Positions 1 through 32,555 of a stretch of DNA of 32,555 nucleotides are shown here, piece after piece. A model generated the notes under the pieces. The model had not been told where the DNA came from and made no database searches. It saw nothing but the letters and a program-made list of their open reading frames with translations. Every line of letters starts with the position of its first letter. Position 1 is the stretch's first letter. A program made the translations under genes and the position numbers. This DNA is from Promethearchaeota archaeon (GTDB lineage: Archaea > Asgardarchaeota > Lokiarchaeia > Sigynarchaeales > SOKP01). Where the stretch lies: contig JAUXAJ010000021.1 of assembly GCA_030620005.1 (NCBI GenBank), positions 1-32,555 of the forward strand, read 5' to 3'.

Positions 1-44
1 AAAAAAAACAACTTTAACCAAAAAAAAATAAAACAACGCCCCGA

Positions 45-1514
45 TTAATCTATTCCGAGAAATCCTTTCATGCTTGGGTACTGTTGTGCTGCCACATGTT
101 TTGAGATTTCCTCAGCAAATTGATGGATTATCCCTATGGATATTAAAAGCCCCGTGCCGCTCGTCAAAGCGCCTAACGAGTCTGCAAGAAAACTCAGCGA
201 AGCTATGAAAATTCCATTGAGGATGACCAAAGTGGGAATGTAACGTTTCAGAATTCTTTCGATGATTTTGGTTGAGCTTCGAAACCCGGGTACTTGCATC
301 CCTGAATCTATTATTTGTTGAGCGATATCACGTGGCGCTAAACCACTCACTTCCACCCAGACACGGCCGAGCATCACGCAGAGGAAGATAAATATGATTA
401 AATAAATAATCGCTCTTAACGGGTCAGCAATAAGTGCGTCTATACCCAGTGGTGGCGAAATGAGATACATTAAACCAGATTTTGCTTGAAGATACCCTCC
501 CGTGCCTTCGCCCGGGTCTATCGATTCAAATGTTCCAATCAGATTTAACCAAAACGCCGTATCTTCGTTGCGCAATCCAGAATTGGGCCCGGCAATTAAC
601 TGACCAAAAAATAGAAAATTTGCGTATAAAGCATTAACTAATATAACCGGAATGTTAGACACGTAGAGTAATTTCATCGGATACTTGCCCTTAAAGCCAC
701 GATATCCGCGATAAGCCAATGGTATTTCCACTCTAGTAGATTCAAACCATATGACGATGCAAAATATGATCACTGTTGTAATTACACCTAAAAGCGAGGG
801 CAATTGTCCTCGAAGAAAGATATCGTCTAAATTTGTCGCTGGGTTGTCGTCAAACAAGACTGAAAAGAAAGCAATTGCGACACCCCTTGGCAAGCGTTTA
901 GCGTCTGGAGCTTCGATAAAACTGAAAGTATTCCAGAAAATCTGCCCCGCAACACCTGCTGCTATGAATAAAGAAATACCACTTCCAAGTCCCCATCCCT
1001 TTTGGAGCAATTCGTCTAACAAAATTATAATAACACCCGCAAATAATAATTGTAGGATGATATAGGCCGCATTTTCGATTCCAAGTTGATCCAGAGGACC
1101 GAAAGCGCCTCCAATTAAATACGCAACTGCGTTAAATGTTGTAAGGATTATTGACATTACTTTTTGAGCGCCAGTAAACATTGCCCTATCGTAAGGATCC
1201 GACATATCGACATTGATGAGTTTTGACCCCAAAAGTAATTGCATTATCAATCCGGCTGTCACTATCGGTCCGATACCTAGTTCAGTTAAAGTTCCTCGTT
1301 GACTAGCGAGAATAACTCTAAGCCAATAAAGATAATCCGTTGAATCCTTGAGTTGCACACCATATAACGGAATATTAGACATCACTAAATATATTACTAA
1401 AACGAGCGCTGTCCAGACGAATTTTTCTTTAAAAGAAACTTCTCTCTGGGGTTGCTTAATTTCGGGCATTATTTTTACTAGCGGTGTGAAAAACTTTAGA
1501 AAAGCCCCAGCCAT
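45..1514 (-). CDS. secY: Preprotein translocase subunit SecY (Sec61 alpha)
   Basis: This is the channel-forming subunit of the Sec translocon in the cytoplasmic membrane. The 489-residue product has the usual SecY/Sec61-alpha length and about ten hydrophobic segments. Archaeal/eukaryal hallmarks include the N-terminal LKFFTPLVKIMPEI segment leading into TM1, an RGTLTELGIGPIVTAGLIMQ plug/TM2 region near residues 73-92, and the cytosolic loop with GYRGFKGKYPMKLLYVSNIPVI near residues 269-290, which carries ribosome contacts. The start MAGAFLK fits the family. In many archaea secY ends the spc ribosomal operon; here it stands alone, about 230 bp downstream of the P1 stop on the same strand, so co-transcription with the stalk operon is possible but unproven. 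No truncation is visible. Identification is confident. Confidence 0.97.
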   Translation of the reverse strand: MAGAFLKFFTPLVKIMPEIKQPQREVSFKEKFVWTALVLVIYLVMSNIPLYGVQLKDSTDYLYWLRVILASQRGTLTELGIGPIVTAGLIMQLLLGSKLINVDMSDPYDRAMFTGAQKVMSIILTTFNAVAYLIGGAFGPLDQLGIENAAYIILQLLFAGVIIILLDELLQKGWGLGSGISLFIAAGVAGQIFWNTFSFIEAPDAKRLPRGVAIAFFSVLFDDNPATNLDDIFLRGQLPSLLGVITTVIIFCIVIWFESTRVEIPLAYRGYRGFKGKYPMKLLYVSNIPVILVNALYANFLFFGQLIAGPNSGLRNEDTAFWLNLIGTFESIDPGEGTGGYLQAKSGLMYLISPPLGIDALIADPLRAIIYLIIFIFLCVMLGRVWVEVSGLAPRDIAQQIIDSGMQVPGFRSSTKIIERILKRYIPTLVILNGIFIASLSFLADSLGALTSGTGLLISIGIIHQFAEEISKHVAAQQYPSMKGFLGID

Positions 1515-1746
1515 TTTTTTATCAGTTTTATCGGTTTTTTGAAACTACTAAATCAATCTTCTGAGATTAAAATCATATTTTCTCAAAAGCAAAACATAAC
1601 TTAATAAAAATTGAATTTAAAAAAAAGTTTTGGATTTGAAACAGCTAACGGAACTTTAAAAGACTTTAAGTTAGTTTAAAAAGAAAAAATAGTAAAAAAA
1701 ACATGTTTTCATTTTGTTGAATTTCTTTGAAATTTAAAGAAGGATT

Positions 1747-2075
1747 TCAGAATAGTGAACCAATTCCAGTAAATTCGCAGCAATACCGAATTTAATACCA
1801 GTAAGTTCTTCTTCCTCTTCTTTCTTATCTTCTTCTTTCTTTGCTGCTGTCGGTGCGGCGGCGCTTCCAGCAGTAACGGGTGCGGCCATTACAGGACCAG
1901 CGCTAGCAGATTTTATTATGTCATCAATATCCTTTTCTTTTAACCCAGCAACTAATTTAGTTATCTGGGATTTATCTGCTTCAACCCCAGCAGCTTTCAA
2001 AATCCTTTCGATCGCTGCTGCCGTGACATTTTTGCTTGCTTTATGTAATAATAAAGCCGCGTAAATCGATTCCAT
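1747..2075 (-). CDS. rpl12: Ribosomal stalk protein P1 (aL12), gene interrupted by a BHB intron
   Basis: Archaeal stalk protein P1, present in several copies bound to P0 and recruiting translational GTPases through its C-terminal tail. The N-terminal dimerisation domain (MESIYAALLLHKASK, residues 1-65), an Ala/Pro hinge and an acidic Lys/Glu linker are all visible. Read straight through, the gene gives 113 residues ending in the unrelated sequence NLLELVHYSEILL (stop at 1734-1736). Removing 32 nt at 1764-1795 joins exon 1 (2075-1796, 280 nt) to exon 2 (1763-1747, 17 nt), a total of 99 codons. The result is a 98-residue protein ending EEELTGIGSLF, the same tail as P0 upstream. The intron lies in codon 94, phase 1. 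Splicing is inferred from the RNA fold and the restored tail. A chance indel is the alternative but would not explain the complete BHB. Confidence 0.93.
1764..1795 (-). other. Predicted 32-nt BHB intron in the P1 pre-mRNA
   Basis: Read 5' to 3' on the minus strand, the elements are: outer helix GAA(C)UUA (1808-1802) with UGGUUC (1762-1757), with one bulged C and two G.U pairs; central helix CUGG (1801-1798) with CUGG (1769-1766), forming C-G, U.G, G.U, G-C; 5' bulge UAU (1797-1795); perfect 8-bp inner helix UAAAUUCG (1794-1787) with CGAAUUUA (1777-1770); 9-nt loop GUAUUGCUG; 3' bulge AAU (1765-1763). Cutting UA|U and AA|U removes exactly 32 nt and restores the frame. The layout matches the strict hBHBh' substrate of archaeal tRNA-splicing endonuclease. 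The fold is seen in the sequence; splicing itself is inferred. Confidence 0.88.
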
Positions 2076-2162
2076 TCTTACTTTATTACCTCTTTCATTT
2101 TTTATTTCTTTTCGTTTTATATTTAATTTATTTATGTTATGTTTTATTTTGAATCCAAAAAA

Positions 2163-3146
2163 TCAAAACAATGAACCTATTCCAGAGATTTCATCGTCGC
2201 TATCTTCGTCTGGTTCTGGCGCCCCTTTCTTTTCAGGAACCTTTTCCGCAATTTGAGTTGGAATGTCTTCACCTAAAATCATGGCATTCATGATGTTGGC
2301 GTTTACTACAGCTTTACGAATGTATTCGTCCGTCATCTCTTCAACGAAAATGGGCGTTTCAAAAAGCAACGCGAGTGCTTCTCTGTATCCCTTTTGCATT
2401 AATGGTTCAATAATTTCATCGTCAATAATTTCAAGCTCAACAGCTAATCTTTGAGCAGCAATGTAACACGAAGCTATTTCTTGTTGGAATTCTTCCATAT
2501 CCATGTATAATAATTCATTGGACATGATCTCTCCGTCGCTCCAAGCGAAATAGATTTTTATCAACGACTCCATGGGAACAACGCCTAATTTTTTCAAGAC
2601 AGCAGCCTGTTTTACGGTTACTAAATCACCCGCTTTATGAGTCCTTTTATCTTCTCTTATCCAAATGGTGTCGTTTTTAATCAAAGTTGGCAATCGCAAT
2701 GTCATGTTTAATTCGCTAATGACTTGTCCTGTAGGTAATCCTGTATCTCCAGCGGGAACGACGATATCTACAGGTGTTATCTCGTCAGGTTTTGCTGGAA
2801 CCATCCATATATTTTCTTCAAAAATTCTCTTAAGTTCAAAAATATTCATGTCTGTAAAGACTAAACTTGACTGACCCGGGATATTATTTTCTAATTCGTC
2901 CAAGTTTTTCTTCTTTGATACTTTCTTATATTGTTCTATTGCTCGCGTTTGTAAGGATTTTTTTGACATCCTTAATATTGCTTTTCCTCTTAAAATTTTC
3001 CTAATGATCTGAATTTGCGTATCATTAATGTTTGCTACTTCGATAACAGCAATATTTTTATTATTTTTAAACAAATCTACTAAATGATTAACCTCTTCTA
3101 ACTTCCATTCAGGTATCTCTTTTTTCGTGATCATTTTTTCATGCAC
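2163..3146 (-). CDS. rplP0: Ribosomal stalk protein P0 (uL10)
   Basis: Base of the ribosomal stalk. It binds 23S rRNA together with uL11 and carries P1 dimers. The 327-residue product has the archaeal/eukaryal P0 layout: an N-terminal rRNA-binding domain (residues 8-110 and about 190-225), the archaeal/eukaryal insertion domain (PAGDTGLPTGQVISELN near residues 131-147), helical P1-binding spines near 250-300, then an acidic linker and a C-terminal DEISGIGSLF. That tail is identical in its last six residues to the P1 tail recovered after splicing, and this gene has no intron. The start at 3146 overlaps the end of the L1 gene by 8 nt, which implies translational coupling; a second Met four codons in would avoid the overlap. 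A complete gene with confident identification. Confidence 0.97.
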   Translation of the reverse strand: MHEKMITKKEIPEWKLEEVNHLVDLFKNNKNIAVIEVANINDTQIQIIRKILRGKAILRMSKKSLQTRAIEQYKKVSKKKNLDELENNIPGQSSLVFTDMNIFELKRIFEENIWMVPAKPDEITPVDIVVPAGDTGLPTGQVISELNMTLRLPTLIKNDTIWIREDKRTHKAGDLVTVKQAAVLKKLGVVPMESLIKIYFAWSDGEIMSNELLYMDMEEFQQEIASCYIAAQRLAVELEIIDDEIIEPLMQKGYREALALLFETPIFVEEMTDEYIRKAVVNANIMNAMILGEDIPTQIAEKVPEKKGAPEPDEDSDDEISGIGSLF

Positions 3147-3867
3147 CTATAGATTTTAAAAATTCCTCGTCAATTTTTATTGGAGTGCCCATCGTAGTTT
3201 TTATAAACGCTGATTTGAAATTATTGAATTTGTGTGGCATCTTGTCGGCAATGAAATCAACAATAGTTTTAATATTTTCAAAAATTTTATTGATTTCTAT
3301 GGATTTTTTGCCAACTTTCACTTGAACGAGAGGTTGCTTTTTAACCTGAATGCGTATTATTTTTTTATGACGTTCATACGCCGTCTTAAGGTCTTCTGGA
3401 TTCATAATAATTCCATAACCAGTTGGGAAAGGCTTAGGCATTTTTCCCATTGGACCGAGAAATCTAGCCAGATAGCGAGCAACATCTCTCATCATTCTTT
3501 GCTCAACTATGAAGAAATCGTATTTTTTAATGAATCTCTTCTTGTATTTTTTTTCATCATTATTTAAATTGATCAGTCCATTTTTGTCAAGAGTATCTAC
3601 ACCGAGTTTTTTGGCTTCTAATAGGATTTCATCAGTGGCAATCACGCATATGTTGGGTTTATCTCCCGAGATGATGTTGTTCGGTAAGATCAACTCTTTG
3701 TCTATTCTTTGCTTTGGATCTTTTAAATTAATGTCTTTAAGATTTATAATGAAATCTACGGTCTCGTCAAACTTTCGCACTTTATCCTTTTTACCCTCTT
3801 TTTTAATTACCGAGAAATCTATTGCGGCTTTTAACGACTTTTTCAACAAATTATCGTCGACTTTCAT
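3139..3867 (-). CDS. rpl1: Ribosomal protein uL1
   Basis: Large-subunit protein of the L1 stalk, which moves with the E-site tRNA; in many prokaryotes it also represses its own mRNA. The 242-residue product is somewhat longer than typical archaeal L1 (about 215), because of a lysine-rich N-terminal stretch and an insertion near residue 110. The L1 core is clear: ARFLGPMGKMPKPFPTGYGI near residues 135-155 (the GPxGKMPxP signature), VKVGKKSIEINKIFENI, and a C-terminal AFIKTTMGTPIKID near residues 221-234. It lies 6 nt after the uL11 stop and overlaps the P0 start by 8 nt, so it is part of one operon. No frame disruption was seen. Confidence 0.96.
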   Translation of the reverse strand: MKVDDNLLKKSLKAAIDFSVIKKEGKKDKVRKFDETVDFIINLKDINLKDPKQRIDKELILPNNIISGDKPNICVIATDEILLEAKKLGVDTLDKNGLINLNNDEKKYKKRFIKKYDFFIVEQRMMRDVARYLARFLGPMGKMPKPFPTGYGIIMNPEDLKTAYERHKKIIRIQVKKQPLVQVKVGKKSIEINKIFENIKTIVDFIADKMPHKFNNFKSAFIKTTMGTPIKIDEEFLKSIGA

Positions 3868-3873
3868 TTTTTA

Positions 3874-4404
3874 TCATTCCTCCTTTATAACATCGTCGTA
3901 TTCGCCCTCGTCAATGCGTTTTTGGATCAAGCGCGGGTCTTCACCCTCGACCAAAACGCCAATCGATAAAGCCGTTCCCAATACTGTTTTTACTGCTTTC
4001 TTAAAAGTCTTAGCAAGAAAAATATCTCTTTTAGCTCGAGCAACTTCTTGAATTTGTTCAAGCGTGAGATCTCCAATTTTTTCTTCTGATCGATTTGCCG
4101 AGCCTTTTTCAACTCCCGTTTCCTTCAATAATAAAGAAGCCGTACTTGGCGTTTCTACGAAAATCTCAAATTGTTTTGTTTCAGGATCGCACTCTATACG
4201 GACTGGTACAGTTAACCCTTTAAAAATCATTGTCTTTTCATTGACTACATCGACAACATCTTTAATATTTATTCCGGTTGGCCCTTAAGCCAAGATAGGC
4301 TCATACTTACAGCCAAGCTCTACAGCCGGACCAATCGGGGGGCCTCCTGAGGCAGAATCTCCAGTCACCATTGCACGAACAACTATTTTGCCTTTATTGC
4401 TCAT
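3874..4404 (-). CDS. rpl11: Ribosomal protein uL11, gene interrupted by a BHB intron
   Basis: uL11 binds the GTPase-associated region of 23S rRNA beside P0 and helps elongation factors act. The ATG at 4404 starts MSNKGKIVVRAMVTGDSASGG, followed by the conserved loop GPPIGPA. The reading then enters a non-homologous ELGCKYEPILA and an in-frame TAA at 4285-4287, after 39 codons. The rest of uL11 continues in the same frame directly after that stop (GPTGINIKDVVDVVNEKT, FKGLTVPV, then the C-terminal domain to DDVIKEE). Removing 36 nt (4286-4321) joins exon 1 (4404-4322, 83 nt) to exon 2 (4285-3874, 412 nt). This gives 164 residues, normal for archaeal uL11, with GPAVGPTGIN restored. The intron splits codon 28 after its second base. 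Starting at the internal ATG at 4230 would lose most of the N-terminal domain and is unlikely. First gene of the stalk operon. Confidence 0.94.
4286..4321 (-). other. Predicted 36-nt BHB intron in the uL11 pre-mRNA
   Basis: Read 5' to 3' on the minus strand, the elements are: outer helix UUGGUCC (4334-4328) with GGGCCAA (4284-4278), 7 bp with one U.G; central helix GGCU (4327-4324) with GGCU (4291-4288), forming G.U, G-C, C-G, U.G; 5' bulge GUA (4323-4321); inner helix GAG/CUU, then a 3x3 internal loop, then GGCU (4314-4311) with AGCC (4301-4298); 9-nt loop GUAAGUAUG; 3' bulge UAA (4287-4285), which is also the in-frame stop. Cutting GU|A and UA|A removes 36 nt and reads Gly-Pro-Ala-Val-Gly-Pro-Thr-Gly across the junction. 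This is a canonical endonuclease substrate; splicing is inferred. Confidence 0.91.
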
Positions 4405-4630
4405 TTTAATCTACATTTTTAAATGATATTATCAGTTCAAAACAAGTATTAAAGACAATAGAACGTGATTCTCGATCAAATCTGACCAATCTTTCCATTT
4501 CAATATCTCAAAAATATTGAAACCGTTTTACACGTCCTAAGTCGTTAAGAAAAATATTTTGAACTTAGTAGATATGTAAATGAATTCAAACTAAAAAGTT
4601 TTATGATGATAAAATTATAAAGTGAATTGT

Positions 4631-4816
4631 TTAGAATCTACAACACAGCCGTCGTCCGTAATCGAGATTGTTCTTTAAATACTCGTCAGATAAAATTTTT
4701 ATGATCGTATCGTAATCTAGACTAACCTTTTTAGCTATATCTTCGATTTCCATTCCCGGGATAGAAATTAAATCAAAGATCTCTTTTTTTACTTCTTCGC
4801 TCACATTTACAGACAT
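4631..4816 (-). CDS. Small HTH-like protein, 61 aa
   Basis: I do not recognise a named family. The product is a compact, mostly helical 61-residue protein. The segment IEDIAKKVSLDYDTIIKILSDEYL (residues 23-46) has helix-turn-helix spacing like the recognition part of a small winged helix, so a DNA-binding role is possible but unproven. It ends in an arginine- and cysteine-containing tail (GRRLCCRF). The gene stands alone between the stalk operon and the hydrolase pair, all on the minus strand. An AT-rich stretch with a TTTTAAA-like box lies about 50 bp upstream of the start. The amino-acid composition looks coding. Confidence 0.6.
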   Translation of the reverse strand: MSVNVSEEVKKEIFDLISIPGMEIEDIAKKVSLDYDTIIKILSDEYLKNNLDYGRRLCCRF

Positions 4817-4907
4817 TACTCTTAAGATATTGTTCTGATTTAAAAAATTTTTTGTTTAAGTTTAAAAGATTTTCAAAAATTATTCCATGTTAAATCGAAA
4901 CATTTTG

Positions 4908-5582
4908 TTATTTTTTTTCTAACACCACTTTATTTTTGAGAGTACCGATTTTTTCCACGGTTGCTTCAATTAAATCTCCCGGCATGATTGGACCTACTCC
5001 GCTTGGAGTACCTGTTGCGACAATATCTCCGGGATCAAGTGTTAGATATGTAGAAAGATATTCCAATATTTCTGGAACTTTAAAAATCATGTGTTTTGTA
5101 TTTGAAGATTGTTTGGTTTGGCCATTTAGTTTTAATTCAATTTTTAAATCGTGAGGGTCTCCAATTTCCCCATGAGGAACTATTTTTGGGCCTATTGCAC
5201 CAAAAGTATCAAAATTTTTACTCCTGTACCAAGGTAAATTCATATCTCTATCTCGTTTTTGTAAGATTCTTGCAGTCACGTCCAAAAAAACAGTGTATCC
5301 TAAGATGTAATTGTAAGCTTCCTTGGCTTTAATGTGCTTGCATTTTTCACCTACAATGAAAGCTAATTCTACTTCGTAATCGACTCTATCATGTTCTTGA
5401 CTTTCATATAAAATTCTTGGATACACAACGGGTTCATTATTTTGTATCAAGCAATTAACTGTTTTTCCAAAAAAGATGGGCTCTTTAGGTACTTGAGCGT
5501 TCATTTCTTTTGCGTGATCTAAATAATTACGACCTAAACAAATTATTTTGGTAGGGTTTATTTCAACATTTCCAATTTTCAC
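4908..5582 (-). CDS. Fumarylacetoacetate hydrolase family protein, copy 2
   Basis: Member of the FAH fold family, whose members are Mg-dependent acylpyruvate/fumarylpyruvate hydrolases, oxaloacetate tautomerases or decarboxylases. At 224 residues it is the short single-domain form. Seen: KIICLGRNYLDHAKEM at the N-terminus, the metal-binding DYEVELAF motif (residues 68-75, Glu-x-Glu), LDVTAR with the third metal ligand near residue 100, the RSKNFDTFGAIGP substrate loop, and the C-terminal PGDIVATGTPSGVGP glycine loop. It lies 9 nt downstream of a paralogue with roughly 60% identity by eye. The two form a tandem duplicate and probably one transcript. The substrate cannot be told from the sequence. 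Confidence 0.9.
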   Translation of the reverse strand: MKIGNVEINPTKIICLGRNYLDHAKEMNAQVPKEPIFFGKTVNCLIQNNEPVVYPRILYESQEHDRVDYEVELAFIVGEKCKHIKAKEAYNYILGYTVFLDVTARILQKRDRDMNLPWYRSKNFDTFGAIGPKIVPHGEIGDPHDLKIELKLNGQTKQSSNTKHMIFKVPEILEYLSTYLTLDPGDIVATGTPSGVGPIMPGDLIEATVEKIGTLKNKVVLEKK

Positions 5583-5591
5583 GACTACAGA

Positions 5592-6269
5592 TTAATCTCC
5601 TTCTAACACGACTTCATTTGTAAGAGTGCCAATTTTCTCGATAATAGCTTCAATTAAATCTCCTGGTTTTACAGGACCAATCCCTGATGGTGTGCCAGTG
5701 GCCACAATGTCGCCTGGCTCCATTGTAAACAATTTAGTGATGTATTCAACGAGTTCAGGGACTTTGAATAGTAGGTGTTTAGTATTTGATGATTGTTTTA
5801 CTTCGCCGTTTAGCTTTGATTCAATCTTGAGATCGTGAGGGGCTCCAATCTCTTCATGAAGAACTATCTTAGGTCCTATTGGTCCAAAAGTGTCGAGAGA
5901 TTTTGAACGGAACCAAGGCATTTTTGACACGATGTCTTTAGTTTGCATTTTTCGTGCAGTAACATCGTTAAAGACCGTGTATCCCAAAATGTGCTCGTAA
6001 GCTTCATTAGCCAGCACATCCTTACATTTATCCTTGATAATAAAAGCAAGCTCTACCTCGTAATCAACGCGGTTCAATCTTCTATTGTTGTATAATAATT
6101 TTGGATAAATAATTGGTTCTCCATCTGTAATAAGACAATTTAAGGTCTTCGGGAAAAGCACGGGCTCTTTTGGAACGGGCAATTTCGTTTCGTTAATATG
6201 GTCCATGTAATTCGTGCCAACGCAAATAATTTTTGTAGGACTAATTTTAATATCTCCAATTTTAATCAA
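5592..6269 (-). CDS. Fumarylacetoacetate hydrolase family protein, copy 1
   Basis: First gene of the tandem FAH pair (225 residues). It keeps the same catalytic features: NYMDHINE, the DYEVELAF metal motif near residues 69-76, NDVTAR with the Asp ligand, WFRSKSLDTFGPIGP and PGDIVATGTPSGIGP. The lid region between residues 30 and 65 and the helix after DVTAR (MQTKDIVSKMPW here, LQKRDRDMNLPW in the other copy) differ most. This suggests the copies may differ in substrate, or form a hetero-oligomer. The divergent intergenic region of about 195 bp to the thiW-like gene should hold both promoters. Confidence 0.9.
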   Translation of the reverse strand: MIKIGDIKISPTKIICVGTNYMDHINETKLPVPKEPVLFPKTLNCLITDGEPIIYPKLLYNNRRLNRVDYEVELAFIIKDKCKDVLANEAYEHILGYTVFNDVTARKMQTKDIVSKMPWFRSKSLDTFGPIGPKIVLHEEIGAPHDLKIESKLNGEVKQSSNTKHLLFKVPELVEYITKLFTMEPGDIVATGTPSGIGPVKPGDLIEAIIEKIGTLTNEVVLEGD

Positions 6270-6463
6270 TTAAATGAACACCACTTGAAAGAAGATTCGT
6301 TTTTTAATGAATTTAATTTATTTATAAAATTTTTATTGTTTATAAGATTAAAACCTTTTCATGAATACGGCTAATAATTACATTTTAAAGAAATAAAAAA
6401 TAAAAATAAGATAATGAATATAACATGTAATTACATTGAATTTCTAACGGTGTTTTAGGAAAA

Positions 6464-7021
6464 ATGAATGAAAAGGAAAATAATGAGGAAAAAACTATAG
6501 TTGTTAGAAACTTGAATAAGAAAATCGCAACTAGCGCTATTTTTATAGCTGTTGGTTTAGTTTTAAGTTATCTCAATCCCTTTGCCTATTTCTTATTATT
6601 CGGCACCAAAATTAATCCATTTGCCCATTTAGTTAACGCCATCACTGGTGTTTTAATAGGTTTAGCTTTTTCGTGCGTCGCTGCTTTGGGTATAGCAATA
6701 TTGCGTTTTTCACTTGGCATTGGCACGATACACGCTTTCCACGGTGGGATCTCGGGAGCTATTGTGGTTGGAATAGTTGCTTGCATTTTGCGTAAAAAAT
6801 TTCCTAAACGTGTTGAACTAGCCGCATTATTTGAACCTATAGGGACGATATTCATTGGAGGAACTATAGCACAATTAATTGCCCCAATCGGGGGGATTGA
6901 AGGTTTATTCACATATTGGGGATTATTTGCTGCCAGTTGCATTCCAGGTTGCATTATTGGATATCTAATATTACTTGTTCTTAAACGGGCAAGAATTACC
7001 TGGGAAGATTATTTGCAATAA
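6464..7021 (+). CDS. thiW: ThiW-like energy-coupling-factor transporter S component
   Basis: Integral membrane substrate-binding (S) component of an ECF vitamin importer. The 185-residue protein has a charged cytosolic N-terminus (about 18 residues) followed by five to six hydrophobic helices. Family features are INPFAHLVNAITGVLIG near residues 51-67, then FSLGIGTIHAFHGGISGAIVVGI with the GTxxAFxGGxxGA pattern of ThiW, then LFEPIGTIFIGGTIA. ThiW proteins are linked to uptake of the thiamine thiazole moiety. No TPP-riboswitch core was seen upstream. No ECF ATPases or T component lie nearby, so it would need a shared module elsewhere. A P-loop gene follows after 27 bp on the same strand. Confidence 0.8.
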   Translation: MNEKENNEEKTIVVRNLNKKIATSAIFIAVGLVLSYLNPFAYFLLFGTKINPFAHLVNAITGVLIGLAFSCVAALGIAILRFSLGIGTIHAFHGGISGAIVVGIVACILRKKFPKRVELAALFEPIGTIFIGGTIAQLIAPIGGIEGLFTYWGLFAASCIPGCIIGYLILLVLKRARITWEDYLQ

Positions 7022-7048
7022 TTCTTTTATGATTGGAAAGTAAATTTC

Positions 7049-7636
7049 ATGAAATTTAGAGAAAATATTGATTTCAACGCTTTTCTTGGACACCATACAT
7101 TATTGTATGGGGAAACTAATACGAAAAAAACTTATTATACCGCAAAATTTGTTAAATTTTTAATTGAGTCAGAAAAATTTGACCCGAAAGAGATTAGTAT
7201 ATTAGATTTTGCTCCTAAGCTGATGAAGATTAACAAGTTAAAAATAGGGGGTAAAATTCAAGATTTTTACCAAGATAGCTCCAAATGTAATAATCTTTTT
7301 TTTGAGGGAGATATAATTCCACCCCGCCTAAATGCTAGCAATAAAAAAGAGCTATACCGAAACGCTTGTATCAATTACAAAAAAACTTTAAAACTTCTAA
7401 AAAAATTCAACGAAAATACGACCGAAATTCTAATTATCAACGATATTTCCATTTATCTACATTTAGGAGGTAAAAAATATCTATTAGAAACGATAAAAAC
7501 TGTAAACACGTTTTTTGGAAATGCTTATTACGGACAATCCATAAGCAAGAATTTCGCAACTCTTTTTAGCTTGAGAGAAAAGTCTTCTATAAACTTTTTA
7601 ATAATGAATATTAAAAATTCTTTTTTAACGGAATAA
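7049..7636 (+). CDS. P-loop ATP-binding-like protein of unknown function
   Basis: A 195-residue soluble protein. Near the N-terminus HTLLYGETNTKKTYYTAKF (residues 17-35) looks like a Walker A motif of the form GxxxxKKT, with Lys in place of the usual Gly before the Lys-Thr pair. TTEILIINDISIYL near residues 129-142 is a plausible Walker B strand (four hydrophobics then Asn-Asp). SILDFAPKLMKI and GKIQDFY resemble a small archaeal ATPase family I know only as conserved hypotheticals. It sits 27 bp after the ThiW-like gene and may be co-transcribed. No biochemical role can be assigned. It is lysine- and asparagine-rich like the other AT-rich genes here. Confidence 0.7.
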   Translation: MKFRENIDFNAFLGHHTLLYGETNTKKTYYTAKFVKFLIESEKFDPKEISILDFAPKLMKINKLKIGGKIQDFYQDSSKCNNLFFEGDIIPPRLNASNKKELYRNACINYKKTLKLLKKFNENTTEILIINDISIYLHLGGKKYLLETIKTVNTFFGNAYYGQSISKNFATLFSLREKSSINFLIMNIKNSFLTE

Positions 7637-7735
7637 CCATAAATTTTTTACACGCATTATTCTTGTCTCTATTCTCATCCCTCTTGAAAGAGTTGAAACG
7701 CATGACCTCATGGTGTATTCTTATAATTATGAAAA

Positions 7736-8056
7736 TTATCTTAATCCGCTTGCTATTATTGATTTAAAAACAGCATCATGCTTTTTAAAATAGCTATCAT
7801 CAAATTCTGAATATTTGTCGACTGGCCAACTTTGTTCAAATGAACTAAGTATTAATATCATTAAATTTGATATTGTAATATAACACTCTCTCGAACTTTT
7901 GAACTTGAACATTTCTGCCGCGAGCTCGGAAATTAGTTTGAATTTTTTTCTTTGATATTTTGTGATATCGTTTAACTCCTCAGGCATCTCAAAAATTAGC
8001 TCGTTTTCTATTAAATTGCAATAAAGGTTCATTTCTGTTGTTTTAATTTTAGACAT
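7736..8056 (-). CDS. Hypothetical protein, 106 aa
   Basis: Not recognised. A small, probably all-helical soluble protein with an acidic central region (EMPEELNDITKY) and a hydrophobic helix AISNLMILILSSFEQ-like stretch near residues 61-75 that looks amphipathic rather than membrane-spanning. It contains an Arg-Glu-Cys in the middle but no metal-binding pattern. It is transcribed alone on the minus strand, with the convergent P-loop gene downstream and a repeat-rich AT region upstream that may hold operator sites. It could be a lineage-specific regulator or an orphan. Codon use matches its neighbours. Confidence 0.5.
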   Translation of the reverse strand: MSKIKTTEMNLYCNLIENELIFEMPEELNDITKYQRKKFKLISELAAEMFKFKSSRECYITISNLMILILSSFEQSWPVDKYSEFDDSYFKKHDAVFKSIIASGLR

Positions 8057-8357
8057 TTTCCATTCTTGATTTTTTTTTAATCATTTTAATTTAACTACTA
8101 ATTTGAGATAACATCGTGATAATATGTAAAACACGATAATATGTACGTATTACGATTTAAATTAATACACTGAAATGGTTTATTAATTTTTCAAGTTTGA
8201 ATTAGTAATTACAAATAAAATAAGGGAAAATGCTTTTTAGACAATTCAATAAAAAAGTTCAAAAGAGAATTTGTTTTGTAAAATAATTATACTTACATTA
8301 ATTATACTTACTATATCAAAAATTTAAAATTAAACTAGATATTTATGAGATGATTTA
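8057..8357. promoter_or_regulatory. Divergent intergenic region with two sets of short direct repeats
   Basis: No gene was seen in these 301 bp. GATAATATGTA occurs twice, at 8118-8128 and 8135-8145 (17-bp period), and the second copy leads into the imperfect dyad TAATAtGTACgTATTA at 8137-8152. Closer to adk, AATTATACTTAC occurs twice at 8285-8296 and 8300-8311 (15-bp period). Such repeats upstream of divergent genes fit regulator binding sites, but no regulator can be named. Confidence 0.4.
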
Positions 8358-9002
8358 ATGAAACGACTCATACTGTTTGGACCACCAGGTAGTGGAAAAG
8401 GGACTTTTTCGTCCCAAATTCTTAAAGTAGCACCTAATATCGTTCATATAAGCACCGGTGATATTTTTCGAGAGAATTTGAAAAACGAGACCCCTTTAGG
8501 TTTGAAAGCAAAAGGATACATGGATAAGGGTGAATTAGTTCCAGACGAAGTTGTCATAGATATGGTTAGGGATAGATTAATTAAAGACGATGTGAAAAAG
8601 AACGGATGGATTCTTGATGGTTTTCCCCGAACTCAACCACAGGCAGAGGCCCTATCTGGCATTGACAAAGCAGATTTATTCCTCTTATTAACTTGCGAAA
8701 GATCAATAATAAAGAAGAGAATACTCGGTAGGTATGGATGCGACAAATGTGGGGCGATCTACAATAAATATACGTTACCTCCTAAGGAAGAAGGCGTGTG
8801 TGACAAGTGTGGGAACTCTATTGAGTTCAAACAGAGAAGCGATGATACTGAAGAAGCTTTAGAAAAACGATTAGATGTATACGAACAAAATGCCAAACCT
8901 CTAATCGAATATTACGAAAAACAAGGGATCGTAAAAAGAGTTAATTCTGAAGATACTTTAAAATTAACTGACGACGAGATTAAAAAAATAATCGAATTAT
9001 AA
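8358..9002 (+). CDS. adk: Adenylate kinase, zinc-LID form
   Basis: Catalyses ATP + AMP to 2 ADP in the cytosol. The 214-residue product begins MKRLILFGPPGSGKGT with the Walker A loop (residues 8-15). It then has ISTGDIFRENL (AMP-binding Thr), WILDGFPRTQPQAE (DGFPR signature near residues 88-92), and a long LID with four cysteines in two CxxC pairs (YGCDKCG and VCDKCG, residues about 125-155) that should bind zinc. QRSDDTEEALEKRLDVY supplies the second pair of arginines. This is the bacterial/mitochondrial long form, not the trimeric archaeal AdkA, so an ancient transfer is likely. aroD follows 40 bp downstream on the same strand. Confidence 0.96.
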   Translation: MKRLILFGPPGSGKGTFSSQILKVAPNIVHISTGDIFRENLKNETPLGLKAKGYMDKGELVPDEVVIDMVRDRLIKDDVKKNGWILDGFPRTQPQAEALSGIDKADLFLLLTCERSIIKKRILGRYGCDKCGAIYNKYTLPPKEEGVCDKCGNSIEFKQRSDDTEEALEKRLDVYEQNAKPLIEYYEKQGIVKRVNSEDTLKLTDDEIKKIIEL

Positions 9003-9042
9003 ATTAAATATATATTTTTCATGCTTTTTTTTATTTTTAATC

Positions 9043-9789
9043 ATGAAGCATTACATTTGCGTAGCAATCCCCATAAAAACCGGAAATTCAAACGAAATTC
9101 AAGCTATTATTCAAGAAGCGTTAAACGAAAAACCTGATTTTATTGAATTACGATTTGATTACATCAACGAAGTTAAACTCTTAACTAATGATTTTATAAA
9201 AAAAATAATAAGTCAAATTCAACCTATCGTTCCCGTAATTCTTACTTTTAGAGATTTCAAGGAAGGGGGACAATTAGAAATCGATAAAAATGAACGGCTT
9301 GAAATAATAAAACGATTAATTGGGGCTCAACCAAATTATATTGATGTAGAAGTCAATTCTGAAGATCATGTTTTAAGCGAGGTTATCTCCCTGGCTATTA
9401 AAAAAAAGGTTACTTTAATTTTTTCTTATCACGATTTTGAGGAAACTCCTTCTTACTACTCTTGTTTAAACCTCATTAAAAAATTTAAAGGCCTTTTAGT
9501 AAAGAAAGCATTAATCGATTCAAAAATCATCCAGCAGTCGTTATTTAAATTAATATTTACAGCCCGAACCTTCGAGGATAACTTAACTTCTTTAAAAATA
9601 TGTAAAACTGTTTCAAATGAAGGTCAAAATATAATATGCTTTTGCATGGGTGAATTAGGGATATTCTCAAGAATACTTTGCGTGCAAGCGGGCTCTTTTC
9701 TTACCTTCGGCTCTTTTGAGGAAAAAACGGCACCTGGTCAGTTAAGCATTAGAAAGATAAGAGAAATTCACCAATTATTGTTTGATTGA
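9043..9789 (+). CDS. aroD: 3-dehydroquinate dehydratase, type I
   Basis: Third step of the shikimate pathway: converts 3-dehydroquinate to 3-dehydroshikimate through a Schiff base. The 248-residue product has the class I TIM-barrel signatures. DFIELRFDYI holds the Glu/Arg substrate contacts near residues 33-42, and VILTFRDFKEGG is present. The catalytic His lies in IFSYHDFEETP near residue 130. The Schiff-base Lys lies in SLFKLIFTA near residue 169. CMGELGIFSRI (MGxxGxxSR) and the C-terminal LTFGSFEEKTAPGQLS close the active site. It follows adk by 40 bp. aroK and aroE lie 4-5 kb further on, so the pathway genes are clustered but interrupted by accessory DNA. Confidence 0.95.
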   Translation: MKHYICVAIPIKTGNSNEIQAIIQEALNEKPDFIELRFDYINEVKLLTNDFIKKIISQIQPIVPVILTFRDFKEGGQLEIDKNERLEIIKRLIGAQPNYIDVEVNSEDHVLSEVISLAIKKKVTLIFSYHDFEETPSYYSCLNLIKKFKGLLVKKALIDSKIIQQSLFKLIFTARTFEDNLTSLKICKTVSNEGQNIICFCMGELGIFSRILCVQAGSFLTFGSFEEKTAPGQLSIRKIREIHQLLFD

Positions 9790-9869
9790 ATTGAATGAAT
9801 TGTTTTTTGTCCTTAACATGAAACTAAATAGGATAAAATCAGTAGTAAACGACGCCCTAAGAAGTTCCA

Positions 9870-9962
9870 TTTAAATGAATTTAAACCTAACTTTTAAGAT
9901 AATTTTCAATCCTTAATTCTAGTAAGAAATCTCAAATTACTCAATGAGCATTAAATTTGATT
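9870..9962. repeat. Direct repeat copy 1 (pairs with 11732-11823)
   Basis: The 37 bp at 9870-9906 match 11732-11768 with a single C/T difference. Similarity then decays but continues to about 9962 versus 11823, including a shared ACATTTGAT/AATTTGAT ending. Each copy sits about 10-20 bp beyond the stop codon of a minus-strand gene. The pair brackets 1.8 kb holding the oxidoreductase, the structured segment and the zinc-ribbon gene. Confidence 0.7.
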
Positions 9963-9982
9963 AAAAAATTTTTTCTAATTAT

Positions 9983-11068
9983 TTAATACTTTACCTTGAC
10001 GAATTTTTTATTCTCAAAGCTTTCATAAACAGCATTTAATACTTGTAAGGCTCTTAGCCCGTCTTCTCCGGTTACTTCGGGTTTTTTATCTTGTAACACT
10101 GCATTTGCGAACGATTCCATTTGCATTGCGAAATTCCCCGGCATTGGTCTATCTAAAACTGGTATTGGTTGTTTTTTGTTCCCAGAAAAGAAGAAGAGCT
10201 TATTTGCGTAGAAAAACACCCTTAGCGCGCCTTTTTCACCGTGTACTCGAAAATTACCGGGATGCTCTTCCCAGCTACCCTCCAACGAGAGATTTCCGTC
10301 TATATCCCATCTACCTCCCCAGCTAAATAGTCCTTCGCATGGTAAATCCGATGAATAAGTTGCTTCATTGTAAATTAATTGTCCTATCGCTCCATTTTTA
10401 AAAACCATGGTTAAAAACTCCGTTGTAGGAGATTGCCCGGATATATTTCCTCGACCTACAACATGATCCACATCGCTTTCCATTAACCATTGAAAAGTAT
10501 CAATTAGATGAATACCGTGGTCCACGAGACCCATCATCCCCCCACCTGGTCCTCCTCTTGGATAATGATGATCTCCAGCGTCTTTAAAGTTTTCAGCACC
10601 GCTACCCCCAACGGACATTTCCATTAATAAAGACACTTTACCGAGATGTCCTTGATTAATGATTTCTTTAGCTTTCATGCATGCGCTAAACCATCTATAT
10701 GATGCCCCATAGCAGAGTTTTACTCCTTCTTTTTTACAAGTTTCTATCATTGCTTTGGCATCTTCCACATTTACCGCTAGTGGTTTTTCACATAATACAT
10801 GTACTTTAGATCTTGCTACTTTTTTCACGACCTCACAGTGATATCGTGCTGGTACCAAAACGCAAGTAATATCGAGATCTTCTTTTTTTAGCATCTCCTC
10901 ATATTTAACATGCCCATTAAAATTCCATTTTCCAGCCATTTTTTTCATTCTATTCTCTCGAATTTCAGCTCCAGCGATAACTTCAACTTGGTCAACTTGC
11001 TTATAAGCTTCTAGATGAACTTCTGCCACGTTTCCTAATCCAATTAAACCTATTCTGAGCTTTTTCAT
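9983..11068 (-). CDS. Gfo/Idh/MocA-family NAD(P)-dependent oxidoreductase
   Basis: Sugar- or inositol-type dehydrogenase of the Gfo/Idh/MocA family, 361 residues. The N-terminal Rossmann fold starts at once with KLRIGLIGLGNVAEVHLEAY (residues 3-22, GxGxxA-like nucleotide loop). VHVLCEKPLAVNVEDAKAMI near residues 89-108 contains the conserved EKP with the catalytic Lys. GGGMMGLVDHGIHLIDTFQWLM near residues 175-196 is the family's GxxxDxGxHxxD active-site helix. The C-terminal beta-sheet domain mediates oligomerisation. The substrate is unknown; the neighbouring genes do not point to a sugar pathway. The gene stands alone on the minus strand, with the structured segment upstream. Confidence 0.92.
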   Translation of the reverse strand: MKKLRIGLIGLGNVAEVHLEAYKQVDQVEVIAGAEIRENRMKKMAGKWNFNGHVKYEEMLKKEDLDITCVLVPARYHCEVVKKVARSKVHVLCEKPLAVNVEDAKAMIETCKKEGVKLCYGASYRWFSACMKAKEIINQGHLGKVSLLMEMSVGGSGAENFKDAGDHHYPRGGPGGGMMGLVDHGIHLIDTFQWLMESDVDHVVGRGNISGQSPTTEFLTMVFKNGAIGQLIYNEATYSSDLPCEGLFSWGGRWDIDGNLSLEGSWEEHPGNFRVHGEKGALRVFFYANKLFFFSGNKKQPIPVLDRPMPGNFAMQMESFANAVLQDKKPEVTGEDGLRALQVLNAVYESFENKKFVKVKY

Positions 11069-11149
11069 GTTTTTTCAATTAATTATTTATTAAACTTAAA
11101 AAATTTGCCATGATTAATTAATTAAATGTGAAATGTTCGTAATCGTTGG

Positions 11150-11355
11150 AACAAGGGAATACTATAGTATTCTCGTGCCGTCTTTGTTTAATTAAGTTAA
11201 CTCCACAAGTCCCGAACATTACGGTCAGTGGTTAAACAGTCCTGCAGGGTTAGGAACAGTGCTGCTGGCAATCGAAGGAAGTAAAACCCTTCTGGGGGGC
11301 CCTTGGTAACATTGGCGATGTGGACAACTCCTTCGGGAGCCGGGCTCTATTTTAG
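11150..11355 (+). ncRNA. Candidate structured non-coding RNA (strand uncertain)
   Basis: This stretch is much richer in G and C than its flanks and has no plausible reading frame. Elements seen on the plus strand: a perfect 16-bp palindrome GAATACTATAGTATTC (11157-11172); AGGGUU (starting about 11236) able to pair with AACCCU (about 11285-11290); and a junction closed by GCCC (near 11319) and GGGC (near 11342). The junction encloses one hairpin UUG-gua-ACAU-uggcg-AUGU-gga-CAA and one CUCC-UUCG-GGAG hairpin with a stable UUCG tetraloop. In an AT-rich genome this pattern usually marks a transcribed RNA. I could not match it to SRP RNA, RNase P RNA, 5S or tRNA. A decayed transposon-associated (omega-type) RNA is another option. 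Confidence 0.4.
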
Positions 11356-11508
11356 CATGCACACCAATGAAATAGAAAAAAAATAGAAAATAATTGGACT
11401 ATAATAGAATTAAAAATGCCAAAAAATGCATGTATCCTATCCATAGATACTCTTTTATTAATTTCTCAATATTTTGATTATAAAAAATTAATACTTTTAT
11501 TGGCGTCT

Positions 11509-11679
11509 TTAATCCTTTTTAAAGGTATGACCACATTGCCCGCATTTAGTGATTTTAACATAAACTGGAGTGCCTTGCATGCTGTAATACAAGATATTAC
11601 TCTTATCTGGTTCTTCATGAAGCATCCTTGGGTTACTGTTAGAACACTTAGGACAAACGACACGCTTATACTCTGACAT
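11509..11679 (-). CDS. Small zinc-ribbon protein, 56 aa
   Basis: A 56-residue protein starting MSEYKRVVCPKCSNSNPRML and ending KCGQCGHTFKKD. It has two CxxC knuckles (Cys9/Cys12 and Cys46/Cys49) separated by about 33 residues, the layout of a TFIIS/RPB9-like zinc ribbon, with the segment LYYSMQGTPVYVKI forming the expected beta strands. I believe similar proteins occur in Asgard archaea, but no function is established. It may bind nucleic acid or a transcription complex. A CTTTATAT box lies about 45 bp upstream on the minus strand and overlaps the end of repeat copy 2. Confidence 0.75.
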   Translation of the reverse strand: MSEYKRVVCPKCSNSNPRMLHEEPDKSNILYYSMQGTPVYVKITKCGQCGHTFKKD

Positions 11680-11731
11680 TTTATCTCTTTTAGAATTTTT
11701 GAATTAGGTATTTGTTAAGATATAAAGTAAG

Positions 11732-11823
11732 TTTAAATGAATTTAAATCTAACTTTTAAGATAATTTTATCTAGTAATTAATTGTAAGCAAACTCGAATT
11801 ATTCAATTAGTATTACATTTGAT
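11732..11823. repeat. Direct repeat copy 2 (pairs with 9870-9962)
   Basis: The second copy of the 37-bp near-identical repeat (11732-11768), with weaker similarity to about 11823. It lies between the DUF364 gene stop and the zinc-ribbon gene start, so here it overlaps or abuts a promoter, whereas copy 1 lies between two convergent gene ends. Confidence 0.7.
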
Positions 11824-11832
11824 GATAATAGT

Positions 11833-12678
11833 TTAGTGTATTTCATTTAAAATGGAATCAATCCCTGAATATTTTTCTTTTTGGATGCAATATTTTGTAG
11901 TAGCAGGACCCCAACGTTGATTTTGACTTAATAAAGTTTTAAATTTATTAACATCGTGAATAAAAGTACTTCCAACCACGTTTATACCTCGTTTAAACAA
12001 AGGATCTGGGAGAAATCCTGCCGTAGGTCCAATCATTGAAAATTTCTCGGCGTTTGAACAATATTTTAAGATATCGTCTATAGAATCGTTCAAAACAGTA
12101 GTACTTGTACAAAGAACCTTGTTGCACTCTTCTAATCGTTTGGGTTCCAAAGTTACTTCCCAGTTTTTAGTCTTTTTAATCAATTGAGGTTTTTTTTCAA
12201 TTACAACTAGCGGAAGGTTCATGTTCTCTATTTGTTTAACTAAAGGTGGAAACAATCCAACCATCCCTACCTTGTCTTGAGAATTCAAATCTAAAAGTCC
12301 GAGGGAATCTGTCGTGAAGTCAAATTTAAAACTCGATCGTTTAAACACATGCTGACTAATCGCGTTAATTGCGCCTAATCCTATAGTTTTTTGGAAATTA
12401 TCCGATGAGCTAAATCCCATTGCCATTTTGAATGGATTCGATCCTATAAACTTGGATTTTTCCATTATAGCTCCTTTTTCTTTGATTTCAGCACTAAAAT
12501 CTAAGTACACAATTCCCACTGAATCGTCATCTAACACGATGGCTCCAAAATTCGACTTTTTGGCGCTCGCATTCTTGATCTTAGGAGATGGAGGGAAAAT
12601 GATGTCTTTTATTTTAGGTAAATCAATAATTTTGGCAATCCTTTTGATTATTTCAAGAAAATCGGTAGTGATTGGCAT
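11833..12678 (-). CDS. DUF364/DUF4213-type Rossmann-like protein
   Basis: A 281-residue protein with two parts. The N-terminal half (to about residue 130) resembles DUF4213, with LGAINAISQHVF near residues 100-111. The C-terminal half is the DUF364 Rossmann-like domain: KVGMVGLFPPLVKQIENMNLPLVVIEKKP near residues 136-164, then CTSTTVLNDSIDDIL and MIGPTAGFLPDPLFKRGINVVGST near residues 216-239. Members are annotated as putative heavy-metal chelation proteins and often sit near metal or cofactor genes, but no activity is established. It is monocistronic here, 30 bp from the decayed zinc-finger gene upstream. Confidence 0.85.
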   Translation of the reverse strand: MPITTDFLEIIKRIAKIIDLPKIKDIIFPPSPKIKNASAKKSNFGAIVLDDDSVGIVYLDFSAEIKEKGAIMEKSKFIGSNPFKMAMGFSSSDNFQKTIGLGAINAISQHVFKRSSFKFDFTTDSLGLLDLNSQDKVGMVGLFPPLVKQIENMNLPLVVIEKKPQLIKKTKNWEVTLEPKRLEECNKVLCTSTTVLNDSIDDILKYCSNAEKFSMIGPTAGFLPDPLFKRGINVVGSTFIHDVNKFKTLLSQNQRWGPATTKYCIQKEKYSGIDSILNEIH

Positions 12679-12713
12679 GAATAATGTAGGAAATTTTAGT
12701 TCTTAAACTTATT

Positions 12714-12948
12714 TTTTAGGCTTTGTTATATCCTTGTCTATTCTCGCTTCAATTTCTTCTAACTTTTCTCATGGTTTAAACGGTTTAGTTTTGTCAAATG
12801 GAGTATCACACACCCAGCACAAGTTTTCCAAGGTGTTTAACGCTTTGGCACATTTTAAACAGTATAGAACGCCACATTCAGAGCAAACAAATATATTAAA
12901 ACCGGATGCGTTCCCTTTAATGACAATGTATAAATATGTAAAAAACAT
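12714..12948 (-). pseudogene. Decayed zinc-finger protein fragment with internal TGA
   Basis: Read on the minus strand from an ATG at 12948, the frame gives a short hydrophobic start and then FVCSECGVLYCLKCAKAL and ENLCWVCDTPFDKTKPFKP. Six cysteines are arranged in CxxC/CxxC/CxxC form, as in a treble-clef or double zinc finger. The frame stops at TGA (12769-12771) after 59 residues. Coding-like sequence continues past it (EKLEEIEARIDKDITKPKK, then TAA near 12714). Related domains that I recall from Asgard archaea sit at the C-terminus of longer proteins, so this looks like a 5'-truncated remnant with one nonsense change. Its 5' end abuts the promoter of the PIN-toxin gene, as if that cassette had replaced the missing part. 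Confidence 0.55.
12929..12938 (+). promoter_or_regulatory. TATA box of the toxin-antitoxin pair
   Basis: TATAAATATG lies 23-32 nt before the ATG at 12961, the right distance for a leaderless archaeal transcript starting at or next to the start codon. Confidence 0.5.
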
Positions 12949-12960
12949 ATAATATCATAT

Positions 12961-13455
12961 ATGATCATATTCAATTCATCACCTTTAATCCATTTAACCA
13001 AAATTGGAAAATTAGAGTACTATTTAAATATCATCGATTTTATTATTATTCCTCACGAGGTATATACTGAAGTAATTGAAGAAGGAATAAAAGCAGGTTT
13101 TTCTGACGCAATTCTTTTACAAAACTATTATATTAATAAAAAGATTAAGAAAAAAAACATAACGCAAGAAGATCCAATTTTGAAAGACTATCTTCATCCA
13201 GGAGAATATGAATCAATTTTATTAGCAAAACAATTGAATGGTCTACTAGTAATGGATGATAAAAAAGGTCGATCAGTAGCAGAACAAAAAGGTCTTGAAG
13301 TATTAACTACAGCTGATATACTCCTGTTATTATGTAAGGAGAAAGAGATTGAATATGGTTTGTTCAAAACAAATTTAGGAAAATACTCTGCGAATGGATG
13401 GTTATCACCAGTTATTCATGACAAGTACTTAAAAGAGGGAAAAAAATATGAGTGA
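12961..13455 (+). CDS. PIN-domain toxin, DUF3368-like
   Basis: Probable ribonuclease toxin of a type II toxin-antitoxin pair, 164 residues. MIIFNSSPLIHLTKIGKLEYY matches the DUF3368 N-terminus, with Asn in place of the first acidic residue (Asp is usual in PIN proteins). IIIPHEVYTEVIEEG supplies a conserved Glu near residue 40. HPGEYESILLAKQLNGLLVMDDKKGRSVAEQKGLEVLTTADIL (residues about 80-122) contains the central Glu and the Asp-Asp pair of the active site. The gene overlaps the next one by 8 nt. Toxin-first order is seen in this class. Its promoter sits inside a decayed gene, consistent with recent acquisition. Confidence 0.85.
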   Translation: MIIFNSSPLIHLTKIGKLEYYLNIIDFIIIPHEVYTEVIEEGIKAGFSDAILLQNYYINKKIKKKNITQEDPILKDYLHPGEYESILLAKQLNGLLVMDDKKGRSVAEQKGLEVLTTADILLLLCKEKEIEYGLFKTNLGKYSANGWLSPVIHDKYLKEGKKYE

Positions 13456-13813
13456 AAGAGTGTCTATAGTGATACCAGTAGATTTAAATGAAGAAATAGA
13501 AAAAATTCAGAAAATATTACAAATGGACAAGAGTTCCACAATTCGCCATTTAATTTCCAAATCCATTAAGGAAATGAAAATAGAAATAGCTTTGAACGAA
13601 TACAAAAAAGAAAAAGTTTCTTTTGGTAAAGCATCTGAAATTGCGGGAGTTAATCTTTGGGAATTTATTGATATCTGCCACCAACATAAAATTGAATTAA
13701 ATTTAACGGAAGATGATGTGGATCATGGAATTAAAACAATCATGGAATTAGATCTCGTAAAATATAAACAGAAAATGCAAAAATCCTTGGAATCTTCAAA
13801 AAAAAATAAATAA
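13448..13813 (+). CDS. Antitoxin, ribbon-helix-helix plus UPF0175-like
   Basis: Partner of the PIN toxin, 121 residues. Residues 1-40 (MSERVSIVIPVDLNEEIEKI, then KSSTIRHLISKSIKEM) form a ribbon-helix-helix DNA-binding module. Residues about 45-80 (ALNEYKKEKVSFGKASEIAGVNLWEFIDICHQHKIELN) match the UPF0175 helix-turn-helix pattern found next to DUF3368 toxins. The Lys-rich C-terminus may wrap the toxin. The 8-nt overlap with the toxin gene implies coupled translation. By analogy with the family the complex probably represses its own promoter; no clear operator dyad was identified. Confidence 0.85.
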   Translation: MSERVSIVIPVDLNEEIEKIQKILQMDKSSTIRHLISKSIKEMKIEIALNEYKKEKVSFGKASEIAGVNLWEFIDICHQHKIELNLTEDDVDHGIKTIMELDLVKYKQKMQKSLESSKKNK

Positions 13814-13901
13814 AAGAATAAAAATTATTTGGATTTCTTCGGCTCTAGGTCGGCCTTTTTAATTTCTTCTTCATATTATTTTTAAGATTAGTGAATATCT
13901 T

Positions 13902-14429
13902 TTAAATCTGAATTTTAGTTTTTGTAATAATTTCATTAACTATTTCTTCAATTGATTTCCAGGTCGTATCAATAATAATTTCTGCTGCCCCTTCGTAAAA
14001 TGGCTTGCGAAAAATTAAAACCATTTCAATCTCCTTCTTCGGATCATCTTTATCGATTACGGGTCTCGTTTCTTGCCCATTTTTCATTGCTCTTTCGTAT
14101 ATCTTTTCCGCGGTTGCTTGTAACAATACAATATGGCAATTCCTTTTTAAGTAATCAATATTGATTTTATTTAAAACGATTCCACCACCACAAGAAATGA
14201 TTACTCTTCTAAATTTAGACGCTTTTTTGCACGCAGCAATTTCACATTCTCTAAAAGTAATTTCTCCGTCCTCCGCAAATATTTCAGGAATTGATTTTCC
14301 GGCGTCTTTAATAATTATTTGATCGGTTTCTACGAATCTATAATCGTTTCCAAGATATTCTGCCAAAAACTTTCCCACCATTGTTTTTCCAGTAGCCATA
14401 AATCCGATAAGGGCAATAGAATCCTTCAT
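13902..14429 (-). CDS. aroK: Shikimate kinase, bacterial AroK type
   Basis: Phosphorylates shikimate to shikimate 3-phosphate. The 175-residue P-loop kinase starts SIALIGFMATGKTMVGKFLAE with Walker A GFMATGKT (residues 8-15). It has ETDQIIIKDAGKSIPEIFAEDGEITFRECE near residues 35-64 (substrate-binding Asp and Arg, FRE motif), IISCGGGIVLN (Walker B-like GGG) and a lid Arg in QETRPVID near residue 118. Most archaea use an unrelated GHMP-type shikimate kinase, so this bacterial NMP-kinase-type enzyme suggests transfer. It is divergent from aroE with about 105 bp between the starts, probably holding both promoters. Confidence 0.94.
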   Translation of the reverse strand: MKDSIALIGFMATGKTMVGKFLAEYLGNDYRFVETDQIIIKDAGKSIPEIFAEDGEITFRECEIAACKKASKFRRVIISCGGGIVLNKINIDYLKRNCHIVLLQATAEKIYERAMKNGQETRPVIDKDDPKKEIEMVLIFRKPFYEGAAEIIIDTTWKSIEEIVNEIITKTKIQI

Positions 14430-14535
14430 TTTTTTGTTAACTTTGTTTTTTTAATTAATGGTAATATTCCATGATAATATTTTAGAAAGAATATTACATT
14501 TTTTAATAAAAGTATAATAAAAATAAGAACTTTTT

Positions 14536-15408
14536 ATGTCAAAAAAAAAATCAATAACCGCTCATACAAAAACATTATGCATCATAGGTCACCCAGTAGA
14601 GCATTCAATGTCTCCACCAATGCACAATGCCGCTTTACAAGAATTAAATCTCGATTACATTTATGTCGCTTATGAAGTGCATCCTGAGAATTTAGAAAAC
14701 GCTGTAAATGGCTTTAGAGCCCTTGATATCAAAGGTATTAATGTAACAATTCCACATAAGGAGAATATTATTAAATTCTTGGATGAGGTAGATCCTATTG
14801 CTAAAAAAATGGGTGCAATTAATACAATTAAAAACGAAGAAGGATACTTAATAGCTAAAAATACTGACGCTACTGGGGCAAAAAAATCTTTATTGGATGC
14901 AAGATGCACGATTTCCGGAAAAAATATCTTATTTTTAGGCTCGGGTGGTGTTGCAAGGGCTTTATGTTACATTTTATCTGAAGACGCTAATAAAATTGTT
15001 ATGACTGATGTTATTGAAGAAAGAGCGAAAACGGTTGCTGAGGAGATAAGCAAAAAGATGAGCGCGAATATTGAAGGTAAAAAAAGTAGCATGAATATCA
15101 TAAAAGAAGAAATTAATAATTCTGATATTTTAATAAACGCAACCCCCATAGGAATGTACCCTAAAGTTGATGATTCACCGATTTCGAAAGAATTTTTACG
15201 TGAAGACCTTTTTGTATTTGATGTCATATATAATCCGTTAGAAACTCGTTTAATGAAAGACGCAGCAGATATAGGATGTGAAACTCTTGGCGGATTGGAT
15301 ATGCTTGTCAATCAAGGAGTATTGGCTTTTGAATGGTGGACGGGCAAAACGCCGAATAATGTTTTAATGAAGAATAAAATTATTGAATTTCTCAATATAA
15401 AATTATAA
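14536..15408 (+). CDS. aroE: Shikimate dehydrogenase
   Basis: NADPH-dependent reduction of 3-dehydroshikimate. The 290-residue product shows IGHPVEHSMSPPMHNAAL near residues 17-34 (SxS substrate motif), GINVTIPHKENI near residues 69-80 with the catalytic Lys, and NTDATGA near residue 113. The NADP-binding Rossmann loop FLGSGGVARAL lies near residues 137-147, followed by NATPIGMYP and the C-terminal GGLDMLVNQGVLAFEWWTG. All key residues are present. It reads into the DUF362 gene after 15 bp, which suggests co-transcription. Together with aroD and aroK it covers three consecutive shikimate-pathway steps in this window. Confidence 0.96.
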   Translation: MSKKKSITAHTKTLCIIGHPVEHSMSPPMHNAALQELNLDYIYVAYEVHPENLENAVNGFRALDIKGINVTIPHKENIIKFLDEVDPIAKKMGAINTIKNEEGYLIAKNTDATGAKKSLLDARCTISGKNILFLGSGGVARALCYILSEDANKIVMTDVIEERAKTVAEEISKKMSANIEGKKSSMNIIKEEINNSDILINATPIGMYPKVDDSPISKEFLREDLFVFDVIYNPLETRLMKDAADIGCETLGGLDMLVNQGVLAFEWWTGKTPNNVLMKNKIIEFLNIKL

Positions 15409-15423
15409 TTTTAGAAGCAAATC

Positions 15424-16656
15424 ATGATGAAAAAACCAATAGTTTCAGTAGCTCGCAACGAGGACATTACATTAGCAGTAAAAACGAGTCTTGACGCAAT
15501 TAGGCTTCCTGATTTAACGGGAAAAACTGTTTTATTGAAGCCAAATGTGGGAAGAGAAGTAGATCCTAAACTGGCAATTAATACAAATCCGGAAGTCGTG
15601 AAGGCTGTTTTTCACTATCTCAAAGATCGTTACGAGTCAAATTATTTAATTGGAGATTCTCCAATAATTAACACGGATATAAAAAAAGCTTTTGACCAGT
15701 CTGGCTATTCTGACTTGTTGAAAAATAAGGATTTGCGTTTTATTGACTTGGATGACCGATCTCCTGTTGAGTTGGAGATTCCTGGCGGAATGATCCTTGA
15801 AAAAATCAAGGTCACTGGCTATTGGAATGAAATAGATTATATCGTATCAATTCCCGTCCTAAAAATGCACATGCACACCAGTGCCTCTTTAAGTTTTAAG
15901 AATTTAAAAGGATTAATCTATAAGCGAAGCAAAATTGCTTTGCATCACTTTCAAGCACCCGAAATTGTTGAAAGATTAAAATTTTCAATGAATAAAATAA
16001 AAGAATTAGATGTGGCAATTTCAGACCTAGCGCACGTGATGCGAGCTGACTTGGCAGTCATTGACGCCTCCTATGCTCAAGAAGGAATGGGACCCTCGTC
16101 AGGAAACCCTGTAAAATTAGATACCATCATCGCCTCTACAAATTATCTCGCAGCAGATATAATTGCCCTTTCAATTACTCAACCAGAATGGTCTTTAGAA
16201 GATGTCCCTCATTTAAAACTTATATCAGAATTCACACCAAACGCTCCAAAGTCCAGTGAAGATGTTACAACGATACCAGAAGACATTCAAGAATTCGTTA
16301 GGCAATTAGAACCTCCTCCAACTTCAATAAATATCAAATATAAAAATGTGAACCTGATTGACGTTGAATCGTGTTCTGCCTGTTTATCAACCATATTTAA
16401 TTTGTTGAAAAACAATAAGGATTTCATAGATGAACATTTTACGCCTGAAAAGCCTTTAAATTTAGTAATAGGTAAGGGAATAAACCAATCAGACCTTTAT
16501 TCAGATATGTTTCTAATCGGAAATTGCACGTACGATCACCGGGAAAAGGGGGTGTTTATAAAAGGATGTACTCCCGTTGAATCTACGATTTTAAATACAA
16601 TAAAGGAAAATTTAAAAAAGGACTTAATGATCGGTAAGAACACAAATGAACACTAA
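15424..16656 (+). CDS. DUF362-domain protein
   Basis: A 410-residue cytosolic protein of the DUF362 family, frequent in archaea and clostridia and often iron-sulphur linked; its function is not established. Conserved blocks: TGKTVLLKPNVGREVDPKLAINTNPEVVKAV (residues about 34-64), LIGDSPIINTDIKKAFDQSGY near 77-97, DYIVSIPVLKMHMHTSASLSFKNLKGLI near 139-166, and the late VIDASYAQEGMGPSSGNPV near 214-232. A C-terminal region with scattered cysteines (ESCSACLSTIF near residue 316, and GNCTYD) may bind a cluster, but lacks a regular ferredoxin motif. It lies 15 bp after aroE. Confidence 0.88.
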   Translation: MMKKPIVSVARNEDITLAVKTSLDAIRLPDLTGKTVLLKPNVGREVDPKLAINTNPEVVKAVFHYLKDRYESNYLIGDSPIINTDIKKAFDQSGYSDLLKNKDLRFIDLDDRSPVELEIPGGMILEKIKVTGYWNEIDYIVSIPVLKMHMHTSASLSFKNLKGLIYKRSKIALHHFQAPEIVERLKFSMNKIKELDVAISDLAHVMRADLAVIDASYAQEGMGPSSGNPVKLDTIIASTNYLAADIIALSITQPEWSLEDVPHLKLISEFTPNAPKSSEDVTTIPEDIQEFVRQLEPPPTSINIKYKNVNLIDVESCSACLSTIFNLLKNNKDFIDEHFTPEKPLNLVIGKGINQSDLYSDMFLIGNCTYDHREKGVFIKGCTPVESTILNTIKENLKKDLMIGKNTNEH

Positions 16657-16948
16657 TCGTAACAGATCATGTATTGTTGAAAATTAATAATCGTGAGGAT
16701 AGAGTCTCTTAATTCCACGTGAAAAAACTTTTTTTTTTCCTCACCATTCTTCATTCCTGTTAGGAAATTTTTATAAAAAAGTGTAGTTGACTAAATTTTT
16801 TAGGGATAAAAAAATCTTTTTTTTCTCCTCTAATCATGAACCCTTTAGAGTTCATGGTTTTAAATTTTAAAAAGAATTAGATTTTATCGGGAATACTTTG
16901 GATATCAAAAAAAAAAAAGAAGAAAAAAATTGAAATACAAGAAAAAAA
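16657..16948. other. Intergenic region with a strong hairpin
   Basis: No gene was seen. CATGAAC (16835-16841) and GTTCATG (16850-16856) form a 7-bp stem with the 8-nt loop CCTTTAGA, followed by a T-rich stretch. It could be a terminator for the DUF362 transcript. The 7-bp stem with 8-nt loop also resembles the hairpin beside the TnpB gene at 31717-31738, so a decayed IS200/IS605-type end is an alternative. Confidence 0.4.
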
Positions 16949-17305
16949 TTACGCAACACTCGTGCCGCAGAGAACACAGAATTTAATGTCTGGTCTATCG
17001 TCTAATTTGCTGCCGCAGCTAGTGCAGAAATTTGATTTATCTTGAGCGGGATGTTTCTCCATGATTTCAACCTGAGCCGAAGCTTGTAAATTCATGTTTG
17101 TTGCTTGAGAAGTAACCATTTGAGGATGACAAACGGTTCCGCACTGGGCACAGAGATTAGGTTCTTTCGAAAAATAAATTGCAACATAAATCAGCAAGAG
17201 TAATCCTCCTGTAAATAAGGTCAAGATTATTGCTAATACCCAATTAAATTCTTTACGAACACAAGAAACGTTTTTTCTACAATTTGGACAATATAAAAAT
17301 GCCAT
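16949..17305 (-). CDS. Membrane protein with N- and C-terminal zinc ribbons, copy A
   Basis: A 118-residue protein: an N-terminal half-ribbon YCPNCRKNVSCV (residues 5-16), one hydrophobic segment VLAIILTLFTGGLLLLIYVAIYF (about 23-45), a second pair CAQCG near residue 53, then a linker and a C-terminal zinc ribbon NFCTSCGSKLDDRPDIKFCVLCGTSV. The layout suggests a membrane-anchored protein with zinc ribbons facing the cytosol. Function unknown. A clear paralogue with the same order lies at 21401-21778. The acetoacetate-decarboxylase-like gene is upstream on the same strand, 220 bp away. Confidence 0.75.
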   Translation of the reverse strand: MAFLYCPNCRKNVSCVRKEFNWVLAIILTLFTGGLLLLIYVAIYFSKEPNLCAQCGTVCHPQMVTSQATNMNLQASAQVEIMEKHPAQDKSNFCTSCGSKLDDRPDIKFCVLCGTSVA

Positions 17306-17525
17306 TCTTAATTTATCTCCACATGCTTTATTTTGTTTTTAATTATATTCATTAATTATTAAGTATTAAATATATTACTAAAATGATTTAGAGTCCAGTT
17401 CTTAATGTATTTGAAAGTTTTAGTGGTTGAAAAATTATAGAATAAGGTCTTGAAAAATAAAAAAAAAGATAGATTATGAATAAAATGCTTTAAGACTTCT
17501 TTAATTGAATTTATGTAGCTACAAA

Positions 17526-18266
17526 TTATTCTAAAACTCGACCATTCGGGAGGATCTGCGTGCATTCAACATAAAATCCCCCCAAGTTTTTATTAGCATC
17601 CTTTAAAACTTCGTGGCAAATATCGTATTGGGAATATTTACTGTCAATGAAGTTCGCTTTTGCGCCAAATTTTTTAGAAAACTCTTCGTATTTCATGCGT
17701 GTCTCTGTTAATTGCCTAAGAGCTGGTTTAAAATTATCAGCAACATCAGGAATTATTTTTAAATTATATAATGCCATTCCCTCCATCATATTTTTTGGAT
17801 CCATTTTCAACGGTTTATCTGATAATTCTATTTCAATGTCAAGAAAAGTTACCCCCTTCCGGTTTAGAGTACCTCTTACTTTTTTATCTTGAACTTCTGA
17901 TAATTTAATTTCGCACATTTTCTTAGGATAGCCCCATATTTCCCGTCCAGCTGTCAAGGCTTCGTCAGAATCTACATATATATTAAATACAAATGCTCCC
18001 GGTCTTCCTTTGTATTTACAACTCAGGAGAATTAAATTTTCATTGTAAGGCCCGATACTTGAATCAGGATATTCCGAAATGAAGATTACATCAAGCCCCT
18101 TTTCTATGGATTCTAATTCTGGGGGTAAATAATTCTTTTTCACGCCTGATGCGCACTGAAACAAAACAATCATCGCGCGCATTTTTGGATATCGATATGG
18201 AGGTGGAGGATATAATCCACATTGACGCGGCATTGAATAGTCTACTTGTCTTTCATGCTCGACCAT
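17526..18266 (-). CDS. Acetoacetate decarboxylase family protein
   Basis: A 246-residue member of the ADC fold. LTAGREIWGYPKKMCEIKLSE near residues 110-130 contains the signature GYPKK with adjacent lysines; in Clostridium ADC the first of these forms the Schiff base with acetoacetate and the second lowers its pKa. YNENLILLSCKYKGRPGAFVFNIYVDSDEA and the N-terminal YPPPPYRYPKMRAMIVLFQC fit the beta-barrel family. The wider family includes aldolase-dehydratases, so decarboxylation of acetoacetate is likely but not certain. A GPH transporter and an alpha/beta hydrolase lie upstream, which may hint at organic-acid or ester metabolism. Confidence 0.85.
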   Translation of the reverse strand: MVEHERQVDYSMPRQCGLYPPPPYRYPKMRAMIVLFQCASGVKKNYLPPELESIEKGLDVIFISEYPDSSIGPYNENLILLSCKYKGRPGAFVFNIYVDSDEALTAGREIWGYPKKMCEIKLSEVQDKKVRGTLNRKGVTFLDIEIELSDKPLKMDPKNMMEGMALYNLKIIPDVADNFKPALRQLTETRMKYEEFSKKFGAKANFIDSKYSQYDICHEVLKDANKNLGGFYVECTQILPNGRVLE

Positions 18267-18673
18267 TTTTTTTCATCTCTTTATCATGTAAAGAAACCAG
18301 TTAATTAATTAAGAAAATAGATAATCTACTAACTAAAGATTGACATTTTAATTTATTTTGTAAGATTTTAAAATACTTGCATTTTTTAAATGTATTTCGT
18401 GGTGTGTAATTGAACCAAGAAATATTGAAGAGCAATATTGCTTTATTTCCCTTGTATTTTTGGCCTATAGGTTATTAATCTGGGCAGACCATCTTTGGTC
18501 TTGACCCATTCAAGAGCGAAACTTTCTACTATGATTGGGATCCTCCTATGTGGTTAATCATTTAAAATGCAATCCAAACCTTTCGATCTTATTTATAATT
18601 TTGATTAAAATCGATCTTAAAAGCCTTCAATCATTCAAATGAAAAAAAAAATTGATTGTTAGAATTTACACAT
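18267..18673. other. 407-bp intergenic region with a possible tiny gene
   Basis: Between the ADC-like gene and the GPH transporter. It holds a TTATAAATA box near 18590-18598 (minus strand), an AGGAGGA ribosome-binding site at 18541-18547, and the 29-codon frame listed separately. The rest, 18267-18442, is AT-rich with nothing recognised. Confidence 0.45.
18443..18532 (-). CDS. Possible 29-aa protein with an AUA start
   Basis: On the minus strand a perfect Shine-Dalgarno AGGAGGA (18547-18541) follows a TATA-like box by the right distance. Of the three frames behind it only one stays open. It reads (I/M)VESFALEWVKTKDGLPRL and on to ITYRPKIQGK before TAA at 18443-18445. No ATG, GTG or TTG occurs in that frame at a suitable distance; AUA lies 9 nt after GGAGG and AUC 6 nt after. 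The composition looks like protein. It may instead be the remnant of a longer gene. I recognise no family. Confidence 0.3.
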   Translation of the reverse strand: MVESFALEWVKTKDGLPRLITYRPKIQGK

Positions 18674-20086
18674 TTATAATTTCATTTCTCTCAATTTTGC
18701 TTGTATTTCATCCTTTTTCTTGCCATGTAAATCATAAAATGCATAAAACACTAGTGTCCCCACAAAACAGAATATAGCTGGAATCAATGTAGTGTGAAGA
18801 CGAACTCCAAATACAGCTGATGGGGCTTGTACCGCACCTGGGGTAATGTCATACGAAGTGAGAATATGTACTATCGCTATAGTCATTGCTTGAACAAAAA
18901 CGGCAAGTCGAAAGAAGAAATTTCTGACACCCAGCATGGACGCCTCTTGGTGTTTTCCAGTAATCACAGTTACCTCGTCGTAGCAATCTGATAGGATAGG
19001 TTGTATCATGATGTAAAAACAAGCAGCGGCCATTCCATACCATACCTGCATGATAAGGTGTACTGTGAAAGTATACACAAATAAAAAACCAAACAGGCCA
19101 CTCAAACCACACAAAAACAGCCCCAGGGGGTAAGTTTTTTGAATCCCAATCTTTTTAGCAACCTTGCTCCATATGGGCATGAATGCTAGATAACAAATTA
19201 ATTGTAACGTAGCAGCTATAGCATTCATCGCAAAGGGAACTTGTAGAACGTCTTCATACCAGTAAAGTCCAGATGCTCCAGCCAAGGCAACAGAACATGA
19301 TAACATCAAGTAGGCAAATGTAGATAGCATGAAGTTTTTAGCAGTAAGGGCGATTTTCAATGCTTTAAAAAACGAAGTTTTTTCCACATGTTCATGACCC
19401 CATAGAAAAATTTTGGTTATTTCTTCGGTCTCACGCACGCCAGGAATGAAAAGAAAAGTACCTATAATTTGCACGATAATAATTACTATTGCTGCTGTAG
19501 CAAACGAACTTTTTACATTTTTATCTAGAGTGAGGGAACTGATGATGCCAAAAAGGAAAACTGCTAAACCCCCAAATGCCATTACTGATACCCCTGCTTT
19601 TCTTCGATCTGCATCGGAACGAAAATGAACCGGATAAGCTCCAAGGGCTTGTGTAGAAAAGATTGAAAAAAACAAGTCAAAAAGACATAAAATTATCAAT
19701 AAATAGAAAAACACGGGCCAAGGATTAGCAGCATCAGCTTCAGGCGGCGTCCAAATAAGGAACCAAAATAAAATAGTTGGAAAAATTCCAATAAGGATCC
19801 AAGGAAATCGCATGCCCCACTTTTTGGTCCATTTCATTGGTCTATCTGTCAGCCAACCAGATAAAGGATCATTTATCATATTCCATATCGTAAATAATCC
19901 CATTATAAGAGCCATCAATGCGGCAGCATCGGCAGTGGACATTCCGGCGGCTCCAAAGACGTTTATTTCATAAAGAGTGTAGATTTGGCCGTATCCAAAC
20001 AATGAAAAAATAAAAAAGACAAAAGAGTAAGAGATTAATTTCTTGTTTGAAACCACAGTTTTAGTATCTTTTAAAGCTTCTGACAC
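18674..20086 (-). CDS. GPH-type (MFS_2) sugar/cation symporter-like transporter
   Basis: A 470-residue integral membrane protein with about twelve hydrophobic helices, of the glycoside-pentoside-hexuronide/cation symporter group within the MFS. Seen: LISYSFVFFIFSLFGYGQIY (TM1), IWNMINDPLSGWLTDRPMKWTKKWGMRFPWILIG near residues 61-95 (the family's NDPxxGxxxDR motif and its basic loop), and a central cytosolic loop near residue 220 (GVRETEEITK). The substrate is unknown; Asgard GPH proteins are often annotated as sugar transporters. A divergent esterase gene shares its 214-bp promoter region. A second family member lies at 30227-31600. Confidence 0.87.
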   Translation of the reverse strand: MSEALKDTKTVVSNKKLISYSFVFFIFSLFGYGQIYTLYEINVFGAAGMSTADAAALMALIMGLFTIWNMINDPLSGWLTDRPMKWTKKWGMRFPWILIGIFPTILFWFLIWTPPEADAANPWPVFFYLLIILCLFDLFFSIFSTQALGAYPVHFRSDADRRKAGVSVMAFGGLAVFLFGIISSLTLDKNVKSSFATAAIVIIIVQIIGTFLFIPGVRETEEITKIFLWGHEHVEKTSFFKALKIALTAKNFMLSTFAYLMLSCSVALAGASGLYWYEDVLQVPFAMNAIAATLQLICYLAFMPIWSKVAKKIGIQKTYPLGLFLCGLSGLFGFLFVYTFTVHLIMQVWYGMAAACFYIMIQPILSDCYDEVTVITGKHQEASMLGVRNFFFRLAVFVQAMTIAIVHILTSYDITPGAVQAPSAVFGVRLHTTLIPAIFCFVGTLVFYAFYDLHGKKKDEIQAKLREMKL

Positions 20087-20300
20087 GATATTTACAACCC
20101 TTCTTTTATGAATAGTGTTTTTTTTTTAATTTCAAGTGTTAATATTTATATTTTTTATATCGGTGTTGTTGTTATTTATGTGATTCAAATACTCTTAAGA
20201 ATATATATATAATCAAGATATAAACCTAAAAAAATAGAAAGGTTTTTTTTTTATATTTATTATGTTTAAAAATTGAAAGATACAAATTGGAGATAAAACA

Positions 20301-21263
20301 ATGGAACATGTAGAAAAAGAATTAGCAGGTAAACCTGTAGATCCAGAAGCCATAGATTTTTCAATGTTTGAAAAAATGGCGAAAGTCCCGCGTTTCCTGC
20401 TTAAAATATTGTTGAAAAAGAATATTGATAAAATCCGGGAATCTATGGGGGGTGATAGTCGAGATATCACAACCCGTCCTATTATCACGAAAGATGAGGA
20501 TATTCCGGGTTATAAGACTCAGGTAAGAATTCAAATTTATACGCCAGAGACTACACAGGTCCGTCCTCTTCTGATGTTTTTCCATGGAGGTGGTTGGATT
20601 GGCGGGAGTTTACCCGCAGTTGAAAATTATTGCAAGGGCGTAAGCGATCAAGCATATTGTGTTGTTATTTCGGTTGATTACCATCTTGCCCCAGAGCATC
20701 CATTTCCCGAAGGTTTAGAAGATTGCTATGCCGCAATTAAATGGGCTGTAGCGAATAAAGACGAATTAAATATTGATCTTAATCGAATTATAGTAGCAGG
20801 CGATAGTGCAGGAGGTAATTTTGCTGCCGTCCTATCCTTAATGGCAAAGAATAGGAAAGAATTTTCAATCGCCAAACAAATTCTCATATATCCTGCTACC
20901 AATCTTGTAGATCAAATGATGCCGGATGATACAAACGATCCCCCATTCCCCCCTGGAATGATGAAAGTGGTTGCGGTCATGAGCGACCTGTACTTTAAAG
21001 GAAAAGTTGATAAACGAAATCCCTATATTTCACCTGCTTTTGCTAAAGATCTTTCGAATTTGCCCCCCGCTTTGATCGCAGTAGGAGATCAAGATTTTCT
21101 GTACAAGAGTTCCTTAGAATATGCCAAGAAGTTAGATGAAGTAGGAAATATGGTGAAGTTTATTCTTTATAAAAACGCGAACCATGCGTTTATCGATGAC
21201 ACTGGCAATTCCGAGCAAGCTGACGATTTAGTCAGAGAAGCCGCACAATTCATTCGAAAATAA
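20301..21263 (+). CDS. Alpha/beta hydrolase, hormone-sensitive-lipase family esterase
   Basis: Carboxylesterase of the HSL family, 320 residues. HGGGW (residues 95-99) forms the oxyanion hole. VAGDSAGGN (about 166-173) holds the nucleophile Ser169 in GDSAG. LIAVGDQDFLYKSS near residue 260 gives the catalytic Asp, and YKNANHAFID near residue 297 the His. The N-terminal 60 residues form the usual cap. No signal peptide, so cytosolic. A GGAG ribosome-binding site lies about 8 nt upstream of the ATG. It diverges from the GPH transporter, which may import its substrate. Short-chain ester hydrolysis is the best guess. Confidence 0.92.
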   Translation: MEHVEKELAGKPVDPEAIDFSMFEKMAKVPRFLLKILLKKNIDKIRESMGGDSRDITTRPIITKDEDIPGYKTQVRIQIYTPETTQVRPLLMFFHGGGWIGGSLPAVENYCKGVSDQAYCVVISVDYHLAPEHPFPEGLEDCYAAIKWAVANKDELNIDLNRIIVAGDSAGGNFAAVLSLMAKNRKEFSIAKQILIYPATNLVDQMMPDDTNDPPFPPGMMKVVAVMSDLYFKGKVDKRNPYISPAFAKDLSNLPPALIAVGDQDFLYKSSLEYAKKLDEVGNMVKFILYKNANHAFIDDTGNSEQADDLVREAAQFIRK

Positions 21264-21400
21264 TTTTTATTCTAATTAGTTAGCGTTAAATAATAATAAT
21301 CTAAAAGAACATAAGAAGAATTTAATGAATTCTGAAATTAATGTAGATATTCCGATAGAGAGATTTATTAAAAATAAAAAATTGGTTAGATAATTTAAAT

Positions 21401-21778
21401 TTATAAGCGCGAGCCGCAGTTCTGGCAAAATTTATCTTTTCTATTATCCAACTTTTCTCCGCATAAAGGGCAAAATTTTGCTCCTTCTTCTTGAACTTGG
21501 ATTATATCTTCGTTTAGCGCGTATTTTTGTGGTGGTCGAGCTTGTTGCTGGTAAGGTAATTGTTCCCTTGATTGTGAGTATCGTTTTGGCAATGTAAGCT
21601 GGATAATAGAACTGCAATGAATACAACGGTTAGGTTCTTTACTATAATGAATAATTAAATAAATGAAAAAACCAATACCTGCTGTAAAAATTAATAATAT
21701 AATTGCCAAACATGTATCCATCCTTTCCCTTGTTGCGAGGACATTTTGTCCACAATTTTCACAATAACCCGTGGTCAT
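21401..21778 (-). CDS. Membrane protein with N- and C-terminal zinc ribbons, copy B
   Basis: Paralogue of the protein at 16949-17305, 125 residues. N-terminal YCENCGQNVLAT knuckle, one hydrophobic helix LAIILLIFTAGIGFFIYLII (about 24-43), CIHCSS near residue 54, a Gln/Pro-rich linker (REQLPYQQQARPPQ), and a C-terminal ribbon FCPLCGEKLDNRKDKFCQNCGSRL. The same order (ribbon half, TM, ribbon half, linker, full ribbon) in two nearby genes points to duplication. Function unknown. It is convergent with the esterase gene. Confidence 0.75.
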   Translation of the reverse strand: MTTGYCENCGQNVLATRERMDTCLAIILLIFTAGIGFFIYLIIHYSKEPNRCIHCSSIIQLTLPKRYSQSREQLPYQQQARPPQKYALNEDIIQVQEEGAKFCPLCGEKLDNRKDKFCQNCGSRL

Positions 21779-21959
21779 TTTTTTTAACCTTCCGATTTAA
21801 TATATTTAATGAATAATTTTTTAATTTTCATTCTTGTTTAAAATAAATAACGGCAATATTAAAAATAAATTATAGTCCAATTTTTCTATTGTTTTTTTTC
21901 GTATTTTATATTTTCGAACGCTAAACTCATGAAAGATATAAGCGATATTTTCAATAAAA

Positions 21960-22946
21960 TCATTCAATTTCATTACTTAAATCATTTATAGCTTCTTCTA
22001 TTTGTCTATAAAGTTCGGGGAAAAATCTCTTAAAAGTCCTTAACCAATCTCTTCCTAAAAACCCGCCTGCCCCGAAACAGAAAAAAAATCCGATTAAAAT
22101 AACAACCTCACTCTCTAAATAAAATATTGATACAGGTAAAACTTGATTTCCATAAATTACTGCTATTATTGAAAGGTTACTTAACACGATTCCAAAAGAA
22201 TAGTAATTAAATTTAGGAGATTTGAAAAAGTGTAGATCGTCCCGAGTCATTCTAAATATAACTGAAGAATTGCAGCATTGAGGGAAAGATTCGTCTTGAT
22301 CACTTTTTAGTTCAATAAATTTTAAATTCACAATGTCGTGCCAATCTCTAATAAAAAAGAAGCTCCCAAAATAAATGAATAATAAGATTAATCCTTGAAC
22401 TATTGCTAAGATAATTCTTAGATTCCATCTCACGTAAGCAATTGGAATTAATGAAGATCGAATCACGATTAAAAATGATGCTACGACGAGGAATAAAATA
22501 CCAACAAGACCCTCGTGCACGTGATATTTTCCAAAAAGTTTTGAATCATTTAACCTCGCAGAACTCTTTCTAATATAATGTATGGTATAGAGTATTAACC
22601 CTGATGCTAAAATGGAATAAGAAATCATTTGTATCACGTCGTAAAATACTAATAAGTGCTTGGGCAAGGTGTAAATTCCAACGGCTCGTAATGAAGCTAT
22701 TAAAATCCACGATGAAATCCCGATAATCAGCAAGAATTTAATGATTTGCTTGTAAAAATTAAATCCTAAAAAAAATAATAAGGAATTAAATAAAAGGTTA
22801 AAAGAAAGAAGCGCAAGAAGTCTAATAGTATTTACGAGGGAAATTTCCCTTCCTCCTTCCAATCTCACAAAAACAAAAATTACGAGAGTAATAATACTAA
22901 AACCGAGTAAAATTAAAATTATTAAAAAATTTAAAGTCCTTTTCAT
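21960..22946 (-). CDS. Hypothetical 8-TM membrane protein
   Basis: A 328-residue integral membrane protein with about eight hydrophobic helices: starting near residues 5, 40, 70, 103, 148, 180, 247 and 275. A soluble stretch of about 45 residues (RDWHDIVNLKFIELKSDQDESFPQ region, about 200-245) separates helices 6 and 7. The C-terminus is acidic and helical (RQIEEAINDLSNEIE). The arrangement of paired helices resembles the histidine-kinase N-terminal 7TM-type sensors, but no kinase or signalling domain follows. Divergent from the dTMP kinase gene by 46 bp. Not recognised further. Confidence 0.65.
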   Translation of the reverse strand: MKRTLNFLIILILLGFSIITLVIFVFVRLEGGREISLVNTIRLLALLSFNLLFNSLLFFLGFNFYKQIIKFLLIIGISSWILIASLRAVGIYTLPKHLLVFYDVIQMISYSILASGLILYTIHYIRKSSARLNDSKLFGKYHVHEGLVGILFLVVASFLIVIRSSLIPIAYVRWNLRIILAIVQGLILLFIYFGSFFFIRDWHDIVNLKFIELKSDQDESFPQCCNSSVIFRMTRDDLHFFKSPKFNYYSFGIVLSNLSIIAVIYGNQVLPVSIFYLESEVVILIGFFFCFGAGGFLGRDWLRTFKRFFPELYRQIEEAINDLSNEIE

Positions 22947-22992
22947 TAACTTTTATAAATAATAATTTCAATTTATTCCTATTGCATGTTAA

Positions 22993-23598
22993 ATGAAAAT
23001 GAAAACTCGTAAATCCCTATTCATTGCAATCGAGGGGGCAGATGGGTGCGGTTCGACGACCCAAAGTTTGCTTCTTAAGGGTTTTTTAGAAGCAAGGGGA
23101 TTTAAAGTCCATTTAACTCAAGAACCGTCTCAAAGCGAAATAGGCGTCTTATTAAGGAAGTTTTTAAAAGATAAGAACATTCCCCCCACAACGGATGCTC
23201 TCATGTTTGCTGCAGATAGAGATATTCATTATCACGAAGAAATTAAAAAAAAACTTGACGATGGTTATATCGTTATTTCCGATAGATATATTGAATCATC
23301 GATTGTTTATCAATCATCTCAATCTGACGATATTTCTGTCGAATGGGTAAAAGAAATAAATAAATTCGCTGGCAAACCAGATATTACAATCATTTTAGAT
23401 ATAGATCCAACTGTATCTTTAGCTAGAAAAACAGAACAAGATTTAGAAAAGTTCGAAAATATCTCGTTTTTGGATAAGGTTAGAGATCTTTATCTTAGAA
23501 GGGCTAAACACGAAGGATATCACGTGGTAAACTCAGATGATATCATAGAACTCGTGCAAGAAAAAATTCAGAAAATCGTTATTGATAAATTAAAATAA
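22993..23598 (+). CDS. tmk: Thymidylate (dTMP) kinase-like protein, altered P-loop
   Basis: A 201-residue NMP-kinase-fold protein, probably phosphorylating dTMP to dTDP. It starts SLFIAIEGADGCGSTTQSLLL, then VHLTQEPSQSEIG (the dTMP-binding EP motif), ALMFAADRDIHY, and VISDRYIESSIVYQS with the DRY motif near residue 97. ILDIDPTVSLARK follows. The Walker A sequence is GADGCGSTTQ: the Lys of GxDGxGKST is replaced by Ser. The other signatures are intact, so the protein is probably folded and functional with an altered nucleotide site, or is a specialised paralogue. An alternative start two codons in is possible (MKTRKS). Confidence 0.85.
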   Translation: MKMKTRKSLFIAIEGADGCGSTTQSLLLKGFLEARGFKVHLTQEPSQSEIGVLLRKFLKDKNIPPTTDALMFAADRDIHYHEEIKKKLDDGYIVISDRYIESSIVYQSSQSDDISVEWVKEINKFAGKPDITIILDIDPTVSLARKTEQDLEKFENISFLDKVRDLYLRRAKHEGYHVVNSDDIIELVQEKIQKIVIDKLK

Positions 23599-23660
23599 AA
23601 AGGATTAAATTTATTTAAAATATTTTCTTTAAGGTATTTTTCTGCAAACTAAATAATACC

Positions 23661-24992
23661 ATGATAAAGTTGACAAGTTCCAATTCTGGTCAGAATCATT
23701 GGTTTGATAAAAACCGATTGTTTAAATACGTTAAGGATTTTAGCTTTCCTAGACTTGCTGGAACTGAAGGCGAAAGGAAAGCAGTCGATCTTACCGTTAA
23801 GACCTTTGAAGACCTTGGTTTTGACGGGAACTCCATTGAAAGAGAGCCTTTTGTATTTTCAAATTTTTATTCTACAACGTTAATACAACTGATAATGGCT
23901 CTCAATTTGACCTTTTATTTAGTTTTAATTCTATTTACCTATATTTATATCTTCATTACAATTATATTCATTGGATTGATGGCCATAATAGTTCTTTTAA
24001 TCGTCAAAGGTCTTAGACATCCGGAAAAAGAAGGATTTTGGTGGTATTTTGGTGAAACACTTTCAGCTACTAATGTATTCGTAAGAATCCTAGCAAAATC
24101 GTTACCTAGTGAAATTGCCGGAAATATCGTGATTTCTGCCCACTTGGACACAAAATCGCAATCCTTTAAAACTGCTTGGAGGATTGTTCTCTATCGGGTA
24201 TGGTTATTTTCAGGAATTATACTAGGAGGATTTTATGTAGCTGTTTTGATTAACTCACTTTTACAAATTAATCCAGTAAATTTGGTTAATCCAATTTGGT
24301 TAAATTTGTTAATTCAATTTGGTTTTTTGATTCTAACTATTTTAATTTCGATATCAAATATTTTTCTAATGTTCCTTACTACTCACAACAAATCACCTGG
24401 TGCTTTGGATAACGCTTCTGGAATGGCAATAGTGTTTGAATTAAGTTCGTATTTCAAGGATCGTCCATTAGATAACTTTAATTTGTGGTTCTGCCAATTC
24501 TCGGCTGAAGAGTTAGGAACCATGGGATCAAGAGTTTTTGTCAATAATCACGAAAACCAATTCGTTAAAGGACGGATTTTTCAATTAAATTTTGACATGG
24601 TATCGTCCAAATTCCATTCAGAAAAGAAAAATGTTGTTGGGTATTTAAAATCTTATGGGGTATTTCCACGAAAACAAATCGCTCCAATACTCAATAAATT
24701 TTTGGATAAAGCAGCGCGGGAAGAAAAAATAAGAATTAATGGTTTTCACTTGTCTACGGGAGCTCATCTGGATTCCGTTCCTTTCCATTTAAGGGGTTAC
24801 GATGCTGTAGACATAACTACGAGAGCTGCTGCGTTGTGGACGCATAATAAAATTGACACGCCTGATAAAGTTGATCCAAAAGTGTTACTTGAAGCGTGTA
24901 AAATAGCCAAAAATGTCATCTTAGCGCTCGATAAGGATTATGAAGAGTTATGTGAGGTTCAGGAATTAAAGGGCTTTAACGGGAACATTTGA
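23661..24992 (+). CDS. Membrane-embedded M28-family metallopeptidase
   Basis: A 443-residue zinc aminopeptidase-like protein of family M28. It starts with a soluble segment (FSFPRLAGTEGERKAVDLTVKTFEDLGFD, residues about 28-56). Two hydrophobic blocks, near residues 75-115 and 172-235, interrupt the peptidase fold. Metal ligands are seen in order: IVISAHLDTKS (His and Asp, near residue 160), GALDNASGMAIVFELS (bridging Asp), FSAEELGTMGSR (Glu-Glu, catalytic), FDMVSS (Asp) and TRAAALWTHNKIDTPDKVD (His). All five ligand positions look present. The transmembrane insertions between the first and second ligand blocks are unusual and imply a membrane-anchored enzyme. Substrate unknown. Confidence 0.85.
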   Translation: MIKLTSSNSGQNHWFDKNRLFKYVKDFSFPRLAGTEGERKAVDLTVKTFEDLGFDGNSIEREPFVFSNFYSTTLIQLIMALNLTFYLVLILFTYIYIFITIIFIGLMAIIVLLIVKGLRHPEKEGFWWYFGETLSATNVFVRILAKSLPSEIAGNIVISAHLDTKSQSFKTAWRIVLYRVWLFSGIILGGFYVAVLINSLLQINPVNLVNPIWLNLLIQFGFLILTILISISNIFLMFLTTHNKSPGALDNASGMAIVFELSSYFKDRPLDNFNLWFCQFSAEELGTMGSRVFVNNHENQFVKGRIFQLNFDMVSSKFHSEKKNVVGYLKSYGVFPRKQIAPILNKFLDKAAREEKIRINGFHLSTGAHLDSVPFHLRGYDAVDITTRAAALWTHNKIDTPDKVDPKVLLEACKIAKNVILALDKDYEELCEVQELKGFNGNI

Positions 24993-25015
24993 GAAAGCCA
25001 AAAATTAAATAGCAA

Positions 25016-26284
25016 GTGAAAAGATTGAGTCATACAATAGCAGAAAAAATATTAATGGAGCATACTAATCTTAAAGAAATTAGTCCAGGGCAGTTTATTG
25101 ATTGTGACGTCGACTTGGTAATGGTTCACGAACAATTAGGTGGTAGAATTCATGAGGAATACGAAAAACTTGGAATGGACCATGTTTGGGATCCAGACAA
25201 AATTTTCTTCATTTTAGACCATTGGGTTCCAGCACCTACTATCTCAGCAGCCCAAATGCATCAAGATTGTAGAAAATTCGCTGAGAAATTCAAATTCGTC
25301 CATGATATGGGAATTGATAAGGGTATTTGTCATCAAGTCCTACCAGAAATGGGTTTTTCAAGACCGGGCATGTTAATCGTTGGTTCTGATAGTCATACCA
25401 CTACTTATGGAGCGTTTAATTGTTTATCAACTGGAATAGGCGCAACAGATGTTTCAGTAGTTTTTGCCACTGGAAAATTATGGTTTAAAGTACCTGAATC
25501 GTTTAAAATAGAACTCTCAGGAAAACTTAATAAAGGAGTAATGTCGAAAGATTTTATTTTAACATTTATCGGAGATATTACTACAAGGGGAGCAATTTAC
25601 AAATCTTTGGAGTTTCATGGAGATGGAGCAAGGTCTTTATCCGTTGACGGAAGGATGACAGTTTCAAACATGGTAGTTGAAGCGGGCGCAAAATTTGGAA
25701 TTTTTTTACCAGATGAGAAAATAAGCAAATGGTTAAGGGGAAGAACTACACAACCTTATAGATTTGTTAGTGCTGATGCCGATGCATTCTACGAAAAGGT
25801 TTATGAATACAATTTATCAGAAATTACCCCTATTGTAGCAACTCCCTCAAGTCCTGGAAATGCTGCTAAAATTGAAGATGTAGAAGGAATTGAAGTAGAT
25901 CAAGCCTTTTTAGGAAGCTGTACCAATGGAAGAATGGAAGATCTTCGCATTGCAGCCAAGATTTTGAAGGGACAAACTGTTAACGAAAAAACTAGATTAA
26001 TTATAATACCGGCATCTAAAGAAATTTATAAACAAGCCATAACTGAAGGACTAATTGAAATCTTTATTAAAGCCGGGGGAGTTGTAGGAAATCCTACTTG
26101 CGGACCCTGCATCGGGGGTCATATGGGTGTTTTAGGTGCAGGTGAAGTTTGCGTGAGTAGTACCAATAGAAATTTTGTAGGGAGGATGGGTGCCTCGAGT
26201 TCAGAAGTTTATTTAGCTTCTCCAGCCACTGTTGCAGCTTCTGCTTTAAGAGGAAAGCTATCTGACCCAAGGGAGGTGTTATAA
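25016..26284 (+). CDS. leuC: 3-isopropylmalate/homoaconitate dehydratase, large subunit
   Basis: Large subunit of the aconitase-family dehydratase for leucine or lysine/coenzyme-B-type chain elongation. The 422-residue protein starts at GTG (25016) with MKRLSHTIAEKILMEH. It has DLVMVHEQLGGR near residue 36, LDHWVPAPT, VGSDSHTTTYGAF near residues 122-134 and GIGATDVS. The three cluster cysteines lie in GSCTNGR (near residue 300) and PTCGPCIGGHMGVL (near 361-374). Cluster residues are complete. The subunit type is the archaeal short form. Whether it acts on isopropylmalate or homocitrate derivatives cannot be told from this chain. It ends in TAA, and the small subunit follows in the same frame. 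Confidence 0.93.
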   Translation: MKRLSHTIAEKILMEHTNLKEISPGQFIDCDVDLVMVHEQLGGRIHEEYEKLGMDHVWDPDKIFFILDHWVPAPTISAAQMHQDCRKFAEKFKFVHDMGIDKGICHQVLPEMGFSRPGMLIVGSDSHTTTYGAFNCLSTGIGATDVSVVFATGKLWFKVPESFKIELSGKLNKGVMSKDFILTFIGDITTRGAIYKSLEFHGDGARSLSVDGRMTVSNMVVEAGAKFGIFLPDEKISKWLRGRTTQPYRFVSADADAFYEKVYEYNLSEITPIVATPSSPGNAAKIEDVEGIEVDQAFLGSCTNGRMEDLRIAAKILKGQTVNEKTRLIIIPASKEIYKQAITEGLIEIFIKAGGVVGNPTCGPCIGGHMGVLGAGEVCVSSTNRNFVGRMGASSSEVYLASPATVAASALRGKLSDPREVL

Positions 26285-26785
26285 ATAACGAAAAAAATTG
26301 CCGGATTTGCCTATATATTGGGTGACGACATCAGCACAGACGACATTGTACCAAGTCATACATTAACCATGAGAGATCCTCATGAAATGGCAAAATGCAC
26401 GCTTGAATTTATTGACCCTGATTTCGTAAAGAATATTGAACGAAGCAATATCATGGTCGCTGGAGAAAATTTTGGAACGGGCAGCTCACGCGAGGAAGCT
26501 GTTAACGTTTTTAAAACGCTTGGAATTAAGGTAATAATAGCTAAGTCTTTCGCAAGAATTTATTTTCGTAACTTAATTAACGTGGGGATACCCGGAATAA
26601 CTTTGGATTGGAACGAAAGTATGATTTCAAAAGGCGACAATTTAGAAATATCCCTCATGGAAGGAACGATTTTAAACACAACTAAAGATGAAAAAATAAT
26701 ATTTACGAGGTTACCAAACTTTTTAGCTAACATCTTAGAAGAAGGTGGCATCTTAAATTTATTAAAAAAAAGTTTAGCAAAATAA
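26285..26785 (+). CDS. leuD: 3-isopropylmalate/homoaconitate dehydratase, small subunit (non-AUG start)
   Basis: Swivelling small subunit partner of the preceding gene. The conserved fold begins KIAGFAYILGDDISTDDIVPS, then VAGENFGTGSSREEAVNVFKTLGIKVIIAKSFARIYFRN (GSSRE substrate loop). This start requires reading from immediately after the large-subunit stop. The first codons are ATA ACG AAA AAA ATT, with GGAGG (26272-26276) 8 nt before ATA, and no ATG, GTG or TTG is available before the conserved beta strand. A TTG at 26318 would delete residues needed for the fold. I therefore choose ATA at 26285, giving 166 residues; ATT at 26297 is an alternative. The specificity loop (HTLTMRD) is not clearly LeuD or homoaconitase type. 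Confidence 0.85.
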   Translation: MTKKIAGFAYILGDDISTDDIVPSHTLTMRDPHEMAKCTLEFIDPDFVKNIERSNIMVAGENFGTGSSREEAVNVFKTLGIKVIIAKSFARIYFRNLINVGIPGITLDWNESMISKGDNLEISLMEGTILNTTKDEKIIFTRLPNFLANILEEGGILNLLKKSLAK

Positions 26786-26790
26786 ATTAA

Positions 26791-27330
26791 TTACATTAAA
26801 TCCTTAATTTCCTTTTGGATTTTCTCAACCCTTTTTTTTGCCTTTAATAAAATTTTACTTTTACCGTATTTATTGAACCATCTCTCAAATCTTTTTTCAA
26901 CCGAAATAAAATTCGTTCCAGCAGTCATTTTATCTGCCAAGCATATGATTTTCTCTTCTATAGATTCCGGAAGGTAATCCTTAACGGGCAAGCCTAAATC
27001 TTCAGCATCTTCTTTATCTAACCCTCCTAAAATATGTGTTTCGCATATTTTTGCGAGTTTTGAAGGCAAACCTCTCTCTCGTAAAATTTTACCGCCGATT
27101 AAAGCGTGCTCAAAACCGTGCGTCTTTGATCTGCCAATATCGTGGAATAAACCTCCGATTACTATCAATTGTTTATCAACTTTGACTTTTGAAATCTTAT
27201 TTGCAATTTCTAAACCCTTATTAGCAACATTTATCGAATGCACGCGAATCGAAATCGGGAGTTTAACTTTCCTCAGCAACTCAATCGCAAATCTCTTATC
27301 TGGTAAAATTTCTTCTTCTTCACTTGCCAT
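26791..27330 (-). CDS. HD-domain phosphohydrolase
   Basis: A 179-residue HD superfamily protein. IRVHSINVANKGLEIANKI supplies the first His near residue 31. GGLFHDIGRSKTHGFEHALIGGKIL (residues about 54-78) holds the HD pair (HDIG) and the later His. ICLADKMTAGTNFISVEKRF near residues 130-149 provides the last Asp. These are the metal ligands of single-domain HDIG proteins, which hydrolyse nucleotide or cyclic nucleotide phosphates; the substrate is unknown. The gene is convergent with leuD, 5 bp apart. Upstream lie a TATA box and a perfect palindrome that may be an operator. Confidence 0.88.
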   Translation of the reverse strand: MASEEEEILPDKRFAIELLRKVKLPISIRVHSINVANKGLEIANKISKVKVDKQLIVIGGLFHDIGRSKTHGFEHALIGGKILRERGLPSKLAKICETHILGGLDKEDAEDLGLPVKDYLPESIEEKIICLADKMTAGTNFISVEKRFERWFNKYGKSKILLKAKKRVEKIQKEIKDLM

Positions 27331-27392
27331 TATGAATTATGAATTAAGATTAAAGTTTAAGTTTTAGTTATTAAAAAATTTTTCTTAACATA

Positions 27393-27420
27393 ACGGATTA
27401 ATCCGTAAAAAGTTTTATAT
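27393..27420 (-). promoter_or_regulatory. TATA box and 14-bp palindromic operator candidate of the HD gene
   Basis: On the minus strand ATATAAAA (27420-27413) is followed by the perfect palindrome ACGGATTAATCCGT (27406-27393). A start site about 25 nt after the TATA box would fall near 27391, so the palindrome lies between box and start, where archaeal repressors often bind. It is about 60 bp before the HD start codon. Confidence 0.45.
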
Positions 27421-27471
27421 GAAAATTGCTTTAGAAGCAAGTAATATTCAAAAATAAAATAATAATTGAGA

Positions 27472-27966
27472 CTAACCAGTCCATTCTTCATATTTGCCCG
27501 AAGCAACGCCGCCTAATAACCCCCCAAAAACACCAAAAATGAGGGCAGTTAACATTCCCCCGACGGTATCGATTAATTGGGTTCCTTGAAACATTGCCAT
27601 TAAATCTTCTCCAGCAATTATGCTAAAAATAATCCAGATTAGCGTAACTACAACGTCCACTAGTAAAACGCACATTGCGCCGCGCTTTAACCCCTTAGCA
27701 ATTGAGCCACTAACATATCCTACGAATAACCAAGCTAAAACCTGTGGTGAAAAGAATCCAATGAGTGATATTGGACCGTATAAGAAAAATGATATGATAT
27801 CAAAATCAAAATTGGCTCCTACTAATAAAGCAAAATATTTAATAGCGTTACCTCCAGCAAACAACTCAACTTCAGATAGAATCTCCCATTGAGTAAAAAA
27901 TACAATGGAAAAAATACTAAGGACGATACCTACTATCATGCCTACCAACAATCGAGAAGAAACCAC
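27472..27966 (-). CDS. Hypothetical 4-TM membrane protein
   Basis: A 164-residue membrane protein with four hydrophobic segments: about residues 4-24, 55-90 (long, with Pro and Gly breaks), 98-120 and 134-155. Loops are short and the C-terminus is EEWTG. Two Gly-rich helices (WLFVGYVSGSIAKGL and VFGGLLGGVASG) suggest tight packing, as in small channel or DUF5518-like proteins, but I cannot assign a family. It is upstream of the HD gene on the same strand, separated by 141 bp with its own promoter elements, so probably a separate transcript. Confidence 0.65.
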   Translation of the reverse strand: MVSSRLLVGMIVGIVLSIFSIVFFTQWEILSEVELFAGGNAIKYFALLVGANFDFDIISFFLYGPISLIGFFSPQVLAWLFVGYVSGSIAKGLKRGAMCVLLVDVVVTLIWIIFSIIAGEDLMAMFQGTQLIDTVGGMLTALIFGVFGGLLGGVASGKYEEWTG

Positions 27967-28207
27967 TTGTCATTTCACTTCCTAATGCGTGTAAATCATT
28001 ATTGATTAATATTTAAATAATAATTAAAATTATATTAAAATTTAAAATTACTCTTGAAATTAAACTTTTTGGTGATGTTAAAAAATATCATGAAAAAAAT
28101 AATTATAAAGTTAAAAAACACACCATTCTTTCAATAAAATATTAAAATTATGAATCAATAAATTCATTAGAGGAACAATTATTTAAAAATAAGATTAGGT
28201 TTATATT

Positions 28208-29053
28208 TTGGCTCAAAAGAAAAAACAAAATGAAGAACTGGAAACAAAGGAACCAGAAGAAGAAAAAAAAGACATATCTGACAATTTAAAAACTGATTTC
28301 GACGAAGATTTTGAGGAAGATTTTATCGATATTGAAACCGAACTTGATCTACTTGATACCGAAGATTTAGAAGCTGAAATCGAAAAAAAAGAAGTCATCA
28401 TTGACAAGGACGAGGAGCAAAAACAACTTTATTTAAGTTGCGGAATACACATAGGAACAAAATTATTATCCGGCGATGCTCGAAGGTTTATTTATAGACA
28501 AACTAATTACGGATTGTACGTAATTGATTTAACTCAAACAGACGAGCGGATAAAAATTGCCGCCAAATTCTTGAGTAAATATGTGGAGGAAGGTAGCGAT
28601 CGAGTGATTGTCTGTTCCGTAAGAAGGTACGGGAAAGAACCTGTTAAAAGGTTTTGCGAAGCAATGGGTTGTCGTGCAATTACCACCAGATTCATTCCTG
28701 GCTCGTTGACCAACCCAATTATTGAAACTTATATCAAGGACGCATCTGTCGTCGTAATTGTTGATCCACACGCAGATAAAGTTATTTTACGGGAAGCCAA
28801 ATTAGCCAGAATACCAGTAGTATCTCTTTTTGACACGGATGATACCCTAACTGGAATAGACCTTGCAATTCCCGCAAATAATCGTGGAAAAAAAGCGTTA
28901 GGTCTAGTTTTTTGGCTTTTAGCAAGATTAATAATGCTTGAACTTGGTAAAATCTCTAGCGAAGACGAATTTCCTTACCTCTTAGAAGAATTTACCTCGA
29001 AGATCGTTCCGATTTACAGGAACATAAAAGATCAACCAAGACGAAGATATTAA
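28208..29053 (+). CDS. rpsB: Ribosomal protein uS2 with an acidic N-terminal extension
   Basis: Small-subunit ribosomal protein uS2, 281 residues. The first 75 residues are an extremely acidic Glu/Asp/Lys-rich extension without homology to the core. The core begins LYLSCGIHIGTKLLSGDARRFIY near residues 74-96, with LYVIDLTQTDERIKIAAKFL, VIVCSVRRYGKEPVKRF, RFIPGSLTNP near residue 160 and the archaeal/eukaryal ending IPANNRGKKALGLVFWLLARLIM. The start is TTG at 28208, reading MAQKKK. A TTTAAAAATA box about 20-27 nt upstream fits a leaderless mRNA. The extension is longer than in most archaeal uS2. Confidence 0.95.
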   Translation: MAQKKKQNEELETKEPEEEKKDISDNLKTDFDEDFEEDFIDIETELDLLDTEDLEAEIEKKEVIIDKDEEQKQLYLSCGIHIGTKLLSGDARRFIYRQTNYGLYVIDLTQTDERIKIAAKFLSKYVEEGSDRVIVCSVRRYGKEPVKRFCEAMGCRAITTRFIPGSLTNPIIETYIKDASVVVIVDPHADKVILREAKLARIPVVSLFDTDDTLTGIDLAIPANNRGKKALGLVFWLLARLIMLELGKISSEDEFPYLLEEFTSKIVPIYRNIKDQPRRRY

Positions 29054-29210
29054 AAAAAAAAAAAATTAATTTATTATTATTTTATGAATCTGAAAGTTAA
29101 TATTTCTTCTTGTAAACCTCGTATATCTTTTGAATTATTAATGTAAAATTTTTAATCTTTCAACAACTTCTTTTAATAAAGATTTAATACACAAATTGCG
29201 TGAAAAAATC

Positions 29211-29987
29211 GTGAAAAAAGTTGTTGCATTTGCAGGGAAAGGAGGTGTCGGCAAAACTACAAGCTTAGTTCTATTCTTGAAATATCTACTTGAAAAAAAT
29301 AATAATTTGAATATTCTTGTTATAGATTCCGATCCTGATGCAAATATTGCTGATGTCATTGGCGAAGAAGTCCAATTTAATCAAACTATTGGCGGCAAGA
29401 TGAAAATTTTGAAGGACAAAATTCAAAAAAGGCAACTCCCTCTCGATACGCCTAAGAACCAGATAATTGAAAGTGAAGTTTTTAGCACTCTATTGGAGAT
29501 GGATGACTTTGATCTCTTAGCAATGGGACGATCTGAAGGAGAAGGTTGCTATTGTTTCATAAATTCCGTCCTAAAAAATGTTATTGACACGCTATCGAAA
29601 AATTACGATATTACATTGTTAGACTCTCCAGCAGGCTTGGAGCACTTTGCCCGCAAAACTGGTCGCAGTGTATCCGACTTGATAATAGTTACAGACCCCT
29701 CGAAAATGGGCTTTCATACAATGCAAAGAATAATCGAAATCATAGAAGAATTAACCTTGAAGTTTGAAAGAATTTGGGTTTTAGGAAATAGATTTCCTGA
29801 CAACCTAAAGGAATTATTAGAAAGGGAAGTTGAATCTCTTAAAAACGACAGAGTTGAATTGTTAGGTTTTATTGGTAATGACGATGAAATTAGCAAAAAT
29901 AATCTGTTAGGGGAAAATTTATTAGATTTACCGGTCGACAATCCATCTTATCAACAAGCAAGGCAAATCTTTAGCAAAATTACATGA
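29211..29987 (+). CDS. CooC/MinD-like nickel-insertion type ATPase
   Basis: SIMIBI P-loop ATPase, 258 residues from the GTG at 29211 (MKKVVAFAGKGGVGKTT); an in-frame TTG five codons upstream (29196) would add LREKIV. The deviant Walker A GKGGVGKT is at residues 9-16. VIDSDPDANIADVIG follows near residue 40. LLAMGRSEGEGCYCFINSVLKNVID near residues 104-128 carries the CxC pair typical of CooC-type proteins that help insert nickel into CO dehydrogenase/acetyl-CoA synthase. LLDSPAGLEHFARKTGRSVSDLIIVTDPS completes the ATPase. No CODH genes are present in this window, so the client is inferred only. It follows rpsB by about 160 bp and may be separately transcribed. Confidence 0.87.
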   Translation: MKKVVAFAGKGGVGKTTSLVLFLKYLLEKNNNLNILVIDSDPDANIADVIGEEVQFNQTIGGKMKILKDKIQKRQLPLDTPKNQIIESEVFSTLLEMDDFDLLAMGRSEGEGCYCFINSVLKNVIDTLSKNYDITLLDSPAGLEHFARKTGRSVSDLIIVTDPSKMGFHTMQRIIEIIEELTLKFERIWVLGNRFPDNLKELLEREVESLKNDRVELLGFIGNDDEISKNNLLGENLLDLPVDNPSYQQARQIFSKIT

Positions 29988-30226
29988 AATCTTCTCATTT
30001 TTTACTTTATAAACACGAGTTATTCAGGATAAACAAGGAACTGAAGGTTTTTTTCTAAGAAAGCTAAAAATTTATACTCTCTTTTCTGGTTGAAACTTTA
30101 AGATATAAAATCTCATGAGATAACGAACTCCAAATCCGACATGAACTTTTTCAGTATTGAAATACAGTCTATTGAAAAAAAAAATCTAAAGAATAAAAAA
30201 ATAAAAAAAGATTTACAACTTAAAAT

Positions 30227-31600
30227 TTACTCGTTTAGTTCAACTCTTTTGTTTTTTTCCCACTCGAAATCAAGTTCTATGAATTTTCTAGAATACAGAT
30301 AAGCAACGATTAATATTAAAGAACATATTGGCCCCCATATAACATAACCCATAGAAAAACTTAAAGTTCCTACGGTAATCTCCGGCAATTCCAACATGGC
30401 ACCCATGATGATCAGACCAATAGCTTGAAAAATATTTAGAGGTATACTTGGAACACCTCTATAAGTTCCAGCCTTTAATTCTCCCGTGGTTTTCTCGTCA
30501 TCTTCAGAAATATCTGGAATCATGATAGATTGAAATAAGAACCAGCCACCCATGACACCGGCAATTCCAAGGATAAATAGTATCCCGAATATAAAGGTTG
30601 ATCCCATTGGAATTATCAAGGCTAATAACGTGAATGGAAGAATAATGATCGCTGCTAATAAATCATATAAAAGACTGCGTTTTTTTCCAATTTTATGTAT
30701 CATCGTTTTCCATACGTATAAGAAAAATAATATCCCCAAGATGAAAATAGCTGCTACTATGATGTAATTTGTTGCTTCAAAAACTAAGACCACTTCCATG
30801 AATAATAAAATCAATGAACCTATCTGTGTCCAAGCCAAGCTAGCAATGCCAATCATGAGAGTTACTAATAAAAAATTCTTGTTTTTCATGACTACCTTTA
30901 AATACTGAAATACGGTTGATTCTATTTTAAAGTGTGGTTCTGTAGGCATCAAGAAGCTAGCTAAATAGTATAATATTACTGGGATAATCCCGAAAATTAT
31001 CACGCTATACATGTAATCGGGGGGGATTACAGCGGGGTTTTCCTTTAATGCATCGATAAAACTTGTTAGCACTAACATCGAAAAGACCGCCATTGTAGCT
31101 GTTCCAAAAAATGAAATCGTCTGTTCGAATTGAGCTGCTTTAGGTCTTTCATCAACACTAAATTGCTCAGCCATCCAAGCCCCAGATATTGTCGTAACTC
31201 CATAAGCAAGATTGAAAACTTGATAAATGACTAATAACCAAATGAATAACGCGTTCAGATCGGTAAGATCTATTACTAAACTTGGCAATAATAATAATAT
31301 GAAAGATAATCCGAGAATTGGAGTCATGATGACCATGTATGGTTTCCTTCTCCCCCATCGAGTGTATTTTGCGTCACTTATCCAACCAAAAAAGAACTGA
31401 GAAGCAGCAATAGTAAGTTTTCCCATGCCTAAAGCAAAACCGACGAGAAATGGTGATACTTGATAAGCTAAGATATAAAGAGTAGCTAGAGCCATATCAG
31501 CAAATCCCATTATGATAGATGTTCCATACTTTGGCAACGCAAAAAGCAAGTATTTGCTCGTCGCACTTTTTTCCCTTTGAATAACATCCTTTTGATTCAT
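30227..31600 (-). CDS. GPH-type (MFS) transporter, second copy
   Basis: A 457-residue transporter with about twelve hydrophobic helices. LLFALPKYGTSIIMGFADMALATLYILAYQV opens the first half. FFFGWISDAKYTRWGRRKPYMVIMTPILGLSFIL near residues 67-100 is the GPH/MFS cytosolic loop with the DAKYTRWGRRKPY pattern. A second-half counterpart lies near FLYVWKTMIHKIGKKRSLLYDLLAA. It is only distantly similar to the transporter at 18674-20086. Substrate unknown; sucrose-like and other sugar transporters share this motif. It stands alone on the minus strand between the CooC-like gene and TnpB. Confidence 0.85.
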   Translation of the reverse strand: MNQKDVIQREKSATSKYLLFALPKYGTSIIMGFADMALATLYILAYQVSPFLVGFALGMGKLTIAASQFFFGWISDAKYTRWGRRKPYMVIMTPILGLSFILLLLPSLVIDLTDLNALFIWLLVIYQVFNLAYGVTTISGAWMAEQFSVDERPKAAQFEQTISFFGTATMAVFSMLVLTSFIDALKENPAVIPPDYMYSVIIFGIIPVILYYLASFLMPTEPHFKIESTVFQYLKVVMKNKNFLLVTLMIGIASLAWTQIGSLILLFMEVVLVFEATNYIIVAAIFILGILFFLYVWKTMIHKIGKKRSLLYDLLAAIIILPFTLLALIIPMGSTFIFGILFILGIAGVMGGWFLFQSIMIPDISEDDEKTTGELKAGTYRGVPSIPLNIFQAIGLIIMGAMLELPEITVGTLSFSMGYVIWGPICSLILIVAYLYSRKFIELDFEWEKNKRVELNE

Positions 31601-31716
31601 ATAAATTACTCCTATTTTTGTTTATTCTATTCGATGAAAATATAAAATAAAAATTATCAATATAAAAGAATTCATTTTTCATTTTTAAATATTGTTGATG
31701 ATTTCTTTTATGAACT

Positions 31717-31738
31717 ACTACTGCCTAAAGTCAGTAGT
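31717..31738 (-). mobile_element. Hairpin at the end of an IS200/IS605-type element
   Basis: ACTACTG (31717-31723) and CAGTAGT (31732-31738) form a 7-bp stem with an 8-nt loop (CCTAAAGT on the plus strand), 3 nt beyond the TnpB stop codon. Subterminal hairpins of this kind mark the right end of IS200/IS605 elements, which TnpA recognises. The precise cleavage site cannot be set without a second copy. The guide-RNA scaffold of TnpB would overlap this end. Confidence 0.65.
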
Positions 31739-31741
31739 TTC

Positions 31742-32555
31742 CTACGAGTTCGCACCCACTTTCGTGGCGGGTTTGACTGTATGTCGTAGAAAACCGTTCC
31801 ACATTTGCAAGAACAGTTCCTCGTTCATGAAAAATTGATGCGATAGGAACTCATATTCTCCGAACTCTTTCATTTTCAAGAACTTGATCATGATATTCAC
31901 GGCAGAGTTCAGATCTCGGTCAATCTGATTTCCACAGTCGCACTTAATAAATCTCTCGTAGATGGGTCTTTTTGAGAGTTTTCCACACTTACAACACGCT
32001 TTCGTTGTCTTTTCCTCGCCAATTCTTATTACTCTCTTACCCAACCTTGCGGCTTTATAGGTCAAGAACTGAGCAAATCGAGACATGAAACCCGTGTTCT
32101 GAACGGAATGGTTCAACGTTTTTTGAGCCTTGGTTTTTCTTGCGTTCCCTGTTCCTTTCTTCTTCTTGGCCATTTCTTTAACGGCCAAATCTCCGATGAT
32201 GAGCGTGTTCGCCTTGGTGTTCTCTACGATTTGTTTTGAAAGCCAATGTTGGTAATCCTTAAGTTGATGAGCTCGTTTTCGAATCATCTTTTTCATTTTC
32301 GCATCAAGCCATTTCCACCTCTTGCTTTTCTTCTTGCAATGGTCTCGTTTTGACTGCACTTCTTCGATCTTCTTTTTCCAATACAGGTCTGCCCGTTTGT
32401 GCTTGAATGAAACGAACTTTCCGTGAATGTTCACACCAGCAGTTTTTGAAACTCCCAAGTCAAATGCTTGGTATAGCTCATTATCATTGTAATCGGGAGC
32501 GTCAATCTCGTACGTGAACGAGAGAAACCATCGGTCTTGCGAATCGCGAAAGATC
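31742..32555 (-). CDS. tnpB: TnpB (IS200/IS605 family), 5' end beyond the window
   Basis: RNA-guided nuclease associated with IS200/IS605 elements, partial. The frame stays open to the window edge (IFRDSQDRWFLSFTYEID, then YQAFDLGVSKTAGV), so the N-terminus lies outside. The RuvC-like residues are visible: Asp in AFDLGVSK, Glu in IRIGEEKTT and Asp in QIDRDLNSAVNIM. A zinc-finger lies between them (CCKCGKL and FIKCDCGN). The helical insert KKKIEEVQSKRDHCKKKSKRWKW is typical. The C-terminal tail after the last Asp is about 50 residues. Catalytic residues in the visible part are complete, so it may be active. No TnpA is seen on this side. Confidence 0.93.
   Translation of the reverse strand, partial: IFRDSQDRWFLSFTYEIDAPDYNDNELYQAFDLGVSKTAGVNIHGKFVSFKHKRADLYWKKKIEEVQSKRDHCKKKSKRWKWLDAKMKKMIRKRAHQLKDYQHWLSKQIVENTKANTLIIGDLAVKEMAKKKKGTGNARKTKAQKTLNHSVQNTGFMSRFAQFLTYKAARLGKRVIRIGEEKTTKACCKCGKLSKRPIYERFIKCDCGNQIDRDLNSAVNIMIKFLKMKEFGEYEFLSHQFFMNEELFLQMWNGFLRHTVKPATKVGANS

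Follow-up and report, generated by a model that had tools for sequence, protein, structure and literature searches.

The gene for ribosomal protein uL11 in the 32,555-nt stretch of Promethearchaeota archaeon DNA analyzed here (contig JAUXAJ010000021.1, hereafter the window) is interrupted by a 36-nt insert at positions 4321-4286 of the minus strand. Judging from its sequence, this insert is very probably a bulge-helix-bulge (BHB) intron of the uL11 pre-mRNA, cut out by EndA and with its exons joined by RtcB. EndA, the tRNA-splicing endonuclease, would cut each 3-nt bulge between its second and third bases, and RtcB would ligate the uL11 exons; we infer that both reactions take place in the cell. 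A preliminary description of the window had proposed a BHB intron at this place, and the proposal is supported by the restored protein, the geometry of the fold, the recurrence of similar inserts, covariation and the constrained exon codons. What goes beyond that description is the clade-wide commonness of the inserts, a second predicted case in the window (in the P1 gene), their presence in more genes and their apparently fast turnover together with flanking exon DNA.

The interrupted uL11 and P1 genes of the window

The uL11 gene lies on the minus strand, with an ATG at 4404 and a stop at 3874. Its frame reads MSNKGKIVVRAMVTGDSASGGPPIGPAV-ELGCKYEPILA*-GPTGINIKDVV..., passing from GGPPIGPAV into ELGCKYEPILA and a stop codon and resuming in the same frame at GPTGINIKDVV; this reading of the minus-strand frame confirmed that uL11 is broken by an insert ending in UAA, as had been claimed. 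The in-frame UAA is formed at the 3′ border of the insert, its last A belonging to exon 2. Taking out the 36 nt (GU|A ... UA|A) leaves exon 1 at 4322..4404 (ATG at 4404-4402) and exon 2, to the stop, at 3874..4285, both on the minus strand, and yields an uninterrupted 164-aa protein containing GPAVGPTGIN. The junction of 4322 with 4285 that the preliminary description had derived from cuts between bulge positions 2 and 3 restores this protein in silico.

The predicted intron (4286..4321, minus strand) occupies site C, GPA[V]GPTG, and its RNA reads A-GAG-CUU-GGCU-GUAAGUAUG-AGCC-UAU-CUU-GGCU-UA. Two 3-nt bulges and a 4-bp helix are found at the exon-intron borders, with helices on both sides (hBHBh′). 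The outer helix of 7 bp is a pairing of the two exons, UUGGUCC (4328..4334) with GGGCCAA (4278..4284), and the central helix is formed by GGCU (4324..4327) and GGCU (4288..4291), all on the minus strand. On the same strand, the 5′ bulge GU|A (4321..4323) would be cut between 4322 and 4321, and the 3′ bulge UA|A (4285..4287) between 4286 and 4285. The inner helix consists of 3 bp beside the bulges, an internal loop, 4 bp and a 9-nt hairpin loop. All elements of the fold that had been described, from the outer helix and GGCU/GGCU to the bulges GUA and UAA and the 9-nt loop, are present.

Folded without constraint, the best structure of the window uL11 sequence is not the BHB, and its inner part differs; this fold is mildly unusual (z −2.0, with 6 of 200 shuffles equally good). 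The BHB-constrained fold has −25.2 kcal/mol compared to a minimum of −26.9, i.e., it lies 1.7 kcal/mol above it. When the letters of the intron were shuffled, a full central helix at a protein-restoring register was obtained in 4.2% of 500 trials. An Rfam search of the window at gathering scores gave 0 matches, group I and group II introns included.

A second predicted intron interrupts the P1 (L12e) gene of the window, also on the minus strand, between exon 1 (1796..2075) and exon 2 (1747..1763), which holds the last codons and TGA. Where relatives end, the window P1 reads on as ELTGIKFGIAANLLELVHYSEILL; with 32 nt (1795-1764) taken out it ends as ELTGIGSLF-stop. The intron (1764..1795) has central CUGG/CUGG and bulges UA|U and AA|U. 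Exactly one of ten product-equal registers has a full central helix, and the same one has an 8-bp inner helix. P1 (L12) is present in 50 of the 52 related loci introduced below, and 48 of them show GIGSLF-stop without a break. The remaining two are L007, which is cut off, and L003, which carries a 30-nt in-frame insert at a place identical to that of the window, with one full register of seven.

Elsewhere in the window, two adjacent FAA-hydrolase paralogues (PF01557) are found at 4908-6269. By eye, a pair of neighboring small ORFs (12961-13813) resembles a PIN-type toxin with its antitoxin, and an ORF at 31742-32554 that runs off the window end resembles IS200/IS605-type TnpB. An aconitase-family small subunit lies at 26318-26785, with its start provisionally called at TTG.

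BHB-type inserts in related Lokiarchaea

The alignment with related uL11 genes suggested in the preliminary description was run on 52 loci, all titled Candidatus Lokiarchaeota or Lokiarchaeia. A few of the protein matches carry other Asgard names, and the window resembles a Lokiarchaeal contig. Of these, 49 extend into the N-terminal half of uL11; L050-L052, in which this half is missing, were excluded from the insert count. Spliced alignment with searched insert sizes of 8-260 nt revealed inserts of like build, one to three per locus, at four sites in one conserved loop in 27 of the 49 loci, a number that is a lower bound, since L023 lacks coverage of sites A and B and L024 of site A, and that comes from kin, so that the counts are not independent. 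The sites are A (GG[S]ASGG, 12 inserts), B (PP[I]GPA, 7), C (occupied in the window, L016 and L017) and D (GPTG[I/N]IKDV, 15). With the window included there are 37 inserts with lengths of 28-37 nt. All of them break the frame, 36 by a frameshift or internal stop and that of the window by the stop at its 3′ border. The uL11 gene of L025 has three inserts within 20 codons, and the exons between them are 21 and 29 nt long.

At the protein-restoring register, which was selected as the best of those giving an identical product (with a shift of 2-3 nt in 6 of 37) and is therefore somewhat favored, the central helix has all four pairs in 33 of the 37 uL11 inserts; the other four, all at site B, have three of four. 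With both borders slid by 1-12 nt, a full central helix was present in at most 5 of 37 inserts, and random exchange of partners (2000 shuffles) gave a mean of 9.1 and a maximum of 17 fully paired inserts. Beside the bulge, site A inserts have no outer-helix pair and site D inserts have 1-2, which makes both relaxed BHB forms. Among 49 inserts folded under the BHB constraint (the 37 of uL11 and 12 others, including 2 of the 5 uS3 site c cases described below), 8 lie more than 2.5 kcal/mol above the folding minimum.

At site A, pair 1 of the helix covaries, being A-U in 6 inserts and U-A in 6, and full pairing was matched by 3 of 2000 within-site shuffles. At site B the observed pairing was matched in 1156 of 2000. 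The central helix of site D hardly varies, too little for a covariation test; covariation is seen in the inner helix. This analysis included 14 of the 15 site D introns, one duplicate being excluded. In the site D structure 93.5% of cells are paired, compared to at most 53.2% when it is slid, and the covariation score together with doubly changed pairs was equalled by 0 of 500 shuffles; further pair types show no excess (9 vs 9.3 in shuffles), and the structure slid by +1 also has 4 doubly changed pairs. The exon codons that take part in the helices are invariant among loci with the uL11 intron in question and vary among loci lacking it (Fisher tests of this contrast ignore relatedness): codon 16 is GGG in 12 of 12 loci with the site A intron vs 4 of 36 empty ones, codon 22 is CCG in 7 of 7 vs 9 of 42 for site B, codon 26 is CCG in 3 of 3 (window included) vs 0 of 47 for site C, and codon 32 is GGC in 15 of 15 vs 6 of 35 for site D.

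Three other explanations of the uL11 insert were weighed against these data. In ribosomal bypassing, known from phage T4 gene 60, ribosomes would hop over the 36 nt and the RNA would not be removed. A short, hairpin-forming insert would suit such a process, as would the central helix of the window, which is a direct repeat, GGCU..GGCU. However, the same codon precedes both ends in only 1 of the 37 inserts, the pairing and covariation bridge exon and intron in the BHB register, and L025 would require three hops within 20 codons; we regard bypassing as very improbable. A broken gene or split protein, with translation stopping at the UAA and restarting at AUG 4230 to produce a uL11 of 118 aa that lacks the N-terminal part, or with the gene simply dead, is if anything harder still to credit. 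Both halves of uL11 are conserved, the gene gives a single match in 73 of the 74 genomes having it in the class of genome G001 (in the exception, G146, it is present as two contig-end pieces), and although the breaks occur in four places, they lie at BHB registers that restore the protein, with the pairing codons fixed. The observation in favor of this explanation is that 44 of 120 listed database relatives are just 118-138 aa long, some of them maybe cut by contig ends. Finally, sequencing or assembly error can be practically dismissed, even though the window and most relatives are metagenome assemblies, since different sequences occur at the same sites, the inserted loci are spread over many assemblies with separate names, and a site D insert is present in G123, a genome of 3.34 Mb in a single contig.

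The survey of other genes was based on forty S10/spc stretches of class genomes compared among themselves. Inserts in uS3 were found in five stretches (L135, L149-L152). Site b lies inside VIGK|GGKR, which we take to be the KH-domain motif of uS3; its four cases have a full central helix that covaries (AGGU..GCUU, UGGU..GCUA, AGGU..GCCU, UGGU..GCCA). The one case at site a has a full central helix as well. At site c (30 nt, FGLE|LPQI; L135, L149-L152) only three of four central pairs are formed in 5 of 5 cases at the registers tried, and these inserts represent either a non-canonical BHB or another kind of insert. One insert was found in uS8, in L147. For the first 20 stretches, 19 split places were listed and five were inspected, the rest having few supporting queries. 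The uS8 case was kept; split places in L134, L137 and L138 were dropped as intergenic-looking, and that in L143 because of a run of N, the sole error-like candidate met. The listing for all 40 stretches required at least 4 supporting loci for splits and at least 6 for in-frame inserts, and weaker cases, including uS8, fall below it. The in-frame differences of 6-19 residues that it shows in genes other than uS3 have the appearance of normal variation in loops.

The rtcB genes of G108 (L170) and G141 (L171) are split by a 29-nt insert inside GGVGY|DINCG, presumably the catalytic motif of RtcB. A full central helix is present in both, and L171 has a 9-bp inner helix. Since rtcB itself has a BHB insert, production of the ligase would need the ligase. 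The rtcB genes of G143 and G149, considered as further split genes, turned out to be cut by contig ends instead. The introns at uL11 site B (L008, L025, L035, L038, L044) and those of rtcB (L170, L171) have similar cores, ACATAA-AGCATA...GCTTT...CAAA, with a score of 29 that was reached in 0 of 1000 shuffles for that pair of introns, uncorrected for the many pairs compared. This likeness is a lead, possibly a trace of intron movement between genes. Among the 41 Lokiarchaeal genomes with a cbf5 match (42 searched), 40 have the gene as an unbroken frame of 337-417 aa, and the 217-aa frame of G141 is near a contig end; no frame break was seen in this gene by the frame-length check, which does not reach stopless in-frame inserts. 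A reference-free scan for BHB and frame joining over 1.36 Mb of G123 gave 298 raw and 113 filtered candidates; the 60 inspected resembled mostly gene boundaries and AT-rich noise, and the known uL11 intron was not among these 60.

Of 83 class genomes, 82 have EndA (PF01974), usually two proteins of ~200 aa, and 75 have RtcB; the EndA and RtcB of the window genome are presumed to match those of its relatives. In the EndA pairs of G001, G003, G123 and G137 one protein keeps the expected His and Lys, to which we assign catalytic roles, and the other is without the His. By sequence, one member of each of these pairs resembles a catalytic and the other a structural subunit. The G001 protein with His and Lys aligned best to solved chains 3p1z and 3ajv, which we take to be Aeropyrum EndA, and the one without His to 1a79, presumably Methanocaldococcus EndA; this pair resembles (αβ)2 enzymes. 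ARAGORN reported 13 tRNAs in 1.36 Mb of G123, 12 of them with an intron, some surely spurious. As stated in the accessible text of PMC6379350, (αβ)2 EndA can remove introns with relaxed BHB. A title cited in the accessible part of PMC12397907 reports a heterotetramer with constrained specificity, which counts against a simple rule.

Turnover of inserts and possible exchange of flanking exon tracts

A uL11 match was obtained in 74 of the 83 genomes of the class. None was found in the remaining nine (G090, G101, G111, G124, G141, G144, G149, G155 and G159), which may be incomplete or may have a gene too heavily interrupted to score. A phylum search, of whose matches a part is listed, found uL11 in 209 of 227 genomes. 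Twenty distant class genomes (at most 56% identity) have open uL11 frames of 162-209 aa, except for the contig-end-cut G094, in a comparison to which stopless in-frame inserts are invisible. The short uL11 frames of G036, G094 and G167 were rejected as interrupted genes since contig-end positions explain them. With open frames in distant genomes, the insert trait was observed only within a single clade of closely related Lokiarchaea.

A quick tree was built from the C-terminal part of uL11, L1 and L10 (49 rows, i.e., 48 loci and the window, with L046 absent). The minimum numbers of changes on this tree are 10 for site A, 6 for B, 3 for C and 14 for D. Six rows that the midpoint root separates from the others (L020, L022, L030, L042, L043, L045) have no uL11 inserts. 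Sister species differ in their introns: A and D in L003 vs B in L006, A in L011 vs D in L013, and C in L016/L017 vs D in L024. Gain and loss of the inserts apparently proceed fast among relatives. The site D introns are alignable across the clade. A covariance model of site D applied with strict filters to the 83 genomes gave 14 strong hits and G109 (E 0.003), all in uL11; this is expected by construction, the strong hits being the training loci or their duplicate. Eight of the 12 weaker hits were inspected with nothing convincing, and no site outside uL11 was found with this model. Since the site D intron was not found elsewhere, any spread would be to the same site, as in homing.

Sixteen independent closest pairs were compared, after removal of pairs with too few codons or with far divergence above 0.45. 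In the 10 pairs with different intron sets third-position divergence is 0.62 in codons 17-36 vs 0.20 in codons 46-145, and in the 6 pairs with equal sets it is 0.17 in both regions (one-sided Mann-Whitney p 0.00025 for different-set vs equal-set pairs). Between sisters with unlike introns, the exon sequence beside the sites tends to diverge strongly, with near identity in the remainder of the gene: 17 of 72 nt are changed between L003 and L006 in codons 14-37, as against 4 of 114 in codons 38-75. L011 and L049 have an identical 32-nt site A intron, and none of 8 third positions near it differs between them, yet 48 of 100 farther third positions do. In uS8, L147, which has the intron, and its near relative L137, which has none, differ strongly to ~40 nt past the intron and then at ~1 in 30.

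Close pairs in which neither member has the intron also show more third-position divergence near the site than far from it: 0.39 compared to 0.12 for site A, 0.39 to 0.14 for B and 0.22 to 0.13 for D. Local divergence is likewise seen in the intronless pair L007/L047. In site A pairs where one member has the intron the values are 0.68 near and 0.13 far, which exceeds the excess of intronless pairs; L025/L035, one intron apart, show little local excess (0.30 vs 0.18). The co-conversion pattern is an association in relatives, with some excess in intronless pairs, and the window has no close relative for comparison.

Our own reading of these patterns is that short exon tracts may be exchanged between lineages with the intron riding along. 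The mini-introns would spread with flanking exon DNA by recombination, in a co-conversion-like manner, rather than by copying themselves into new genes. We tentatively put forward, as a proposal with a little less than an even chance of being right, that mobile BHB mini-introns of 28-37 nt jump between species into the most conserved glycine-rich motifs of essential genes for translation and RNA splicing. The vehicle would be homologous exchange of flanking exons, a kind of homing by elements that carry no gene and are perhaps driven in trans. One ribosomal protein would then be made from genes interrupted in different ways in sister species, and some species would have to splice the mRNA of their own ligase. 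It is rather unlikely, in our judgment, that vertical inheritance from an intron-rich ancestor followed only by loss explains the data, the codon differences then being due to pairing selection or to a fast 5′ part of the gene. Such a history would agree with the alignability of site D introns, with the restriction of the site D model to uL11 and with the local excess in pairs without a given intron and in L007/L047. It does not sit well with the contrast between different-set and equal-set pairs, with the identical site A intron of L011 and L049 amid their farther differences, or with L003 and L006, in which most near-site codons differ, beyond pairing needs. Constraint can account for low divergence where both members have the intron, not for high divergence where one has it.

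If the uL11 mRNA is spliced, ribosome synthesis in some Asgard archaea would depend on mRNA splicing. In this group, usually placed nearest to eukaryotes, both RtcB and core ribosomal proteins would then rely on protein enzymes that splice their mRNAs. Gain and loss of mRNA introns become testable in this system, as does the question of whether splicing limits ribosome production. Because of such inserts, gene calls for uL11, uS3, P1 and rtcB may be wrong, as may be seen in the short uL11 relatives listed above.

Relation to known BHB introns

In its accessible text, PMC2738675 gives lengths of 16-44 bp for cbf5 introns, describes splicing of other archaeal pre-mRNAs as unconfirmed and mentions predicted putative introns, including 12-bp inserts from an archaeal virus. 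It also suggests that homing introns may have given rise to those of cbf5 by deletion, and the exon tracts seen in Lokiarchaea agree with this idea. A 2020 study, in the part available, names cbf5 as the one BHB intron in mRNA besides its own 5′-UTR case (PMC7714728). The statement of the preliminary description that cbf5 is the well-known protein-gene case, with none known to it for ribosomal proteins, held in the accessible portions of this open-access literature (PMC2738675, PMC7714728), in which cbf5 is the confirmed coding-region example. At the level of titles and abstract beginnings, searches of open-access literature (as distinct from subscription journals and preprints) gave no report of BHB introns in ribosomal protein genes or Asgard mRNAs. 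The available parts of PMC12397907 and PMC6379350 make no mention of Asgard, Lokiarchaeo- or cbf5, that of PMC13149111 none of cbf5 or ribosomal protein, and that of PMC3655853 has nothing on mRNA introns.

The crenarchaeal cbf5 intron is, like the uL11 insert, a short coding-region BHB intron at a functionally vital place, and its hosts have a hetero-oligomeric EndA, to which the Lokiarchaeal case can be likened (accessible text of PMC2738675; Watanabe 2002 therein). Unlike the cbf5 family, the Lokiarchaeal introns occur in uL11, P1, uS3, uS8 and rtcB and in another phylum, and a single uL11 gene can hold as many as three of them; the four uL11 sites share one loop, and their occupancy turns over between sisters. 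In the 5′ UTR BHB intron of Haloferax HVO_1309, EndA cuts mRNA at the BHB, as is predicted for uL11; that intron lies in an untranslated region, whereas the uL11 coding frame depends on removal (PMC7714728, in the part available). Archaeal rRNA introns with homing endonuclease genes share BHB-type borders and apparent mobility with flanks (PMC2738675, accessible text), but the Lokiarchaeal introns of 28-37 nt are too short for an endonuclease frame and their hosts are protein-gene mRNAs. Archaeal tRNA introns with relaxed BHB share the size, the 4-bp central helix, the 3-nt bulges and the relaxed outer helices seen at sites A and D (PMC6379350, in its accessible part); unlike them, the Lokiarchaeal mini-introns are not in tRNA.
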